From NCBI GenBank assembly GCA_900318175.1, contig ONJQ01000002.1, positions 141,423 through 205,422 on the forward strand: a stretch of 64,000 nt of DNA, in the 5' to 3' direction. This DNA is from an uncultured Bacteroidales bacterium. Its GTDB lineage: Bacteria > Bacteroidota > Bacteroidia > Bacteroidales > P3. Shown here piece after piece: positions 1 to 64,000 of the stretch. The first letter of the stretch is position 1. Each line of letters starts with the position of its first letter. The position numbers and the translations under genes are program-made. Below the pieces are notes generated by a model that saw only the letters and a list, made by a program, of their open reading frames with translations, was not told where the DNA came from and did no database searches.

Positions 1-202
1 AACAAACCACGACTGGAACATCCGCAGAGAGGGGAACCAAGAGGAGAATAACTGCTCACTATGCAGAGCCGAAGCAATGTCACCAAAGGTAAACCTCTCG
101 ATACAAATACACTTTCATATAAAATCCAACATCCAAATTATGATAAGAGAGCAGTATAACAAAAGATAGTGCTGCCTTTTATTTTATTTTGGCATTTAAG
201 TA

Positions 203-1414
203 TTAAGAAAGTTCCTGTATGATTGCATTGATTAGCATAATGGTAGCTTGTTCATCACCGAATTCGCTCCTAAAAAGCAACTCTAATACTTCATCTTCTG
301 TCAACCCACTTTTTGAATAGTTGTTGTCGTCTTCATTTGGATAGAGAGGACAATTCATGTAATCTGGAGACTCCCACTCATATTCATGTCCATTTACATT
401 AACATTTATACTTAGGTCTTCTCCCATGTATCGGCTAAAGTTAATTGAGTAATTAGATCCTTGAATGTCAAAGTATCCAATCTTGCCCATTGCCATATCC
501 ATATACTCAGTGGAGTTCACCTTACTATTCATCATGGTTTGGAAGTCGTTGTCTGATTTTACAACTTTTCGAACAAGGTTTCGGAAGTAAACATTATTTC
601 GAAAATCAACTCTGTCATACACCATTCCAACCTCGATTGGGTTAGAGCCTTTCGCATAGTCCATAAGTACATAATAATACGCAATCATCGCCAATTGATC
701 AACAGACAAGTTTACTTTCTTTTCTTTGCTTAACTGGTTGTCGTACACACTAACGATGTGATAAGACGAGTCGATGATAAAATGTTTCTCCAACACGAAC
801 ACAGAATATTTGCTCTTGTTCTCTCTATCGATGGAGTAGTCTTCTACAATCGAAACGCTCAGCTGCCCGTTATTCAGCATTCTCATTTCGAACGAATCCC
901 ACCTTAGAGAGCTGTGTTTGCCATGCACTTTGAATGTTTTATCATATCTCTGGTGACACCCGATAACATAATCCCTGTCCTTGTTGTAAGCATCCTGAAA
1001 TCGTTCAACTATTGGTGCATAAAGGGATGCCAGCGTTACAAAGTCATTTTCACAGATGGCGTTACAGTAGCTTTCAATGATTTTTTGAACTGTAATCTCG
1101 TCAGGGAACTCTGTTACAACAGCATTTTGTCCCTCACTCTTAGATTTGATGCTGTGAATTATAAGAAACAAGCAAAGTGCCAACAGCAACACTGCTGCGA
1201 CAATGGCTGCTATTATAACGCTTTTCTTCTTGTCTTGTTCCTCTTTCTTTGCTGGCGCACTTTCTTGAATTGACTCCGAGATATTTGTATCCTCGGCATT
1301 TTTCTTTGTTCCTCGAATTACGGCAACGGCATCGTCAAACTCTTTTTGAGTCAATTCTCCAACATCAAGTTTGCGTTTCAATTCATACAATAAATTAATT
1401 TCTTCCTCTGTCAT
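203..1414 (-). CDS. Membrane-anchored protein with N-terminal SHOCT-like motif and possible NTF2-like domain
   Basis: Unknown function. The open frame extends to 1465, but I place the start at the internal Met at 1414 because the downstream neighbour begins with the same residues (MTEEEIN-LYELK). That leaves 403 residues. Residues 1-35 form a short helical SHOCT-like motif, followed by a Lys-rich linker and one membrane helix at about 65-87. Residues of about 100-230 could be an NTF2-like fold (inferred from helix/strand pattern and an aromatic-rich core). The C-terminal third is paralogous to the protein at 1476-2204, sharing VDFRNN and YEW-SP. It is the last gene of an AT-rich minus-strand cluster, 61 nt after that paralogue. 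Topology suggests a cytoplasmic N-terminus and an external C-terminal domain. Confidence 0.7.
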   Translation of the reverse strand: MTEEEINLLYELKRKLDVGELTQKEFDDAVAVIRGTKKNAEDTNISESIQESAPAKKEEQDKKKSVIIAAIVAAVLLLALCLFLIIHSIKSKSEGQNAVVTEFPDEITVQKIIESYCNAICENDFVTLASLYAPIVERFQDAYNKDRDYVIGCHQRYDKTFKVHGKHSSLRWDSFEMRMLNNGQLSVSIVEDYSIDRENKSKYSVFVLEKHFIIDSSYHIVSVYDNQLSKEKKVNLSVDQLAMIAYYYVLMDYAKGSNPIEVGMVYDRVDFRNNVYFRNLVRKVVKSDNDFQTMMNSKVNSTEYMDMAMGKIGYFDIQGSNYSINFSRYMGEDLSINVNVNGHEYEWESPDYMNCPLYPNEDDNNYSKSGLTEDEVLELLFRSEFGDEQATIMLINAIIQELS

Positions 1415-1475
1415 ATTTTCGAAAATTATTTGTTTTGTACATACATAAGTATACGGAACTAACAATCCTTATCTC

Positions 1476-2204
1476 CTATAGAAAGGAACTAAAATTAGGT
1501 GAAATCCATTCGTATTCGAGACCTCTTTCTTCAACTCTGATATTATAATCTGACTCGTTGAAGAATGAGAAAGAAATTTTGTATCCGTACCCATCAATAT
1601 CATAGTTTGTTCCACAAATTGGCATGTACCGAGTAGTTTTTAATACAGGACATTGTAACATATATTGATAATTATCAATGTCAGATACGATGTTACGAAT
1701 AAGATATGTAAACGAGATATTGTTTCTAAAATCAACAATTCCTTCTATTGTACACGGATATTCAACAAACACATTATTATCCCTTTCTTTCTTCTCAAAC
1801 TCTTCATCAATAAATTCAAAGGCAGTAACTGCCAACTGTAGATTTTCTGCATCTATGTTATTATGAATGTCCGTTGTACTTGTATATTGTTCTTGAGGGT
1901 TCTCAGTATCTGTCATTTCCATATTGTCATCCTCTACTGTACAGTCAAATTCTTTGTTGGAGTAATTGCTATGAATAATAAAAAATACAACTAACGTAAT
2001 GGTGATGATTGCGACGGCAACAATAGAAACCTTCTTCCAGATATTACTATTCTTATCTGTGGTGGTTGAGGAATTATCGTTAGAGGTTTTGTGTTGATTT
2101 CCAATAATCTTGGTTTTCTCTATTTCAAATTCCTCCTTTGAAATAATCTCTGCATCAAGTTTCTTTTTCAGTTCATATAGTTTGTTTATTTCTTCTTCTG
2201 TCAT
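1476..2204 (-). CDS. Membrane-anchored protein with N-terminal SHOCT-like motif, paralogue of the next gene
   Basis: Unknown function, 242 residues from the ATG at 2204. That ATG lies one base after the stop of the upstream gene (TAA-T-ATG), so the two are probably translationally coupled; the longer frame to 2264 would overlap that gene. Residues 1-35 repeat the SHOCT-like motif (MTEEEINKLYELKKKL). A Ser/Thr/Asn-rich linker and one membrane helix at about 58-77 follow. The C-terminal domain matches the end of the 203-1414 protein (VDFRNN, YEW-SP) but lacks that protein's central NTF2-like segment. It looks like a shortened duplicate. Confidence 0.7.
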   Translation of the reverse strand: MTEEEINKLYELKKKLDAEIISKEEFEIEKTKIIGNQHKTSNDNSSTTTDKNSNIWKKVSIVAVAIITITLVVFFIIHSNYSNKEFDCTVEDDNMEMTDTENPQEQYTSTTDIHNNIDAENLQLAVTAFEFIDEEFEKKERDNNVFVEYPCTIEGIVDFRNNISFTYLIRNIVSDIDNYQYMLQCPVLKTTRYMPICGTNYDIDGYGYKISFSFFNESDYNIRVEERGLEYEWISPNFSSFL

Positions 2205-2205
2205 A

Positions 2206-2664
2206 TTATTGCAATTTAGATATTTGAGCTTCATATTCAACTTGCGAAATAATACCAGCATCACGCAGTTCTTTCAATTTGGCAACTTTATCGACTCCCT
2301 TTATTTCAACAGGGACAGTCTCTTCTAGTTGTTGATTACTATTTGTGCATCCAAAGTGTTCCATTAAATCTACTTGGTTTTTAGCGATAACTCCAAGTAT
2401 CCTGATGCAACTCAAAAGAATAGAGATAAGAACAATAATTCCAATTATGATGGTAGCAGTTAAGAGATGGCCATAGTCAAAATAATAATCATTTTCTTTT
2501 TCTATTGCAAGCCAAAAATCATAAATACCATACCAAATGATTATCCCTACAACAATCCCTATTATAAAAACACTTATTCCAGGCATTGCCTTTGAGATTT
2601 CCTGCTTCTTTTTGTAGGTATTGATGCTTTCCTCTCTAACATTTTTGTTGATGTTGTTTTCCAT
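2206..2664 (-). CDS. Small two-helix membrane protein with C-terminal SHOCT motif
   Basis: The 152-residue product has two hydrophobic segments at about 28-58 and 70-98. It ends in a textbook SHOCT-like motif at residues 124-152 (LKELRDAGIISQVEYEAQI). SHOCT motifs usually sit at protein C-termini and are thought to mediate oligomerisation. Here the two following genes carry the same kind of motif at their N-termini. The stop overlaps the start region of the next gene, so they form one transcription unit. I infer that the three products assemble through these motifs at the inner membrane; nothing shows what the complex does. Confidence 0.7.
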   Translation of the reverse strand: MENNINKNVREESINTYKKKQEISKAMPGISVFIIGIVVGIIIWYGIYDFWLAIEKENDYYFDYGHLLTATIIIGIIVLISILLSCIRILGVIAKNQVDLMEHFGCTNSNQQLEETVPVEIKGVDKVAKLKELRDAGIISQVEYEAQISKLQ

Positions 2665-2706
2665 TTGATTGTGTTTTTTATTATTATTTTTTTATTCTAA
2701 TTTGGG

Positions 2707-3156
2707 TTATTCAAGTACTATTGGATGCCCTTCAATATCATAAATATGAATATTATCTGTGTTAATCCTGTTATCTGTGTCAATCCTGATTTCTGGAAGT
2801 TTATCCACTATATTTTTAGGTGGTAGTTTTTCTCCTCTCGGCTTTGCAATAACCTTATAGTATTGGCTTTCGAACGAATCACCAATTCTGTCGAGAGAGA
2901 TAAAACCTATTGATGCAAAATCAATGAATGTACTGTAGTTTAAATGCCTTGGATTTTGTACGATATCGACTTCTTCCTTATTCTCATTTTTCATTATTAT
3001 TTTTTCAATAAATCTTTGTAGTTCGGTATTTTCACTTTCATCAATTTTGTCGGGTATTTTTCCACCATTAGATGCAACATGGAAACAATAGTCCTTATAT
3101 TTAAAGAACCAATCAATGTCATAGCATCTTTGATAATCTTCCGAATATTGAGCCAT
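2707..3156 (-). CDS. Hypothetical protein, candidate partner/immunity protein of the deaminase-fold gene
   Basis: The 149-residue soluble, acidic protein has no recognised domain. It starts at the ATG at 3156, three bases after the stop of the deaminase-fold gene (TAA-TAT-ATG), so the pair is tightly coupled. In polymorphic-toxin loci the toxin gene is commonly followed at once by a small immunity gene, and this order and spacing match. That is an inference from context; the sequence alone shows no immunity family. A gap of about 42 nt separates it from the SHOCT membrane gene, so all five genes could share a transcript. Confidence 0.6.
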   Translation of the reverse strand: MAQYSEDYQRCYDIDWFFKYKDYCFHVASNGGKIPDKIDESENTELQRFIEKIIMKNENKEEVDIVQNPRHLNYSTFIDFASIGFISLDRIGDSFESQYYKVIAKPRGEKLPPKNIVDKLPEIRIDTDNRINTDNIHIYDIEGHPIVLE

Positions 3157-3159
3157 ATA

Positions 3160-3681
3160 TTAAAGATTAAAAATCTTTTTACAATTTCCACAATAGCTGA
3201 CTATTTCATCAGTTCGAGGTCTGAATGCTGAACTAAATATGATTTGATTTATTCCACAAGATGGATGATTTTCAAGAAGCTCTGCTGCTGCATGCTGTTC
3301 AGCACAATTCCCAATAGGATTCTTTGATAGATTACTATTGTTTCCAATCTTTCCTAGTTGATCCAATCTTTCTTTCAATGTGGAATTCGATACTATTTTG
3401 TTCATACTATAAGAACCCGAATGTCCGAAATGAAATAAAGGACGCCTTCTTCCTTTTAACGACTCTTCACTTACACAGCATAGGACTACTGCAGCAGGAT
3501 AATCTTTACAACGTTTTATGTCTTCTTCTTTATTATTAACCATTTTTTTCTTCATTAATCGTATTGCCTTCACACAATGACGCACATGCGGAGAATGAAA
3601 CAATACAATATCTAAATTCATATACTTCTGCATAAGATTCTGATTGTATATGTATGTGGTTTTATCTCGGTAATCAAACAT
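3160..3681 (-). CDS. Stand-alone cytidine-deaminase-fold protein (YwqJ-like toxin deaminase type)
   Basis: The 173-residue protein has the zinc-deaminase signature: a CAE triad in GNCAEQHAAAELL near residue 127 and a CGNC motif near residue 165. A hydrophobic strand (PAAVVLCCVSEE) lies upstream of the first motif, as in the deaminase core fold. The [HC]AE plus CxxC arrangement is known from cytidine deaminases and from the YwqJ and related bacterial toxin deaminases. There is no signal peptide, membrane helix or secretion/trafficking domain, so it is not a complete exported polymorphic toxin. It could be an orphan toxin tip, an antiphage nucleotide deaminase, or a metabolic enzyme. Zinc binding and a deaminase fold are well supported; the substrate is not. 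Confidence 0.65.
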   Translation of the reverse strand: MFDYRDKTTYIYNQNLMQKYMNLDIVLFHSPHVRHCVKAIRLMKKKMVNNKEEDIKRCKDYPAAVVLCCVSEESLKGRRRPLFHFGHSGSYSMNKIVSNSTLKERLDQLGKIGNNSNLSKNPIGNCAEQHAAAELLENHPSCGINQIIFSSAFRPRTDEIVSYCGNCKKIFNL

Positions 3682-3712
3682 ATTGCATTATGTTGTAGTT
3701 GTTATCGTAATA

Positions 3713-3720
3713 CAAATATA
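3713..3720 (-). promoter_or_regulatory. Minus-7 box upstream of the deaminase-fold gene
   Basis: TATATTTG on the minus strand matches the Bacteroidota consensus TAnnTTTG and lies 32 bases upstream of the ATG at 3681. It would drive the deaminase gene and probably the genes down to 203. Confidence 0.55.
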
Positions 3721-3727
3721 TCTTTTG

Positions 3728-5575
3728 TTATTGTAAATCAAAAGTTATCGGCAAGTTGAACTGGGTTCTGACAGGTTTTCCTTTTTGTATTCCTGGATTC
3801 CATCTCGGCATGGACTTAACAAGCAAGATGGCTTCTTCACAACAGCCATAGCCAATATCTCTTAAGCATTCTACAATTGTAATTGAGCCATCTTTCTCGA
3901 CTATAAATGACACATACACCGTCCCTGTTACTTTTGCATCTTTTGCCTGTGGGGGATATTCTATGTTATCAGCTATATACTTTGAAAGAGTTTCTAAACC
4001 GCCGGGAAACGCTGGGTCTCTTTCTAGTATATCTTCGCATTCACTGAGTTCCTTTTCAAACTCTGCATAGAATGACGCATATTGTTTCTCAATCTCTTGG
4101 CTCTTTTGTTTTAATAGCTGAAGTCTTTCTTGCTGTCGTTTCTCTTCTTCTTGGCTATCAAGATAGGCTTGCTTCTGATTTTGACTGTTAGGGTTAACCA
4201 GTTCTTTTGTTTCGGTTCCTGTCACACACTCATCATATTCTTTTTGATAAGAGACTATCTTGTCAGGAAATATCTCAAATGCCTCATCATATTTTTTCTT
4301 AGCCTCATCATATTTTTTCTGCTTTCGCAAATCCCCAGCATCGTATATTAGCTTATAGAATTTATTTATATTATCGCTATTCTCTTTCATGCTCATATTA
4401 ACGCATTCGTCATATTCTTTTTGATAAGAGCTCTTCCTGTCAGGAAACAACTTAAACGCCTCATCATATTTTTTCTTTGCTTTGTCATATTTTTTCTGAT
4501 TGACCAAAATATCAGCATCAGTAATTAGTATATCGTATTTATCTTCTTTATCTTCTTCCATCTTTTCGGCATTTTCAAACATGCATATTTTAAAGCACTC
4601 GTTATATTCTCTCTGATATTCGGTCTTTCTGTCAGGAAACAATTTAAATGCCTCATCATATTTTTCCTTTGCCTCAGAGTATCTTCCCGGTAGACATAAG
4701 TCTCTCGCTATAGAGATTAGTGTATTAAACATCATATTTTTGTCCATTTCTATTTTGCCTCCGCACTCAAGATATTCCTTCTGATACATAAGTTTCTTGT
4801 CTGGAAATATATTGAATGCTATATCATATTTTTTCTTAGCTTCATCATATTTTTTCTTTCGCAGTAAAACCTCGGCATCAGTAATTAGTGTATTGAATGC
4901 CTTTGTTCCGCCTCCATATAAAGACTCTGTATATAATTGCTGATGATCTACTTTTCTGTCCGGAAACAATGCAAATGCCTCATCATACTTTCTTCTTGCT
5001 TCATCATATCGCTTCTCTCGATATAAGTATCGGGCATCAGCTATGAGTCCGTCATACTTTTTCTCGTTAACCATGTTGGATACCGTTTTGTTAGAATAGA
5101 ATGTAAGTCTAACAAAACCTCCGTTGTAGTATGAGGCTTGCGAGGCCATCAGTACACCAACAGTCTGTCCATAATAGTTGAAATTTGTATAGTAGTACTC
5201 ACCTCCATATTCTTTTGCTTTATATTTTAACTCTTCTTGCAAATAAGCAGATATGGCATTTTTTTCTGAGATAATCCGGTCGTATGAGTCCGACTCAAGA
5301 AACCACTTGACAGATTCGACTTTGCCATTTTTCATTCCGATTGCAACGAAATACTTCGTAATGCTCATGTTACCATTGTCTTTGTAGTATACAAAGTGTA
5401 CGCCATCATTGTCATTAGTGTGACTGATGGAATAGTTGTGATTACGAATGATATTTTTAGCCACCTCCTCTGTCGCTCCTATTGGCACATGAAAGCGGAC
5501 AAGTCTTTTGTATTCCGTTTGAGCAGCCAACGTTTGGCATATTATCAATGCGAACAACAACACAATTCTTCTCAT
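3728..5575 (-). CDS. Secreted repeat protein with five TPR-like repeats and a TonB C-terminal domain
   Basis: The 615-residue protein has a signal peptide at residues 1-18 (cleavage after LAA), so it is exported to the periplasm. Residues 20-165 form an unassigned N-terminal domain. Five near-identical TPR-like repeats of about 44 residues follow at 174-216, 227-271, 284-327, 348-391 and 407-450, each with a KYDEAxxKYDEAFxxFPDK core and a YQKEYxEC tail. A Gln/Glu-rich coiled coil at about 465-515 leads to a TonB C-terminal domain at 519-615 (PAFPGG start, PRWNPG motif). TonB-C domains in Bacteroidota often occur in proteins that are not energy transducers; with no TonB membrane anchor or proline-rich span, this is likely a periplasmic binding protein. 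A GGAG stretch lies about 10 bases before the ATG. Confidence 0.85.
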   Translation of the reverse strand: MRRIVLLFALIICQTLAAQTEYKRLVRFHVPIGATEEVAKNIIRNHNYSISHTNDNDGVHFVYYKDNGNMSITKYFVAIGMKNGKVESVKWFLESDSYDRIISEKNAISAYLQEELKYKAKEYGGEYYYTNFNYYGQTVGVLMASQASYYNGGFVRLTFYSNKTVSNMVNEKKYDGLIADARYLYREKRYDEARRKYDEAFALFPDRKVDHQQLYTESLYGGGTKAFNTLITDAEVLLRKKKYDEAKKKYDIAFNIFPDKKLMYQKEYLECGGKIEMDKNMMFNTLISIARDLCLPGRYSEAKEKYDEAFKLFPDRKTEYQREYNECFKICMFENAEKMEEDKEDKYDILITDADILVNQKKYDKAKKKYDEAFKLFPDRKSSYQKEYDECVNMSMKENSDNINKFYKLIYDAGDLRKQKKYDEAKKKYDEAFEIFPDKIVSYQKEYDECVTGTETKELVNPNSQNQKQAYLDSQEEEKRQQERLQLLKQKSQEIEKQYASFYAEFEKELSECEDILERDPAFPGGLETLSKYIADNIEYPPQAKDAKVTGTVYVSFIVEKDGSITIVECLRDIGYGCCEEAILLVKSMPRWNPGIQKGKPVRTQFNLPITFDLQ

Positions 5576-5630
5576 TTTTTACTCCTTTTTTTCGCCGTTC
5601 TGTCTCCCGGATTGGCGGTTGCACTTCAAT

Positions 5631-5869
5631 AAAAAAGCATGGAGACAACGTTGTCAGTTTCAACTCTTGAGGTTTTGCCCGACCCAACTAGTCTGAAACG
5701 TATGAACTTTATCCCATGCTGAGGATATGCCGACACCCGAGGGCGTTAACATACCAAACAAGCAAAGGCATCGGTATCAATGTCGACTAGTTCTGAAATT
5801 GGGCAAATTTCAAGAGTGACCTTTTACAAATGCTTTCTTGCACCGATTAGACACACTCGCGTCTAATTC
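5631..5869 (-). ncRNA. Candidate structured non-coding RNA, about 240 nt, family unknown
   Basis: On the minus strand this segment folds into a nested structure with many perfect complementary arms. A 5' hairpin pairs TTAGAC with GTCTAA. An outer stem pairs 5830-5839 with 5631-5640 and ends in a run of six T. Inside it, helices pair 5810-5816 with 5664-5670, 5801-5807 with 5674-5680, and 5786-5792 with 5686-5692. These enclose a helix at 5781-5785/5731-5735 with hairpins 5773-5777/5751-5755 and 5738-5743, plus a hairpin 5723-5727/5710-5714. Tandem promoters end just upstream and no open frame fits. It could be a Bacteroidales 6S-like RNA, another regulatory RNA, or a long leader of the gene at 3728-5575; I cannot assign a family. 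Confidence 0.6.
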
Positions 5870-5874
5870 GGCTG

Positions 5875-5902
5875 CAAATATACACATTTTTCTGCAAATA
5901 TA
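5875..5902 (-). promoter_or_regulatory. Tandem minus-7 boxes of the structured RNA
   Basis: Two copies of TATATTTG on the minus strand, at 5875-5882 and 5895-5902, lie in a direct repeat (ATGTGTATATTTGCAG) offset by 20 bases. Initiation from the proximal box would be near 5869, at the 5' arm of the structured RNA. Confidence 0.6.
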
Positions 5903-6173
5903 CACATTTTTTTTGATACACGATACCTTTGGGGACAAAGTTCATTCCTTTTATTAAGGAATTAAAGGGTGTGCTAATGTGTAAGCATTTGAATGTGTGT
6001 GTTGAATGTGTAAATGTGTGAACGTGTTAATGTGTTAATCTTTTTAAATGTGGTAACGTGGGAATCCTTTGGGGATGTGCTTTGTTTGTTTACGTTTTGG
6101 TACGATTTACGAATTATCACATTGACGTATCTACACGTTCAGGGCTGTGTTTTCGGTGAATTCACTAACCGAT
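5903..6173. other. AT-rich spacer with degenerate GTGTTAATGTG repeats
   Basis: No gene is visible. The stretch 5970-6051 consists of loosely repeated units such as AATGTGT, AACGTGTTAA and TGTGTTAATC. The same words recur in the arms of the inverted repeat at 6392-6976 and in other gaps of the window (26208-26222, 58915-58936, 61557-61575). Confidence 0.5.
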
Positions 6174-6362
6174 TTACTTGGGGATAAACAGCTTGGGCAT
6201 GGGCACCTGGTTCCACACTATTCCCACCTGGGCATTGTCCAGCATCTTCATAAAGAAGAGGTAAGTCATTTATTCCAGGACGGTTATGGAGTTGGTGATG
6301 CCGCCAGTCCAGAAGGCATCCCAGTTCTTATCAATGCGGTTCTTTATTTCGCCAGTAATCAT
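6174..6362 (-). pseudogene. Chimeric fragment: HsdM N-terminus joined to a DUF5686 fragment
   Basis: Reading on the minus strand from the ATG at 6362, the first 30 codons ([18 protein letters not shown]...) match the N-terminus of type I restriction-modification methylase subunits (HsdM). Codon 31 is a TAA where the family normally has CAA. The frame then continues as HsdM (MTYLFFMKMLDNAQ) to about 6232. There it switches, in frame, to VGIVWNQVPMPKLFIP, a piece of the DUF5686 gene found intact at 9907-12492 (about 50 of 54 bases identical to 10312-10367). It stops at 6174. This is a dead recombination product, not a gene. Confidence 0.8.
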
Positions 6363-6659
6363 ATTGTCAGTTTTAACTATACTCGTATTGAACACGTTAA
6401 TTCGTTAATGTGTTAATTCGTTAATCTTTGATGCGCCAAGGACTAACGCATTAACACGTTGTCGCATTCACACATTCCTATATGAGGCGCAGTTGCATTG
6501 TGTATTACAATTTAAATCGGCATATAGATTCAACCGCGAAGTGGCGTGTGGGGTGGGGACAGATATACTTATTCTGCGTGCCGGAGATACGCTACTTTGT
6601 TGATTGTTATGTTGTGGCGTCACTTCGGAAGGCATGGGATGGGCATTATTTCCCCCACA

Positions 6660-6708
6660 CTATAAGTGCGGGGTTATTGAGCGTTTGCCTCTTAGAGGCA
6701 ACTTATAG
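6660..6708. repeat. Nested palindromic repeat element, copy 1
   Basis: CTATAAGT at one end pairs with ACTTATAG at the other, and an inner hairpin pairs TGCCTC with GAGGCA. A second copy with the same layout lies at 55932-55979 downstream of htpG. The two differ mainly in the inner loop, with the stems preserved. Confidence 0.7.
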
Positions 6709-6776
6709 AAGTCCCCGGTGATTATTACATTGTCCTGGCTTGGGTTGTTTGGGGGTCGCTGTTGGTTCGGTTGTTT

Positions 6777-6814
6777 TAGGTCAGTTCTCTAATATTTGTT
6801 CCTCATTTGTTCCT
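6777..6814. repeat. Dispersed 38-bp repeat, copy 1
   Basis: This 38-base segment matches 39815-39852 at 35 of 38 positions. Its 16-base core (6782-6797) recurs exactly at 53546-53561. It contains two tandem TTTGTTCCT words. Confidence 0.6.
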
Positions 6815-7067
6815 TTTTCATTGGACAAATGAACCAACAAGTATAAAACCACGGAGTAAGAAGGAGCGAACCTGCAGTTGATGAGATATTGAATGTGTGA
6901 ATGCGATAACGTGTTAATGCGTTAGTCCTTGGCGCATCAAAGATTAACGAATTAACACATTTACGAATTAACGTGTCAGTAGTGCTTATAAATGCAACTT
7001 TTTTTGTTCAAGACGTAGTTGCGGGGCGTTCGGGGCAATAAAAAGGGGTGTCAGCCGTTATGGTGCC

Positions 7068-8060
7068 ATGTTTATCGGTGAAATCATCTCCCTTTTTGTG
7101 GCCTTGTCGTGGACGGTCACAGCCCTCTTTTCCGAGGTGGCATCCAAGCGCATGGGCTCGTTGCCGCTGAATGTGGTACGCATGGTCATGTCGCTGACTT
7201 TCCTGGCCCTCACCCTCTGGCTTTTCATGGGTGTGCCGTGGCCGCGCTATGCCGACGGGCAGACGTGGCTGTGGCTCCTCCTCTCCAGCGTGGTGGGGTA
7301 CGTGATAGGCGACTACTGCCTTTTTCAAGGCTATATAGCCATTGGCTCCCGCTTCGGGCAGCTTTTCATGACCCTCTCCGCCCCCACCGCAGCCATCACG
7401 GGGTGGCTGCTCATCGGCGAGCAGATGCGCCCCTTAGCCATTCTTGGCATGTGCGTGACACTGACGGGCATAGGGCTCTCCATCCTCTCAAAGCGGGATG
7501 CCCCTGCGGACAACGCACACCATGCGCCGCAGCTGAAGCTCAATCTCCCCAAGCGTGGGATAGTCTATGCCAGCCTTGCCGGCATCTGCCAAGGCGGCGG
7601 ACTGGTGCTGAGCAAGATAGGCCTGAAGCACTACAATGCCGCCCTCCTTGCCGTCGGGTTGGACGGGCAGGCCGTGGTGCCGGACGCGCTGCTGCCCATG
7701 CCACTGTACATCAGCGTCCCCTTTGCATCGACGATGATACGCGCCACCATGGGACTGACGGGTTTTATGGCGCTGCTCCTGCTGCTTGAGAAAGACGGAC
7801 TTGCAAAGCTCCGCCACGCCGTGCGCGACCGCAAAGCCATGTGGTGCGCCTTCGGGGCAACGCTCTTCGGCCCCTTTGTGGGCACCAGCATGTCGCTGCT
7901 GGCCACCATGTACACCTCCACAGGCATTGCCCAGACCCTTTTCGCCCTCACTCCCATACTCATCATCGCACCCGCCGCCTGGCTTTTCCACCAGCGCGTC
8001 ACACCACGCGAAATAGGACCCAGCCGCATGAGCCGGAAGGGAAGCTACATCGTGAACTGA
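7068..8060 (+). CDS. EamA/DMT-family transporter with a replaced C-terminus
   Basis: The 330-residue protein is a drug/metabolite-type permease of the inner membrane with two EamA halves, about residues 4-140 and 163-315. Hydrophobic helices are spaced as in the ten-helix family. The ninth helix ends at FHQRVTPREI, but the family's final helix is missing. Instead the frame runs into GPSRMSRKGSYIVN, which is antisense to the duplicated end of the DUF5686 gene. The product therefore lacks its last helix and may be inactive. The substrate is unknown. The same tail, cut at the same base, recurs at 9747-9845. Confidence 0.8.
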   Translation: MFIGEIISLFVALSWTVTALFSEVASKRMGSLPLNVVRMVMSLTFLALTLWLFMGVPWPRYADGQTWLWLLLSSVVGYVIGDYCLFQGYIAIGSRFGQLFMTLSAPTAAITGWLLIGEQMRPLAILGMCVTLTGIGLSILSKRDAPADNAHHAPQLKLNLPKRGIVYASLAGICQGGGLVLSKIGLKHYNAALLAVGLDGQAVVPDALLPMPLYISVPFASTMIRATMGLTGFMALLLLLEKDGLAKLRHAVRDRKAMWCAFGATLFGPFVGTSMSLLATMYTSTGIAQTLFALTPILIIAPAAWLFHQRVTPREIGPSRMSRKGSYIVN

Positions 8061-8120
8061 AGGCAGACCTTGATGGCGTGTGGCGAGACGCCTTCGTCCA
8101 AGTAGGTGAGCCGCCGCACG
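7916..8120. repeat. Duplicated block, left copy (EamA tail plus DUF5686 end)
   Basis: Bases 7916-8014 are identical over 99 positions to 9747-9845. Bases 8022-8120 match 9885-9982 with only a few differences and correspond to the last codons of the DUF5686 gene. A 7-bp spacer separates the two parts here, against 39 bp in the right copy. The block lies just downstream of the ATPase gene at 8289-9647; 8121-8288 shows no gene. Confidence 0.85.
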
Positions 8121-8288
8121 GCCACTAAGAATTCCAGATTGGGGACGTGTGATAATTGAATAATCTTATTGCCATTCTCTATAACCATCCAGATTCTTTC
8201 ATAGAAAGATTATCCATGCTTGCCAAAGCCATGTTAGCCTATAACCTTTCAAGTCAGAAAGTGGTGGTCACGGCCATAGGAAGTCACT

Positions 8289-9647
8289 CTACATTTCATC
8301 CATACTCAATCCCGCCATCTTGACCTCCTTGCTGCGATACTGGTGACGTTGCATCATCTCCACCTTCTCTTTCAGCCGTTCGGAACTGATTTTCTTCTGA
8401 TTACGCTTCACTTCGTAGGCCTCTACTTCTCCCTCCAAGGTCTCTGCGACAATATCTATCTCAAACTCGTCGCTCTTCCCTTCAGCGTTGACACCACCGG
8501 GTTTCCACCAGCCACCGATAATCTTATAACGGCAGCTCTCCATCATCTTTTGCCTGAACCACCGCTCCAGCGCGATGCCCGAGAATGTCGGGTAGTCGTC
8601 CACCATGATTTTCTCCAGTGCTGGCATGTTCTGTATCTCTATCAGCGACGAATATCGATGGATATACCTGAACCAGAATCGGAAGAAGTTGTCTTGAATC
8701 TCGTAGCGCACCGTCTGGCTGCCCTCTTTTGCGCCCACAGGCCTCTTCTTCTTGATGATGCCGTATTTCTCTTCCAGCATCTTCAACTGTCCACCCAGGC
8801 TGCTCACGCCCAGCGACGCCTCTATCTCGCTCTGCGTCACGTCGCCGTGCGCTATTTGGTCCAAAATGCTGAAATAGGTGCCGTACTGTTTGCCGAACTC
8901 CTGCACCAGAACCGACTTTCCCTCTTCAATAAAATAGCTGTCTCCGCCCGAGCATACATAGTGCAGCATCTTCTTCACATTGGTGCAGCGGTTGTTCATC
9001 AACTGCTCGACATATCGTGCCACACCACCCGTGATAGTCCAAAGTGCCAGCAAATCCTCGTTGGTATAGTCAGTCTTATAGTCACCCAGAATCTCCCGCA
9101 TTGTCTTTGTCGTAAACGGCTGTAGTTTGATGGTGCAGTCGTCGCGTCCAAACAGCGGCTGCTCCTCGTCCTTGAAAATCTTCTCTATCATGCTGAAGAT
9201 GCTGCCCGACACAATCAGACACACATTCGTCTCCTTCTTGTATCTGTCCCACAAATCCTGCATGTCGCTGAACACCCCGGCATTCACATATTCAAACTCC
9301 TGGAATTCGTCAATAAACAGCGTGAAACGCCGCCGCTTGCCAATTTCCAGTAGCAGCTGTAACAAGTCCCGAAAACCTGTGATACCCTCCGGCACATACT
9401 CATCCAATTTTGATCGCACCTCTTCGCAGTAAGTCTTCACCAATGCAGCCTCCGTTTTGCGGCCCACAAAGAAATAAAGGCTTGGAGCTATCTCTTTCGT
9501 TTCCTCCATAAGACGGTACACCAAACTTGTCTTGCCTACGCGCCTTCTGCCTGTCAGCACCACAAATCTGCTATAGTCCTCATAGGCTTGCCCCTGCATT
9601 TCCTGCAGTCTATGCATCTCCAATTCCCTGTCGTAAAACTTCTTCAT
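8289..9647 (-). CDS. AAA ATPase with C-terminal DUF234-type nuclease-like domain
   Basis: The 452-residue cytoplasmic protein is of the ATP-binding family widespread in Bacteroidota and archaea. Walker A is GRRRVGKTS near residue 33 and Walker B is LFIDEFQE near residue 110. A sensor-like GSIF follows, then a winged-helix region at about 270-320. The C-terminal DUF234 region (about 330-440) has EFEIDIVAE and YEVKRN, matching a PD-(D/E)xK nuclease pattern. Members are often linked to defence or mobile DNA, but function is unproven. The gene sits between two copies of a duplicated block and is probably an insertion. Its promoter is at 9697-9704. Confidence 0.85.
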   Translation of the reverse strand: MKKFYDRELEMHRLQEMQGQAYEDYSRFVVLTGRRRVGKTSLVYRLMEETKEIAPSLYFFVGRKTEAALVKTYCEEVRSKLDEYVPEGITGFRDLLQLLLEIGKRRRFTLFIDEFQEFEYVNAGVFSDMQDLWDRYKKETNVCLIVSGSIFSMIEKIFKDEEQPLFGRDDCTIKLQPFTTKTMREILGDYKTDYTNEDLLALWTITGGVARYVEQLMNNRCTNVKKMLHYVCSGGDSYFIEEGKSVLVQEFGKQYGTYFSILDQIAHGDVTQSEIEASLGVSSLGGQLKMLEEKYGIIKKKRPVGAKEGSQTVRYEIQDNFFRFWFRYIHRYSSLIEIQNMPALEKIMVDDYPTFSGIALERWFRQKMMESCRYKIIGGWWKPGGVNAEGKSDEFEIDIVAETLEGEVEAYEVKRNQKKISSERLKEKVEMMQRHQYRSKEVKMAGLSMDEM

Positions 9648-9696
9648 ATCTTCATTCTTTTATAGCCGTAAATTTTACCGCCATTAAATTTCGATA

Positions 9697-9704
9697 CAAA
9701 AGTA
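9697..9704 (-). promoter_or_regulatory. Minus-7 box of the ATPase gene
   Basis: TACTTTTG on the minus strand matches TAnnTTTG, about 50 bases upstream of the ATG at 9647. It is inside the segment bounded by the duplicated block, so the ATPase carries its own promoter. Confidence 0.5.
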
Positions 9705-9746
9705 CAACTTTTTTCTCACATGAAAGAAAAAACTTCAAAAAAAACG

Positions 9747-9982
9747 CTCCACAGGCATTGCCCAGACCCTTTTCGCCCTCACTCCCATACTCATCATCGC
9801 ACCCGCCGCCTGGCTTTTCCACCAGCGCGTCACACCACGCGAAATTTCTTTATCTAAGACCGATTACGAATTGAAAGAGGGTACAGCCGCATGAGCCGGA
9901 GGGGAGCTACATCGTGAACTGCAGGCAGACCTTGATGGCGTGTGGCGAGACGCCTTCGTCCAAGTAGGTGAGCCGCCGCACG
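9747..9982. repeat. Duplicated block, right copy
   Basis: The segment holds an orphan copy of the EamA tail (9747-9845), 39 bp of unrelated sequence, then the true 3' end of the DUF5686 gene (9885-9982). The EamA fragment has no start and is non-functional. Confidence 0.85.
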
Positions 9983-12492
9983 TAGTCGATGCGGATGAGT
10001 TTCAGGATGTTCTCTATGCCTATGCTGTATTCCATATAGGGCGTGTTGGTCAGGAAGCTGGCCCCTGCGGGCAGCTGGTAAAGCCCCATATGGCCATTGG
10101 CGGGATTGTTCACGTCCGACATGCTGCCGTAAAGCAGATTGAACCCTAACACCTCGCGGAAGCGCAACCGCTTGATGAGCGGAATGTGGTTGAGGATGAG
10201 CCCCTTCATGTGGTAGGTGGCAAAAAGTGAGACGTAGCGGTCCATGATAAACTCCATGGGCTTCATGGTATTGAACGAGTTCTGCGACAAGAAGAGGCTG
10301 CTGTTTCCGTTGGGGATAAACAATTTGGGCATGGGCACCTGGTTCCACACTATGCCCACCTGCGCACGCACGTCTAAATAGCCGAGGGCGGCAAACCACA
10401 GCCTGTTGAAGGCATTGAGGGCGGAGCGGTTGTAGTAGAACCCATCCAGTATGCCCATCTCGTGGCTGAGGGTGATGACCGTGGCATTGCTGGACAGGTT
10501 GAGCAGCGAGTTCTGGCCTGTGCGTCCGCTGCCGACAAGGGTGCCGGGCGTGAAGGAGAGGTTTGTGGCCCACTGAGCATAGACGATGCTCTCGACACGT
10601 TCCGTGCCGCTCGGTGTGAGACGGTAGTAGTTCAGCAGCCCTGTGGGCCGTATGTGTTGGGCGCCCACCCATGTATCCAGGTCGATGAAACTGGGCCAGT
10701 TTTTCCGCAGTCGAAGCTGGACGTCGGCCACATACTGCGCCGGGACCTCCTTGTTGTTCCACATCAGTATGTTGTCGCGGTCGTATTGGTCGAACGAGAG
10801 GCCCGGCGACTCGATGTCGTAGCCGGCATGGAGGGTGATGTAGCCCACAGGGCTCTCCTTGGGGAAACGGCGCTTGGGGGCAAACGTGTGAATCAGGTTC
10901 AGGTTGAATTTCACCTGCTTGTCTTTGAAGCCGTAGGCCACATAGCCATCAAAGAAATTGCGGTTGTTAAGCCGCGCACGGCTCATGCCGCCCACCCTGA
11001 GGCGCAAACCCTCCGTGCCGTTGTGGCTCACCATGTTGTAGATGGGGCCGATGTCAAAGCGGCTGGAATCGCGCGAGGAGTGGGTGGGGACGTAGCCCGA
11101 CAGCAGGGCCTCGACAGTCTTGATGGTGTAGCGGACCGACGGGATGCGCATCAACTCGTAGCGCATGCTATCCAGAAAGGTTTCGGCCAGCGTCAGCTGC
11201 ACCGGGCGCAGGGCGTTCCATTCTTTGCGGAACATCTTGTGCGCATCGGGATGCACAGCGTAGGAAGAGAGGGACGTGAAAAGGCTGTCAGGTTGGGGAA
11301 TGAGCGTGTCGAACGAGTAGTCGTAGTAGAGCTGCATCTGGTGTGCATAGATCTGACGCAACCGTTTCCCTACATAGAAACGGCCGTAGGTGTCGGTGCG
11401 TGTGGGCAGATAGCGTCCTGCGCTGTCGCGCTCGAAGGTCTGCATGACATTCAGGTCGCGCACAAAGTTCAAATCCACCGCCTCCGGCACACGCATTGTG
11501 CAACGCTTCACGGCATAGCTGCTGTCGCAGACTATATACATCGTGCCCACAAAGCCAAAGTTTCCTTTGCTCGACGGCACGAAGGACAACTCGATGCAGC
11601 GTTGCCCGTCGACCTCAACGGTGTCGGTGATGTAGTAATGGTAAAAGGTGGTGGCCAAGATGGTGGAGAGTGGGCTCACAAAGCGCACGGACATGAGGGC
11701 AATCTCGTTGTCGAAGATGTCGATGGTGGGGAACAGTGCGCCCAAGTCGTCGTCCAATCCCTCCTGCGACATGTTCACATCCACGCCGTCGGCACGGTAG
11801 GCCGTTGTCAGTGTGCGCAGGTTCTCATTGCGGTAGTTCTGCGACTGCATCCTTTCGCGGATGGAGAAATGAAGTATCTCGGCATTGTCGAACTCGGCGC
11901 GGTCAATATATTTCTCAACAAAAGCAAAGTGCTTCCAAAAGGCGTGATTTTCGAAGTCGGGATGGAACTGGTCCAGACACATATTCAACTTCTCAAAGAC
12001 CCGGCGACTGAAGTGGTCGGAGGACAACACATTGTTAGCCCGTTTGTGTTCAATCACCCGTTTCACCAGCTCCACGGCGGGGTTGTTTTTCCGGCTGTAG
12101 CGGTCGCGCTTGCCCTTCTTGGCGGTGACGTTCACCGTTTGGAGGGTGGTCACTTCAGGCTCCATGCTCACCTTCAGACGGTGGGAGCTTTTCTTTTTCA
12201 GCACAACGGTCTGCGGGCGGTAGCCCACCATGCGAAATTGCAGCACCGTGTCCTCCGCCGTCACACTCAGGTCGAAACGGCCATTGATGTCGGACACCGT
12301 GCCATAGCCTCTGTCGCCGGGGTCGTCGGTCCGAGGCGGCACGGCAATCTGCACAAAGGCTAAGGGCTCTCCAGTGCTCCTGTCCGTTACCGTGCCCGAA
12401 ACGGGAGCCACCGTGCGCTGCCCGAAGGCCGCAGCAACGCATCCCATGAGCATCAACAGCAGCACTGCCAACCGGACGCACAGAGACACCAC
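9907..12492 (-). CDS. DUF5686 protein with carboxypeptidase-like regulatory domain
   Basis: Large outer-membrane-associated protein typical of Bacteroidota. A signal peptide (VVSLCVRLAVLLLMLMG...AFGQ) precedes a CarboxypepD_reg-like beta-sandwich (SGTVTDRSTGEPLAFVQI). The DUF5686 region follows and ends in beta-strand-rich, aromatic-terminated sequence suggesting a barrel. The open frame runs to 12678, but a promoter box at 12611-12618 lies inside it, so translation must begin downstream. No ATG sits in frame before the signal peptide, and I chose the GTG at 12492. A frame-shifted ATG at about 12517 could mean a frameshift instead. Fragments of this gene occur at 6177-6232 and 8022-8120. Confidence 0.8.
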   Translation of the reverse strand: MVSLCVRLAVLLLMLMGCVAAAFGQRTVAPVSGTVTDRSTGEPLAFVQIAVPPRTDDPGDRGYGTVSDINGRFDLSVTAEDTVLQFRMVGYRPQTVVLKKKSSHRLKVSMEPEVTTLQTVNVTAKKGKRDRYSRKNNPAVELVKRVIEHKRANNVLSSDHFSRRVFEKLNMCLDQFHPDFENHAFWKHFAFVEKYIDRAEFDNAEILHFSIRERMQSQNYRNENLRTLTTAYRADGVDVNMSQEGLDDDLGALFPTIDIFDNEIALMSVRFVSPLSTILATTFYHYYITDTVEVDGQRCIELSFVPSSKGNFGFVGTMYIVCDSSYAVKRCTMRVPEAVDLNFVRDLNVMQTFERDSAGRYLPTRTDTYGRFYVGKRLRQIYAHQMQLYYDYSFDTLIPQPDSLFTSLSSYAVHPDAHKMFRKEWNALRPVQLTLAETFLDSMRYELMRIPSVRYTIKTVEALLSGYVPTHSSRDSSRFDIGPIYNMVSHNGTEGLRLRVGGMSRARLNNRNFFDGYVAYGFKDKQVKFNLNLIHTFAPKRRFPKESPVGYITLHAGYDIESPGLSFDQYDRDNILMWNNKEVPAQYVADVQLRLRKNWPSFIDLDTWVGAQHIRPTGLLNYYRLTPSGTERVESIVYAQWATNLSFTPGTLVGSGRTGQNSLLNLSSNATVITLSHEMGILDGFYYNRSALNAFNRLWFAALGYLDVRAQVGIVWNQVPMPKLFIPNGNSSLFLSQNSFNTMKPMEFIMDRYVSLFATYHMKGLILNHIPLIKRLRFREVLGFNLLYGSMSDVNNPANGHMGLYQLPAGASFLTNTPYMEYSIGIENILKLIRIDYVRRLTYLDEGVSPHAIKVCLQFTM

Positions 12493-12610
12493 ACTGCCCG
12501 CAGGAGTGCGCCCATAGGCAACCGCTGACGGATTGCCGCCCTTGCCTGTATTATGGAACAATTTGATAATAACCAACTTCTGCCTTGATTCACAAAAAAC
12601 GTTTTCTGTG

Positions 12611-12618
12611 CAAAGATA
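12611..12618 (-). promoter_or_regulatory. Minus-7 box of the DUF5686 gene
   Basis: TATCTTTG on the minus strand matches TAnnTTTG. Transcription would start near 12605, which rules out the upstream in-frame ATG codons of the DUF5686 frame. Confidence 0.65.
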
Positions 12619-12831
12619 CACAAAAAAAAGGACATGCATAAAAAAGTATCCACGGCACTGGACTAATCCTCTTTGCACAACAGCGTTGCACTTCGAGGTT
12701 GAATCTATAATCCATAAAGTTTAGAAATCTGGGCAATAAATATGCAATTCTGTCGTTAATTAGAAATAATTTGACCTGAACGGGATAGAGGACAGGCCGC
12801 TGGGCAGTCCCCTCCATCCGAAAGAGAAACA

Positions 12832-15800
12832 ATGAGTAAGGTGAACAAATATGCCGTGCGACGCATAGTCACGAGCCTTTTTCTGGGGCTCTATATTTTG
12901 ATTGCGTTGCTCAACAGCACTGTGGTACAGTCGTACATCGGTGCTGCTGTGGGCAGCTATTTCTCCAATGAGTGGGGCGGAAAGGTGCGCATCGGTGCGC
13001 TCCATGCCAGCCCCATCAGCCATGTCATTCTGGACAAGATTGAACTCATCTCGCCCACCAACGACACCATCTTTATCGGCGACCGCATTACTTGCCGTTT
13101 CAAGCGTTTCCCCTTCCACAGCTCGGGGCTCTCGTTCCGTTCCGTGGAGCTTTGGAACGGTCGCTACCACTTCAGCTCCTTCCACACCGAGGACGGCCAC
13201 TCGGAAATCAACCTGAACTACATCATCCATTATTTCGCCGAGCGGGCAACCCCCTCGGACGACGAGCCCGCCGGGCCGTTTGTCGTGGAGGTGGGCGAGC
13301 TGCGGATGCACAACATTGACTACATCCAAGACCTGCCCGAATCACCTAACAGGAAACACTATCCCCACGGCGTAGACATTGCCCACATGCGCTATTGGGA
13401 CATCAGCGGCGTGATACGCAACGTGCGCGTCGACGGCGACCACGTCAACGCCCGCATCGTCTCCCTCACCACCACGGAGGAGTCCGGGCTGCACATTGAG
13501 GACCTCTCCATGGATGCCGAGGTGAGCTCCCACGGCATCTATGCCACCAATCTGGACCTCCAGACTGCCGACAGCCGCGTGTTTATGGACGCACGGCTGG
13601 AATACGACGGCTGGGAGGAGATGAGCGACTACTGCAACACCGTGGTCCACGATGTGGTGCTGAAGGAGGGCACCGAAGTCAGCATGCGCGACGCCGTCTG
13701 GTGGGCACCCGTGCTGTGGGGGGCCGAGGTCAGCGCACGGCCACAGGGACATGTCTATGGCACCATTGCCGACATGACCGCTGAGGGCATGGTCATCCAG
13801 TTCGGTGAGAACAGCAGCCTGCTGCTTGACGGACACATTGCCGGGCTGCCCCACATCGAGCAGACCACCCTCCACGCCATCCTGCACCGGCTGCACACCA
13901 ACTATGACGACCTGGCAGCCGTCCGTCTGCCGGACAGCATCCCCCTGCCACTGCCCGAAGTCCTGCGCAACATGGGAGCGATAGACCTCAGCGCCGAAGC
14001 CACTGGTGGCATGGCGGACATGGAGGCATGGCTCAATATGAACAGCTTGGTGGGCGACCTCGAAGCCCACGCCCGCATGATGCACGACACGACGGGCGGT
14101 GGCTACAACTATTGGGGCGATGTCGACTCCCGCATGTTGGGCATCCGCTCCCTCCTACCCAACCAGTGGGTAGGCCGCACTGGCATGCACCTCGCCTTCC
14201 AAGGTTCTGGCTTCGACCCCGCGACCATGAACCTTGCCGTGGACGGACGGCTATACAACACCCTGCTGCGAGGCCAGACACTGGAGCGCACCTCCTTCTC
14301 GGCTGACATGTCCGGCGGGGTCGTCAACCTCGACGCCCAGCTTCACGACACGCTCATCCACCTCGACCTCTCGGCTCTCGCCGACCTCAAAGCCCACGAC
14401 TACAAAGCCGACCTCCTGCTCAACTCTGCCCAACTGACCGCCCTGCACCTGATAAAAGCCGATTCCGCCGTGAGCCTCACCACACGCCTCCGCGCCAATC
14501 TGGCTGGCGACAACCTGGAGTTGATGGCTGGCACCGTGACACTGGACAACACCCACCTGCAAATCGGCACCCGCCACATGCATCTCAACCACCTTGCTCT
14601 GCAAGCCGAGTCGCAACCCGACGGCTACATTGCCTCTCAGCCAGACGCCGCACACAAGGCCAACCAGCAACCTTCCACCTGGAAACATCTCTCCGTGGGA
14701 TGCGACTGGGCCGAAGCCACCGTCGAGGGGCGCTTTGCTTACAACCACCTGCCCCTCATAGCACAGGACTTCTGCCAACGCTTCCTGCCCACCTACTACA
14801 ACCCCTACCCTCAAACCGACGACAACACCGACGGTCTCTATTCCCAACTTGCTGACTGCAACCTGAGCATCGAGCTGCAATGGACCGACCCAGAAGACTC
14901 CTTTGCCGACCTGATGCCCAACATCATGATAGCCGAAGGCACCCGCCTGCGCGGCAACTACAACTATGGCGAGACGCTGAAGCTCGTCCTCCAAAGCGAT
15001 TCGCTCCGCATGGGCAGCCTCACCCTGCACGACGTCGGCCTCGATGCCGGCTCCGTGGGCGAGAGCTACCGCCTACGTCTTCAAGCCTCCGACGCCAAAG
15101 CCGGCTCCATGGCCCTGATGACCAACCCAGCCATTACCGCGGGCATGGGCAGCAGCCTCTCCACCCTTGCCCTCACTTGGGGCAACAGCATCGGACAACC
15201 ACCTGCAAACAGCGGCGATTTAGAGTTGCTGCTTACCAGCACCATGTCGGGCAACAGAATCATGGTCACCAAACCCTATTTCTACGTCATGGGGCAACAA
15301 TGGATCGTGGTGTGCCCCAACGGCATACAGCTCGACCGTGAACATATCAGTGTCGACAACCTGAAGGTCTACGGTTTGGACGAGTCCGTACGCATCGATG
15401 CCGACATTGCCAGCAGCGGACAGTCAGCAACAGACCCCGCAAAGGATTATGTCCAAGCCAGTTTTGAAGACTTCTCCGTCGACAAACTCTGCGCCTTGCT
15501 CATGGCCGGAAGCCCCATGCAGGTTCAAGGCACATTGGACGGCAATTGCCGCGTGCAAGGGCTCAGCAGCAATCCACTCATCAATGCCAACCTGAAGGTT
15601 GATAACTTTGCCCTCAACAACATGCCGTTAGGCGACCTTTCCATCATCACTCACCAACAGCCCAACGACCCCCGCATGTACGTCGACCTCGTGGCCGATG
15701 CCAAAGACTACCAGCCCTTGTCGGTGAACGGATTCATCAATCCCACTGGCAAGCAGACGGAGCTCCAGTTCGACCTCACCGCCGACCGACTGCCCCTCTC

Positions 15801-17349
15801 GGCTGCACGCCCATTGCTTGCCTCCGTGGCAGACCAGTTGGAAGGCTCCGTCGGTGGGCATGCCTCGCTGCGTGGCACCACCAACAAGCTCGGCATCGAG
15901 GGTTCCCTCGGCATCAGCCAAGGGCTCATCAAACTGCATCCCACAGGCGTGGCCTATAGGATTAACGACTCTGTCAGAATAGCAAACAACACACTCAATC
16001 TGCGTAACTTCATCCTCCGCGACCCAGAGAACAACACCGCCTACATCAACGGTACCATGACGCTCTTCCCCCAGCCCACCCTCGCCATGCGGATGCATAC
16101 CGACCGCATCATGGCACTCAATAAAGCCGCCCAAGGCGAGTCCTTCCACGGCAAGCTGATGGCCTCTGCCGACGCCGACATCAATGGCCCGGTGAAGGCG
16201 CTGCAAGTTGCCGTACAAGCCACAGCACTCAATGGCAGCGACCTCTACGTCCCCATCAGCAACAAGAAAGTTGTCAGCGAAAACGAATACATCGTCTTCG
16301 TCTCACCCGCAGCACCTGCACGGCGCCAACGCACACCCTCACGCCCCAACAACAGCAGCATTAACCTTCAAGCCAATGTCTCCGTCACTCCGGGAGTCAC
16401 CGTCCACCTGCCTATGGACTTCGAGCAGCTAACCGCCAACGTCACTGCCGTGGGACGGGGTGACATACAGGTCGTGATGCGCAACGGCAAAGAGCCCAAC
16501 ATACTCGGTGATTACGAGTTCACCTCCGGCAACTTCTCCATCTCACTGCTGCAACTCCTCAACAAGACCTTCACCATACAAGACGGAAGCACCCTCAACT
16601 TCCCCGGCAATATCAATGATGCCCGCTTCAACGTCAACGCCGTCTACTCGCAGCGTGTCAACCTCGCCACCCTGATGGGCAGCAATGCCTCCACCTCCAC
16701 TTCCGACAGTTATGTGCAGGTGGAAGACATCATCACCCTTTCCGGCACACTTCAGGACCCCTCTATCAGATTCGACATACAACTGCCCAACGCCGAGCAG
16801 AGCGTTCATGACCAAGTCTTCACCTACATAGACAAAAACAATGAACGCGACATGCTCAACCAGTCCATCTCACTGCTGCTGCTCGGACGCTTCACACCCA
16901 GCGGCATTGCTGAGGGCGACGCCAACCTCTTCAGCGACGGCAGCAGTCTGAACCTCCTCACCTCTTCGGCAAGCAGCATCGTTTCCAACATGGTCAAAGT
17001 TGTAGACGTGAACTTCAAATACCAAGCTGGCACCACCTCCAGCACGGGCAAGTTCGACGTCGGCATAAGCAAGCAATGGAACAAATTCTACTTCGAATCC
17101 ACCTTCGGCTACGGCAACACCACCAACGAGATTGAAAACACCACACCCAACGTCCTCGTGGGCGACGTCGAGGCTGGCTACCGTTTCAACCCCTATTTCA
17201 ACATCTATGGATTCCACCGCTCCAACACCAGCTTCTACACCCGCACCGAGATGCCCTACAAACAAGGCATTGGCATCAAACTAACCAAAGACTTCGACAA
17301 CATCTACGACCTCTTCCCCTGGTTGCGCCGCAGACGGTTGGTATTCTGA
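12832..17349 (+). CDS. tamB: TamB/DUF490 translocation and assembly module protein
   Basis: The 1505-residue protein has one N-terminal signal anchor (about residues 11-30). A very long run of amphipathic beta-strand repeats follows, typical of the AsmA/TamB bridge proteins that span the periplasm and carry lipid or assist outer-membrane assembly. The C-terminal 400 residues match the TamB/DUF490 domain: an ITLSGTLQDPSIRFDI segment, a Ser/Leu-rich LLLLGRF stretch and a final beta-rich end. It is divergent from the DUF5686 gene and leads a plus-strand unit with the LytTR gene 39 nt downstream. No TamA/BamA-type partner is in the window. Confidence 0.9.
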   Translation: MSKVNKYAVRRIVTSLFLGLYILIALLNSTVVQSYIGAAVGSYFSNEWGGKVRIGALHASPISHVILDKIELISPTNDTIFIGDRITCRFKRFPFHSSGLSFRSVELWNGRYHFSSFHTEDGHSEINLNYIIHYFAERATPSDDEPAGPFVVEVGELRMHNIDYIQDLPESPNRKHYPHGVDIAHMRYWDISGVIRNVRVDGDHVNARIVSLTTTEESGLHIEDLSMDAEVSSHGIYATNLDLQTADSRVFMDARLEYDGWEEMSDYCNTVVHDVVLKEGTEVSMRDAVWWAPVLWGAEVSARPQGHVYGTIADMTAEGMVIQFGENSSLLLDGHIAGLPHIEQTTLHAILHRLHTNYDDLAAVRLPDSIPLPLPEVLRNMGAIDLSAEATGGMADMEAWLNMNSLVGDLEAHARMMHDTTGGGYNYWGDVDSRMLGIRSLLPNQWVGRTGMHLAFQGSGFDPATMNLAVDGRLYNTLLRGQTLERTSFSADMSGGVVNLDAQLHDTLIHLDLSALADLKAHDYKADLLLNSAQLTALHLIKADSAVSLTTRLRANLAGDNLELMAGTVTLDNTHLQIGTRHMHLNHLALQAESQPDGYIASQPDAAHKANQQPSTWKHLSVGCDWAEATVEGRFAYNHLPLIAQDFCQRFLPTYYNPYPQTDDNTDGLYSQLADCNLSIELQWTDPEDSFADLMPNIMIAEGTRLRGNYNYGETLKLVLQSDSLRMGSLTLHDVGLDAGSVGESYRLRLQASDAKAGSMALMTNPAITAGMGSSLSTLALTWGNSIGQPPANSGDLELLLTSTMSGNRIMVTKPYFYVMGQQWIVVCPNGIQLDREHISVDNLKVYGLDESVRIDADIASSGQSATDPAKDYVQASFEDFSVDKLCALLMAGSPMQVQGTLDGNCRVQGLSSNPLINANLKVDNFALNNMPLGDLSIITHQQPNDPRMYVDLVADAKDYQPLSVNGFINPTGKQTELQFDLTADRLPLSAARPLLASVADQLEGSVGGHASLRGTTNKLGIEGSLGISQGLIKLHPTGVAYRINDSVRIANNTLNLRNFILRDPENNTAYINGTMTLFPQPTLAMRMHTDRIMALNKAAQGESFHGKLMASADADINGPVKALQVAVQATALNGSDLYVPISNKKVVSENEYIVFVSPAAPARRQRTPSRPNNSSINLQANVSVTPGVTVHLPMDFEQLTANVTAVGRGDIQVVMRNGKEPNILGDYEFTSGNFSISLLQLLNKTFTIQDGSTLNFPGNINDARFNVNAVYSQRVNLATLMGSNASTSTSDSYVQVEDIITLSGTLQDPSIRFDIQLPNAEQSVHDQVFTYIDKNNERDMLNQSISLLLLGRFTPSGIAEGDANLFSDGSSLNLLTSSASSIVSNMVKVVDVNFKYQAGTTSSTGKFDVGISKQWNKFYFESTFGYGNTTNEIENTTPNVLVGDVEAGYRFNPYFNIYGFHRSNTSFYTRTEMPYKQGIGIKLTKDFDNIYDLFPWLRRRRLVF

Positions 17350-17388
17350 AACGATTGATAATTGTAATCATCTTGAAACATACCTTGC

Positions 17389-18237
17389 ATGCAAATATCA
17401 GAACAATACTACAGCATTAAGAACAACATACTCATCTGTATAGCCGTACCGCTGTTCATCATGATGTTTATCGTCATCTATCAGCCCCTTTTCTACGGCG
17501 AAGCCAACGCCCTGCAGCATGGTTGGCAGCAGCACATCAGTTTCTGCCTTCCCATTGTCTGTGCCATAGTTCTTGTAGTCCTTGCTCTGAGCCGCACACT
17601 CCTCTGCGTAGCCTGGGTGCGCCACACACTCACCCGTCGCGAGTGGGTGCTCTGGCAGGTGTGCGAATGGGTTGTCGGCAGCCTTTTTGTCGACCTCTTC
17701 CTCTCCCTTTTCCTCCACCTCGGTTTCTTTAACCTCCTGCCACAGCTGCTCATCACCGGCATCTCACTCGTTGTCATACCATACGCCTGCTACTGGTTAG
17801 CCATTGAGTTGATAGACCGCGACGGAAGGCTCCGCCAGTCCGAAGCCCTTGTCGAAGAGCTGCGTCGTGGCATGGAACGCAACGAGAGCGGCATGGTACG
17901 TTTTGCTGACGACAAGGGGAATGTCAAACTCGTTGTCGGTGCCGACCGCGTCATCTCCCTCGAATCCGCTGGCAACTATGTCACCATCTGCTACGACGAC
18001 GACGGCAAACTGGTCCGCTACAGCCTCCGCAACACCCTCAAAGCCATGGAGAACTTGGCTGGTGCCAGTGGTCTTGTGCGGTGCCACCGTTCCTTCTTCG
18101 TAAACCTCAGCCATGTGCGTACCCTGCGCCGCACTGCACAAGGCATCTTTGCCGAGATAGGGCACGCAGGGGTCGACGACATCCCCGTCTCCAAATCCTA
18201 CGCTTCCGACCTCATACGCCTCTTCGGCAATCTGTAA
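17389..18237 (+). CDS. Membrane-anchored LytTR-family DNA-binding protein
   Basis: The 282-residue protein has four hydrophobic segments at about 12-32, 48-75, 88-112 and 115-142, a short helical linker, and a LytTR domain at about 180-280. The domain shows the family pattern: a basic first strand, LESAGNYVTI, a VRCHRSFFVNLSHV motif and a conserved C-terminal SKSYA. LytTR proteins bind promoter repeats, usually as two-component response regulators. This one has no receiver domain and no histidine kinase beside it, so the membrane part may sense directly. It lies between tamB and the glycosidase gene, only 6 nt upstream of the latter, suggesting envelope-linked regulation. Confidence 0.85.
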   Translation: MQISEQYYSIKNNILICIAVPLFIMMFIVIYQPLFYGEANALQHGWQQHISFCLPIVCAIVLVVLALSRTLLCVAWVRHTLTRREWVLWQVCEWVVGSLFVDLFLSLFLHLGFFNLLPQLLITGISLVVIPYACYWLAIELIDRDGRLRQSEALVEELRRGMERNESGMVRFADDKGNVKLVVGADRVISLESAGNYVTICYDDDGKLVRYSLRNTLKAMENLAGASGLVRCHRSFFVNLSHVRTLRRTAQGIFAEIGHAGVDDIPVSKSYASDLIRLFGNL

Positions 18238-18243
18238 CCCCCC

Positions 18244-19239
18244 ATGAAAACACTATTATCTCGAATGGCTCACACATACACATATAAGCCCATCCACTCT
18301 CTCCTCCTGTTCCTTCTCCTGCTACCCACCGCAGCTACCGCACAGCGCGACTACACCGCTGACTCCATTGCCTTTGTCAATGCCGACTGGCATCCCGACA
18401 CACTGAACGGATTCCACTTCCTCTACCATCATTTCATGCATCGGCAGGTGTTCAACTCCAACCAGTGTTTCAGCATCATCGAGATACCCTCCGGCTCGCC
18501 CCTGCGACTCGGCTTTGTGGCCGACAGCGGACTCACCACCGTCTCCAACATCGCCACCCGCCATGGGGCACTTGCCGCCATCAACGGCTCCTACTTCGAC
18601 ATGCGCACCGGCGTGCCCGTCTGCTACCTGCGCATCGAAGGCACTGAACTGGGCATCAACACCCCGGCCCGACGCGACAGCATCAACCGCAAATACTACC
18701 AGTACGCCACCATCCGGCTCACTCCCACACGCAAGCCCCGTTTCCTTGTGCCGGACAGCAACCGCATGGCCGAGCGTTTCCTGAAGGACAGCAACCTGAT
18801 GACTGCCGGCCCCATGCTCATCCGCAAGGGCATTGACATACCCCAGCGCATGGACCGCCACTTCGTCTATGGCCGCCACAACCGCACAGCCATCGGGCTC
18901 AAACCCGACGGCACCGTCGTTCTGCTCGTCGCCGATGGGCGCCACTCGCGCGAAGCCGAAGGCCTCAGCCTTGCAGAACTCACCCGCGTCATGCGATGGC
19001 TTGGATGCTGCGACGCCGTCAATCTGGACGGCGGAGGCTCCTCAACCATGTACATCAAAGACCGCGGCAACGAAGGCATCGTAAACCACCCCTCGGACAA
19101 CGGCCGTTTCGACACCGCGGGGCAACGCCGCGTAGCCAACGCCATCGTCATCACTCCTGCCCTCAGCAAGAAAAGTTCCGAAATCGCCAACGGAAATAAA
19201 CACCACAACCACACCTCGCCCACCCAGCAAGAGCCATAA
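18244..19239 (+). CDS. Phosphodiester glycosidase (NAGPA-domain) exported protein
   Basis: The 331-residue protein has a signal peptide ending near TAATAQ (residues 28-34). It carries the DUF2233/NAGPA phosphodiester glycosidase domain at about 85-315. Family landmarks are AAINGSYFDMR, the R-x-A-I-G strand (NRTAIGLKPDG), LLVADGR and the invariant NLDGGGSSTM near residue 260. The family removes sugar residues linked through phosphodiesters. A periplasmic or surface location acting on envelope glycans is inferred. The gene follows the LytTR gene by 6 nt and is probably co-transcribed with tamB. Confidence 0.88.
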   Translation: MKTLLSRMAHTYTYKPIHSLLLFLLLLPTAATAQRDYTADSIAFVNADWHPDTLNGFHFLYHHFMHRQVFNSNQCFSIIEIPSGSPLRLGFVADSGLTTVSNIATRHGALAAINGSYFDMRTGVPVCYLRIEGTELGINTPARRDSINRKYYQYATIRLTPTRKPRFLVPDSNRMAERFLKDSNLMTAGPMLIRKGIDIPQRMDRHFVYGRHNRTAIGLKPDGTVVLLVADGRHSREAEGLSLAELTRVMRWLGCCDAVNLDGGGSSTMYIKDRGNEGIVNHPSDNGRFDTAGQRRVANAIVITPALSKKSSEIANGNKHHNHTSPTQQEP

Positions 19240-19645
19240 CGACGAAATGCCGTCGCAGCCGCCACCCCAACCCTTAAGGGGTTTAATTACAGTTATACCT
19301 CATCGTACAATACTTTTAGGAGGTTTCCCTAAAATCTATTGTATCACTTCGCTTCGTAGCTGCGTTCTGGTTTCTCCATCTATGGGGACTTCTATTAATC
19401 ACCTCAGAGGTGAGACTCTTCACAACGCTGCGGAGGTCGAGAGCAGAGCCGAACTTGTTCGGACTATGCCGAAATATAGCAACGTCTCGTAGAAACACCG
19501 AACAAGCCGTAAGACGCAGCTCAGTGATAGTCAAGATGCAACCAGACTGCGTCCCGAAGTGAAGAGGTGCCACTGGCACCTCGATAGCATCAGCGGAGAA
19601 GAGAAACGACCATTAAAACAAATCAATAGAACCCACCTTAGGTGA
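19240..19645. other. Intergenic region with four consecutive hairpins
   Basis: No coding gene is visible. Perfect or near-perfect hairpins occur at 19400-19412 (CACCTC/GAGGTG), 19454-19462 with 19498-19506 (CTTGTTCGG/CCGAACAAG, competing with a local CCGAAC-TT-GTTCGG palindrome at 19449-19462), 19513-19519 with 19547-19553 (GACGCAG/CTGCGTC), and 19564-19582 (GAGGTGCC/GGCACCTC). The region lies between convergent genes, so it may include terminators. The density of alternatives also fits a small RNA or an interspersed repeat. Confidence 0.5.
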
Positions 19646-21958
19646 TTACTTGACCATGCCGTTGTCGTAGCCGCCGTTCTGAAGGGTCTTCTCGCCTTTG
19701 CGGTATTGCTTGCCGAAGTCCATCTGCCAGATGAGGCCGAGGACAAGCATGTTGCCGTTGTTGGCCGTCCAGTTGGTGTGCTGATAGGGGTGGACGGCAC
19801 TGAGGCCAAGGGTCTCGTAGCGGTAGCCCTTCTGGTTGAATGGACAGTGCCACATCAGCATGGCCGTGAGACTCTTCCAGCGGTACTGGACATAGATGCT
19901 CTGCGCCATCTCGGCCACCGTGTAATCCTCGCCGTAGAGCGTCCACTGTGGCAGAAGCGTGAAGTTTGCCCCTGCCACAAGGCTCTTCCAATAGAACTGG
20001 GCATTGGCCGAGGCGGTAAAGTTATCCTTTGTGTGAGAGAAAACAGCTCCCTCGGAATTGTAGTGGAGATACATCCCATTGAGTGATAGGTTGAGGCACT
20101 TCCATAGCCCCTGCACTCCTACCAGACCGTTGGCATAGAGGCATTGCCATAGGGCAGCGTTCTGCGAGGTAAGAACGAAGAGGTTGCGATAGGGGTCGTA
20201 GGCGTAGGTGGAAACGATGGGGTTGAAGTGGTGCATGGCTCCAGTTGTTGCAACAGCATACCATCCTTTTGGGTGGACGTAACGCAACATCAGTTGGTTG
20301 GAGAGCAGTTCGCTGGGTTTTAGACTCGGGTTGCCCTGCTGACCCTCCACGTCGTCGGTCTGCTGAAAGACAGGCGAAAGTGCAGAGAGTGACGGTAAGG
20401 TTGGCGTGAACTGCGAGGAGGCTGTGAGCGACCACTGTTGGTTGATGCGCCATTGCAGGCGGGCGGTGCTGAGGTTGCGGAGATAGAGTTGGCTGTTCAC
20501 GCCGTCGGTGACGTTGAACAACTTGGCTCCCGTACCGACGGAGTAGCCGACTTTCTGTCCAATCATGCCTTGCACCTCAGCGTAGAGATATGCATTGTCT
20601 TTGTCCATTGTGGTTTTTACTCCATAGAGGGTGTACTCGTTCTCGGCAAAGTTGTGCTGATATTGCAAGCCTGTTCGAAATTCCACCTTGGCGAATTGCT
20701 TGCTGTAGACCCCCTCGCCGCTGAGGGCGTAGCCGTGTCCGTCGACGGTGGTGGCGTAGGTGCCGCCAGCGACAGCATTGTTTCCCCCAGGCAATGCCTG
20801 GTAGGTGAGTGTGTTTTCGTAGCGGTCGGTGGCATACTCGCCCACCACGTTCAGCTCCACTTTCTGCCCATGCTGCATTTTATGAGTGTAGAACAGGTCG
20901 AGTTTAGGAAGATTTTCCATTGAATAGTTGTGTTGCTGCATCGACTGATTGGTGGTAGTGCCGTTGTCTGTTTCGGTCATTGACCCTGTGGCATCGAGTG
21001 TCTTGGTGAAGAAGTCGTCCTGTACGGAAGCCACGAACATCGTGCTGTCGTCGTGCTGGTAGGTGTACTCGGCATTGAGCGTATGCTGAATATACCAGAA
21101 AGGCATGTTTGTGCGCTGGCTGCGCGTGACGGTGCGGGCGGCGTCGAGGTAGCTGTCCTCCAGCTCGTAGGGTACGCTGTCGTAGTTGCGGTAGCCGAGA
21201 GTGTATTCCAATGCAAACTCACTTTTGCCCTTGTGGTAACTGCCCAACAAGTACCCATTGACAAAACCTGTGGTCAAGGCAGACTCCGCTTTCGCCACAA
21301 TGCTGCCGCCGTCCTCACGTTCTTTCAGGATGATGTTGACGATGCCCGATGCGCCACGGTCGAGGTAGCGAGTACCGGGATTGTTGCTGTATTCCACGCG
21401 CTTGATTTGTTCTGCCTTGAGGTTGGCCAGTCGTGCCACAGGCACTTCCTTCCCGTTGATTTGCAGTATGGCCAAGCCTCCGTCCACGGTGATGCTCTGC
21501 AACGCCACGTCCACCTTCAGGCCAGGTAACCCCAGCATGTCGAGCAGCACCAGCGTCCGTCCTGCGGCTTCCACCTCTTCGGGCTTGGGCAGCACCACGT
21601 AGCGGTCTACCGCTTCGGTGGTGCGGCTGGCTGTGATGGTGACAGCCTCCAGTTGTTTGGCTTCCATTGTCAGTATGCCGAGGTCGTCGCCTGCGCTGCA
21701 ACGCACAGACAACCTCTCATAACCCACATACGAGGCCACAAGGTTGTAGGTACCCTTGCCACATTCGATAGAGAATGCACCGTCCTCGCCTGTTGTGGTG
21801 CCTCGGATGAGGCTATCCGTCGTGATGGTTTTCAAAACCACATTGGCAAAAGCAATGGGCTGCCCGCCGTCGTCAGCCAAGCGACCAGTGATATTATTTT
21901 GCGCAAACAGATAATAACTCGAAATGCAAAAGATAAAGGCCAATGATAGTTTCTTCAT
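19646..21958 (-). CDS. TonB-dependent receptor-like outer membrane beta-barrel protein
   Basis: Outer-membrane receptor of 770 residues. The frame extends to 22012, but the ATG at 21958 starts a clean signal peptide (MKKLSLAFIF...LFAQ). Residues of about 20-100 form a carboxypeptidase-regulatory-like domain (ITGRLADDGGQPIAFANVVL). A plug-like region follows (LLDMLGLPGLKVD, VAVARLANLKAEQIKRVEYSNNPG), then a barrel of the OMP_b-brl_3 type with alternating aromatic strands to the C-terminus. Its ligand is unknown. A broken ECF sigma gene lies directly upstream on the same strand, as is common for regulated receptors in this phylum. Confidence 0.88.
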   Translation of the reverse strand: MKKLSLAFIFCISSYYLFAQNNITGRLADDGGQPIAFANVVLKTITTDSLIRGTTTGEDGAFSIECGKGTYNLVASYVGYERLSVRCSAGDDLGILTMEAKQLEAVTITASRTTEAVDRYVVLPKPEEVEAAGRTLVLLDMLGLPGLKVDVALQSITVDGGLAILQINGKEVPVARLANLKAEQIKRVEYSNNPGTRYLDRGASGIVNIILKEREDGGSIVAKAESALTTGFVNGYLLGSYHKGKSEFALEYTLGYRNYDSVPYELEDSYLDAARTVTRSQRTNMPFWYIQHTLNAEYTYQHDDSTMFVASVQDDFFTKTLDATGSMTETDNGTTTNQSMQQHNYSMENLPKLDLFYTHKMQHGQKVELNVVGEYATDRYENTLTYQALPGGNNAVAGGTYATTVDGHGYALSGEGVYSKQFAKVEFRTGLQYQHNFAENEYTLYGVKTTMDKDNAYLYAEVQGMIGQKVGYSVGTGAKLFNVTDGVNSQLYLRNLSTARLQWRINQQWSLTASSQFTPTLPSLSALSPVFQQTDDVEGQQGNPSLKPSELLSNQLMLRYVHPKGWYAVATTGAMHHFNPIVSTYAYDPYRNLFVLTSQNAALWQCLYANGLVGVQGLWKCLNLSLNGMYLHYNSEGAVFSHTKDNFTASANAQFYWKSLVAGANFTLLPQWTLYGEDYTVAEMAQSIYVQYRWKSLTAMLMWHCPFNQKGYRYETLGLSAVHPYQHTNWTANNGNMLVLGLIWQMDFGKQYRKGEKTLQNGGYDNGMVK

Positions 21959-22001
21959 GATAGTTTTTGTTTTAATATTCTTCTTGTTTGATATTTCCAA
22001 T

Positions 22002-22379
22002 TCATGCTGCACGGCACCGCAATGAGGTTGCAGAAGTCTTCCAGCACAATCTCGTTGATGGGTTCGGGGAAAGTGACGCGGTAGATGTTGAGGGTGTCGT
22101 CGCTGTCGGTTCCCTTAGGTGAGGCGATGTTGGGGAGGTGGGGCAACAAGCGGTGCGAGGGTTTGTCGCGAGGGGTTTGCTGCTGGGTGGAGGCGCTGCG
22201 GTGCTCACCCGGTCGCGATGCTCCCTGAGGGCTGCAAAAGCCTCCTGTACACCGTCCTTGGCAGTCTCGGGGTCGCTGCAGCAGTGTGCCGCATAGCGGT
22301 ACACGTCGCCGGCCCAAAGCTTCTCACCGTTGTTGTATTCCTTCCGTGTCATCTGCCTCATAAACGCGCGAGAGGGCAA
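22002..22379 (-). pseudogene. Degenerate ECF sigma factor (region 2 remnant)
   Basis: The first ~50 codons read YNNGEKLWAGDVYRYAAHCC and then SDPETAKDGVQEAFAALREH, a good match to sigma-70 region 2 of ECF factors (core helix, then the ETAxDxVQEAF segment). After that the sequence turns into a low-complexity Pro/Thr/Ser stretch with no region 4. A second frame stays open to 21955, suggesting frameshifting. A functional ECF factor would be about 160-190 residues. It probably once controlled the adjacent receptor. Confidence 0.6.
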
Positions 22380-22964
22380 AATACTACAGCTTGATGAAAA
22401 TTTATTTTTCAGAATGGGCAGCAGGGTGAGTGCTATACTTTGGTAATTGATGGATTATCAATCAATAGGAGGTTGAGAGGTGGAAGGGGTGGTTGATAAA
22501 AAAAGTATAATCAATGCTTAATGATTTGGAAGATGTCCTCTAAATACAGTGCGAGGATGATTTTTTCATTGTCCACGCACATATCGGAATCTTTCGGACA
22601 GGCCAGGACATTCTACTGCACACTTGTGCAAAATAAGTGACCTAACCCCAAAAAAACACTTCTCAGACCAATTTGCCGTCATCCATGTCCTACGACAGCA
22701 GAATGACGGCACATAAACCACACATTAAAAGAACATTATAAACATCTTCCATCCACCACATAATCGTTCCTTCAACAGCCGTTCAATATTCGTTCATTAT
22801 TGAATCAATATAGAACGAATATTGAACGGCAGTTTTACGAACGTAGGTCGACCCAAGGCAGAGGGCATAGTATCAGCTTGATGCCACGAAGAAAAGAGGC
22901 AAACTGGCGCAGTCTGTGTTTCCCTCAGGCGCAGGAAATACCTACGGGGTGTTTCTGCAAGGGA
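22380..22964. other. 585-bp gap without a recognisable gene
   Basis: The gap is AT-rich and has no supported open frame. Its one striking element is the palindrome at 22778-22830, listed separately. Confidence 0.5.
22778..22830. repeat. 53-bp near-perfect palindrome
   Basis: Outer arms of 18 bp (22778-22795 and 22813-22830) are exact reverse complements. An inner 6-bp palindrome (TATTGA-A-TCAATA) shares the same centre, base 22804. Only the two bases between outer and inner arms fail to pair. It lies about 135 bp beyond the stop of the small lipoprotein gene at 22965 and could be a transcription terminator, an operator or a cruciform-forming site. Confidence 0.85.
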
Positions 22965-23213
22965 TTACTGGTCGGCTTTCTTTTTCTTTGTGTCGACACC
23001 CATCTCAGAGGGGTCGAGGATGGGGTCGTCCATCTCGTCGCAACGGAGGGTCTGGTCGTTGAGCGTGTTGCAGGGCGTACCAGAGGTGGTGACGGTGGTG
23101 CGCGGCCCAGTCCAACGTCCACCGATGAGTTGGTAGCAACGGCAGTCTTTGGTGCCGCACGAGGTGAAAGCTAATGCCGCAAGGGCGACAAGTGCTATGA
23201 TAGTTTTTTTCAT
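22965..23213 (-). CDS. Small lipoprotein
   Basis: The 82-residue product has a lipoprotein signal (MKKTIIALVALAALAFTSC, lipobox ending at Cys19) followed by a Cys-containing mature part (CGTKDCRCYQL) of about 64 residues. No known domain. It lies 33 nt downstream of the GH92 gene on the same strand and is probably co-transcribed. The Cys-rich start could bind metal or form disulfides. Confidence 0.75.
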   Translation of the reverse strand: MKKTIIALVALAALAFTSCGTKDCRCYQLIGGRWTGPRTTVTTSGTPCNTLNDQTLRCDEMDDPILDPSEMGVDTKKKKADQ

Positions 23214-23246
23214 ATTGATAGTTTTATCGTGTTTATTGCTTTTTTA

Positions 23247-26198
23247 CTATTCTCCGTTGCCACCGTCGCCATCAGTGAAGGTGTTGATGAAGGTGGCGAT
23301 GTGGGTGCCGATTTCAATCTCGTCGACAAAGAGCCAGGCCTGCTGACCGGAGCTGACGTGCCAATCGGGCAAGGCGCCAAAGTTGACGGCCTTGATTTTG
23401 ACGTAGCGGGCTGTGGTGTAGGGGCCATTGCAAACGAACTTATGCTGCACGCTCTCTTCCTGCCGCTCGCGGATGGGGAGGAAGTCGGTGTTGCGCACCT
23501 GTCCCCAAGGCGTGAAGTTTTGCCCATCCCTCGAAATACTGACTTCGATACGGGTGGGGAAGAAGATCCAGCTCTTCATGTTGTCAAGGCAGTCGACGGC
23601 CACACTGGTGAGGGTCTTGTTTTGCAGCAGGTCTACAACCACTTCCATGTCACCCTGCCAGCCTTGCCAGCCTCCAATGCGGTAGTTGGGTGTGCCGTAG
23701 AGGCGGTCGATGAGCCCTTCGGGGCCGTTCTCGGCGTACTGGGGAGCGGGTTCGGTGAGGTAGCGCAGCTGCTTGTCGGCAATGAAGCGGGTGAGCTGCT
23801 GCTGCACCACGGGGCTGTAGCGACGGCTCTGGGGGTCGTAAGAGACGGCACGGAGCGTGATGTCGCGGTTGACAAGGATGGGGTTTTGGTACAGGATGGA
23901 GTTGGTGTCCGGCAGACGGCCATCGGTGGTGTAGTAGATGCGGGGCGCAACGGTGGCAAGACTGCCATCGTCGGCTGCGGCGAGGGCCATCCCCCTAACG
24001 TCGAGGGCGACGAAGGTGGAGTCCTTGAAGCGTTGCTGCCAGTCGGAGAACCAGGGTGCCGGGGGTATGCGCAAAGAGGCGTCGAAGAGGTTGGAGGATT
24101 TGGAAGCAAAGGATTTGCCGTCCCAGAACAAGCCTGGTGTCCAATCGGACTTGGCAATAAGGATGTCTTCTTGGCCAGTGTGGATGGTGACGCGGTCGAA
24201 GAGGGGCGTCACGGTGACGTATTCGCCACTGCCCGGACAGAGGGGATAGAAGCCCATGGCGCTCATGACATACCAGGCGCTCATCTGTCCGCAATCCTCG
24301 TTGCCGCAGAGGCCATCGGGGTGTGGGGTGTAGAGTTCGTCGAGGATGCGGTGGACGACGGCGTCCAGCTTGTCGGATGCACCGAGATAGGCATAGAGGT
24401 AGGCGGCATGGTGAGAGGGTTCGTTGCCATGGGCACATTGGCCAATCATGCCGGTGATGTCGCTCTGGTCGCGGCCGGTGGTTGCACTGCTGGTGTTGAA
24501 GAGAGAGTCGAGGAATGCCTCGGCACGGGCTTTGCCGCCAAGTTGGGCAATCCAGCCAGCCACATCGTGCGGGACATAGGTGCTATACTGCCAACTGTTG
24601 GCTTCGGTGTAGTGGTTGTTGACCTCGGTGGGGTCGAAGGGGGTGACGAAGCCCCCGTTGCGACGTGCACGCATGAATCCGTTGGGGTCCATAATGTTCT
24701 GCCAGGATTGGGCACGCTGCATATAGGTGTTGTAGACGCTGTTGAGGCGGCTGCGGGTGGCGGTGGTATCGGTGCCGCCCAGACGGGCCATCTCGTTGAG
24801 TGCATAGCGGGCTATGCACCAATCGTCGTAGGCAAATTCGAGGGTTTTGCTGACGGACTCGTTGTCGGTCTGGCTGTCGAGGTAGCCTTGCTCGGCATAG
24901 GCAAGATGGGGTTCGGAGCGGTTGGATGTGGCAATCATGGCGTCCAGCAAGGCCAAGCGGCGTGCGGGGGTCCACTTGTCGAGGATGCCAGCCTGTTGGG
25001 CGGTGAGGATGACCGGGCAGGCGTGGTAGCCAATCATGCAGTGGGTCTCGTGTGCGGAGAGTTCCCACATGGTCAGTTCGCCACCTTTCTCGAATTGGTC
25101 AAGCATGGTGTTAATCCAGTCCTCGGTGATTTCGGGTTCGAGGATGGCCATGAGAGGATGGAGAGCACGGTAGGTGTCCCAAAGAGAGAAGACGGTGTAG
25201 ATGGGCTTGTCGGACTGGTAGATGGTGTCGTTCATGCCCCGGTAGCGGCCGTCCACGTCGCTCCACAGATAGGGCGACGTGTAGCAATGATAAAGGGCGG
25301 TATAGAAGTTGCGGAGTTCGTTGCGGGAACCGCCCTCGACTTCTATCTTGCCGAGAGCCTCCTCCCAACGAGTGTGGGCGTCGGAGCGGAGCTGGGTAAA
25401 GGTGCGGCCATTGCGGGTGGCCAGATTGCGGACAGCACCGTCGGCATCGACACCGGAGATGGAGACGTAGACCTCGGCATCCTTGCAGTCATCGGGCAGC
25501 GTGACGAGGGCTTTCTTGCCACCATCGTAGTAGCGGATGTCCACGATGGGTTGGCTGCACTGCAGGGCGAAGTAGCACCACTGGTCGGGGCTCCAGGCAC
25601 CGCTTTCGCGCCAGCCGGTAAGGATGGTGTCGCCGCGGCGGTCGAAACCGGCACTAATCACTTTGTCACGGTGGCGCAGGTCTATCACAAAGCCTTTGGG
25701 ACCTCTGCCGGGGAAGGTGTAGCGGTGGCAAGCGACGCGCTCGGAGGTGGTGAGCTCCACCATGACGCGACTGCGATCCAGGACTACGCGGTAATAGCCC
25801 GGAGTGGCTTTCTCACCCCGGTGGCTGAAGGGGGAGCAGAACTCGGACTGAGGCATGTCGGAGGAGAAATGCCAGCCCTTGCCTTCGGCAACTACGGGCA
25901 TAAGCAGAATGTCGCAATAATCCTCGCACCCCGTGCCGCTGAGGTGCGTATGGCTGAAGCCATAGAGCGTGTCGTCACTATAATGGTAGCCACTGCAACC
26001 GTCCCAGCCTTCGAGCCGAGTGTCGGGACCGGGTTGAATCTGTCCGAAGGGGACGATGGCTCCGGGATAGGTGTGGCCGTGGCCGTCGGTGCCGACCAAG
26101 GGGTTTACATATCGACTCAGGCCTTGCTGGCAGCCAGCAAAGAGAGCCATGGTCAGCAAGACCGCAAGAAGGGTCTTCGTTTGTTTTAAGAAAAGCAT
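23247..26198 (-). CDS. GH92-family alpha-mannosidase lipoprotein with F5/8C-like domain
   Basis: The 983-residue lipoprotein (lipobox LFAGC near residue 22) is probably surface- or periplasm-exposed. The GH92 start is obvious (YVNPLVGTDGHGHTYPGA, then GFSHTHLSGTGC). The family active-site motif DGLCGNEDCGQMSAWYV is near residue 632. After the catalytic region comes a chitobiase-type CHB_HEX segment (about 750-806, YYTTDGRLPDT) and an F5/8C-like carbohydrate-binding domain (about 812-980). GH92 enzymes are calcium-dependent exo-alpha-mannosidases acting on mannan or N-glycans. The linkage preference cannot be read from sequence. A ROK kinase lies upstream on the same strand. Confidence 0.93.
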   Translation of the reverse strand: MLFLKQTKTLLAVLLTMALFAGCQQGLSRYVNPLVGTDGHGHTYPGAIVPFGQIQPGPDTRLEGWDGCSGYHYSDDTLYGFSHTHLSGTGCEDYCDILLMPVVAEGKGWHFSSDMPQSEFCSPFSHRGEKATPGYYRVVLDRSRVMVELTTSERVACHRYTFPGRGPKGFVIDLRHRDKVISAGFDRRGDTILTGWRESGAWSPDQWCYFALQCSQPIVDIRYYDGGKKALVTLPDDCKDAEVYVSISGVDADGAVRNLATRNGRTFTQLRSDAHTRWEEALGKIEVEGGSRNELRNFYTALYHCYTSPYLWSDVDGRYRGMNDTIYQSDKPIYTVFSLWDTYRALHPLMAILEPEITEDWINTMLDQFEKGGELTMWELSAHETHCMIGYHACPVILTAQQAGILDKWTPARRLALLDAMIATSNRSEPHLAYAEQGYLDSQTDNESVSKTLEFAYDDWCIARYALNEMARLGGTDTTATRSRLNSVYNTYMQRAQSWQNIMDPNGFMRARRNGGFVTPFDPTEVNNHYTEANSWQYSTYVPHDVAGWIAQLGGKARAEAFLDSLFNTSSATTGRDQSDITGMIGQCAHGNEPSHHAAYLYAYLGASDKLDAVVHRILDELYTPHPDGLCGNEDCGQMSAWYVMSAMGFYPLCPGSGEYVTVTPLFDRVTIHTGQEDILIAKSDWTPGLFWDGKSFASKSSNLFDASLRIPPAPWFSDWQQRFKDSTFVALDVRGMALAAADDGSLATVAPRIYYTTDGRLPDTNSILYQNPILVNRDITLRAVSYDPQSRRYSPVVQQQLTRFIADKQLRYLTEPAPQYAENGPEGLIDRLYGTPNYRIGGWQGWQGDMEVVVDLLQNKTLTSVAVDCLDNMKSWIFFPTRIEVSISRDGQNFTPWGQVRNTDFLPIRERQEESVQHKFVCNGPYTTARYVKIKAVNFGALPDWHVSSGQQAWLFVDEIEIGTHIATFINTFTDGDGGNGE

Positions 26199-26248
26199 TT
26201 TGTAAAAGTGTTAATGTGTTAATCGCCTTTGAATAAACAAAGTTGGAT

Positions 26249-27259
26249 TTATCTTGTTGCTTTGAGTCTAATCAGTGCAGCAGCCCCAAGTATGGCCACT
26301 TCGTTGGCATTGAGCTGCGACATGCGAATCTCGCATTTGCCCTTGTAGATGTTCAGCAGGTTGGCTTCGAAAGCCTCACGCAGGGGCGCCATCAAGGGTT
26401 CGCCCACCTTGGTGGGGCCGCCCATCAGGAAGATGGCTTGCGGGGCCGAGAAGGTGCAGGCATTGGCGCAAGCCAGTCCCAGCCATTCGCCCACCATGCG
26501 GTAGGTTTCCAGAGCCAGGGTGTCGCCCGCGTTGGCGGCATCGCCAATCATCTTGCAGGTGATGTCCTTGTCCTCGGTTTCGGGAGAAATCCATCCCGCC
26601 ATGCGGCTGGCCTCGACGGGTGCTCCCTTTTCCTTGCGCAGTTCGGTGTAGGTCTGCACGATGCCACGAGCCGATGTATAGGCCTCCAAGCAACCCTTGC
26701 GGCCACAGCTGCAGCGACGACCGTTAGGGATAAGGATATTATGGCCCAGCTCACCTGCCGTGCCAGTCGACCCGTGCACCAGACGGCCATCCACAACGAT
26801 GCCGCTTCCCACGCCAGTGCCGAGGGTAATCATGATGAAATGATCCATCCCTTTGGCTCCGCCGTATACGTACTCGCCGTAAGCAGCAGCGTTGGCATCG
26901 TTGCTCAACACCACGGGAATGTCCACATACTTGTGGAACTCCTCTTCGAAATTCAGCAGTCCCTTGATGGTCAGGTTCGGAGCCCACTCAACACAGCCTG
27001 TGTAGAAGTTGCCGTTCGGGGCACCCATACCGATGCCCGTCAGTTCGTTCAGGCCGATGCTCTTCACGCCTTTCTCGGGGTCGCCCTGAGCCACCATGTT
27101 GCTTATCTGCTCCATAATGTCGGCCACGTATGGCTCCAGCATGAAGTAGTTGCCCGTAGGAATGCTGCCTCTGGACACAATTTTAGAGTCGTCTCTTACC
27201 AGTCCAATGTCGGTGTTAGTGCCGCCGACATCAATGCCAATAGCGTATGAATTTTGCAT
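26249..27259 (-). CDS. ROK-family sugar kinase
   Basis: The 336-residue cytoplasmic kinase has an N-terminal phosphate-binding motif (GIDVGGTNTDIG), a central ATP-binding segment (ITLGTGVGSGIVVDG) and the ROK zinc signature (CSCGRKGCLEAY, near residue 187). The start at 27259 gives a normal N-terminus; the longer frame to 27307 reads through the promoter. ROK kinases phosphorylate glucose, mannose, ManNAc or related sugars. With the GH92 mannosidase 50 bp downstream on the same strand, mannose or glucose is plausible but unproven. It is divergent from phoH. Confidence 0.9.
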   Translation of the reverse strand: MQNSYAIGIDVGGTNTDIGLVRDDSKIVSRGSIPTGNYFMLEPYVADIMEQISNMVAQGDPEKGVKSIGLNELTGIGMGAPNGNFYTGCVEWAPNLTIKGLLNFEEEFHKYVDIPVVLSNDANAAAYGEYVYGGAKGMDHFIMITLGTGVGSGIVVDGRLVHGSTGTAGELGHNILIPNGRRCSCGRKGCLEAYTSARGIVQTYTELRKEKGAPVEASRMAGWISPETEDKDITCKMIGDAANAGDTLALETYRMVGEWLGLACANACTFSAPQAIFLMGGPTKVGEPLMAPLREAFEANLLNIYKGKCEIRMSQLNANEVAILGAAALIRLKATR

Positions 27260-27294
27260 AATCCTTTGCGTTTTTTTTGTTCTACAATGAAATG

Positions 27295-27302
27295 CAAAAA
27301 TA
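27295..27302 (-). promoter_or_regulatory. Minus-7 box of the ROK kinase gene
   Basis: TATTTTTG on the minus strand matches TAnnTTTG. It lies 36 bases before the ATG at 27259 and is back to back with the phoH promoter. Confidence 0.6.
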
Positions 27303-27345
27303 CACATTTTTTTTCAATAATCGCTACCATGTGACAAAACTTTTG

Positions 27346-27353
27346 TACCTTTG
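27346..27353 (+). promoter_or_regulatory. Minus-7 box of phoH, almost touching the start codon
   Basis: TACCTTTG matches TAnnTTTG and ends only four bases before the phoH ATG at 27358. Normal spacing from this box would put transcription initiation at or next to the start codon. Confidence 0.6.
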
Positions 27354-27357
27354 CACC

Positions 27358-28344
27358 ATGGAAGAACCCGTTACAGAAAAGATATTATCACTCGAAGAGA
27401 TTGACTACACACGCTTTTGGGGCGAGAACGACAAGATTCTCGACTTTGTCCGCATCCTCTTCCCCAAGCTGAAAATCATTGTCCGTGGCGACATGCTCAA
27501 AGTGGTGGGCAACCCCGACGACATCAGCCATTTCGAAGGCAAACTGCAAGCCATGAAGACCTACTACGACAAGGTCGGACGCCTCAACGAGAACGTCATC
27601 ATGCAAATCTTCGAAAATGGTGGTTCCACACCCGAGGCGGAGACCAACGACGAGATTCTTGTGCACGGCCGCAACGGTCTCCTCATCAAGGCCCGCACCC
27701 CCAACCAACAGCGTCTGGTACGCGCCGTCAAGGAGAACGACATGGTCTTTGCCATCGGCCCTGCCGGCACGGGCAAGACCTATACCGCTGTGGCCCTTGC
27801 CGTCCGCGCACTCAAAAACAAGGAGATTCGCCGCATCATCCTCACCCGCCCTGCCGTCGAGGCTGGCGAGAATCTCGGCTTTCTGCCGGGCGACCTGCGC
27901 GATAAACTCGACCCCTACCTGCAACCGCTTTATGACGCCCTGCGCGACATGATTCCTCAGCAGAAACTCCTCTCCTACTGGGAAGATAACACCATCGAGA
28001 TTGCTCCCCTTGCCTTTATGCGTGGTCGCACCTTGGACAACGCCTTTGTCATCTTAGACGAAGCGCAGAACTCCACCTCCGCCCAGCTCAAAATGTTCCT
28101 CACCCGCATGGGACGCAACGCCAAGTTCGTCATCACTGGCGACATCACCCAGATAGACCTTCCCCGCCACCAGCAGTCCGGTCTGGTACAGGCCCTCAAC
28201 ATTCTGGATGGCATCAAGGGCATCTCCATCATTCGCCTCGACAACAAAGACGTGATACGCCACAGTCTCGTCACCAAAATAATCAGTGCCTATGAACGCC
28301 ATTCCGAACCGACGGCTGACCAGCCGTCCCAACTGCAAGATTAA
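27358..28344 (+). CDS. phoH: PhoH family ATPase
   Basis: The 328-residue protein has a short KH-like N-terminal region (about 25-75, [14 protein letters not shown]) and a PhoH ATPase domain. Walker A is GPAGTGKTY near residue 134, Walker B is FVILDEAQN near 230, and [11 protein letters not shown] is the family's third motif. Family members are linked to RNA metabolism and stress. The start at 27358 aligns with relatives; the longer frame from 27277 crosses both promoters. Its last 59 bases overlap the start of ispE in another frame. Confidence 0.92.
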
Positions 28345-29083
28345 CATCGGTCTGCACATCGTCGGCAAACGTCCTGACGGCTACCACGACCTGGAAACCA
28401 TTTTCCTGCCGGTGCCCCAGCTGTGCGACGAGCTGGAGATTGAGATTCTCCCCGGCGGAGAGGCCACCATGACGCAGGATGGTATCACCCTTGACAACGC
28501 TCCCGATGACAACCTCTGCATGAAGGCATATCGACTCCTGCAGCAAGAATACGGACTCGCGCCCGTCGCCATACGGCTCCACAAGCATATCCCCTTCGGT
28601 GCCGGCTTGGGCGGAGGCAGCAGCGACGCCGCTTTCACCCTCAAGATGCTCAACACCCTTTTCGGCCTCGGTCTCACGACCCTCCAACTCGAAATCAGCG
28701 CCGCACAGATTGGTGCCGACTGCCCCTTTTTCATCAACAACCAGGCCGCCTACGCGACGGGTATCGGCGACCGTCTCGAACCCATCAGTCTCGACCTTTC
28801 GGCCTACAACATCATCATCGAAATACCCCCTGACGAACACGTCAGCACCCGCGAGGCCTATGCCGGCATCAAGCCCAACGCCACCCAACGACCCGACTTG
28901 CGCCAAGCCATCAACCTCCCACCCACACAATGGCGCGACCTTGTAAGCAACGACTTCGAGCAGAGTGTATTCCCAGCCCACCCCGCCATCGCCGCTCTCA
29001 AGGCTGACATGTACCGTCGCGGAGCTCTCTACGCCAGCATGACGGGCAGCGGAGCCGCTGTTTTCGGCATCTTTGAAAAATAA
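28286..29083 (+). CDS. ispE: 4-diphosphocytidyl-2-C-methyl-D-erythritol kinase
   Basis: The 265-residue GHMP kinase phosphorylates CDP-ME in the MEP isoprenoid pathway. Family landmarks are the substrate motif [19 protein letters not shown] at about 16-34, the ATP-binding loop [12 protein letters not shown] at about 106 and a C-terminal [12 protein letters not shown]. The normal start (ATG at 28286 or 28292) lies inside the end of phoH, a 59-base overlap, so the two genes are coupled. Length is normal for the family. Confidence 0.93.
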
Positions 29084-29107
29084 TTTTGCCATTTTAAATA
29101 TTATTAG

Positions 29108-29115
29108 TATCTTTG
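29108..29115 (+). promoter_or_regulatory. Minus-7 box of fba
   Basis: TATCTTTG, 59 bases before the fba ATG, gives a leader of about 54 nt and separates fba from phoH-ispE. Confidence 0.65.
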
Positions 29116-29174
29116 CAAAATCATTCAACAAGTAGATTATAAACCGGTTTTCTAAAAACATAAACAACATCAAT

Positions 29175-30173
29175 ATGGTAGATTACAAATCAATAGGATT
29201 GGTGAACACCCGCGCGATGTTCGCCAAAGCAGTGGACGGCGGCTATGCCATCCCCGCCTTCAACTTCAATAACATGGAGCAGATGCAGGCCATCATCATG
29301 GCTGCTGTCGAAACCAAAAGCCCCGTGATTCTGCAAGTGAGCAAGGGCGCCCGCGACTACGCCAACCAGACCCTCCTCCGCTACATGGCCGAAGGTGCCG
29401 TAGAGTATGCCAAAGAACTGGGCTGCCCCAACCCCCAGATTGTCCTCCATCTGGACCACGGCGACAGCTTCGAAACCTGCAAGAGCTGCATTGACATGGG
29501 CTTCAGCAGTGTTATGATTGACGGCAGCGCACTCCCCTACGACGAGAACGTTGCCCTCACCCGCAGGGTGGTGGACTATGCCCACCAGTTCGACGTCACC
29601 GTCGAGGGCGAGCTCGGTGTTCTGGCCGGTGTCGAGGATGAAGTCTCCGCAGCAGAGAGCCACTACACCAAACCCGAAGAGGTCATCGACTTTGTCACCA
29701 AGACAGGTGTCGACAGCCTCGCCATTAGCATTGGCACCAGCCACGGCGCCTACAAATTCACTCCCGAGCAGTGCACCGTCGACCCGCAGACGGGCCGCCT
29801 TGTGCCTCCTCCCTTAGCCTTCGACGTTCTTGAGGCCATTGAGAAGAAACTGCCCGGATTCCCCATCGTCCTCCACGGCTCCAGCAGCGTCCCGCAGGAT
29901 GAGGTGGATACTATCAACAAGTATGGTGGCGCCCTCAAAGCCGCCGTCGGCATCCCCGAGGAGCAGCTGCGCAAGGCCGCCAAGAGCGCCGTCTGCAAAA
30001 TCAACATCGACAGCGACAGCCGTCTGGCCATGACCGCAGCCATCCGCAAACACATGGCTGAGCATCCCGACCATTTCGATCCGCGCCAGTACCTCAAACC
30101 CGCCCGCGAGAGCATGAAGAAGATGTACATCCACAAAATCGTCAACGTGCTGGGCAGCAACGACAAACTCTAA
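29175..30173 (+). CDS. fba: Class II fructose-1,6-bisphosphate aldolase
   Basis: The 332-residue zinc-dependent aldolase interconverts fructose 1,6-bisphosphate with DHAP and glyceraldehyde 3-phosphate. Visible motifs are AIPAFNFNNMEQMQA, the zinc/catalytic HLDHGDSFE near residue 95, VEGELGVLAG near 150, the glycine-rich SIGTSHGAYKF near 190 and HGSSSVP near 235. Length is typical. It has its own promoter (29108-29115) and ends at a strong double hairpin terminator. Confidence 0.95.
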   Translation: MVDYKSIGLVNTRAMFAKAVDGGYAIPAFNFNNMEQMQAIIMAAVETKSPVILQVSKGARDYANQTLLRYMAEGAVEYAKELGCPNPQIVLHLDHGDSFETCKSCIDMGFSSVMIDGSALPYDENVALTRRVVDYAHQFDVTVEGELGVLAGVEDEVSAAESHYTKPEEVIDFVTKTGVDSLAISIGTSHGAYKFTPEQCTVDPQTGRLVPPPLAFDVLEAIEKKLPGFPIVLHGSSSVPQDEVDTINKYGGALKAAVGIPEEQLRKAAKSAVCKINIDSDSRLAMTAAIRKHMAEHPDHFDPRQYLKPARESMKKMYIHKIVNVLGSNDKL

Positions 30174-30179
30174 ACCATT

Positions 30180-30248
30180 CTCCCACCACCGTGGGAGCCT
30201 GAAAAATCTCTACAGGGAGACGGGACACGAGCCGTCTCCCTCTTTTTG
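30180..30248 (+). terminator. Double hairpin terminator after fba
   Basis: A first hairpin pairs CTCCCAC (30180-30186) with GTGGGAG (30191-30197). The main one pairs GGGAGACGG (30215-30223) with CCGTCTCCC (30232-30240) and is followed directly by TCTTTTT. Confidence 0.85.
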
Positions 30249-30294
30249 TATGTCCATCTTTCAGCCTCTACACCGCTATCTTTAAAAAAAAGTG

Positions 30295-30302
30295 TATATT
30301 TG
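30295..30302 (+). promoter_or_regulatory. Minus-7 box of the WecA/MraY-like gene
   Basis: TATATTTG matches TAnnTTTG, 31 bases before the ATG at 30333. Confidence 0.65.
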
Positions 30303-30332
30303 CAAAACGTTTGTTGAACAAGTACCGTACTT

Positions 30333-31340
30333 ATGTATTTTATTATCACCCTAATAGCCCTTGTGGCATACGAACTGCTCTACTTCGCTCTTGCCAAGCG
30401 GCTCCACATTGTGGACCGTCCCAACGAACGTAGCTCACACCACCGTGTGGTACTGTTGGGTGCGGGTGTCATATTCATCCTTGCCCTTGTCCATTATGGA
30501 CTTTTCAACACCGACAGCGGTTTGCTGCTCCATCTGGGCCAACACCTGCTACCCCGCAACGGCTACATGCCCTTCCTTGGCGGAGCCCTGCTGCTGGCCG
30601 TTGTCAGCTATGCCGACGACCTCCATCCATTGCCCAGCTGGCTCCGTATGTTGGCACAATGCGCCGCCATCGTCCTTGCCTTCCATCCCTCAATCGCCAC
30701 CCTACAGGTGTGGCAGATGATGCTGTTGGTCATCGTCTTTGCCGGAGTGCTCAACGTCTACAACTTCATGGACGGCATCAATGGCATGTTGGCAGCTTAT
30801 TCCTTAGCTGTGGTGGGCACCTTCTTCGTCATCAATCTCTTCATCCATCCCTTTGTGGACACCCAACTTCTGGCCACCATGCTGCTGGCAATCCTCGTCT
30901 TCGGCTTCTTCAACTTCCGCACACATGCCCGCTGTTTCTCGGGCGATGTGGGCAGCATCGTCATGGGCTTTACTGTGGTATACCTGCTGGTGCGCTACGA
31001 CGCATCTCTGCCAGATAATGGTGAGAACGTCAGCTTCCTCTGCTTCATCATCGTCTTCCTGGCCGATGGCCTGCTGACCATTGCCAAACGTTTCCTCAGT
31101 GGTCGCAATATCCTCGAAGCTCATCGCGAACACCTCTACGAGACTCTCGTCAACGAGCTCCATGTGCCTCACCTGCGCGTTGCAGCCTCCTACGCCCTGC
31201 TCCAACTACTTGTCAACGTAGGTTACCTGACCGTAACCGACAAGAACCTCTACACCTTCGTCGTCGCCTTCTTGCTGGTCGTTGCCTACGGCCTCTTCTT
31301 CAACTACTGCAACCGCCGTGGGCTCACCCTACCCAAATGA
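30333..31340 (+). CDS. WecA/MraY-family polyprenyl-phosphate sugar-1-phosphate transferase
   Basis: The 335-residue integral membrane enzyme has about ten hydrophobic segments. It moves a sugar-1-phosphate (often GlcNAc-1-P) from a UDP-sugar to undecaprenyl phosphate, the first step of O-antigen or similar glycans. Family motifs are SYADDLHPLP near residue 90 (metal-binding DD), NVYNFMDGINGM near 144, FSGDVGSIVMG near 205 and the cytoplasmic HREHLYE near 262. The HREHLY form and the short length suggest a WecA/TagO-type enzyme rather than MraY of peptidoglycan synthesis. It stands alone, 9 kb before the glycan operon. Confidence 0.88.
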   Translation: MYFIITLIALVAYELLYFALAKRLHIVDRPNERSSHHRVVLLGAGVIFILALVHYGLFNTDSGLLLHLGQHLLPRNGYMPFLGGALLLAVVSYADDLHPLPSWLRMLAQCAAIVLAFHPSIATLQVWQMMLLVIVFAGVLNVYNFMDGINGMLAAYSLAVVGTFFVINLFIHPFVDTQLLATMLLAILVFGFFNFRTHARCFSGDVGSIVMGFTVVYLLVRYDASLPDNGENVSFLCFIIVFLADGLLTIAKRFLSGRNILEAHREHLYETLVNELHVPHLRVAASYALLQLLVNVGYLTVTDKNLYTFVVAFLLVVAYGLFFNYCNRRGLTLPK

Positions 31341-31400
31341 TTTATTAACCCGCAGGGCATCCCTGCACAACACTCCGGTCTTTACACCGGAAACAATAAT

Positions 31401-31880
31401 ATGAGAAAAGAGACCTTTATTACCGTCCTCATTACATTTGCAGTCACCTCGTTACTGTGGTTTTTCGTTTTCTTTGTTCTCATTCCCGGAATGAAGAGCC
31501 ACAGTACCGACAACGATTCCGTAACGCAACCCACCGCCCAGAATTCCGACCCCACGGCACCATCCTACCAAGTCAATGCCAAACATGAGGTGGACTACAA
31601 TCAATCCATCATTGGCCACTGGGACCCAGTCGAAGTCTCCGAGACTCAGTTGGATTTTTCTGAATACGGAACCCTGAAAGCCACTTCCAATAAGTACAAC
31701 CACCCTGTCCGCACCGACTATAAGTACAAACTGCTGGGCGACCGCATGGGCTACACCCTCATGGTAGACTTTTACGAAGGCGACTGGCACCGAATAGAGA
31801 TTACCACCGATGAAGACGGAGACACATACCTCTCCATCTTCGACGACCCCGAACTGGGAGGCCGCTACCGCAAACGCTAA
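31401..31880 (+). CDS. Hypothetical single-pass membrane protein
   Basis: The 159-residue protein has one N-terminal membrane helix (about 8-30) with no clear cleavage site. A Thr/Asp/Pro-rich spacer (about 33-55) leads to a beta-rich C-terminal domain (IIGHWDPVEVSETQLDFSEYG..., YTLMVDFYEGDWHRIEI). The pattern of a short domain opening with 'GHW' and closing with a strand-rich YLSIFDDPELGGRY is reminiscent of small lipocalin-like folds, but I do not recognise a family. It follows the WecA/MraY-like gene by 60 nt and may be co-transcribed. Confidence 0.65.
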   Translation: MRKETFITVLITFAVTSLLWFFVFFVLIPGMKSHSTDNDSVTQPTAQNSDPTAPSYQVNAKHEVDYNQSIIGHWDPVEVSETQLDFSEYGTLKATSNKYNHPVRTDYKYKLLGDRMGYTLMVDFYEGDWHRIEITTDEDGDTYLSIFDDPELGGRYRKR

Positions 31881-31890
31881 ATTAAAGAAA

Positions 31891-32009
31891 TAGATATGAT
31901 AGAGGCTATAGAAACTATAGCCTCTATCATATCTACCACGTTAGCCACGATGGAAGACCGCAACAATTTGAGCCCCGCTGCCGCTTTGCGGCAGCGGGGC
32001 TCAAATTGT
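31891..32009. terminator. Two long perfect hairpins between convergent genes
   Basis: The first hairpin (31891-31935) has 21-bp perfect arms and an AAA loop. The second (31963-32009) has 22-bp perfect arms, GC-rich in the middle, and a TTT loop. They lie between the end of the gene at 31880 and the end of serS at 32032, so they probably terminate both transcripts, although neither is followed by a T run on the plus strand. Confidence 0.75.
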
Positions 32010-32031
32010 ATAGGTGACAGTCGATGTGTAA

Positions 32032-33306
32032 TCAGTCAATCTTGTCAAAGCCCAAATAGGGGCGCAGGCACTCGGGCATGATAATGCCCTCAGGCGTCTG
32101 GTTGTTCTCTAACAGGGCGGCCACTATGCGGGGCAACGCCAGCGCACTGCCATTGAGCGTATGAGCCAGCTTGGTCTTGCCGTCGCTGTCCTTGAAACGG
32201 AGTTTCATACGGTTGGCCTGGAACGTCTCGAAATTGGAGACGGACGACACTTCGAGCCATTTCTGCTGGGCAGCGCTCCACACCTCAAAGTCGAAAGTCA
32301 TGGCGGAGGTAAAGCTGATGTCGCCACCGCAAAGCTTCAGGATGTGGTATGGGAGTCCCAGTTTGTCCAAAAGCCCGCCAACGTGGCGCTTCATCTCTTC
32401 GAGGGTGTCGTAGCTGCGATCGGGGTGCTCAACAACAACAATTTCCACTTTGCTGAACTCGTGCAGACGGTTCAAGCCGCGCACATCCTTGCCATAGCTG
32501 CCCGCTTCGCGACGGAAACACTCGCTATATCCCACATGGCGGATGGGGAACTGGTCAGCGTTGACAATGACATTGCGGTAGATGTTGGTGATGGGCACCT
32601 CGGCTGTGGGAATCATATAGAATCCATCCAAAGGAATGGCATACATCTGTCCCTCCTTGTCAGGGAGCTGGCCTGTGCCTAATCCTGAGGATTCGTTGAC
32701 CATCAGCGGGGGCATAATCTCTACATATCCAGCGGCTGTGGCCTCATTGAGGAAGAAGTTGATTAAAGCGCGTTGCAGACGTGCGCCTTTACCCTTATAG
32801 ACGGGGAAGCCTGCGCCGGTAATCTTGTTACCCAACTCAAAGTCTACGATGTTGTACTTGGCGCAAAGGTCCCAGTGGGGCAATGCACCATCGGGGAGCT
32901 GGGGTTTGGTACCGAACTCGGCCACCACTACGTTGTCCGCCTCGCTGGTGCCACGCGGCACAGTGATGTGCGGGGCATTGGGCAGGGAGATGAGTTTGGC
33001 GTTGAGGTCTGCATCAACGGCGGCCTGTTGGTCGTCGAGGGCTTTCTCCTGCGCCTTAAGGTCGGCAGTCTGGGCCTTGCGAGCCTCGGCCTCGTCACGT
33101 TTGCCCTGTTTGAAAAGCATGCCTATCTCCTTGGCGATGGCATTCTGTTCTGCCTTGACGGCATCGGCTTTTTGTTGCAACGCACGCCTTTCGGCATCAA
33201 GACGGATGATTTCGGCTATGCGTTCCTCGACGTTTTGTACATTCTTAATCTTGAGGCGTTCGATGATTTCCTCTGTATGTTCCTTAATATATTGCAGTTG
33301 CAGCAT
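32032..33306 (-). CDS. serS: Seryl-tRNA synthetase
   Basis: The 424-residue class II synthetase charges tRNA-Ser. The N-terminal ~110 residues form the long antiparallel coiled coil that binds the tRNA extra arm. The catalytic core shows motif 2 (FRREAGSYGKDVRGLNRLHEF) and motif 3 (NGSALALPRIVAALLENNQ, ending near residue 405). I start at the ATG at 33306, since the longer frame to 33333 begins almost at the promoter. Length and motifs are complete. Confidence 0.95.
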   Translation of the reverse strand: MLQLQYIKEHTEEIIERLKIKNVQNVEERIAEIIRLDAERRALQQKADAVKAEQNAIAKEIGMLFKQGKRDEAEARKAQTADLKAQEKALDDQQAAVDADLNAKLISLPNAPHITVPRGTSEADNVVVAEFGTKPQLPDGALPHWDLCAKYNIVDFELGNKITGAGFPVYKGKGARLQRALINFFLNEATAAGYVEIMPPLMVNESSGLGTGQLPDKEGQMYAIPLDGFYMIPTAEVPITNIYRNVIVNADQFPIRHVGYSECFRREAGSYGKDVRGLNRLHEFSKVEIVVVEHPDRSYDTLEEMKRHVGGLLDKLGLPYHILKLCGGDISFTSAMTFDFEVWSAAQQKWLEVSSVSNFETFQANRMKLRFKDSDGKTKLAHTLNGSALALPRIVAALLENNQTPEGIIMPECLRPYLGFDKID

Positions 33307-33330
33307 AGAATTATTTATTTGTTCGAAGAG

Positions 33331-33338
33331 CAAAGATA
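33331..33338 (-). promoter_or_regulatory. Minus-7 box of serS
   Basis: TATCTTTG on the minus strand, giving a start near 33325 and a leader of about 18 nt to the ATG at 33306. Confidence 0.65.
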
Positions 33339-33503
33339 CACTTTTTTTTTCATTTGCACAGATGTATCTATTCTGGAGATTACATCGCAGCCATTATCGT
33401 CGGTGTATTATCCCTTTGATTCAGGCTGCGACACATCTATAGCATACAAGCGACACCATTGGCTATTATGCCAACAGGTCAGTTCGTGGGTATTGGATGG
33501 GTA

Positions 33504-34220
33504 TCAGTCCTCCAAAGTATCCAACCAGCCAGGATTCTCGGGGGCGTCGAGTTCCTCAACGTTCTCTTCCACAGGCAGCGGAATGGGCTTATCGGGATGG
33601 GGTATACTACGAGGCAGGGGATCTCTGCTGGTATCCTCCGTTTCGGGCTTGGGTTTCTGTGGTTTGTTGGTAAAGATACCTTTAATGGTTTCAAACACCG
33701 ATTCATACCACTTTGGTTGTACCGGATTGGATGACTTTTGCGGGTAAGATAACGTGACAGAGTCAAGCAGGTGACTGCTCTGAACCCACGATGGGACATC
33801 GAAACAGGGACAACTTTTGTTGGAGAGCTGGTTGTGGCCATAGATTTTGAGTGGACCGAAGGCGCGTATGAGCTGTTGAACCAGCTCCAATAGGGCAGCC
33901 CGTTGGGCTGGCGTGCGGGTATCCATGGCCTTTTTGTTGTCCTTATCCATTCCACCGATATAGCAGATACCGATGGAGCCTGTATTGTGTCCGGCAGCGT
34001 GGGCACCGATTTGATTCAGCGGACGGCCAAGATGGATGCTGCCATCAAGGTGGATGACATAGTGATAGCCGATGTCAACCCACCCATTTTTGAGGTGCAT
34101 TTTGCGTATTTGTTCTACGGTCACGTCGCGCCCTTCTGGGGTTGCCGAGCAGTGTAGCACAAGCGTGTCTATGCGGCGCATACCGGCCGGAATGTTGAAA
34201 TTGAAATTTGCGTACTGCAT
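33504..34220 (-). CDS. N-acetylmuramoyl-L-alanine amidase (Amidase_2 type)
   Basis: The 238-residue protein opens with the Amidase_2/PGRP fold: LVLHCSATPEGRDVTV (zinc His at about 24), YHYVIHLDGSIHLGRP, AHAAGHNTGSIGICYIGG and a late zinc site in GHNQLSNKSCPCFDVP (about 134-150). It would cut the bond between MurNAc and L-Ala in peptidoglycan. There is no signal peptide. The C-terminal ~80 residues are Pro/Glu-rich and look disordered. The arrangement resembles phage-type lysis amidases domesticated in many Bacteroidota, but no other phage gene is nearby. Confidence 0.85.
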   Translation of the reverse strand: MQYANFNFNIPAGMRRIDTLVLHCSATPEGRDVTVEQIRKMHLKNGWVDIGYHYVIHLDGSIHLGRPLNQIGAHAAGHNTGSIGICYIGGMDKDNKKAMDTRTPAQRAALLELVQQLIRAFGPLKIYGHNQLSNKSCPCFDVPSWVQSSHLLDSVTLSYPQKSSNPVQPKWYESVFETIKGIFTNKPQKPKPETEDTSRDPLPRSIPHPDKPIPLPVEENVEELDAPENPGWLDTLED

Positions 34221-34264
34221 AATGTTTTGTTTTTAGGATTTATAAATATAACTGACAATAAGGA

Positions 34265-35602
34265 CTATTTTCCGATGCAAAAACGGGAGAAGATGGTGCC
34301 GAGGATTTCATCAGAGGTCACTTGGCCGGTGATGGTGCCCAGATGGTGAAGGGCATCGCGGAGGTCTATTGCTACAAGGTCGGCAGGGGTGTTTGTGTCC
34401 AACCCTTTCGACACTTCGTTGAGGGCTGCAGACACCCTGCGCAGCGCCTCGCAGTGACGCAGGTTGGTGAGCATTACCCCCTCGGTATTGTCCATACGCT
34501 TTCGCACAGCCTCCACTATGCTTTGCTTCAGTTGGTCCAGTCCAAGGCCTGTCCGGGCTGAGATGGCTATCCCTGAAGGATAGGGGGGCGGGACAAGGTC
34601 AGCCTTGTTGTGGACAACGAACATAATCTTGTCCTCCTGAGGGATGCCCTCCAAATGATGTTTCACCTCCTCTAAGAACGACTCCTCGGAAGGTTCCGAG
34701 GCATCCCGCACAAAGAGTATGACGGTTGCCTCGCGCACAGACTTGATGGCACGTTCCAAGCCGATGGCCTCGATGGGGTCGTCGCTTTGGCGCAACCCTG
34801 CGGTATCGATAAAGCGGAAGGCAAGTCCATCAAGGGTGAGAGTCTCCTCGATTGTGTCGCGAGTAGTGCCGGGGATGGGACTGACAATGGCACGGTCGTC
34901 GGCCAACAGGGCATTAAGGAGGGACGATTTACCCACGTTGGGGCGCCCCACAATGGCCACAGGGATGCCCCGCTTGATGGCATTGCCCAACGAGAAGGAG
35001 TTCACTAACCGGGACACACTTGTCTGCAACTCGGTCACAAGAGTGCGCAACTGCCCACGGTCGGCAAATTCCACGTCCTCGTCACTAAAATCCAGTTCCA
35101 ACTCAAGCAAGGAGGTCAAATCAACCAACTTTTGCCGCAACTGATCCAAGGTCTGTGCATAGCCTCCACGCAACTGGCTCACGGCCAGCCGATGAGACGC
35201 TGCATTTGTGCTGTCTATAAGGTCGGCCACCGCCTCGGCCTGGCTCAGGTTCAGCCGGCCTGAAAGAAATGCCTGACGGGTAAACTCGCCTGGCTCTGCC
35301 AAACGGGCACCGCTGCCCATCAGGGCTTGCAGCAAGGACTGCTGAACGAAAAGCGAGCCATGGCAGGAGAACTCAACCGTGTCCAACCCTGTGTAGGAAT
35401 GGGGGGCATGGAAACAGGTAACCACAACCTCGTCCACTAACGTGTCGTCCACTCGGAACGGAGTGAAACGCGTTGTCTTCCCTTCGGAGGGGAGCTTTAC
35501 ATGGCGTGCTGCAATGGTGAAAGCATCCGGTCCCGACAGTCTAATCACGGCTATGCCCCCGCGCCCAGGAGGGGTTGATATGGCAACAATAGTTGAATTC
35601 AT
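34265..35602 (-). CDS. mnmE: tRNA uridine-34 modification GTPase MnmE
   Basis: The 445-residue GTPase works with MnmG to add carboxymethylaminomethyl groups to wobble uridine of tRNAs. The N-terminal folate-binding TrmE domain starts IVAISTPPGRGGIAVIRLSG. A helical domain contains the inserted G domain: G1 GRPNVGKSS near residue 220, G3 DTAGLR near 270 and G4-like NKAD near 335. The C-terminal catalytic motif is intact (FCIGK at the end). Length is normal. Its promoter box is at 35721-35728. Confidence 0.95.
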   Translation of the reverse strand: MNSTIVAISTPPGRGGIAVIRLSGPDAFTIAARHVKLPSEGKTTRFTPFRVDDTLVDEVVVTCFHAPHSYTGLDTVEFSCHGSLFVQQSLLQALMGSGARLAEPGEFTRQAFLSGRLNLSQAEAVADLIDSTNAASHRLAVSQLRGGYAQTLDQLRQKLVDLTSLLELELDFSDEDVEFADRGQLRTLVTELQTSVSRLVNSFSLGNAIKRGIPVAIVGRPNVGKSSLLNALLADDRAIVSPIPGTTRDTIEETLTLDGLAFRFIDTAGLRQSDDPIEAIGLERAIKSVREATVILFVRDASEPSEESFLEEVKHHLEGIPQEDKIMFVVHNKADLVPPPYPSGIAISARTGLGLDQLKQSIVEAVRKRMDNTEGVMLTNLRHCEALRRVSAALNEVSKGLDTNTPADLVAIDLRDALHHLGTITGQVTSDEILGTIFSRFCIGK

Positions 35603-35720
35603 TTAACAATACAAAATATCAATTTTCACTTTTCACCGAAACTTGGCAGTCCGCGCAGAATACTTGGTTTCAACAACTTCACAGAGCGAAACTAACAAAA
35701 ACGCAGCCAAGCCCTTATTG

Positions 35721-35728
35721 CAAATATA
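35721..35728 (-). promoter_or_regulatory. Minus-7 box of mnmE
   Basis: TATATTTG on the minus strand, implying a leader of about 113 nt to the ATG at 35602. Confidence 0.55.
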
Positions 35729-36050
35729 CATTTTTTTTTGAGAAAAAAGACTTTTTTGCTCACGGCCTTCGAAGTGCCATGTCGTCAAATTGATTCACAT
35801 CAAGCCAGCCACAACGGTGTTCCAGTAGCGACGTTCCCCCTCGGCAGGGAGTACAATGGGCGCAAAGGTGAGTGACCTCCTTGCCATAGAACAGCTTGTC
35901 CTATTAAGGATTGAAAATCCTTATAATAACTTGTTTTGCGGCAGATTTCAAATCTGCAGAAACTGAGAACAACCTACGTGACGTAGGCAAATAGAAGGTG
36001 TTATTGTGTAAACGTGCTAATCCTTGAATCGATTAGCGAATTCACGCTTT
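35729..36050. repeat. Gene-free stretch with a double-hairpin repeat
   Basis: Two adjacent hairpins stand out: AAGGATT-GAA-AATCCTT at 35906-35922 and GCAGATTT-C-AAATCTGC at 35941-35957. Paired elements of this kind look like interspersed repeats. The rest of the stretch holds no gene. Confidence 0.55.
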
Positions 36051-36521
36051 TTATTTTTCAATCCCCAAGTGTTCTGCGGCCTCTTCGTCTGTAAGCCCAA
36101 GGTCATTCTTGATTTTATACATGTTGGGGTAGGACAAAAAGAGCAGCAAGATGAGGAGAATCGTAATCATCAGGAGCGCAGTGTCTGACATAAGGACGAT
36201 GAGCACGCACTCAATCACCACGATGGCCAAGGTCCCTCTGTAAAGAGATGAGATGTAGGCTGCATAGCCTTGAATCTTCTGTTCAAAGCTGTCCAACTGG
36301 CGCAACCGCGGCGTAGTCTTGCGGATAGTCATCAGGGCCATGGCCACTGCCAGCACTGCAAGTATCGTGCCAGCAATAAGCATCCATCTGGCCACCTGTG
36401 GCTGCTGGTAGCTGACGTGCCAAGGACTGAAATGGAAAATGACAACAATAAGCACAGCCCCGATTGAGCCATAGAGACCCCAATTGGCCGTGCGACGAAT
36501 TTTTCGAATAAGAGCGTTCAT
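36051..36521 (-). CDS. Hypothetical four-helix membrane protein
   Basis: The 156-residue protein has four hydrophobic segments arranged in two pairs, at about 15-32, 44-63, 94-112 and 114-131. A charged cytoplasmic loop lies between the pairs (RKTTPRLRQLDSFEQKI). The soluble C-terminal tail (KNDLGLTDEEAAEHLGIEK) is the most conserved-looking part. No known family. It is downstream of uvrA on the same strand, 120 bp away. Confidence 0.65.
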   Translation of the reverse strand: MNALIRKIRRTANWGLYGSIGAVLIVVIFHFSPWHVSYQQPQVARWMLIAGTILAVLAVAMALMTIRKTTPRLRQLDSFEQKIQGYAAYISSLYRGTLAIVVIECVLIVLMSDTALLMITILLILLLFLSYPNMYKIKNDLGLTDEEAAEHLGIEK

Positions 36522-36641
36522 TGAAATTATATATTAAAATTAATATTGTGGTGTCATGTTTGAGGATAACGAAGCTTCACATTAATAAACAACCATTTAT
36601 CTTTGGGTACTATCTTATCACATACTCTGTTTTCTAATTGT

Positions 36642-39467
36642 TTATTTTTCCCCTTCCAGTTTCTCCCTCAAGAAACGTGCTGTGTAGGACTCGGGGCACT
36701 TCACCAAATCCTCCGGCGTTCCGGCAAAGACCACACGTCCGCCGTCGCGTCCCCCTTCGGGGCCCATGTCTATCACCCAGTCCGCCACCTTGATAATGTC
36801 CGGATGATGCTCAATCACAACGATGCTGTGCCCTCGCTCTATCAGGCTGTCGAAAGCCGCCAAGAGTTTCTGTATGTCATGGAAATGGAGTCCCGTCGAA
36901 GGCTCGTCGAAGATAAAGAGCTTGGGGTTTGCAGCCTCGCCGCGTATCAGGTACGAGGCCAGCTTCACCCTCTGCGCCTCTCCGCCGCTCAGCGAGCTGG
37001 AGCTCTGGCCCAGTTTCAGATAGCCCAGTCCCACATCCTGCAATGGCTTCAGGCGGGCGAGAATAGAGGCATGACCTTCGAAGAATTCAATAGCCTGATT
37101 CACCGTCATGTCCAACACCTGCGAGATATTCATCCCGTTGTACGTCACCTCCAAAGTCTCCTCCTTGAAGCGCGTCCCGTGGCACTCCTCACACACCAAG
37201 TGCAAGTCAGCCATAAACTGCATCCCTACGGTGACGTAGCCCTCGCCCTCGCACACCTCGCAACGTCCACCCTCCGTGTTGAAGGAGAAATAGCCCGGCT
37301 TGTAGCCGCGCGCTTTAGCCAACGGCTGGGAGGCATAGAGCTGGCGAATCTCGTCGTAGGCCTTCATATAAGTGGCAGGGTTGCTGCGCGTAGAGCGCCC
37401 TATGGGGTTCTGGTCCACCAGCTCCACACCGCTGATGCGGCTCAGGTCGCCCGACACTCCGGCGCACTTCCCTATATACTCCGCCGAGCCGTCAAAACGC
37501 CTCTGCAGCACATCGTACAGCACCTGCTTCACCAAGCTCGTCTTTCCAGACCCGCTTACACCCGTCACCACCGTCAGCACTCCCAGCGGGAAGTCCACAT
37601 CCACCAAGTGCAAATTGTTGCAATATGCGCCGTGGATGCTGATGCGGTCCCGCCACGGTCGGCGCGACCCTGGCAGCGGAATGCGCTTCTTGCCCAACAA
37701 GTATTGCGCCGTCAGCGACTCTGCCGGGGCCTTCTCCACCAGCTCCTGCGGTGTGCCGGCAAAGACCACCTCGCCACCCAAGCGTCCTGCTCCGGGGCCG
37801 ATGTCAATGATATAGTCAGCTGCACGCATGATGTCCTCGTCGTGTTCCACCACAATCACCGTGTTGCCCAAATCGCGCAACCGTTTCAGCACGCCTATCA
37901 GGCGGTCCGTGTCGCGCGAATGCAAACCGATGGAAGGCTCGTCGAGAATATACATGCTACCCACCAACGAGCTTCCCAACGAAGTGGCCAAATTGATGCG
38001 CTGCGACTCGCCGCCGCTCAGGCTGTTGGACAGTCGTCCAAGCGTCAAGTAGCCCAGACCCACATCCAGCAGGTAGGCCACACGGCTCTTCAACTCCTTC
38101 AGCAGCCGGCCTACCACCTGCTGCTCATGCTCTGTCAGCACCTTTGGCATCTCCCCCTCCTTGGGTGTTTCCGTCTCCGGCTGTGTGATGCTCTCCAACC
38201 AGGCTGCAAAATCCTCAGCCGGCATCTCCAGCAACTCTGTGATGGAGCGTCCGCAGACCTTCACATACCCGGCATCCTTCCTCAGCCTCGTGCCGTCGCA
38301 GTCCGGGCAGGTAGTCTTGCCGCGGTAGCGTGAGAGCATCACGCGATATTGTATCTTGTAGCCCTGGCTCTCGACCCATTTAAAAAAGCCGTCGAGGCCC
38401 TCCCACTGGCCTTTGCCGTGCCACAGCACAGCCCGCTGCTTGGCGGTCAGCTCGCAGTAAGGCGTATGGATGGGGAAATCGAGTTTTACCGACATGCGTA
38501 TCAGGTGGTCCTTCCACTCGCTCATCTTGTCCCCTCGCCAGCACACCACCGCGTCGTCATAGATGGACAGGCTCTTGTTCGGCACCACCAAATCTTCGCT
38601 GATGCCCATCACATTCCCGTAGCCGCCGCACGTGGGGCAGGCACCATACGGGTTGTTGAAACTAAAGAAATTAGGGTTCGGCTTCTCAAAGGACATGCCG
38701 TCCGCCTCAAAGCGGTTGCTGAACTGCCGTTCGTTCACCGTCCCGTCAGCCTCCTCCGTGTGGACCATGCAGCTGCCTCGACCTTCAAAGAAAGCCGTCT
38801 GCACCGACTCCGCCACGCGGGCGGACTGGTCGTCGTCGCCACGGTGCACCCGGATGCGGTCCACCACCAGCGTCACGCCCTCCTCATCTTCGGCCCCCGA
38901 GGCAAGGTAATCCTCGATACGCACTATGGTTCCCTTCACAGCAATACGCACAAAACCCTCCTGAAGCAGCATCTCCAGCTGAGGACGCAGTGCATGCTCC
39001 TCGTCCCGAAGCAAAGGGGCGAAAAGCGTCACCCGCGTACCCTCCTCGTGGCTGAAGACATAGTCCACCACATCGCTCACCGAGTGGCGTTTCACCTCCA
39101 CGCCGCTCACCGGCGAGTAGGTGCGGCCTATGCGGGCATACAACAATTTCAGATACTCGTACAACTCCGTCTGAGTGCCCACCGTCGAGCGCGGATTGTT
39201 CGTGTTCACCTTCTGCTCAATGGCCACTGCCGGCGAAATATTCTCAATCAAATCCACCTCCGGCTTGGCCATGCGGCCAAGGAACTGGCGTGCATAGCTC
39301 GACAAGCTTTCTACATAGCGCCGCTGCCCCTCGGCATACAGCGTGTCGAAAGCCAGGCTCGACTTGCCCGACCCGCTCAATCCCGTTATCACCACAAACT
39401 TCCCTTGCGGTATATCCACCGATACATTCTTCAAATTATTCACCCTCGCACCGTGTATCCTAATCAT
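36642..39467 (-). CDS. uvrA: Excinuclease ABC subunit A
   Basis: The 941-residue DNA-damage recognition ATPase of nucleotide excision repair carries two ABC modules. The first Walker A is GLSGSGKSS at 29-37; the second is GVSGSGKTSLVKQVL near 640. The first signature is LSGGESQRINLA and the second SLSGGEAQRVKLASYL. Zinc-finger cysteines appear as CPTCGGYG, CPDCDGTRL and the C-terminal CEVCEGEGYV...CEECHGTRF. Everything expected is present and the length is standard. A promoter box lies at 39616-39623. Confidence 0.96.
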   Translation of the reverse strand: MIRIHGARVNNLKNVSVDIPQGKFVVITGLSGSGKSSLAFDTLYAEGQRRYVESLSSYARQFLGRMAKPEVDLIENISPAVAIEQKVNTNNPRSTVGTQTELYEYLKLLYARIGRTYSPVSGVEVKRHSVSDVVDYVFSHEEGTRVTLFAPLLRDEEHALRPQLEMLLQEGFVRIAVKGTIVRIEDYLASGAEDEEGVTLVVDRIRVHRGDDDQSARVAESVQTAFFEGRGSCMVHTEEADGTVNERQFSNRFEADGMSFEKPNPNFFSFNNPYGACPTCGGYGNVMGISEDLVVPNKSLSIYDDAVVCWRGDKMSEWKDHLIRMSVKLDFPIHTPYCELTAKQRAVLWHGKGQWEGLDGFFKWVESQGYKIQYRVMLSRYRGKTTCPDCDGTRLRKDAGYVKVCGRSITELLEMPAEDFAAWLESITQPETETPKEGEMPKVLTEHEQQVVGRLLKELKSRVAYLLDVGLGYLTLGRLSNSLSGGESQRINLATSLGSSLVGSMYILDEPSIGLHSRDTDRLIGVLKRLRDLGNTVIVVEHDEDIMRAADYIIDIGPGAGRLGGEVVFAGTPQELVEKAPAESLTAQYLLGKKRIPLPGSRRPWRDRISIHGAYCNNLHLVDVDFPLGVLTVVTGVSGSGKTSLVKQVLYDVLQRRFDGSAEYIGKCAGVSGDLSRISGVELVDQNPIGRSTRSNPATYMKAYDEIRQLYASQPLAKARGYKPGYFSFNTEGGRCEVCEGEGYVTVGMQFMADLHLVCEECHGTRFKEETLEVTYNGMNISQVLDMTVNQAIEFFEGHASILARLKPLQDVGLGYLKLGQSSSSLSGGEAQRVKLASYLIRGEAANPKLFIFDEPSTGLHFHDIQKLLAAFDSLIERGHSIVVIEHHPDIIKVADWVIDMGPEGGRDGGRVVFAGTPEDLVKCPESYTARFLREKLEGEK

Positions 39468-39615
39468 CGTTGAATTTAATAATTAACAATAAAAAAATAA
39501 TTCTGCATCATTAGTACGCATGACAGTTCACCGCTTTCATTACCTGCAGCGGTTCGCCGTCAATCATCACAGCGTTAGGCTCTTCACCCCGCAGGGCTTC
39601 AGCCTCCCGCCAATG

Positions 39616-39623
39616 CAAAAATA
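39616..39623 (-). promoter_or_regulatory. Minus-7 box upstream of uvrA
   Basis: TATTTTTG on the minus strand, about 150 bases before the uvrA ATG. A second match, TAACTTTG, is at 39661-39668. Confidence 0.5.
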
Positions 39624-39708
39624 CACAAAAAGTTTGATAACGCAAAATAATATGGCGGCACAAAGTTAGTATGATGGTTGTGATTTTTGTTTGTCGACGC
39701 GTTTCTTG

Positions 39709-39834
39709 TTACTCTCTCCAGCCTCGCTTTTTTCTCAAGTAGTTGTGTTTCTTGATGAAACTCATCTGGCCTCTCTGGGGGGCAATCGTTCCATAGGCCT
39801 TCTTCCACTCGTTATAGGTCAGTTTCCTAACATT
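39709..39834 (-). pseudogene. C-terminal fragment of an unidentified gene
   Basis: On the minus strand a frame runs KLTYNEWKKAYGTIAPQRG, continues QMSFIKKHNYLRKKRGWRE and ends at a TAA at 39709-39711. The balanced charged/aromatic composition looks like a real C-terminus. Upstream the frame is closed by a TGA inside the 39815-39873 repeat and there is no start codon. It is probably a gene remnant cut off at the repeat. I do not recognise the family. Confidence 0.4.
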
Positions 39835-39873
39835 TGTTCCTCATTTGTTCCTCTCTCGGAGGAACAAATGAGG
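39815..39873. repeat. Dispersed 38-bp repeat, copy 2, ending in a 15-bp hairpin
   Basis: Bases 39815-39852 match 6777-6814 at 35 of 38 positions. Here the last part forms a perfect hairpin, CCTCATTTGTTCCTC (39839-39853) with its reverse complement at 39859-39873. The remainder of the gap from uvrA to the next gene (39468-40036) shows nothing else besides the promoters and the fragment at 39709. Confidence 0.65.
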
Positions 39874-40008
39874 TAGGAGAGAATTGCGAGTGACCGACAG
39901 CGAGTGGAGGAACAGCTAAGCGGCACCGCCGAGCGATAGGCGATGGAGGAAGGGGCCGGTAGCGGCGGGCAGTCTGCAAATAATAGTTGCGGAATGGCAA
40001 AAAATGCG

Positions 40009-40016
40009 TATCTTTG
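40009..40016 (+). promoter_or_regulatory. Minus-7 box of the O-antigen ligase gene
   Basis: TATCTTTG matches TAnnTTTG. It lies downstream of the first in-frame ATG (40004), so the true start must be the ATG at 40037. Confidence 0.65.
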
Positions 40017-40036
40017 CAAAACCAATTATTGAACCG

Positions 40037-41299
40037 ATGAAGAAGAAAATAACCAATCTGTTTGCCGGGCTGCCATGGTATGACGCAGCGGAATACGGCG
40101 CCATGATACTCATCACACTTACTGTTCCAATAGCCTGGAGCATAGGGGTGTGGAGTCTCATCATGCTCTGCCTTGCCACCCTGGTAAAGTGCATTCAACG
40201 CCGCCGCGTAGGCAACAGCTGCCTGAGCCGCGGGGGAAGGGCCGGCCTGTGGCTGATGATTGCCTACTTTGCGTTGAGCGCCGTCTCGGCGTTGTGGAGC
40301 AGCCAGCCCGCCGAGGCTTGGGAGCGGGCGGCATTGATGCTGCCCATGCTGGCATTGCCGTTGGCGATGCTGCTGACCGACACGGCTTATCTGAAACAAC
40401 GCCATACCGACGCGCTTGTCTTCCTGCTGGCAGGGGTGCTGACCGTGCGCTTTGCTGTGATGGCGGTGCGGGCCATCGTCCGCTACCTGATGGGCACCCC
40501 ACCCAGTTTGCTGATTGACTTCCACTTCGACCCGTTGCACCACAACTATTTGGCCCTGTATCTTATCACCGCCATCGCCCTGCTCTACGTCGTGGTGGAG
40601 CGGAACTGGCACCGTGTGGACTGGCGCCGCTGGCGTTGGGTCGTTGTGGCGGACATGGCGCTGCTGGCGGGCTACATGGTCATCATGGGTTCCCGCTCAG
40701 GCCTGGTAATCTTGGCAATGGTGGCTGTGGCATGTCTGGCCCATCTGGCCTTGGTGCGCAAGCGGTGGGGTGTGGCGGCTGTGGCGGCAGGACTCCTCGT
40801 CGTCGGGGTTGGAGCCACCTATCTGGCCGCACCGAAACTCTACTGGCGTATTGTCTATTCTGCCGAGAAGATGCTGGCCGGTGAGCCCGGCGACGGACGG
40901 CAGGTGATGTGGCAATGCGGGATGGAGCTGGTGAAGGAACGGCCGCTGACGGGCTGGGGAAGCGACGGCTATTGGCCCGAACTGCGGGAGCGATACCGCG
41001 CCCACGACTTTGCCGAAGGCTACGAGCCTGAACGCTACAACACACATAACCAATATCTCGAAACGCTGCTTATGACCGGCAGCGTGGGGCTGGCCGTGCT
41101 GCTGATGATGGTGTTGGTCCCAGCGGTGGCATCGTGCTGCAAACCCCGCCGCAATTTGCCCATGGTGCTGTTCACCATCGTCTACGGAGGATTCTTGATG
41201 TTCGAGGTGATGTTTGGCCGACAGATGGGTCTGCTCTTCATTTGCTGGTGGTATGGGCTGCTGTTGGCCGCAAGAGGCACTGAGACAGCGAAAAAATGA
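40037..41299 (+). CDS. O-antigen ligase family protein (Wzy_C/WaaL type)
   Basis: The 420-residue membrane protein has about ten to twelve helices and one large periplasmic loop. The loop holds DGRQVMWQCGMELVKERPLTGWGSDGYW and a HNQYLETLLMTG motif, both typical of the Wzy_C (PF04932) family. GSRSGLVILAM is the conserved helix start before the loop. Such proteins ligate O-antigen to lipid A-core or polymerise it; sequence does not separate the two. The start is set by the promoter. It precedes the sugar-nucleotide operon, which has its own promoter. Confidence 0.87.
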   Translation: MKKKITNLFAGLPWYDAAEYGAMILITLTVPIAWSIGVWSLIMLCLATLVKCIQRRRVGNSCLSRGGRAGLWLMIAYFALSAVSALWSSQPAEAWERAALMLPMLALPLAMLLTDTAYLKQRHTDALVFLLAGVLTVRFAVMAVRAIVRYLMGTPPSLLIDFHFDPLHHNYLALYLITAIALLYVVVERNWHRVDWRRWRWVVVADMALLAGYMVIMGSRSGLVILAMVAVACLAHLALVRKRWGVAAVAAGLLVVGVGATYLAAPKLYWRIVYSAEKMLAGEPGDGRQVMWQCGMELVKERPLTGWGSDGYWPELRERYRAHDFAEGYEPERYNTHNQYLETLLMTGSVGLAVLLMMVLVPAVASCCKPRRNLPMVLFTIVYGGFLMFEVMFGRQMGLLFICWWYGLLLAARGTETAKK

Positions 41300-41340
41300 G
41301 CCACAATAAATGTTTTTATTGGTAAACGGAAAAAAAAGTG

Positions 41341-41348
41341 TATCTTTG
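41341..41348 (+). promoter_or_regulatory. Minus-7 box of the polysaccharide operon
   Basis: TATCTTTG, 76 bases before the ATG at 41424. No further strong box is seen until 51 kb, so it may drive seven genes. Confidence 0.65.
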
Positions 41349-41423
41349 CAAATTAAACTATTCTGCATAATTGAATCGGAAAAAGAAAATAATATAATAT
41401 AAAATATAATATCACAGCATTTT

Positions 41424-42698
41424 ATGCAAGAGATTAAGATTGCAGTCATAGGACTTGGATATGTCGGTCTGCCCTTGGCAAGACTTTTTTCTACAAAGTA
41501 CAAAACTGTTGGATATGACCTGAGCGAGGCCCGCGTGGCAGCCCTGATGGCAGGGCACGATGCCACCCTTGAGGTGAGCGACGAGCTGCTGCAGGACGCC
41601 ATCAAGAATCACGGCCTGTTGTGCTCAAGCAACATTGAGGACATCAGGGATTGCAACTTCTACGTGGTGGCAGTGCCTACACCTGTGGACCGCAACAACA
41701 ATCCCGACTTGACTCCCCTGTATGGCGCCAGCGAGGTGGTGGGCAAAGTGATAAGCAAGGGCAACACGGTGGTGTACGAGTCGACGGTATATCCAGGAGT
41801 GACTGAGGATGAATGTCTGCCTGTCGTGGAGCGAGTATCTGGGCTGAAGTACAATGTCGACTTCTTTGCCGGATACAGCCCCGAGCGCATCAACCCCGGC
41901 GACAAGGTCCACACTGTGGAGAAGATCAAGAAAATCACTTCGGGCTCGACACCCGAAATTGCCGACCTGGTGGACAGAGTGTATGCCTCGGTGTTGCAGA
42001 ATGGCACCCACAGGGCTTCAAGCATCAAGGTGGCCGAAGCCGCCAAGGTGATCGAGAACAGCCAGCGCGACATCAACATCGCCTTTGTGAACGAGCTGTC
42101 GAAGATTTTCACACTGATGGGCATCGACACACAGGATGTGCTGGAGGCCGCAGGGACGAAATGGAACTTCATCAAGATGAACCCCGGCTTGGTTGGCGGA
42201 CATTGCATCTCGGTGGACCCCTACTACCTGGCACAGTGTGCACAGCGGCTGGGCTACAACCCGGAAATCATCCTTGCAGGACGACGCATGAACGACGGCA
42301 TGGGAGCCTACGTGGCCGACCAGACCGTGAAATTGATGCTGAAGAAGGGCATCCAGGTGCTGCATTCGAAGATTATCATCATGGGCTTCACCTTCAAGGA
42401 GAACTGCCCCGACGTGCGCAACACCCGCGTGATTGACATCTACCACGCTTTGCAGGAATACAACGCTGACATCACGGTGTTTGACCCGTGGGCATCGCCG
42501 GAGCGGGTGAAGCATGAATATGGCATCGACATTGTGACCGAGCTGCCAAAGGAGAAGTTTGCAGCAGCCATCATCGCTGTGGCCCACCGCCAGTTCCGCG
42601 AGATGGAGATAGACTTTGACCAGCTGCTGGAAAAGAACCATGTGATATACGACGTGAAAGCCATCATGCCGCGCGAGCTGGTGGATGGCAGACTTTAA
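41424..42698 (+). CDS. wbpA: UDP-N-acetylglucosamine 6-dehydrogenase (WbpA/TviB type)
   Basis: The 424-residue NAD-dependent enzyme oxidises C6 of UDP-GlcNAc to give UDP-GlcNAcA. It has an N-terminal Rossmann motif (IAVIGLGYVGLPLARLF), VAVPTPVD, ESTVYPGVTED, the GYSPERINPGD motif and the catalytic Cys in GLVGGHCISVDPYYL near residue 260. The C-terminal domain contains FKENCPDVRNT. The PERINPGD and GHCISVDPYYL forms point to the WbpA/TviB branch rather than UDP-glucose dehydrogenase. It is the first gene of the operon. Confidence 0.9.
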   Translation: MQEIKIAVIGLGYVGLPLARLFSTKYKTVGYDLSEARVAALMAGHDATLEVSDELLQDAIKNHGLLCSSNIEDIRDCNFYVVAVPTPVDRNNNPDLTPLYGASEVVGKVISKGNTVVYESTVYPGVTEDECLPVVERVSGLKYNVDFFAGYSPERINPGDKVHTVEKIKKITSGSTPEIADLVDRVYASVLQNGTHRASSIKVAEAAKVIENSQRDINIAFVNELSKIFTLMGIDTQDVLEAAGTKWNFIKMNPGLVGGHCISVDPYYLAQCAQRLGYNPEIILAGRRMNDGMGAYVADQTVKLMLKKGIQVLHSKIIIMGFTFKENCPDVRNTRVIDIYHALQEYNADITVFDPWASPERVKHEYGIDIVTELPKEKFAAAIIAVAHRQFREMEIDFDQLLEKNHVIYDVKAIMPRELVDGRL

Positions 42699-42704
42699 AC
42701 GTGA

Positions 42705-43781
<1,077 letters not shown>

Positions 43782-43785
43782 AGCC

Positions 43786-44916
43786 ATGAGCGTGAGGGTC
43801 TGCCATGTGACGAGCGTGCACCCGGCTGACGATGTACGCATTTTTCACCGCGAGTGTGTGTCGCTGGCACACAGACGGGGCAATGACGGGATGTGCTGCT
43901 ATGAGGTGCATCTTGTGGCTCCGAACGTGGCCGACGGCGAGCGCGACGGGGTGAAGGTGCATGGCGTTGAGCTACCCTCGGGCAGACTACAGAGGCAGCT
44001 GTTCTTGGACCGCGTGTACCGCAGAGCCATAGAGGTGGATGCCGCAGTGTACCACTTGCACGACCCGGAACTGCTGGACCTGGGTCTGAGGCTGAAGAGG
44101 CATGGAAAGAGGGTGATTTTCGACTCGCACGAGGATGTGCCGGGTCAGCTCCTTACAAAGGAGTACCTGCCCATGTGGAGCAGGAAGCCCATCTCCCGCT
44201 TCTATACAATTATGGAACAGGAACGGCTGAAACGTTATGACGCCGTGGTGACCGTGACATCCTCGATAGCCGAACGCTTGCGGAGGGTGAACGAGAACTG
44301 CGTGATGGTGACCAACTTCCCCGTGTACGCGGATACCCCTCACCAATGGAAGGAGCGGGAAGAGCGTTATGTCTGTTTTGCAGGTGGCGTGGACGAACGA
44401 TATATGCATGAAAATATAATTGAGAGCCTCCGATACACGAGAGCCCGATACCTACTGGCTGGTCGTTGCTTCATGGCATCATATTGGCAGCGGCTGCAGA
44501 GCATGGAGATGTGGAAGAAGGTGGAGTACCTCGGGGTGCTGCCTCCTGAGCGGGTGAGCGAGGTCTACCAGCGGGCAGATGTAGGCTTGGTGCTCTTGGA
44601 CTACTCGCCAAACGTGGGCTACCACAAAGGAACGCTGGGGGTGCTGAAGTTGTTTGAGTATATGATGGCGGGCATCCCAGTTGTGGCGACGGATTTTGAG
44701 CTGTGGAAAGAGATTGTGGAGGGCGAAGACTGCGGCTCGTGCGTCAATCCCCACGATGTGCAGGCCATTGCCAAGGCGGTGAACTACCTGATAGACAATC
44801 CCGACAGAGCAAGACAGATGGGCGAGAACGGAAGAAAGGCTGTGCGCAACAAGTACAACTGGGCCACACAGGAACAGGCGCTTTACAGCCTGTACGACTC
44901 TTTGGTTAATAGATAA
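43786..44916 (+). CDS. GT4-family glycosyltransferase
   Basis: The 376-residue GT-B transferase starts VCHVTSVHPADDVRIFHRE, and its N-terminal half contains YHLHDPELLDLGLRLKRHGKRVIFDSHEDVP. The C-terminal GT4 half shows YLGVLPPERVSEVYQRADVGLVLLDY and the donor-binding E-x7-E region (LKLFEYMMAGIPVVATDFELWKEIV). It probably adds one sugar of the repeat unit at the cytoplasmic face. Donor and acceptor cannot be deduced. It starts 4 nt after the WbpB-like gene. Confidence 0.87.
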   Translation: MSVRVCHVTSVHPADDVRIFHRECVSLAHRRGNDGMCCYEVHLVAPNVADGERDGVKVHGVELPSGRLQRQLFLDRVYRRAIEVDAAVYHLHDPELLDLGLRLKRHGKRVIFDSHEDVPGQLLTKEYLPMWSRKPISRFYTIMEQERLKRYDAVVTVTSSIAERLRRVNENCVMVTNFPVYADTPHQWKEREERYVCFAGGVDERYMHENIIESLRYTRARYLLAGRCFMASYWQRLQSMEMWKKVEYLGVLPPERVSEVYQRADVGLVLLDYSPNVGYHKGTLGVLKLFEYMMAGIPVVATDFELWKEIVEGEDCGSCVNPHDVQAIAKAVNYLIDNPDRARQMGENGRKAVRNKYNWATQEQALYSLYDSLVNR

Positions 44917-44936
44917 TTGATAATTGAAAGTGATAT

Positions 44937-46130
44937 ATGGAATTTAGAGATTTAAAGAAACAGTACGCTGCCTTAAAGCAGGATATTGACCATGCCATGA
45001 CCGAGGTGGCATCCTCGGGGGCTTTTATTATGGGTAATGCCGTGAAGGAACTGGAACAGGAATTGGCCGAATATGTGGGGGTGAAACATTGTTTGGGATG
45101 TGCCAACGGGACGGATGCACTGACACTGGCCTTGAAGGCTTTGGGCATAGGAAAGGGCGACGCAGTGTTTGTGCCAGACTTCACTTTCTTTGCCTCGGCT
45201 GAGGTTGTGGCGCTGGAGGGTGCCACGCCGGTGTTTGTGGATGTGGACCCGCAAACGTTCAACATGGACGCCAAGAGTTTGGACGATGCCATCCGTTCGG
45301 TACACGACAATATGGAGCTGCGACCCAAGGCAGTGATTGCGGTGGACCTGTTCGGACTTCCCGCAGATTTTACCGCGCTGCGCGCCATCACCAAACGTGA
45401 AGGGATGTACCTGATTGAGGATGGAGCACAGGGCTTTGGCGGCAGCGTGAGGATACCCAAACAGGAGGGCGACGGCTACACGGTGCGCCGTGCTTGCAGT
45501 TTCGGCGACATTGCCACGACGTCGTTCTTCCCCGCCAAACCGTTGGGCTGCTATGGCGACGGTGGCGCGGTGTTTACTGACAATGACGAGTGGGCTGCCC
45601 TGATTGAGTCGCTACGCGTTCACGGCAAGGGTAGCTACAAGTACGACAATGTGCGCATCGGCCTCAACTCCCGTTTGGACACGCTTCAGGCAGCCATCCT
45701 CCGCGTGAAGTTCAAAGCGTTCAAGGAGCACGAGCTGATGGACGTAAATCGGGTGGCAGAGTACTATACACAGCTGATTAGCGGCATGACACGCTTCAGC
45801 AAGAAGGAGATTATGATTACCCCGCCATTTATCCCTGAGGGATATACGAGCAGTTGGGCGCAGTACACAGTTCAGCTCAGCGTGCCGTCCGGCAATGGCA
45901 CATTCAACCGCGAGGTGCTACAGGCCAAGCTGAAGGCCAAGGGGATTCCAACCATGGTCTACTACCCCACCCCAATGAGCAAGCAGACCGCCTTCAAGGA
46001 GGTGCACAACTTCGCACTCACGCCTAACGCCCTGAGGCTGTCGAAAAGCGTGCTCTCGCTCCCCATGCATCCCTACCTGACCCGCGAAGAGGTGCGCATG
46101 GTGGTGGAACAATTGGTAAGCAGCATCTAG
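44937..46130 (+). CDS. DegT/DnrJ/EryC1 aminotransferase (WbpE-like)
   Basis: The 397-residue PLP enzyme of the sugar aminotransferase family starts FRDLKKQYAALKQDID. It has LGCANGTDALTLALKALG, a conserved VPDFTFFASAEV, an EDGAQGFGG motif and the PLP lysine in TTSFFPAKPLGCYGDGGA near residue 200. In a Wbp-type pathway it would transfer the amino group of glutamate to the 3-keto sugar made by WbpB, producing 2-oxoglutarate. The position between WbpB-like and epimerase genes supports that role. The family is certain; the exact substrate is inferred. Confidence 0.88.
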   Translation: MEFRDLKKQYAALKQDIDHAMTEVASSGAFIMGNAVKELEQELAEYVGVKHCLGCANGTDALTLALKALGIGKGDAVFVPDFTFFASAEVVALEGATPVFVDVDPQTFNMDAKSLDDAIRSVHDNMELRPKAVIAVDLFGLPADFTALRAITKREGMYLIEDGAQGFGGSVRIPKQEGDGYTVRRACSFGDIATTSFFPAKPLGCYGDGGAVFTDNDEWAALIESLRVHGKGSYKYDNVRIGLNSRLDTLQAAILRVKFKAFKEHELMDVNRVAEYYTQLISGMTRFSKKEIMITPPFIPEGYTSSWAQYTVQLSVPSGNGTFNREVLQAKLKAKGIPTMVYYPTPMSKQTAFKEVHNFALTPNALRLSKSVLSLPMHPYLTREEVRMVVEQLVSSI

Positions 46131-46178
46131 AAATAAATTGCACGAACATGTTCTTTAATTAAAATATTAATTTGAGAC

Positions 46179-47399
46179 ATGAACATCCTGATGATAAGCC
46201 ATTATGCTGGGGCCCCGCAATATGGGATGGAGTTCCGCTCCTACTATATGGCGCGCGAATGGGTGAAGATGGGCCACAGGGTGATGGTTGTCGGAGCTTC
46301 GTTCTCGCATCTGCGTGGGAAGCAACCCACTGTGGGCGAGGAGGTGCTGGAGGGTATATCCTACCGATGGCTCCCCACACGCAGCTATGAGGGCAACGGG
46401 ATGGCGCGCGTGGTCTCCATGTTCCAGTTTGTAGGCCAAGTGTATCGCCATTCAAAGAGCTTTGTGGCTTTCCATCCCGATGTAGTAATAGCATCATCAG
46501 TCTATACGTTCGACATCTATCCCTGCCGTCATATTGCACGCCGCTGCAAGGCACGGCTGGTCTACGAGGTTCACGACCTCTGGCCGCTCTCACCCATGGT
46601 GATAGGCCACTACTCGAAATGGCATCCTTTCATCTGGTTGTTGCAGCGTGGCGAGAATTACGCCTACCGCCATTGCGACATGGTCGTCTCCATGTTGGAC
46701 AAGTCTTTCCCCCACATGCAACGCCATGGGCTGACACGGGAACGGTTCTGCTGCATCCCCAATGGCTTTGTGCGGGAGGAATGGGTTCCCGACAACACGC
46801 TACCCATTCCTGAGCAACACGCCGCACTCCTCGCTCAGCTGAAGGAAGAAGGGAAGACCATTGTAGGTTTTGCTGGCGGGCATACACAATCAACGGCAAT
46901 GCACGTACTCATCGAAGCAGCCAAACTACTGCATGACCGCAGTGGATTGGCCTTCGTCCTGGTGGGGCAAGGCCCGCAGAAAGAGGAACTGCAACAGTTA
47001 GCAAAGCAATATGTCCTTACAAACGTGCATTTCCTCCCACCCATAGACAAGAGGGCTATTCCCCAACTGCTTGAGACATTTGACATCTGTTATGCCGGAG
47101 GTGTTCACAGCATGTTGCACCAATACGGCACCTCGTTCAATAAAATCACCGACTACATGGTAGCCGGAAAACCCATCATCAACTCCGTCGACGAACCGAA
47201 GAGCCTCATCGAGCGTGTGGCCTGCGGCATCCAGGTGGAAGCCGAGAACGCCGCTCAGGTAGCCGAGGCGGTAGCCCGCATGGCCGACATGCAACCCTCC
47301 GAGCGCCAAGCCATGGGCGAGCGTGGTCGCACCTATGCCCTGCAGAACCTCGACTACTCCATCCTTGCCGCCCGTTTTGTCGACGCCGTTTCCCGATAA
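46179..47399 (+). CDS. GT4-family glycosyltransferase (WbuB-like)
   Basis: The 406-residue GT-B transferase opens with LMISHYAGAPQYGMEFRSYYMAREWVKMGH and contains the N-terminal YEVHDLWPLSPM. The C-terminal half has GFAGGHTQSTAMHVLIEAA, VGQGPQKEELQQLA and the GT4 donor-binding region ending ITDYMVAGKPIINSVDEP. The N-terminal form resembles WbuB-type enzymes that add amino-sugars in O-antigen. It is 48 nt after the aminotransferase and 8 nt before the epimerase. Confidence 0.87.
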   Translation: MNILMISHYAGAPQYGMEFRSYYMAREWVKMGHRVMVVGASFSHLRGKQPTVGEEVLEGISYRWLPTRSYEGNGMARVVSMFQFVGQVYRHSKSFVAFHPDVVIASSVYTFDIYPCRHIARRCKARLVYEVHDLWPLSPMVIGHYSKWHPFIWLLQRGENYAYRHCDMVVSMLDKSFPHMQRHGLTRERFCCIPNGFVREEWVPDNTLPIPEQHAALLAQLKEEGKTIVGFAGGHTQSTAMHVLIEAAKLLHDRSGLAFVLVGQGPQKEELQQLAKQYVLTNVHFLPPIDKRAIPQLLETFDICYAGGVHSMLHQYGTSFNKITDYMVAGKPIINSVDEPKSLIERVACGIQVEAENAAQVAEAVARMADMQPSERQAMGERGRTYALQNLDYSILAARFVDAVSR

Positions 47400-47407
47400 G
47401 CATTATT

Positions 47408-48532
47408 ATGAAAATTCTCACCATCATCGGGGCACGTCCCCAGATTATCAAGGCCGCAGCCGTTAGCCGTGCGGTAAAAAACCTCTACTCCTCGCAGATT
47501 GAGGAGTTTATCCTGCACACCGGCCAGCACTACGATGCCAACATGTCGCAGGTCTTTTTCGACCAACTGGGCATACCCCAACCCCATTTCAACCTGGGTG
47601 TCGGTTCTGGCTCACACGGCATGCAGACCGCCCGCATGATCAGCGGCATTGAGGAGGTACTTGTGAACCATAGTTTTGACGGCATCATCCTCTACGGCGA
47701 CACCAACTCCACCTTGGCAGGAGCTGTGGCAGCCTCCAAAATCCACGTGCCAGTGTTCCACATCGAGGCCGGTTTGCGCTCCTTCAACATGGCCATGCCC
47801 GAGGAGGTGAACCGGATTGTCTGCGACCAACTGTCAAGCATCTGCTTTGCACCCACGCAAACCGCTGTGGACAATCTGCGCCACGAGGGCTTCACCGACA
47901 GCAAGACAACCTTCCGCAACGGCAAACACCGCCGCGTCTGCAATTGTGGCGACGTGATGTACGACAACAGCATGTATTTCGCCACCCTCGCACGCGAGCA
48001 CAGCACCATCATGCAGCAACAAGGGTTGGAACCCGGCCGGTACATCCTTGCCACCATCCACCGCGACAACAATACCGACAATCCCGAACGGCTCAGCGCC
48101 ATACTCCGTGCCCTGACGGACATCGCCCAGCAGGACCACATCCGCATCGTCCTCCCGCTCCATCCCCGCACCCGTAAAATCCTGGACACCACCCCCTCCC
48201 TCCTACCCTCCCGCCACGACCTCCTCACCATCATTCCTCCTGCCAGTTTCTTCGACATCAACATGCTGGAGCAGAATGCCAAGTTGGTCATGACTGACAG
48301 CGGTGGGGTGCAGAAGGAGGCCTTTTTCTTCGAGAAGCCATGTGTCATCCTCCGTCCCGAGACGGAATGGGTAGAGATTGTCGACCATGGGGCCGGTATC
48401 ATAGCTGATGCCGACTATAGCCGCATCGTCGATGCCTACCGCCAGTTGGTGGACCATCCCGTCCACTTCCCCCACCTCTTTGGCGATGCCCATGCCGCCG
48501 AGAAGATTCTCCAAACCATCTTAGATTACTAA
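47408..48532 (+). CDS. wecB: Non-hydrolysing UDP-GlcNAc 2-epimerase (WecB/WbpI family)
   Basis: The 374-residue GT-B-fold epimerase begins ILTIIGARPQIIKAAAVSRA. Family landmarks are the HTGQHYDANMSQVFFDQL active-site stretch, YGDTNSTLAGAVAA, HIEAGLRSFNMAMPEEVNRIVCDQLS, the C-terminal MTDSGGVQKEAFFFEKPCVILRPETEW and a closing GA region. It inverts C2 of a UDP-GlcNAc-type sugar. With WbpA/B/E-like genes beside it, the natural substrate may be UDP-GlcNAc3NAcA (WbpI role), giving the ManNAc3NAcA form; a plain WecB role is the alternative. Confidence 0.88.
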   Translation: MKILTIIGARPQIIKAAAVSRAVKNLYSSQIEEFILHTGQHYDANMSQVFFDQLGIPQPHFNLGVGSGSHGMQTARMISGIEEVLVNHSFDGIILYGDTNSTLAGAVAASKIHVPVFHIEAGLRSFNMAMPEEVNRIVCDQLSSICFAPTQTAVDNLRHEGFTDSKTTFRNGKHRRVCNCGDVMYDNSMYFATLAREHSTIMQQQGLEPGRYILATIHRDNNTDNPERLSAILRALTDIAQQDHIRIVLPLHPRTRKILDTTPSLLPSRHDLLTIIPPASFFDINMLEQNAKLVMTDSGGVQKEAFFFEKPCVILRPETEWVEIVDHGAGIIADADYSRIVDAYRQLVDHPVHFPHLFGDAHAAEKILQTILDY

Positions 48533-48545
48533 TCGCCCCATTACC

Positions 48546-51392
48546 ATGACACTCTACACCGACGTGCTGCACCGCATAGCCTATGCCACCGACGCATCGG
48601 CCTATCGCGAAATGCCCCTCGCCGTGGCCTATCCCGCCACCGAGGAGGACATCAAAGAACTGATTGCCGAGGCCCGCCGTCGCGGCACCCACCTCATTCC
48701 CCGTGCAGGTGGCACCAGCATCGCCGGCCAAGTAGTGGGCGACGGTATCGTCGTAGACATCAGCCGCCACTTCAACCACATCCTTGAGGTCAACCCCGAG
48801 GAGCGTTGGGTGTGGGTCGAACCCGGTGTAGTGCGCGACGAGCTCAACCTTTTCCTCAAGCCCCACGGTCTTTTCTTCAGCCCCGAAACCTCCACCAGCA
48901 ACCGCTGTTGTATCGGCGGGATGGTAGGCAACAACTCCTGCGGCACACACTCGCTCGTCTATGGCAGCACCCGTCATCACGTACTCGAAATCCGCGGCCT
49001 CCTCAGCGACGGCTCCTCCTTCACCACTGCCAGCCGCGAGGGCAGTCCACTGATCCAGCAGATCTATGCCCAACTGGAGGACTGGGCTGCCGACCCCGCT
49101 GTCCGGCAACGCATCACCGACAGCTTCCCCGACCCCTCACTGCGGCGGCGCAGCTGCGGCTATGCCATCGACGAAGCCCTCAATCCCAACCTCAGCCTCC
49201 TTCCCGGAGCCAAGCCTCAACCCGAAGGGGTAGACCTCTGCAAACTCATCTGTGGCAGCGAGGGCACCCTCTGCTTCATCACCGCCGTCAAACTCTCCCT
49301 CGACCCCCTGCCTCCCCAACAGCAGATGGTTCTCTGCGCCCATTGCAACTCCCTGCCTCAAAGCTATCAGGCCAACCTCTCTGCCCTCCGCCACAACCCC
49401 GTTGCCATCGAGTTGATGGACGGCAAGATTCTCGAACTCTGCCGCAACAACCGCACCCAGGACCGCAACCGTTTCTTCATCCAAGGCGAACCCGCAGCCC
49501 TGCTCATTGCCGAATTCAACGGCCCCGACATGGACAGCCGTGCCGACGCCCTTGAACAGGAGCTCCTGGCACAAGGTTTAGCCTACCATTGCAGCCGTGT
49601 CTACGGGGCCGACATCGCCCGCGTATGGGCACTCCGCAAAGCGGGGCTGGGCGTACTCACTGGCGTCAAGGGCGACAACAAGCCCATCGGTGTCGTCGAG
49701 GACACCGCCGTGGCCCCCGAACGACTGCCTCAATACCTCGACGATTTCCAACAAATGATGCAACGTCTCGGGCTGGAATGCGTCTACTACGGCCACATCA
49801 GCACTGGCGAGCTGCACTTGCGCCCCATCCTCAACATCAAGGAGCCCCACGACCGCAAGCTTTTCCGCCAAGTGGCCGAAGAGACGGCCCTCCTTGTGCG
49901 CAAACACCGTGGCAGCCTCAGCGGCGAACACGGCGATGGACGACTGCGAGGCGAGTTCATACCGCTCATCTATGGCGAAGAGATTTACCAGTTCATGCGG
50001 CAAGTGAAACACTGCTGGGACCCCGACGGAGTGTTCAACATGCACAAAATCGTCGACGCCCCGCCCATGGACCAATCCCTCCGCTACGAGGTCAACCAGA
50101 CCTACCGCTGCCAGGACCGCGACCTGATGTGCAGCATCGAGCAATGCAACGGTGCCGGCGACTGCCGCAAGAGCAATGCCATCGGCGGCACCCTCTGCCC
50201 CACCTTCAAGCTGTCGCATGACGAGCTGCTCTCCACCCGTGGCCGCGCCAACGTCCTGCGCGAGGTCCTCACCCGCGGCCTCCCTGACGGTGCCGACCCC
50301 TCGCCCCTGATTAAAGAGGTGCTCTACAGCTGTCTGGCCTGCAAAGGCTGCAAAGGCGAGTGCCCTTCCAATGTCGACATGACGCGCATCCGCGCCCAAG
50401 TGCTGCAGATGCTCTACGACCGCCACGGCACGCCCCTGCGCACCTGGATGGTGGCTCGCATGGCCATGGTCGAAAGCCTCGGCCACGCTGTCCGTCCCCT
50501 CTACAACTACTTTGCCACCGCCCGTTGGTCCTCATCCATCATCAAGCGCATCGTCTCCTTTGCTCCGGAGCGTGCCATCCCCCCGCTCTCACGACGCACC
50601 ATGCGCCAGCTTGTCAAGGCCGAAGGGTCAGCTCCCAATGCCACCCGCAAAGTCTACCTCTTTGCCGACGAATTCACCGACCTGCAGGAGGCCGAACTGG
50701 GACTCACCTTTGCCCGCCTACTCACAGCGTTGGGCTACCAAGTCGTCATCCCCCGCCATGCCGAGAGCGGTCGCGCCGCCATCTCCAAAGGGTGCCTCCA
50801 CCTGGCCTCGCGCTTTGCCCGCCGCAACGTGGAGCTGCTCAGTCCCCTCGTCACCGACGAGGCTCCCCTTGTGGGCATCGAACCCAGCTGCATCCTCACC
50901 TTCCGCGACGAATACCCCGACCTTGTGCCACCCGCCATGCGCGACACGGCCCAGCAGTTGGGGCGCAACAGCCTCCTCTACGACGAATTCATCATGCGCG
51001 AAGTGGCTCGCGGCAACATACGCGCTGAGCAGTTCAGCACCGCCGCCGTCGAGGTGTGGCTCCACGGCCACTGCCACCAGAAATCCCTTGTGGGCATAGA
51101 GAAGACCGCCGCCATGCTGCGGCTGCTCAAAGGGTGCCGGCTGCACGTCATACCCTCCTCCTGCTGCGGCATGGCAGGTTCCTTTGGCTACGAAAAGGAG
51201 CACTACCGCACCTCCTTGGCCATAGGCGAGATGGTGCTCTTCCCCGCTGTGCGCCAGGCCGTGCAAACCGCCGGCCAGACACCAACCATCGTGGCTGCAC
51301 CCGGCACCTCCTGCCGCCAGCAAATCCTTGACGGCACTGGAATCCATGCCGTTCACCCCATAGAAATCCTCTACCGCTTCCTTGCCCGTTAG
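48546..51392 (+). CDS. Fused FAD-linked oxidase / Fe-S 2-hydroxyacid dehydrogenase (YdiJ-like)
   Basis: The 948-residue protein has three parts. The FAD-binding domain is at about 20-230 (LIPRAGGTSIAGQVVGDGIVVD, GGMVGNNSCGTHSLVYG). A FAD-oxidase C-domain follows at about 260-530, ending SGEHGDGRLRGEF. The 4Fe-4S region is at about 530-640, with cysteine clusters including CLACKGCKGECPSN, and a C-terminal CCG-type domain contains HGHCHQKSL and SSCCGMAGSFGYE. This is the GlcD-GlcF fusion seen in YdiJ, which oxidises D-2-hydroxyglutarate or D-lactate at the membrane. It starts 13 nt after the epimerase gene, so it is in the polysaccharide operon. Its role there may be recycling of 2-hydroxyglutarate. 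Confidence 0.88.
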   Translation: MTLYTDVLHRIAYATDASAYREMPLAVAYPATEEDIKELIAEARRRGTHLIPRAGGTSIAGQVVGDGIVVDISRHFNHILEVNPEERWVWVEPGVVRDELNLFLKPHGLFFSPETSTSNRCCIGGMVGNNSCGTHSLVYGSTRHHVLEIRGLLSDGSSFTTASREGSPLIQQIYAQLEDWAADPAVRQRITDSFPDPSLRRRSCGYAIDEALNPNLSLLPGAKPQPEGVDLCKLICGSEGTLCFITAVKLSLDPLPPQQQMVLCAHCNSLPQSYQANLSALRHNPVAIELMDGKILELCRNNRTQDRNRFFIQGEPAALLIAEFNGPDMDSRADALEQELLAQGLAYHCSRVYGADIARVWALRKAGLGVLTGVKGDNKPIGVVEDTAVAPERLPQYLDDFQQMMQRLGLECVYYGHISTGELHLRPILNIKEPHDRKLFRQVAEETALLVRKHRGSLSGEHGDGRLRGEFIPLIYGEEIYQFMRQVKHCWDPDGVFNMHKIVDAPPMDQSLRYEVNQTYRCQDRDLMCSIEQCNGAGDCRKSNAIGGTLCPTFKLSHDELLSTRGRANVLREVLTRGLPDGADPSPLIKEVLYSCLACKGCKGECPSNVDMTRIRAQVLQMLYDRHGTPLRTWMVARMAMVESLGHAVRPLYNYFATARWSSSIIKRIVSFAPERAIPPLSRRTMRQLVKAEGSAPNATRKVYLFADEFTDLQEAELGLTFARLLTALGYQVVIPRHAESGRAAISKGCLHLASRFARRNVELLSPLVTDEAPLVGIEPSCILTFRDEYPDLVPPAMRDTAQQLGRNSLLYDEFIMREVARGNIRAEQFSTAAVEVWLHGHCHQKSLVGIEKTAAMLRLLKGCRLHVIPSSCCGMAGSFGYEKEHYRTSLAIGEMVLFPAVRQAVQTAGQTPTIVAAPGTSCRQQILDGTGIHAVHPIEILYRFLAR

Positions 51393-51412
51393 CCCACACC
51401 GCGGACAAAACA

Positions 51413-51440
51413 AAAGCCCCTGCCTTGCGACAGGGGCTTT
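51413..51440. terminator. Bidirectional terminator between convergent genes
   Basis: AAAGCCCCTG (51413-51422) pairs with CAGGGGCTTT (51431-51440) around an 8-base loop. It serves the glycan operon on the plus strand and rpmE2 on the minus strand. Confidence 0.85.
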
Positions 51441-51461
51441 AATCTAAAAACCTAAAACAAA

Positions 51462-51719
51462 TTACTTCTTAGCGTATTTCTTGTACTTGCTCATGAACTT
51501 ATCGACGCGTCCGGCGGTGTCAACAAGTTTCAGTTTGCCGGTAAAGAAAGGATGGGAGGTGTTCGAGATTTCCAACTTCACAACAGGGTACTCATTGCCG
51601 TCGGTGTAGGTAACGGTCTCTTTGGTTGCAGCGCAACTTCTGGTCAAAATCATGTTGTCGTTGGACATGTCCTTAAACACAACCAGTCTGTAATTCTCAG
51701 GATGGATACCTTTTTTCAT
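51462..51719 (-). CDS. rpmE2: 50S ribosomal protein L31, type B
   Basis: The 85-residue protein is clearly L31: [17 protein letters not shown] start and a [24 protein letters not shown] core. It lacks the CxxC zinc cysteines of type A L31, so it is the zinc-free (C-minus) form. The promoter at 51834-51841 gives a leader of about 108 nt, long enough for feedback control, though I see no defined structure. Confidence 0.95.
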
Positions 51720-51833
51720 CTTTTTGGGTTCTTTTTGCCGTTTTAAGCAGTGGCTCGTAAACGATTGTTAATATTAATTTTATCTTACTTTTTTCTATTC
51801 ACTACGGCCTTTTTGTGTACCGTTTTGAGTTTG

Positions 51834-51841
51834 CAAAGATA
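51834..51841 (-). promoter_or_regulatory. Minus-7 box of rpmE2
   Basis: TATCTTTG on the minus strand, matching TAnnTTTG, about 115 bases upstream of the rpmE2 ATG. Confidence 0.6.
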
Positions 51842-51908
51842 CGAACTTTTTTCGACATGGCAAACTTTTTCTTTCATTCCATGCAAAAAAAGTGTCTTCG
51901 CCACTCCC

Positions 51909-52370
51909 TCACGGCAGCCGGTAGTTCATGCGGCGGTGCTCGGCCATCTGCTCATACTTGGTGCCGGGGCGACCATAATTCACGTATGGGTGGATGGCAA
52001 TGCCTCCGCGTGGTGTGAAGAGTCCCGTCACCTCAATGTAGCGCGGTTCCATCAGTTTCACCAGGTCCTTGAGGATGATGTTCACACAGTCCTCATGGAA
52101 ATCGCCGTGGTTGCGGAACGAGAAGAGATACAGCTTCAAGCTCTTGCTCTCCACCATGCGCCGTTCGGGGATGTACATGATGCGGATTTCCGCAAAGTCC
52201 GGCTGGCCCGTAATGGGGCACAGCGTGGTGAACTCGGGGCAGAGGAACTCCACCCAGTAGTCATGGTCCGGGTGCTGGTTCTCGAAAGTCTCCAACACCT
52301 CGGGGGCGTAATCGGTGCGGTAGGGCACCTGGTGCCCCAACTGTTGTAAATTGTCTGCCTTTCTGTCCAT
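51909..52370 (-). CDS. queF: NADPH-dependent 7-cyano-7-deazaguanine reductase QueF
   Basis: The 153-residue single-domain QueF (B. subtilis type) reduces preQ0 to preQ1 in queuosine synthesis. The catalytic Cys is in [16 protein letters not shown] near residue 50. The QueF motif [14 protein letters not shown] follows at about 73-86, and [12 protein letters not shown] holds the substrate His. It lies 9 nt downstream of the YhhQ-type transporter and shares its riboswitch-controlled transcript. Confidence 0.95.
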
Positions 52371-52379
52371 ACAGCTCTA

Positions 52380-53051
52380 TTATTTAAAAATCGTGTATCG
52401 AAGGCCGCGGTCGTACACATCAACGCCCTCATAGCGTTTCACTATGCGCACCACGCGCACTGTGACGGGGAGGATAATCAGCTCGTAGAGGGTCTTCAGA
52501 CCCACCTGCCACAATACAAACGTGGGCATCATGCCCCATGGCACCAGTCCTGCCAGGGCTATGGGGAAGAAGATGATCGAGTCGCAAGCCTCACCCGCAA
52601 GGGTGCTCACCACTGCGCGCAGTGCAAAGCGGCTGCCCTGCGTGCGCACTTTCATCTTCGACATCACCATGGCGTTGACAAACGACCCCACCAGGAAAGC
52701 CAGGAACGAGGCCACGGCCACCCTCGGCGCGAGGCCGAAAATGGAGTGGAACGCCTCAACGTTGGCCCCCTCGCCGGGCAACAAATCCACCAGCGCGCCC
52801 AGCAGCACGAACAGGAAGTTCATGCCAAAGGCCATCCAGATCAGCAGCCGTGCGCGGCGGAAGCCCCACACCTCGGCCACCACATCATTGATGATGTAGC
52901 TGATTGGGAATACAAGCAGAGCCCCCGTGAAATGGGCCGGCCCAACCGTAAATTGTTTCAATGCGAAAAGGTTTGCTGCCATCAGGCAGGTGGTGAACAA
53001 CGTTGCCAAAATGCAAAACAACACGCTCACCTTTTGCGTCTTATTCTTCAT
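52380..53051 (-). CDS. yhhQ: Queuosine precursor transporter (YhhQ/VUT family)
   Basis: The 223-residue inner-membrane protein has about six hydrophobic segments. Family features are a short N-terminal NKTQK tail, TTCLMAANLFALKQF, a YIINDVVAEVWGFRRAR motif near residue 58, and LVGSFVNAMVMSKMK plus DSIIFFPIALAG further along. Members take up queuine or preQ0/preQ1. Operon with queF and a preQ1-I riboswitch immediately before the start codon both support a preQ1-pathway role. Confidence 0.93.
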   Translation of the reverse strand: MKNKTQKVSVLFCILATLFTTCLMAANLFALKQFTVGPAHFTGALLVFPISYIINDVVAEVWGFRRARLLIWMAFGMNFLFVLLGALVDLLPGEGANVEAFHSIFGLAPRVAVASFLAFLVGSFVNAMVMSKMKVRTQGSRFALRAVVSTLAGEACDSIIFFPIALAGLVPWGMMPTFVLWQVGLKTLYELIILPVTVRVVRIVKRYEGVDVYDRGLRYTIFK

Positions 53052-53054
53052 TAT

Positions 53055-53090
53055 CTTGTTTTGTTAAAGGGGGTTACCAAGGACCCCTGG
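53055..53090 (-). promoter_or_regulatory. preQ1-I riboswitch upstream of yhhQ-queF
   Basis: On the minus strand the leader reads GGGGTCCTTGGTAACCCC followed by the A-rich tail TTTAACAAAACAAG. That is the layout of the preQ1 class I aptamer, close to the well-studied Thermoanaerobacter form (P1 GGGGT/ACCCC, ligand loop, UUAACAAAACAAG tail). Loop CTTG can pair with tail CAAG to close the pseudoknot. The ATG follows after three bases, so ligand binding should hide the ribosome site and lower expression of the transporter and QueF. Confidence 0.85.
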
Positions 53091-53106
53091 GTTAATAAAA
53101 TCGGTT

Positions 53107-53114
53107 GCAAAGGT
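53107..53114 (-). promoter_or_regulatory. Minus-7 box of the yhhQ-queF operon
   Basis: TACCTTTG on the minus strand. Initiation near 53101 places the riboswitch within the first 50 nt of the transcript. Confidence 0.65.
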
Positions 53115-53899
53115 ACGACTTTTTTTTCACATGGCAACAAAAAAAATTGGTAACGTTCAATTTCAAACATGTCTGCAGTACGGCAGCCCGCCTTCACAGC
53201 ACACCTCTATCCCATTGAGAAATTGGCATGTGAACCACCTTTATGACCATCTCACAACCCGATTCGGTCAATCGGCCACTTCCATCCATAGGTGCGGCAT
53301 TCCCGTCCGCGGGAATGGCAGACAACAGGCAGCCCTGCCTTAAAGGATGGTTAATGGAATCAACCCCAGCGGGGACAGACTGTATGCAGCCAGATGGCCA
53401 CTTATTCATTGTCACCTGCTGCATTGTTCCTTTCCAATGACCGGGCAGGTATCCAAAATCCGATGAAAACAATCCCCATTTTCGCAAATCCGCCCTTTCC
53501 GCCCTCCTCCAGTGCATCTCCAGTCGTTGGCGTATCCTCGTCACCCAGTTCTCTAATATTTATCTAAGGTTCGAGGAAGAAATGAGGAACAACTGAAAAA
53601 GAAACGTCCTACAACGAGCGAAGGAAGAGAGCAGCAGCGCTGTCGCCGTCGGGGACAACGAGGTAACGGTCAGCAAAACGCCCGTAGAGCATCACGGTCG
53701 TGTTGCCAGTCCAACGCCGATGATGGCACGGAGGCGGACGGGTAGGATGCAAGGTGACAAATTGGCACACGGCGGGAAAATTGGCATAAAAATTGAGAGG
53801 AAAGAAGACTGAAAAAAATGCGACGAGTCGGATGGCGACGAACAAATCCATCACCACCTCTTCGCCTTACGATTGTAAATAAAAAAATGACAACATATT
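53115..53899. other. Long gap before htpG without a supported gene
   Basis: No coding gene is supported. A hairpin CATTCCCG-TCCG-CGGGAATG is at 53298-53317, and the 16-base core of the dispersed repeat is at 53546-53561. A minus-strand frame at 53609-53857 (ends AAALFLRSL) has no credible family match and looks like a remnant or chance frame. Confidence 0.45.
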
Positions 53900-55807
53900 A
53901 TGAACGGCAATTTGAATGTGCAGACTGAGAACATCTTCCCAGTCATTAAAAAGTTCCTTTATTCAGACCATGAAATATTTCTGCGCGAACTGGTGTCCAA
54001 CGCCATTGACGCTACGCAGAAGCTGAAAGCCCTCTCTTCGCGCGGCGAGCTGAAGGGCGAGACCGGCGACCTGACCGTTGAGGTGGAGGTGGACAGCAAG
54101 AAGAAGACCCTCACCGTGAAGGACCGCGGCATCGGCATGACCGCCGACGAGGTGGAGAAGTACATCAACCAAATAGCTTTCAGCGGCGCGACGGACTTCT
54201 TGGACAAGTATAAAGACGTGCAGGAGAACCTGATTGGCCATTTCGGGCTGGGATTCTATTCCGCCTTCATGGTGGCCGACAAGGTGGAGATATTCTCCAA
54301 GTCGTACAAGGACGAACCCGCCATACACTGGAGCTGCGAGGGCAACCCAGAGTTCACCATGGAAGAGGACAAGAAGCACACTGAGCGCGGCACTGACATT
54401 GTGCTGCACATAGCGGACGACTGCAAAGAGTTCTTGGACGAGCAGCAAGTGCTGCAACTGTTGCGAAAGTACTGCCGCTTTATGCCCATCCCCATCCGCT
54501 TCGGCGATGAGAGCGTGTGGGTGGACAGCGAGACGGAGTTTGACGAGGTGGACGACGGCAACGGCGGCAAGAAGAAGCAACCCAAGCGCGTGGAGAAAAA
54601 ACAGCCCCGCATAGTCAATAATACGGAGCCCGCATGGAAAAAGAGCCCTGCCAATCTGACAGACGAGGACTACAAAAAGTTCTACCACGAGCTCTACCCC
54701 ATGAACTTTGAAGACCCCCTGTTCCAGATACACCTCAATGTGGACTATCCCTTCAACCTGACGGGTATCCTATACTTCCCCAAGGTGCGCAAGACCATCG
54801 ACCCCACACGCAACAAGATACAGCTGTATTGCAACCAGGTGTTTGTGACGGACAGCGTGGAAGGCGTGGTGCCTGACTACCTGATGCTGCTGCACGGCGT
54901 GCTGGACAGCCCTGACATCCCGCTGAACGTCAGCCGCAGCTACCTGCAAAGCGACAGCAACGTGAAGAAAATCTCCTCGCACATCAGCAAGAAAGTGGCC
55001 GACAAGCTGGAGGAGATGTTCAAGAACGACCGCAAGGACTTCGAGGACAAGTGGGACGACATCAAGATATTTGTCGAATACGGCATGCTCACGGACGAGA
55101 AGTTCTGCGAACGCGCCATGAAGTTCGCCTTGCTTAAAAACACTGATGGACAATACTTCAGCCTTGACGACTACCGCGAGAAGATTGCCCCCCTGCAGAC
55201 CGACAAGGACAAGAACGTGATCTATCTCTATGCCAACGATGCCGAGGAACAGCACGCCTACATTGCCAAGGCCAAGGCGAAGGGATACGATGTGCTGCTG
55301 ATGGACAGCGTGCTGACGCCCCACTGGGTGAACCTGCTGGAACAGAAGAAAGAAAAGAGCCGTTTTGTGCGCGTGGATGCCGACACTGTTGAAAAGCTTA
55401 TTGCCCACGAGGATTCCATCCCCGAGAAGATGAGCAAAGAAGACCAGGAGAAGCTGAAACCCATCATCGAAGCCGAAGTTGACAAGCAGAAATACACCGT
55501 GCAGATGGAAAGCATGGAGAGCGACGACCAGCCCATGGTCATCACACAGAGCGAATTCATGCGCCGATACAAAGAGATGGCAGCCACAAGCGGTGGCGGC
55601 ATGGGGTTCTACGGCGAACTGCCCGAGAGCTACAACCTTGTGGTCAACATCAATCACCCGCTCATTGAGCAGGTGTTGAAAGAGACCGACAGCGAGAAAC
55701 AGAAACAGCTGGTCCACCAGCTTACCGACCTCGCACTGCTGGCCAACGGTCTGCTGAAAGGCGAAGCCCTGACGCAATTCGTCAAACGCAGCATCGACAT
55801 GATCTGA
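53900..55807 (+). CDS. htpG: Molecular chaperone HtpG (Hsp90)
   Basis: The 635-residue Hsp90 has the N-terminal GHKL ATPase: LVSNAIDATQK (catalytic Glu just before), KDRGIGMTADEV near 75, a glycine lid GHFGLGFYSAFMV near 118, and GTDIVLHI near 170. The middle domain has YIMLLHGV-like VPDYLMLLHGVLDSPDIPLNVSR near 320. The C-terminal dimerisation domain ends ALTQFVKRSIDMI. A charged insert (KKKQPKRVEKKQ) links the first two domains. Length is normal for the phylum. Confidence 0.95.
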   Translation: MNGNLNVQTENIFPVIKKFLYSDHEIFLRELVSNAIDATQKLKALSSRGELKGETGDLTVEVEVDSKKKTLTVKDRGIGMTADEVEKYINQIAFSGATDFLDKYKDVQENLIGHFGLGFYSAFMVADKVEIFSKSYKDEPAIHWSCEGNPEFTMEEDKKHTERGTDIVLHIADDCKEFLDEQQVLQLLRKYCRFMPIPIRFGDESVWVDSETEFDEVDDGNGGKKKQPKRVEKKQPRIVNNTEPAWKKSPANLTDEDYKKFYHELYPMNFEDPLFQIHLNVDYPFNLTGILYFPKVRKTIDPTRNKIQLYCNQVFVTDSVEGVVPDYLMLLHGVLDSPDIPLNVSRSYLQSDSNVKKISSHISKKVADKLEEMFKNDRKDFEDKWDDIKIFVEYGMLTDEKFCERAMKFALLKNTDGQYFSLDDYREKIAPLQTDKDKNVIYLYANDAEEQHAYIAKAKAKGYDVLLMDSVLTPHWVNLLEQKKEKSRFVRVDADTVEKLIAHEDSIPEKMSKEDQEKLKPIIEAEVDKQKYTVQMESMESDDQPMVITQSEFMRRYKEMAATSGGGMGFYGELPESYNLVVNINHPLIEQVLKETDSEKQKQLVHQLTDLALLANGLLKGEALTQFVKRSIDMI

Positions 55808-55831
55808 CCGGACTGACCAAGAGAGAATAGT

Positions 55832-55870
55832 AAAAAAAGAAACGGATGTGCCCATCCGTTTCTTTTTTTT
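55832..55870 (+). terminator. Rho-independent terminator after htpG
   Basis: GAAACGGATG (55839-55848) pairs with CATCCGTTTC (55853-55862), flanked by an A run on the left and a T8 run (55863-55870) on the right, so it works on either strand. Confidence 0.9.
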
Positions 55871-55931
55871 CATTTTTTTGAAAGCGCGAGCCTCCGACAC
55901 GCTGAATGTGTATTTGCATGATGCCCCCCCT

Positions 55932-55979
55932 CTATAAGTGCGGGTTATTGAGGGTCTGCCTCGTCGAGGCAACTTATAG
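55932..55979. repeat. Nested palindromic repeat element, copy 2
   Basis: CTATAAGT (55932-55939) pairs with ACTTATAG (55972-55979), and an inner hairpin pairs TGCCTCG with CGAGGCA. It matches the copy at 6660-6708 in layout and most bases. Confidence 0.7.
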
Positions 55980-55989
55980 GAGCCCCCCG

Positions 55990-56829
55990 TTATTTTATCA
56001 TCTCATCGTACTTCCTCATGCTCGGAATATTGTCCGGTTTGATATCTTCGAGGGTGAAATCCTGGAACCGCGGAGCCTCGTTGACATTCTCCGCACCTTT
56101 TTCCCTGTTGTCGGTGAAAGCCATCACCTCCTCCTCCGTGATGCCGATAGCCTCCATGTTGTGGCGGTTGTGATAGCGCATGGTGGCAGCCACGTAGGTC
56201 AGCCAAATGCGGCGCGAGTGGATATTGGAGAGGATGCCCCGCACCCGCTCGGAGCGTATCATCTTGGCAGCAATAGTGCCACCCTCATATTTCTCGGGGT
56301 TGAACTTGATGTCCTGCACCGCTTCGTCCACTTCGTTCACAAACTTGTTCCAGTACTCCTCCACCGAGTTCATGGCCGAGAAGCACTGTCCCACACAGTC
56401 GATAAACTGGACGTTACCCATATTCTTCCAGGTCTCGATATTGTTGGAGAAGATATTCTCCGCCGACCTGTCGTGGGAGAGGAACTGGACGGCGTAGCCG
56501 CGACCAATGAGGGCACGCAGTTCCGCCTCCGGCATGCGGTCCAGCTCGTCCACGGATTTGTTCAGCAGCCATACTGCTATGCTGTCGTTGACGGCCATGC
56601 GCTCGGCACGCGCATCCATCGTACGGGCAAAACTCTCAATATTGCTCATCACCATCATGGCCGAAAGGCGACGGTCCTTGGCACGCTGGTGGTTCTCCGT
56701 CATGCGCGAGGCTATCAACGTAAATGTCAGCGAAATGGTGGTACCGATAATAATCATCCCTATCTGTTTCCAGAATCCATTACGGGAGTCGAGCATCACC
56801 CGCGGGGGTCTAATTGGCAACTTAGTCAT
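55990..56829 (-). CDS. Hypothetical protein with one N-terminal membrane helix
   Basis: The 279-residue protein starts at the ATG at 56829, since the longer frame to 56931 crosses the promoter at 56890-56897. A short basic N-terminus (MTKLPIRPPRVMLDSRNGF) leads to one membrane helix at about 22-42 and an all-helical soluble domain of about 220 residues rich in charged residues. No enzyme motif is visible. The arrangement (short tail, one helix, helical extracytoplasmic or cytoplasmic domain) resembles small DUF proteins of Bacteroidota such as the DUF6090 type, but I cannot place it. Confidence 0.65.
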   Translation of the reverse strand: MTKLPIRPPRVMLDSRNGFWKQIGMIIIGTTISLTFTLIASRMTENHQRAKDRRLSAMMVMSNIESFARTMDARAERMAVNDSIAVWLLNKSVDELDRMPEAELRALIGRGYAVQFLSHDRSAENIFSNNIETWKNMGNVQFIDCVGQCFSAMNSVEEYWNKFVNEVDEAVQDIKFNPEKYEGGTIAAKMIRSERVRGILSNIHSRRIWLTYVAATMRYHNRHNMEAIGITEEEVMAFTDNREKGAENVNEAPRFQDFTLEDIKPDNIPSMRKYDEMIK

Positions 56830-56889
56830 AACTACAACAATTAAACAATAAACAAATATATGGCGCGGAGGTCTCCGCTTTTCATTTTG

Positions 56890-56897
56890 CAAAGATA
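56890..56897 (-). promoter_or_regulatory. Minus-7 box of the unknown membrane protein gene
   Basis: TATCTTTG on the minus strand, 60 bases upstream of the ATG at 56829. Confidence 0.6.
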
Positions 56898-56983
56898 CAC
56901 ATATTTTTCCAATCAAAGGGAAAACCTGCACAATAAAAAAAATATGTGCGCGTTAATCCGACAGACAATAATCGCAACACAAC

Positions 56984-58141
56984 ATGAAAAGGAATATAAT
57001 CATCACCGGCGGAGCGGGCTTCATTGGCAGCCATGTCGTGCGCCTCTTCGTCAACAAATACCCCGAATACCGAATCGTCAATGTAGACAAACTCACCTAT
57101 GCCGGCAACCTTGCCAACCTGCGGGACATTGAGGATGCGCCGAACTACCGCTTTGTCAAGATGGACATCTGCGACTTCGAGGGCATACTCAACCTCATGA
57201 AAGAGGAGCATATCGATGGCATCATCCACCTTGCCGCCGAGAGCCACGTGGACCGCAGCATTGCGGACCCCTTCACCTTCGCCCGCACCAACGTCATGGG
57301 CACCCTCTCCCTGCTGCAAGCCGCAAAGACGTATTGGGCGTCGCTCCCCGAGCGGTGGCAGGGCAAGCTCTTCTACCACATCAGCACCGACGAAGTCTAC
57401 GGGGCCCTGCAGCTGACCCACCCCGACGGCATTGAGCCCCCCTTCAGCACACGGGCCTCCAGCGCGGGGCACCACCTGGCCTACGGCGACACCTTCTTTA
57501 CCGAAGACCTCCCCTATCGGCCCCACAGCCCCTACAGCGCCGCCAAAGCCTCCAGCGACCACTTTGTCCGCGCCTTCCACGACACCTACGGCCTCCCCAC
57601 CATCGTCACCAACTGCAGCAACAACTACGGCCCCTACCAGTTCCCCGAAAAGCTCATCCCACTGTTCATCAACAACATCCGCCACCGCAAACCCCTTCCC
57701 GTATACGGCCAAGGGCTCAACGTGCGCGACTGGCTCTACGTCGAAGACCACGCCCGCGCCATCGACACCATCTTCCATCGCGGCGCCGTGGCCGAGACCT
57801 ACAACATCGGCGGCTTCAACGAGTGGAAAAACATCGACATTGTCCGCACCCTCATCCGCACCACCGACCGCCTCCTGGGCCGTGCCGACGGCGAGGACAT
57901 GAACCTCATCACCTACGTTGCCGACCGTGCCGGCCACGACCTCCGCTACGCCATCGACAGCCGTAAACTCCAGCGCACCCTCGGCTGGGAGCCCACGCTC
58001 CAGTTCGAGCAAGGCATCGAGCTGACCGTCCGCTGGTACCTCGACAACCAGCAGTGGCTGGACAACGTCACCTCCGGCGACTACATAAAATACTACGACC
58101 GCATGTACTCCAACCGAACGGGCACCCCCCTTGGCAAGTAA
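56984..58141 (+). CDS. rfbB: dTDP-glucose 4,6-dehydratase
   Basis: The 385-residue short-chain dehydrogenase/reductase forms dTDP-4-keto-6-deoxyglucose. The NAD-binding motif is TGGAGFIGSHVVRLF at 9-22. AAESHVDRSI near 84 and the catalytic ISTDEVYG (Asp-Glu replacing Ser) near 134 identify this enzyme, with YSAAKASSDHFV holding the Tyr-x3-Lys pair near 185. NNYGPYQFPEKLIPLFI and NVRDWLYVEDH are also typical. A ~20-residue loop around DGIEPPFSTRASSAGHH is longer than in many relatives. No rfbA, rfbC or rfbD is in the window. Confidence 0.93.
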   Translation: MKRNIIITGGAGFIGSHVVRLFVNKYPEYRIVNVDKLTYAGNLANLRDIEDAPNYRFVKMDICDFEGILNLMKEEHIDGIIHLAAESHVDRSIADPFTFARTNVMGTLSLLQAAKTYWASLPERWQGKLFYHISTDEVYGALQLTHPDGIEPPFSTRASSAGHHLAYGDTFFTEDLPYRPHSPYSAAKASSDHFVRAFHDTYGLPTIVTNCSNNYGPYQFPEKLIPLFINNIRHRKPLPVYGQGLNVRDWLYVEDHARAIDTIFHRGAVAETYNIGGFNEWKNIDIVRTLIRTTDRLLGRADGEDMNLITYVADRAGHDLRYAIDSRKLQRTLGWEPTLQFEQGIELTVRWYLDNQQWLDNVTSGDYIKYYDRMYSNRTGTPLGK

Positions 58142-58170
58142 TCCCCTCGGCCGTCAGCCACCCTTTCACC

Positions 58171-58812
58171 ATGCAGGAGACAACGCACAACATCATATTC
58201 GACTTCGGCAACGTCCTTGTCCGATGGGAACCCCAGCGGCTCTACCTCCCCTACTTCCGGGGCGACGAGGCGCAATACTGGTACTTCTGGCGGCACGTCT
58301 GCACACAGCAGCTCCGCAACCGTATCGACGCCGGCGAAGACCAACGCCAGTGCATTGAGGAGCAGAAGCGCCTCTTCCCCGACTACGCCGAGCCGTTGGA
58401 CATGTTCATCACCCGCTGGCAGGAGACCCTCCCTGGCGAGATGCCCGGCATGCGGGCCCTGCTGCAGCAGCTCATTGACGACCCGTGCTGCCGGGTGTTC
58501 GGCCTCACCAACTGGTCCATGGAGACCTTTCCTCTGGCGCGGCAACGATTCGGCATTCTCCAGCTTATAGACTGCTACATCGTCTCCGCCGACGTGCACC
58601 TCGTCAAGCCCGACCCCGCCATCTTCAGGCTCGCCCTCCGCCGCTTTGGCATCACCCCTTCCACAACCACGTTCGTTGACGACAACCCCGCCAACGTCCA
58701 AGCCGCCACAGACCTCGGCATGAAAGGCATAGTGTTCACCAATGCCGGGGACCTGCGCACCGAACTGGCGCAAAGCGGGATTTGGTTTTCACCCTCCCGC
58801 CATTCATTTTAG
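58171..58812 (+). CDS. HAD-family phosphatase
   Basis: The 213-residue haloacid dehalogenase-like hydrolase starts at the ATG at 58171; the frame open from 58054 would overlap rfbB. Motif I is FDFGNVLVRW (the FDxGNV form lacks the usual second Asp seen as DxDGT). Motif II is GLTNWS near residue 110, the Lys of motif III is in HLVKPDPAIF near 150, and motif IV is FVDDNPANV near 172. A helical cap at about 20-90 places it in subfamily I. The FDFGNV form matches YihX-like sugar phosphatases (alpha-glucose-1-P type). It follows rfbB by 29 nt. Confidence 0.88.
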   Translation: MQETTHNIIFDFGNVLVRWEPQRLYLPYFRGDEAQYWYFWRHVCTQQLRNRIDAGEDQRQCIEEQKRLFPDYAEPLDMFITRWQETLPGEMPGMRALLQQLIDDPCCRVFGLTNWSMETFPLARQRFGILQLIDCYIVSADVHLVKPDPAIFRLALRRFGITPSTTTFVDDNPANVQAATDLGMKGIVFTNAGDLRTELAQSGIWFSPSRHSF

Positions 58813-58832
58813 GGCGATTACCCACCCTAAAA
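58807..58832 (+). terminator. Terminator overlapping the stop of the HAD gene
   Basis: TTTTAGGG (58807-58814) pairs with CCCTAAAA (58825-58832) around a 10-base loop; the TAG stop lies in the left arm. It is followed by an AT-rich stretch rather than a T run. Confidence 0.5.
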
Positions 58833-58866
58833 ACAATTATTTTTGCACTGAATGAAAAAAAAGTTG

Positions 58867-58874
58867 TATTTTTG
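58867..58874 (+). promoter_or_regulatory. Minus-7 box of the CapD/WbpM-like gene
   Basis: TATTTTTG, 76 bases before the ATG at 58950. Confidence 0.6.
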
Positions 58875-58949
58875 CAAGTCGTTATAATAAATAGCATCCC
58901 TTATAACAGCTCAATACATTAACACATTAACGAATCAAAATAATACAAC

Positions 58950-60887
58950 ATGAATAAACTCAGACTCCTTTTCAAGCATTTTGCCTTTAATTTTATCCGT
59001 CGTTACAGGCGCAACCCCGCTTCAAGATGGACTATACTTGTTATAGACCTTTTCGCCCTTCTGGTGGCCTTTGCTGTAACCGACCTCTTCCGGCTGCGCA
59101 TGTCGGACTTCATTGACTGGCCATCGCTCATCTTTAAATACTGCTTCTTTGGGGTCATTGCAACAATTTTCTATCTTATCATAGGCACCTACCGCAGCAT
59201 CATCCGCCACTCAGGCATGTACGACATCTACAAAGTCCTTGCCTCCAACCTGGCTGCCGCCCTCATTCTCATTGCCTTCAACTTCATCAACAACAACCAT
59301 CCCATAGTCACCAACCGCTACACACCCGCCTATAGCGAAATCCTCATGACATTCTCCCTACAGATTGTCTTCATGATTAGTATACGGCTCGCCCTACAGA
59401 ACATCTACAACGACTACATCCGCCGTCAGCGCCCCTCCGTCAACATTATCATCTACGGAGCTGGCAGCGCAGGAACCATAGCCTACAACGCCCTCATGCA
59501 GGACCGCAACCACAACTACCGCATCGTCGCCTACATCGACGATGCCCGGCAGAAAAAAGATGCCGCACTCAACGGCATCCATATCATGCAGCGTAGTGAC
59601 GTCCTCAACCAAGACTTCATTAAGAAAAACCAAGTCTCCACCCTCCTCATCGCCATCCCCTCCATTAAGTTAAGCTACAAACAGGAAATCACCAACATAG
59701 CCCTCGACCTTGGTCTTAAAGTCAAATCCGTCCCCCACATCAGCAAGTGGATTAACGACTCCTTCACCTTCAACCAAATTCAGGACATCAAGATTGAGGA
59801 TCTCCTTGAGCGTGAAAGCATCAAGTTGGACAACACCAACATCGTCCGCCAAGTCTACGACAAAATCGTCATGGTCACCGGTGCTGCCGGCTCCATCGGC
59901 AGTGAGATTTGCCGACAGCTCACCCAATACCACCCCGCCAAAATCATTATGGTCGACCAGGCCGAATCCCCCATGTACGACCTCCAATTCGAATTGCGCA
60001 ACACCGCTCCCTACAACAAGGCTGTAGACAACATGGTCTTCGTCATAGCCAACATTAAGGACCAACCCCGCATGCAGCAAGTCTTTGAGCAGTATCACCC
60101 TCAAATCATCTACCACGCCGCCGCCTACAAGCACGTTCCCTTCATGGAGGAGAATCCCTACGAAGCCCTGCTTGTCAACGTCTTCGGCACGAAGAACATT
60201 GCCGACCTTGCCATGCAATACCACACCGAGAAGTTCGTTATGATCTCCACGGACAAGGCCGTCAACCCCACCAACGTCATGGGTGCCACCAAGCGCATGG
60301 CCGAAATCTACATCCAGAGCCGTTGCGGCACCGACACCCACTTCGTCACCACCCGTTTCGGCAACGTTCTCGGCTCCAACGGCAGCGTCATCCCTCTCTT
60401 CAAGAAACAGCTCTCCGCCGGAGGCCCCCTCACCGTCACCCACCGCGACATCGTCCGCTACTTCATGACCATCCCCGAAGCCTGCAACCTCGTCCTTGAA
60501 GCCGGGGCCATGGGCGGCGGCGGCGACATCTTCGTCTTCGACATGGGCGCACCCGTCAAGATCTACGACCTTGCCACCAAGATGATACAGCTTTCCGGTC
60601 TCAAGAACATCCAAATCAAAGAAATCGGACTGCGTCCCGGCGAGAAACTCTACGAAGAACTCCTTGCCACCAAAGAGAACACCCTGCCCACATACCATCC
60701 CAAGATTCTCCGTGCCTCAGTGCGCAAATATGCAGCCGAAGAGATTGACACGCTCTACCAGCAACTCCGCGACCTCATGCCCACCTTCGACGACATGAAA
60801 CTCGTTGGAAAGATGAAACAGATTGTGCCTGAATTCCACAGCCAGAACAGCATATTTGCCCAGTTAGACAAGAAAGAAAACGCATAA
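58950..60887 (+). CDS. Membrane-bound nucleoside-diphosphate-sugar 4,6-dehydratase (CapD/WbpM family)
   Basis: The 645-residue protein has four N-terminal membrane helices (about 25-150), a CoA-binding-like domain (about 155-270, IIYGAGSAGTIAYNAL) and a large SDR dehydratase domain (about 290-600). The SDR motifs are VTGAAGSIGSEICRQL near 308, AAAYKHVPFMEENPYEAL near 395, and the ISTDKAVNPTNVMGATKRMAE catalytic stretch with Thr/Asp and Met in place of Tyr, typical for WbpM/CapD. It converts UDP-GlcNAc to a 4-keto-6-deoxy form for O-antigen or capsule, and lies at the inner membrane. No glycan genes immediately follow it. Confidence 0.92.
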   Translation: MNKLRLLFKHFAFNFIRRYRRNPASRWTILVIDLFALLVAFAVTDLFRLRMSDFIDWPSLIFKYCFFGVIATIFYLIIGTYRSIIRHSGMYDIYKVLASNLAAALILIAFNFINNNHPIVTNRYTPAYSEILMTFSLQIVFMISIRLALQNIYNDYIRRQRPSVNIIIYGAGSAGTIAYNALMQDRNHNYRIVAYIDDARQKKDAALNGIHIMQRSDVLNQDFIKKNQVSTLLIAIPSIKLSYKQEITNIALDLGLKVKSVPHISKWINDSFTFNQIQDIKIEDLLERESIKLDNTNIVRQVYDKIVMVTGAAGSIGSEICRQLTQYHPAKIIMVDQAESPMYDLQFELRNTAPYNKAVDNMVFVIANIKDQPRMQQVFEQYHPQIIYHAAAYKHVPFMEENPYEALLVNVFGTKNIADLAMQYHTEKFVMISTDKAVNPTNVMGATKRMAEIYIQSRCGTDTHFVTTRFGNVLGSNGSVIPLFKKQLSAGGPLTVTHRDIVRYFMTIPEACNLVLEAGAMGGGGDIFVFDMGAPVKIYDLATKMIQLSGLKNIQIKEIGLRPGEKLYEELLATKENTLPTYHPKILRASVRKYAAEEIDTLYQQLRDLMPTFDDMKLVGKMKQIVPEFHSQNSIFAQLDKKENA

Positions 60888-61044
60888 ACCCCATTGCATT
60901 TTTATTTTATTAACAGAGCAGGCACAATAAAAGTGAAGAAACTCAGTTACCTCAGTTGCGATTAGAAAGGGGAAAACGTCATCCACTGCAATTATCCCCA
61001 CGCAACAAATACTAAAGAGCAAAACAAACAAAAAACTCAATAAC

Positions 61045-61464
61045 ATGAAAAAAATGTTTTTAGCATGCCTCATCGCCCTCATGTCGATAGGCGTAGCAAA
61101 TGCACAAGAGCAAAAGAAAGAGGCCACAGAGGCCCAGCACGGTCCTAAGATTGTTTTCGCTGAGCGCGAACACAATTACGGCACCATCCAGAAGGGCGGC
61201 GATGGCAACTGTGTCTTCACCTTCACCAACACCGGCGACGAGCCCCTCATCCTCAGCAGCGTCCGTGCCAGCTGCGGCTGCACCACTCCTAAATGGACCC
61301 AAAAGCCCGTTATGCCCGGCAAGTCCGGCGAGATTGGCGTCCGCTACAACACCAACAACACAGGTGGATTCACCAAGACTGTCACCATCACTTCCAACGC
61401 TGTCAACGAAGCCCGAGTAGTCGTAAAAATCAAAGGCAACGTTGTCCAAGAGAAAAGCAACTGA
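61045..61464 (+). CDS. DUF1573 secreted protein
   Basis: The 139-residue protein has a signal peptide (MKKMFLACLIALMSIGVANA) and a single DUF1573 Ig-like domain at about 35-135. Domain features are the HNYGTIQKGG start and VRASCGCTTPKW, the conserved CGC motif near residue 80. Members are periplasmic in Bacteroidota; their role is not established. About 157 nt separates it from the CapD-like gene. Confidence 0.88.
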   Translation: MKKMFLACLIALMSIGVANAQEQKKEATEAQHGPKIVFAEREHNYGTIQKGGDGNCVFTFTNTGDEPLILSSVRASCGCTTPKWTQKPVMPGKSGEIGVRYNTNNTGGFTKTVTITSNAVNEARVVVKIKGNVVQEKSN

Positions 61465-61482
61465 TTAATTGAAAATAGGACG

Positions 61483-61550
61483 AAATGAAAGGTGGAAAGT
61501 GAAAAGTGAATAATAGTTTGCACATCCTTTTCACTTTTCATCTTTCATTT
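61483..61550. repeat. Long interrupted inverted repeat after the DUF1573 gene
   Basis: AAATGAAAG (61483-61491) pairs with CTTTCATTT (61542-61550), and GAAAAGTGAA (61501-61510) with TTCACTTTTC (61530-61539). It is a probable terminator or interspersed repeat, made of the AAAGTGAA words common in gaps of this phylum. Confidence 0.6.
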
Positions 61551-61584
61551 TATAGTATTAACACATTAGCACATTTCAAAAACC

Positions 61585-62784
61585 ATGCCCTCCATTTCTA
61601 AAAAAGGACTTGAACTGCCGCAATCGGCCATCCGCAAACTCGTTCCCTTTGCAGATGCAACCAAAGCCCACGGCATCCACGTCTACCATCTCAACATTGG
61701 CCAACCCGACATCGAAACCCCTCAGGGAGCCCTCAAGGCCCTGGCCGAAACAAAAATCAAGGTGCTGGAGTACAGCCCCAGCGCCGGCATCATGAGCTAC
61801 CGCAAGAAACTCTGCGAGTACTACAAGCGCAACGGTATCGACATCACTCCTGAGCGCATCCTCGTCACCACCGGTGGCAGCGAAGCCCTCCAAATGGCTT
61901 TCACCGTCTGCCTTAACCCCGGCGACGAGATTATCATCCCCGAGCCTTACTACACCAACTACAACACCTTCGCAAAACTTTGCGACGCCAAGATTGTCAC
62001 CATCCCCAGCGACATCAAGAGCGGTTTTGCCCTGCCTCACGTCGAAGAGTTCGAGAAGGCTATCACCCCGCGCACCCGCGCAATCATGATTTGCAATCCC
62101 AACAACCCCACTGGCTACCTCTACTCCAAGGAGGACCTCTACGCCGTAGGCGCACTGGTCAAGAAGTACGACCTCTTCCTCTTTGCCGACGAGGTTTACC
62201 GTGAGTTCTGCTATGACGGTGCCGAACACTTCAGCGTCCTCAACCTCCCCGGTTGCGAGAACAATGTCATCCTCTTCGACTCCGTCTCCAAACGCTACAG
62301 CGCTTGCGGTGCCCGTGTGGGATGCCTCATCACGCGCAATAGCGAGGTCTTCTCCTACCTCATGCGTCTGGCCCAGGCTCGTCTTTCGCCCCCAAGCTTT
62401 GGCCAAATCTTTGCTGAAGCCGCCATTGACACTCCTAAGGAGTATTTCGAGGCCGTCGAAGCCGAATATGTTGCACGCCGCAACGTAGTGGTTGAAGGCA
62501 TCAATAAGATTCCCGGCTGCTTCTGCCCCATGCCCAAGGGTGCTTTCTACACTGTCTGCGAACTCCCCATCGACGACAGCGACCATTTCTGCCAGTGGCT
62601 TCTCACCGACTTCCAATACAACGGTTCAACGGTCATGCTCGCCCCGGCCACGGGCTTCTATGCCGACCCCGAAAATGGTCGTCATCAGGTTCGCATCACC
62701 TACTGCCTCTGCATCGAAGACCTCAAGGCTGCCATCAAGTGCCTTGAAGAGGCCCTCAAAGTATACCCCGGAAGGACCAACTAA
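61585..62784 (+). CDS. Class I/II PLP-dependent aminotransferase
   Basis: The 399-residue enzyme of the aspartate aminotransferase superfamily shows LNIGQPDIETP, TTGGSEALQMAF (cofactor phosphate loop near residue 97), CNPNNPTGYLYS near 170, DEVYREFCYDG near 202, and the PLP lysine in DSVSKRYSACGARVG near 236. ARLSPPSFGQ and the C-terminal RITYC arginine site are also intact. Members of this subgroup act on aspartate, aromatic or other amino acids. The substrate is not resolved. It ends at a strong terminator. Confidence 0.9.
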   Translation: MPSISKKGLELPQSAIRKLVPFADATKAHGIHVYHLNIGQPDIETPQGALKALAETKIKVLEYSPSAGIMSYRKKLCEYYKRNGIDITPERILVTTGGSEALQMAFTVCLNPGDEIIIPEPYYTNYNTFAKLCDAKIVTIPSDIKSGFALPHVEEFEKAITPRTRAIMICNPNNPTGYLYSKEDLYAVGALVKKYDLFLFADEVYREFCYDGAEHFSVLNLPGCENNVILFDSVSKRYSACGARVGCLITRNSEVFSYLMRLAQARLSPPSFGQIFAEAAIDTPKEYFEAVEAEYVARRNVVVEGINKIPGCFCPMPKGAFYTVCELPIDDSDHFCQWLLTDFQYNGSTVMLAPATGFYADPENGRHQVRITYCLCIEDLKAAIKCLEEALKVYPGRTN

Positions 62785-62811
62785 TACCACCTTCCTTTCA
62801 ACCCCATCAAC

Positions 62812-62849
62812 GCCCGTCGCTCACCACGCAACGACGGGCATTTTTTTTG
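62812..62849 (+). terminator. Rho-independent terminator after the aminotransferase
   Basis: GCCCGTCG (62812-62819) pairs with CGACGGGC (62832-62839), followed by ATTTTTTTT. Confidence 0.92.
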
Positions 62850-62853
62850 GTCT

Positions 62854-62979
62854 ATAGGTCATTTTGCAGGATAAAATCTCCCGAGACGCTTGTTTTCAGT
62901 AGCGTTTTCGGCAGTCAAGGTGCTTGGAGGACATTTTAACAAAAAAAAATCGTCAATAGGTCAATTTGCAGGATAAAAT
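62854..62979. repeat. Two direct copies of an IS left end
   Basis: A 24-base sequence, ATAGGTCAnTTTGCAGGATAAAAT, occurs at 62854-62877 and again at 62956-62979 with one difference, 102 bp apart. The inner copy is next to the transposase. The outer one suggests a remnant of an earlier insertion of a related element. Confidence 0.7.
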
Positions 62980-63001
62980 TTATCGGAAGGCAGAGATACA
63001 C

Positions 63002-63009
63002 TACCTTTG
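63002..63009 (+). promoter_or_regulatory. Minus-7 box of the transposase gene
   Basis: TACCTTTG, 33 bases upstream of the ATG at 63042, matches TAnnTTTG. Confidence 0.6.
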
Positions 63010-63041
63010 CAGGTGTTCAAGACACACAAAAAAGGTAGCAA

Positions 63042-63968
63042 ATGTACAAGTTGAAATGTCCTGCGTGTGGGGATACACACACGGTAAAAAACGGAAAACG
63101 GAAAGGAGTCCAGACATATGTCTGCAGAGAATGCGGATACCAGTTTCGAAACAATGAAAGGTTCTCGCAAGACGGCATATGGAGAAGTTACCAGTATGGG
63201 AAACAGACAGTGTCGGAATTGGCATCCTCCTATGGGGTAAGCGACTCGACAATCAAGCGACGTCTGCGAGGGGTGGCGATGAAGTGGGTGCAGCCGCAAC
63301 TTTCTGGAGAAGGTTTCGTCCATATTGATGCCACCTACTGGGGACACAACTGGGGAGTGATGCTTGCCCTGGACGATGAATCAGGCAAGCCATTATATCT
63401 GGAATTCATTGCACACGAGAAGGTACAGGACTTTGTGGATGCCGTACGCAGCATAGAGGGGCGCAACTATGTCATAAAGGGAATCGTGATAGACGGGATG
63501 AAAAGCCTGTTCGACGAGTTCGGGAATTACAAGATCCAGATGTGTCAGTACCACATGATACAGATAGTAAGACGATACCTTACCCTGCACCCTAGACTGA
63601 TTGCGGCCAGAGAACTGAATGACTTGGTCGGTGGCATAACGACCAAACGGGGTGCGGACTTTGAGAAAGAATACAGGGAATGGAAGTCCAAGTGGAACGA
63701 GATGCTAAACAGGCGCTCTACATTGAAGTCCGGGAAGAGGCAGTTCACCCACAAACGGCTGCGCTCAGCCATGCACAGCGTCGACTTCTACCTGCCTTAC
63801 CTGTTTACCTATCAGCAGCCCGGATGCGAGGGAATGCCCAACACCAACAACAAAATAGAGGGGACATTTACAGACCTGAAAAAGAACCTCAACAACCATA
63901 GTGGGATGTCAAAGGAGAACCGCAAGCGGTTCATCAGTGGGTTTTTCTTGGCATTGTGTGAAATCTAA
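63042..63968 (+). CDS. Transposase, IS256-like variant with N-terminal zinc ribbon (IS1249-like)
   Basis: The 308-residue transposase opens with a zinc ribbon, CPACGDTHTV...CRECGYQF, at residues 6-32. A helix-turn-helix (TVSELASSYGVSDSTIKRR) follows at about 57-76, then a DDE core. The likely acidic triad is Asp in GFVHIDATYWG near 95, Asp in GIVIDGMKSLFDEFG near 152 and Glu in NTNNKIEGTF near 278. A CQYHMIQIVRRYLT stretch follows the second Asp, matching the C/DxxH signature of the IS256/MULE group. The reading frame is intact, so it may be active. Confidence 0.85.
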   Translation: MYKLKCPACGDTHTVKNGKRKGVQTYVCRECGYQFRNNERFSQDGIWRSYQYGKQTVSELASSYGVSDSTIKRRLRGVAMKWVQPQLSGEGFVHIDATYWGHNWGVMLALDDESGKPLYLEFIAHEKVQDFVDAVRSIEGRNYVIKGIVIDGMKSLFDEFGNYKIQMCQYHMIQIVRRYLTLHPRLIAARELNDLVGGITTKRGADFEKEYREWKSKWNEMLNRRSTLKSGKRQFTHKRLRSAMHSVDFYLPYLFTYQQPGCEGMPNTNNKIEGTFTDLKKNLNNHSGMSKENRKRFISGFFLALCEI

Positions 63969-64000
63969 CATGTCATAACACAGGAACGGCCACCTCCTCG

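Follow-up and report, generated by a model that had tools for sequence, protein, structure and literature searches.

The minus strand of the window (the whole 64,000-nucleotide stretch of Bacteroidales DNA analysed here, contig ONJQ01000002.1) carries a conserved structured RNA that is probably a phylum-wide, riboswitch-like leader with a cis-regulatory function. Its placement in the 5' leader of genes is judged by location alone, and its conserved, mutually exclusive pairings strongly suggest that it is a two-state switch.

Locus, fold and strand

A preliminary description had proposed a strongly structured RNA with tandem promoters at 5631–5869, a stretch that no open frame would explain. 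Structure is confirmed by folding: the minus strand read from 5869 to 5631 reaches −77.1 kcal/mol (z −3.82), which none of 200 shuffles equals. The plus strand of the same stretch is nearly as foldable (z −3.74), as expected for long complementary arms, so folding alone does not settle the strand. The minus strand is indicated instead by promoter boxes and by wobble-pair bias. Across eight helices in 75 copies, G-U cells exceed A-C cells by 437 to 133, which points to RNA of the minus strand; the bias is absent in helix c (17:18) and slight in P1 (31:24). TAnnTTTG is the promoter box of Bacteroidota. Two such boxes occur a short way upstream on the minus strand, in agreement with the proposed tandem promoters, and a −7-type box precedes most of the 74 copies listed. 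No open reading frame (ORF) of at least 50 aa spans 5631–5869, as had been noted; three ORFs touch its low end (5396–5632, plus; 5457–5687, minus; 5482–5670, plus).

The features are listed below, with RNA positions n (5873 minus the window coordinate) in brackets.

5915–5943, no strand assigned: element U, a near-complement of RNA 95–110 and 157–169 joined without the intervening hairpin
5895–5902, minus: second promoter box, TATATTTG, seemingly duplicated locally in the window copy
5875–5882, minus: proximal −7-type promoter box, TATATTTG, read directly from the sequence; start expected at about 5869
5593–5872, minus: whole conserved RNA (putative leader), delimited by the covariance model, by pairing that extends downstream to 5602 and by hairpin J, which reaches 5593
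5847–5866, minus: 5' hairpin P0 (7–12/21–26); 86.9% of cells paired, two-sided changes in 6 of 6 pairs
5830–5838, minus: closing helix P1, 5' strand (35–43); 92.7% of cells paired, A-U to G-C changes at the U tract
5810–5817, minus: long-range helix a, 5' strand (56–63), partner 5663–5670; among top pairs of the blind scan, alignment-free swap test
5795–5811, minus: hairpin g with kissing strand TTTGCCC (66–72), partner strand 5674–5680; blind scan and distant copies
5785–5792, minus: long-range helix c, 5' strand (81–88), partner 5686–5693; 80.5% of cells paired, two-sided changes in 5 of 5 counted pairs
5760–5768, minus: segment s1 (105–113), partner of X in one putative state; helix s 88.5% of cells paired
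5725–5754, minus: hairpin i (119–124/143–148); five pairs have 88.6% of cells paired and the sixth has 89.0%
5712–5721, minus: strand X (152–161), partner s1 or Y (helix d); helix d 96.6% of cells paired
5671–5684, minus: hairpin f (189–191/200–202), which bears the second kissing strand; its pair 189/200 ranks fifth in the blind scan
5632–5647, minus: putative switch strand Y (226–241), partners the P1 5' strand, X or Z
5602–5608, minus: strand Z (265–271), forming pseudoknot PK with Y; 90.2% of cells paired, two-sided changes in 7 of 7 pairs
5593–5617, minus: hairpin J around Z, ahead of the start codon; modestly supported, the stem occurring in 81% of 72 copies and in 43% of shuffles

Some neighbouring features were also seen. 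Low-complexity repeats resembling GTGTTAATGTGTTAATC lie between the leader and the next gene (5960–6060, 6395–6470 and 6890–6985). Minus-strand frames starting with MEKPGGGCDDEYGSEGEKGLGNACG occur at both 7488–7991 and 9652–9822, and a piece of the transporter-like gene at 7068–8060 is seemingly duplicated on the far side of the gene at 8289–9647, perhaps by an insertion with duplication.

Homologues and distribution

DNA searches recovered homologues over the full length in relatives, and partial homologues in the window's own genome. The covariance model matches 5634–5872 at 216 bits, a score to be read with the window copy itself among the model's sequences. Model R1, built from 14 copies, has matches in 98 of the 120 genomes searched within the genus and, in a family-level search, in 108 of 190 genomes and 7 of 12 genera (this genus included). 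The window's genome has nine copies and one relative has the maximum of 11. In a draw from the order, the RNA occurs in 15 of 198 genomes; besides the window's own, these 14 genomes are spread over 10 other families. Model R2, built from 13 distant copies out of that draw, matches 55 of 395 genomes in a class draw (own genome included, and partly the same genomes as in earlier draws) and 14 of 296 in a phylum draw, four of them outside the class, taken as model matches as such. All genome counts are lower bounds because stricter filters apply in searches of more than 40 genomes.

Viral contigs gave no match to a first pattern. A looser pattern marked 62 viral-contig stretches, 26 of which are loci that R2 matches; several of these are near-identical, and the pattern also catches chance matches. 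R2 weakly matches the opposite strand too, in two loci. Phage and plasmid records had no match by DNA similarity. A pattern scan of named genomes gave 52 stretches, of which 47 were retained; one of these (L138) was rescored, at 146.5 bits, and the others are pattern matches whose record titles read Bacteroidales or Bacteroidetes, many ruminant-derived. The five stretches dropped as chance comprise four in a coding frame, which we take to be that of a cytochrome oxidase subunit, and L137 at 7.2 bits. Two loci each hold two leaders: in one genome these stand on opposite strands with about 620 nt between them (L012, 1371–1613 and 2232–2476), in another they follow each other in tandem (L186, 1419–1661 and 1788–2039). 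A contig of the viral collection (L366, 2714–2949; R2 match of 45.7 bits) has a next ORF that starts like a prepilin and is perhaps not from Bacteroidota.

Compensatory change

The feature is a conserved structured RNA. The preliminary description had set compensation of its pairings against their disruption, and substitutions in homologues compensate, as seen in blind covariation, swap tests, pair counts and distant copies. Copies were aligned by sequence only, so pair counts are independent of any structure. In a blind mutual-information scan of 115 copies, the first 21 entries include helix a (57–60/205–208), helix c (83–86/184–186), hairpin f (189/200), helix d (158/232), the kissing loop (68/197) and helix e (179/211). 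Non-partner pairs, a reflection of clades, also rank there, and pair 158/232 covaries with non-partners too, so its score is inflated by clade structure. Alignment A7 holds 75 non-redundant copies with 60 nt downstream, and the five highest-ranked stems of a blind search on it were c, PK, P0, d and e, with many T-run matches at lower ranks. Helices P0, c, d and e (set 1) have 89.2% of 1911 cells paired and a covariation of 0.535, against 0.266 when shuffled; P0, P1, s, i and PK (set 2) have 89.7% of 2477 cells paired and 0.358 against 0.216. None of 500 shuffles of these 75 copies matches the observed values on four of five measures, and the fifth, the count of pairs with two-sided changes, is reached by 8 and 18 of 500. 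With partners slid out of register, pairing falls to 30–51% from 89–90%.

Because A7 aligns helices a and b poorly, they were tested without alignment. When both halves come from one copy they pair at −36.1 kcal/mol, an advantage of 14.5 over swapped halves, and outdo at least 95% of swaps in 93% of 68 non-redundant copies (drawn from 128 anchor-bearing copies of 134; control 3%). The same half-swap test gives 80% for 44 copies from other families and viral contigs. For PK the swap test is weak on its own: 31% of copies exceed 95% of swaps, and 36% of distant copies do. A search expression recognised hairpin f in 58 of 59 distant copies, and the kissing loops there are perfect complements of at least 6 nt in 54 of the 58, with 13 loop sequences; in the remaining four the expression may have picked the wrong hairpin.

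Upstream element

In this genus the unit starts at about 5943, with element U. Its pairing with the internal segments falls below −15 kcal/mol in 37 of 46 non-redundant copies (67 copies have both segments), and the energy is −28.6 for own segments, −25.7 for those of other copies and −9.3 for shuffled ones. A general operator role was rejected: the exact pattern occurs at seven places in 59 genomes of the genus, and all seven lie directly before a leader. A distal promoter box stands ahead of U in 16 of 48 contexts, and U may function within transcripts initiated further upstream. Inspection by eye shows no U in other genera.

This inverted copy of internal segments upstream of the promoter is what could be expected if the feature acted as DNA, for example as a recombination site, an invertible promoter or the end of a mobile element, with inverted repeats that merely resemble an RNA fold. 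The apparent relocation of the unit with its gene (see below) and the weak opposite-strand R2 matches at two loci fit that reading as well. It is nevertheless very improbable, given that the G-U excess favours RNA of one strand, that the kissing loop and pseudoknot are conserved and that, by eye, the upstream copy is missing from other genera.

Alternative pairings of strand Y

Y is at the center of the proposed switch, since mutually exclusive pairings of it are conserved: it is paired with X in 96.6% of cells, with the P1 5' strand in 92.7% and with Z in 90.2%. Helix d, which joins Y and X, is 97–100% paired at eight of ten positions and 87% and 80% paired at its ends, with compensatory types at several positions. 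P1 extends into the T run, where the pair four bases outward is A-U in 44 copies, G-C in 14 and G-U in 14; the U tract thus covaries inside P1. Positions 229–232 are common to d and PK, and 233–238 to d and P1; P1 can coexist with PK, and X is also claimed by s1. The shared positions imply conserved choices, either P1 with PK and s1:X, or d.

Helix d is no by-product of P1, because one group keeps a C in Y with a G in X (19 copies) where P1 then has an A-C mismatch (19 copies). In distant copies the corresponding strands read AAAGCG, GCGTGGG and CCCACGCTTT, and both helices are preserved in other letters. The P1 core AGCAT hardly varies among the 75 copies, so that support for P1 within them rests on the U tract. 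Energy folding of these copies without pseudoknots favours P1 and a-b-c, and d or e exceeds a mean probability of 0.5 in 1% of copies; d would thus need a pseudoknotted fold or a second state. In the first proposed state, P1, PK and s1:X would be formed, with Y engaged by the P1 5' strand and Z. In the second, Y would pair with X as helix d, excluding P1 and PK. Such an exchange of partners would regulate the gene behind the leader.

The T run and the extent of the unit

The preliminary description had a T run closing the RNA of about 240 nt, with a possible discrete transcript ending near 5631. A functional RNA without an Rfam family is supported, a discrete unit closed by a terminator is not. 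Most of the T run belongs to the 3' strand of closing helix P1, and the leading run among 129 copies has at least five T in 67, four in 11 and at most three in 51. The conserved PK crosses it and reaches 23–29 nt past the supposed terminator. The unit extends as far as about 5593 and includes a hairpin whose loop reaches back over the T run to pair, and an ORF follows in most copies (below). Position before genes and pairing across the T run together argue for a cis-acting leader.

A free-standing, trans-acting RNA of about 240 nt that ends at the U tract would have its own promoter boxes, as seen here, and would agree with the six or more T within 9 nt after ATGC in 94% of the 129 copies. That the Y:Z pairing crosses the U tract, which is itself paired in P1 and interrupted in many copies, speaks against it, as do the narrow spacing before mostly different genes and the up to 11 copies per genome with differing pairing regions. 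We consider such an RNA improbable.

Genes behind the leader

Among the 129 anchor-bearing copies of 134, 121 are followed within 200 nt by the start of an ORF of at least 55 aa. The start lies a median of 63 nt after ATGC, and 71% of the 121 fall at 45–80 nt. In the window the genes are:

3728–5575, minus: first gene, 615 aa, with TPR repeats and a TonB C-terminal domain; start 58 nt past the model end
203–3681, minus: further same-strand ORFs from the ORF list, possible operon members

Genes behind the leaders are mostly unrelated, some belonging to predicted conflict or stress systems or encoding surface proteins, and give no common metabolic hint. First genes of the 134 copies form 20 clusters and 67 singletons (copies in which no ORF was found counted as singletons), and among 56 non-redundant first proteins each Pfam family occurs in at most three. 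Domains seen in the products of first genes or of those behind them include double-GTPase, tubulin-like, vWA, kinase, TerD, FHA, zinc-ribbon, SPFH, dynamin, caspase, DUF4062 and LRR_5, each in one to three proteins; PADLOC marked a single type I methylase and a single DpdF-like helicase. The 75 following proteins were hand-picked from 272 non-redundant ORFs, with longer, recognisable ones favoured, so these gene themes serve as examples, not as frequencies. Double-GTPase, tubulin and vWA systems appear as predicted conflict systems, and kinase and caspase genes likewise among their themes, in the accessible part of one source (PMC7159879). For 75 random genes of 108 upstream there are 120 families, compared with 52 for the following genes, and upstream genes are mostly housekeeping-like; with 25 families of each list seen and lengths unmatched, this is a contrast rather than a test.

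Only 4 of 132 copy pairs within the 20 clusters share the upstream gene, which suggests that a leader and its gene move jointly. One gene family (22 loci found) has the leader at 11 of the 18 loci searched. A recurrent operon behind leaders consists of a small DUF6140 protein, membrane proteins and then an AAA or GTPase protein (L091, 4389–7804; L186, 2106–3800; L049, 5624–5839). Behind the leaders of one clade recurs a family of small proteins with SWDTPS-like motifs, of 59–83 aa where read whole (L102, L107, L108, L103 and L237); one of them had no Pfam match.

The same gene pattern could come from an adapter instead of a metabolite sensor. Such an RNA would bind RNA polymerase or the ribosome, by processive antitermination or translation entry, and relocated, unrelated genes would thereby be expressed in any Bacteroidota host. 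The diversity of first genes, the rarely shared upstream genes, the class-wide presence with contigs of the viral collection and the narrow ORF spacing would all suit it. Conserved, mutually exclusive pairings suggest a switch, which a constitutive adapter would not need, and we regard the adapter as rather unlikely. A regulatory, riboswitch-like leader is the best reading.

Relation to known RNA families

Rfam 15 gave zero matches at threshold in the whole window, and 5560–5960 searched at E up to 10 gave two, both far below their thresholds. The Rfam 6S models match neither the window nor 5560–5960, ARAGORN found no tmRNA in the window, and copies in other genomes have no Rfam 15 match over the RNA. 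These results bear out the earlier statement that the RNA could not be assigned to 6S, tmRNA, SRP or RNase P, and these families are rejected. They too are large structured bacterial RNAs, but the leader has several copies in many genomes and sits before genes. A guide RNA for neighbouring DNA was also rejected, since the variable strands show no preference for their own flanks: the longest flank match averages 8.98 in both senses, against 8.93 and 8.90 for other copies (130 copies).

Some metabolite riboswitches have a helix P1 that shares a strand with the expression platform. The leader resembles them in its large 5'-leader fold, the alternative partner of its P1 3' strand, its kissing loop, its pseudoknot and its U tract; it differs in having no Rfam 15 match, no common metabolite and a third partner near the start codon. 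Processive antitermination RNAs (put, EAR) and JUMPstart/ops leaders precede varied long or foreign operons. The leader is like them in its place before varied operons, whereas its fold is much larger, with a conserved strand exchange and no Rfam match. Orphan cis-regulatory motifs, as far as the accessible parts of two sources describe them (PMC2864571, PMC8040213), are likewise structured, covarying leaders without an assigned function; unlike those motifs, the present RNA is phylum-wide, measures 190–250 nt, seems to relocate with genes and has no Rfam 15 match. No earlier description was found in the literature searched, supplements and most subscription papers lying outside that search.

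Biological significance

We tentatively suggest that the RNA could be a switch that travels with accessory operons and answers one signal, for example an infection or envelope-stress alarm, for conflict, stress and surface-protein genes; equally, it could be an RNA passport for foreign-gene expression. If this is true, switch or passport would be a general control layer over moving genes for which no description was found, and the RNA would be a large undescribed regulatory type of 190–250 nt, with a kissing-loop junction and a three-partner switch strand. The host phylum is abundant in animal guts. Since one signal may control them all, the leader could provide a handle on many uncharacterised operons, including those with double-GTPase, tubulin-like, vWA, kinase and caspase genes.
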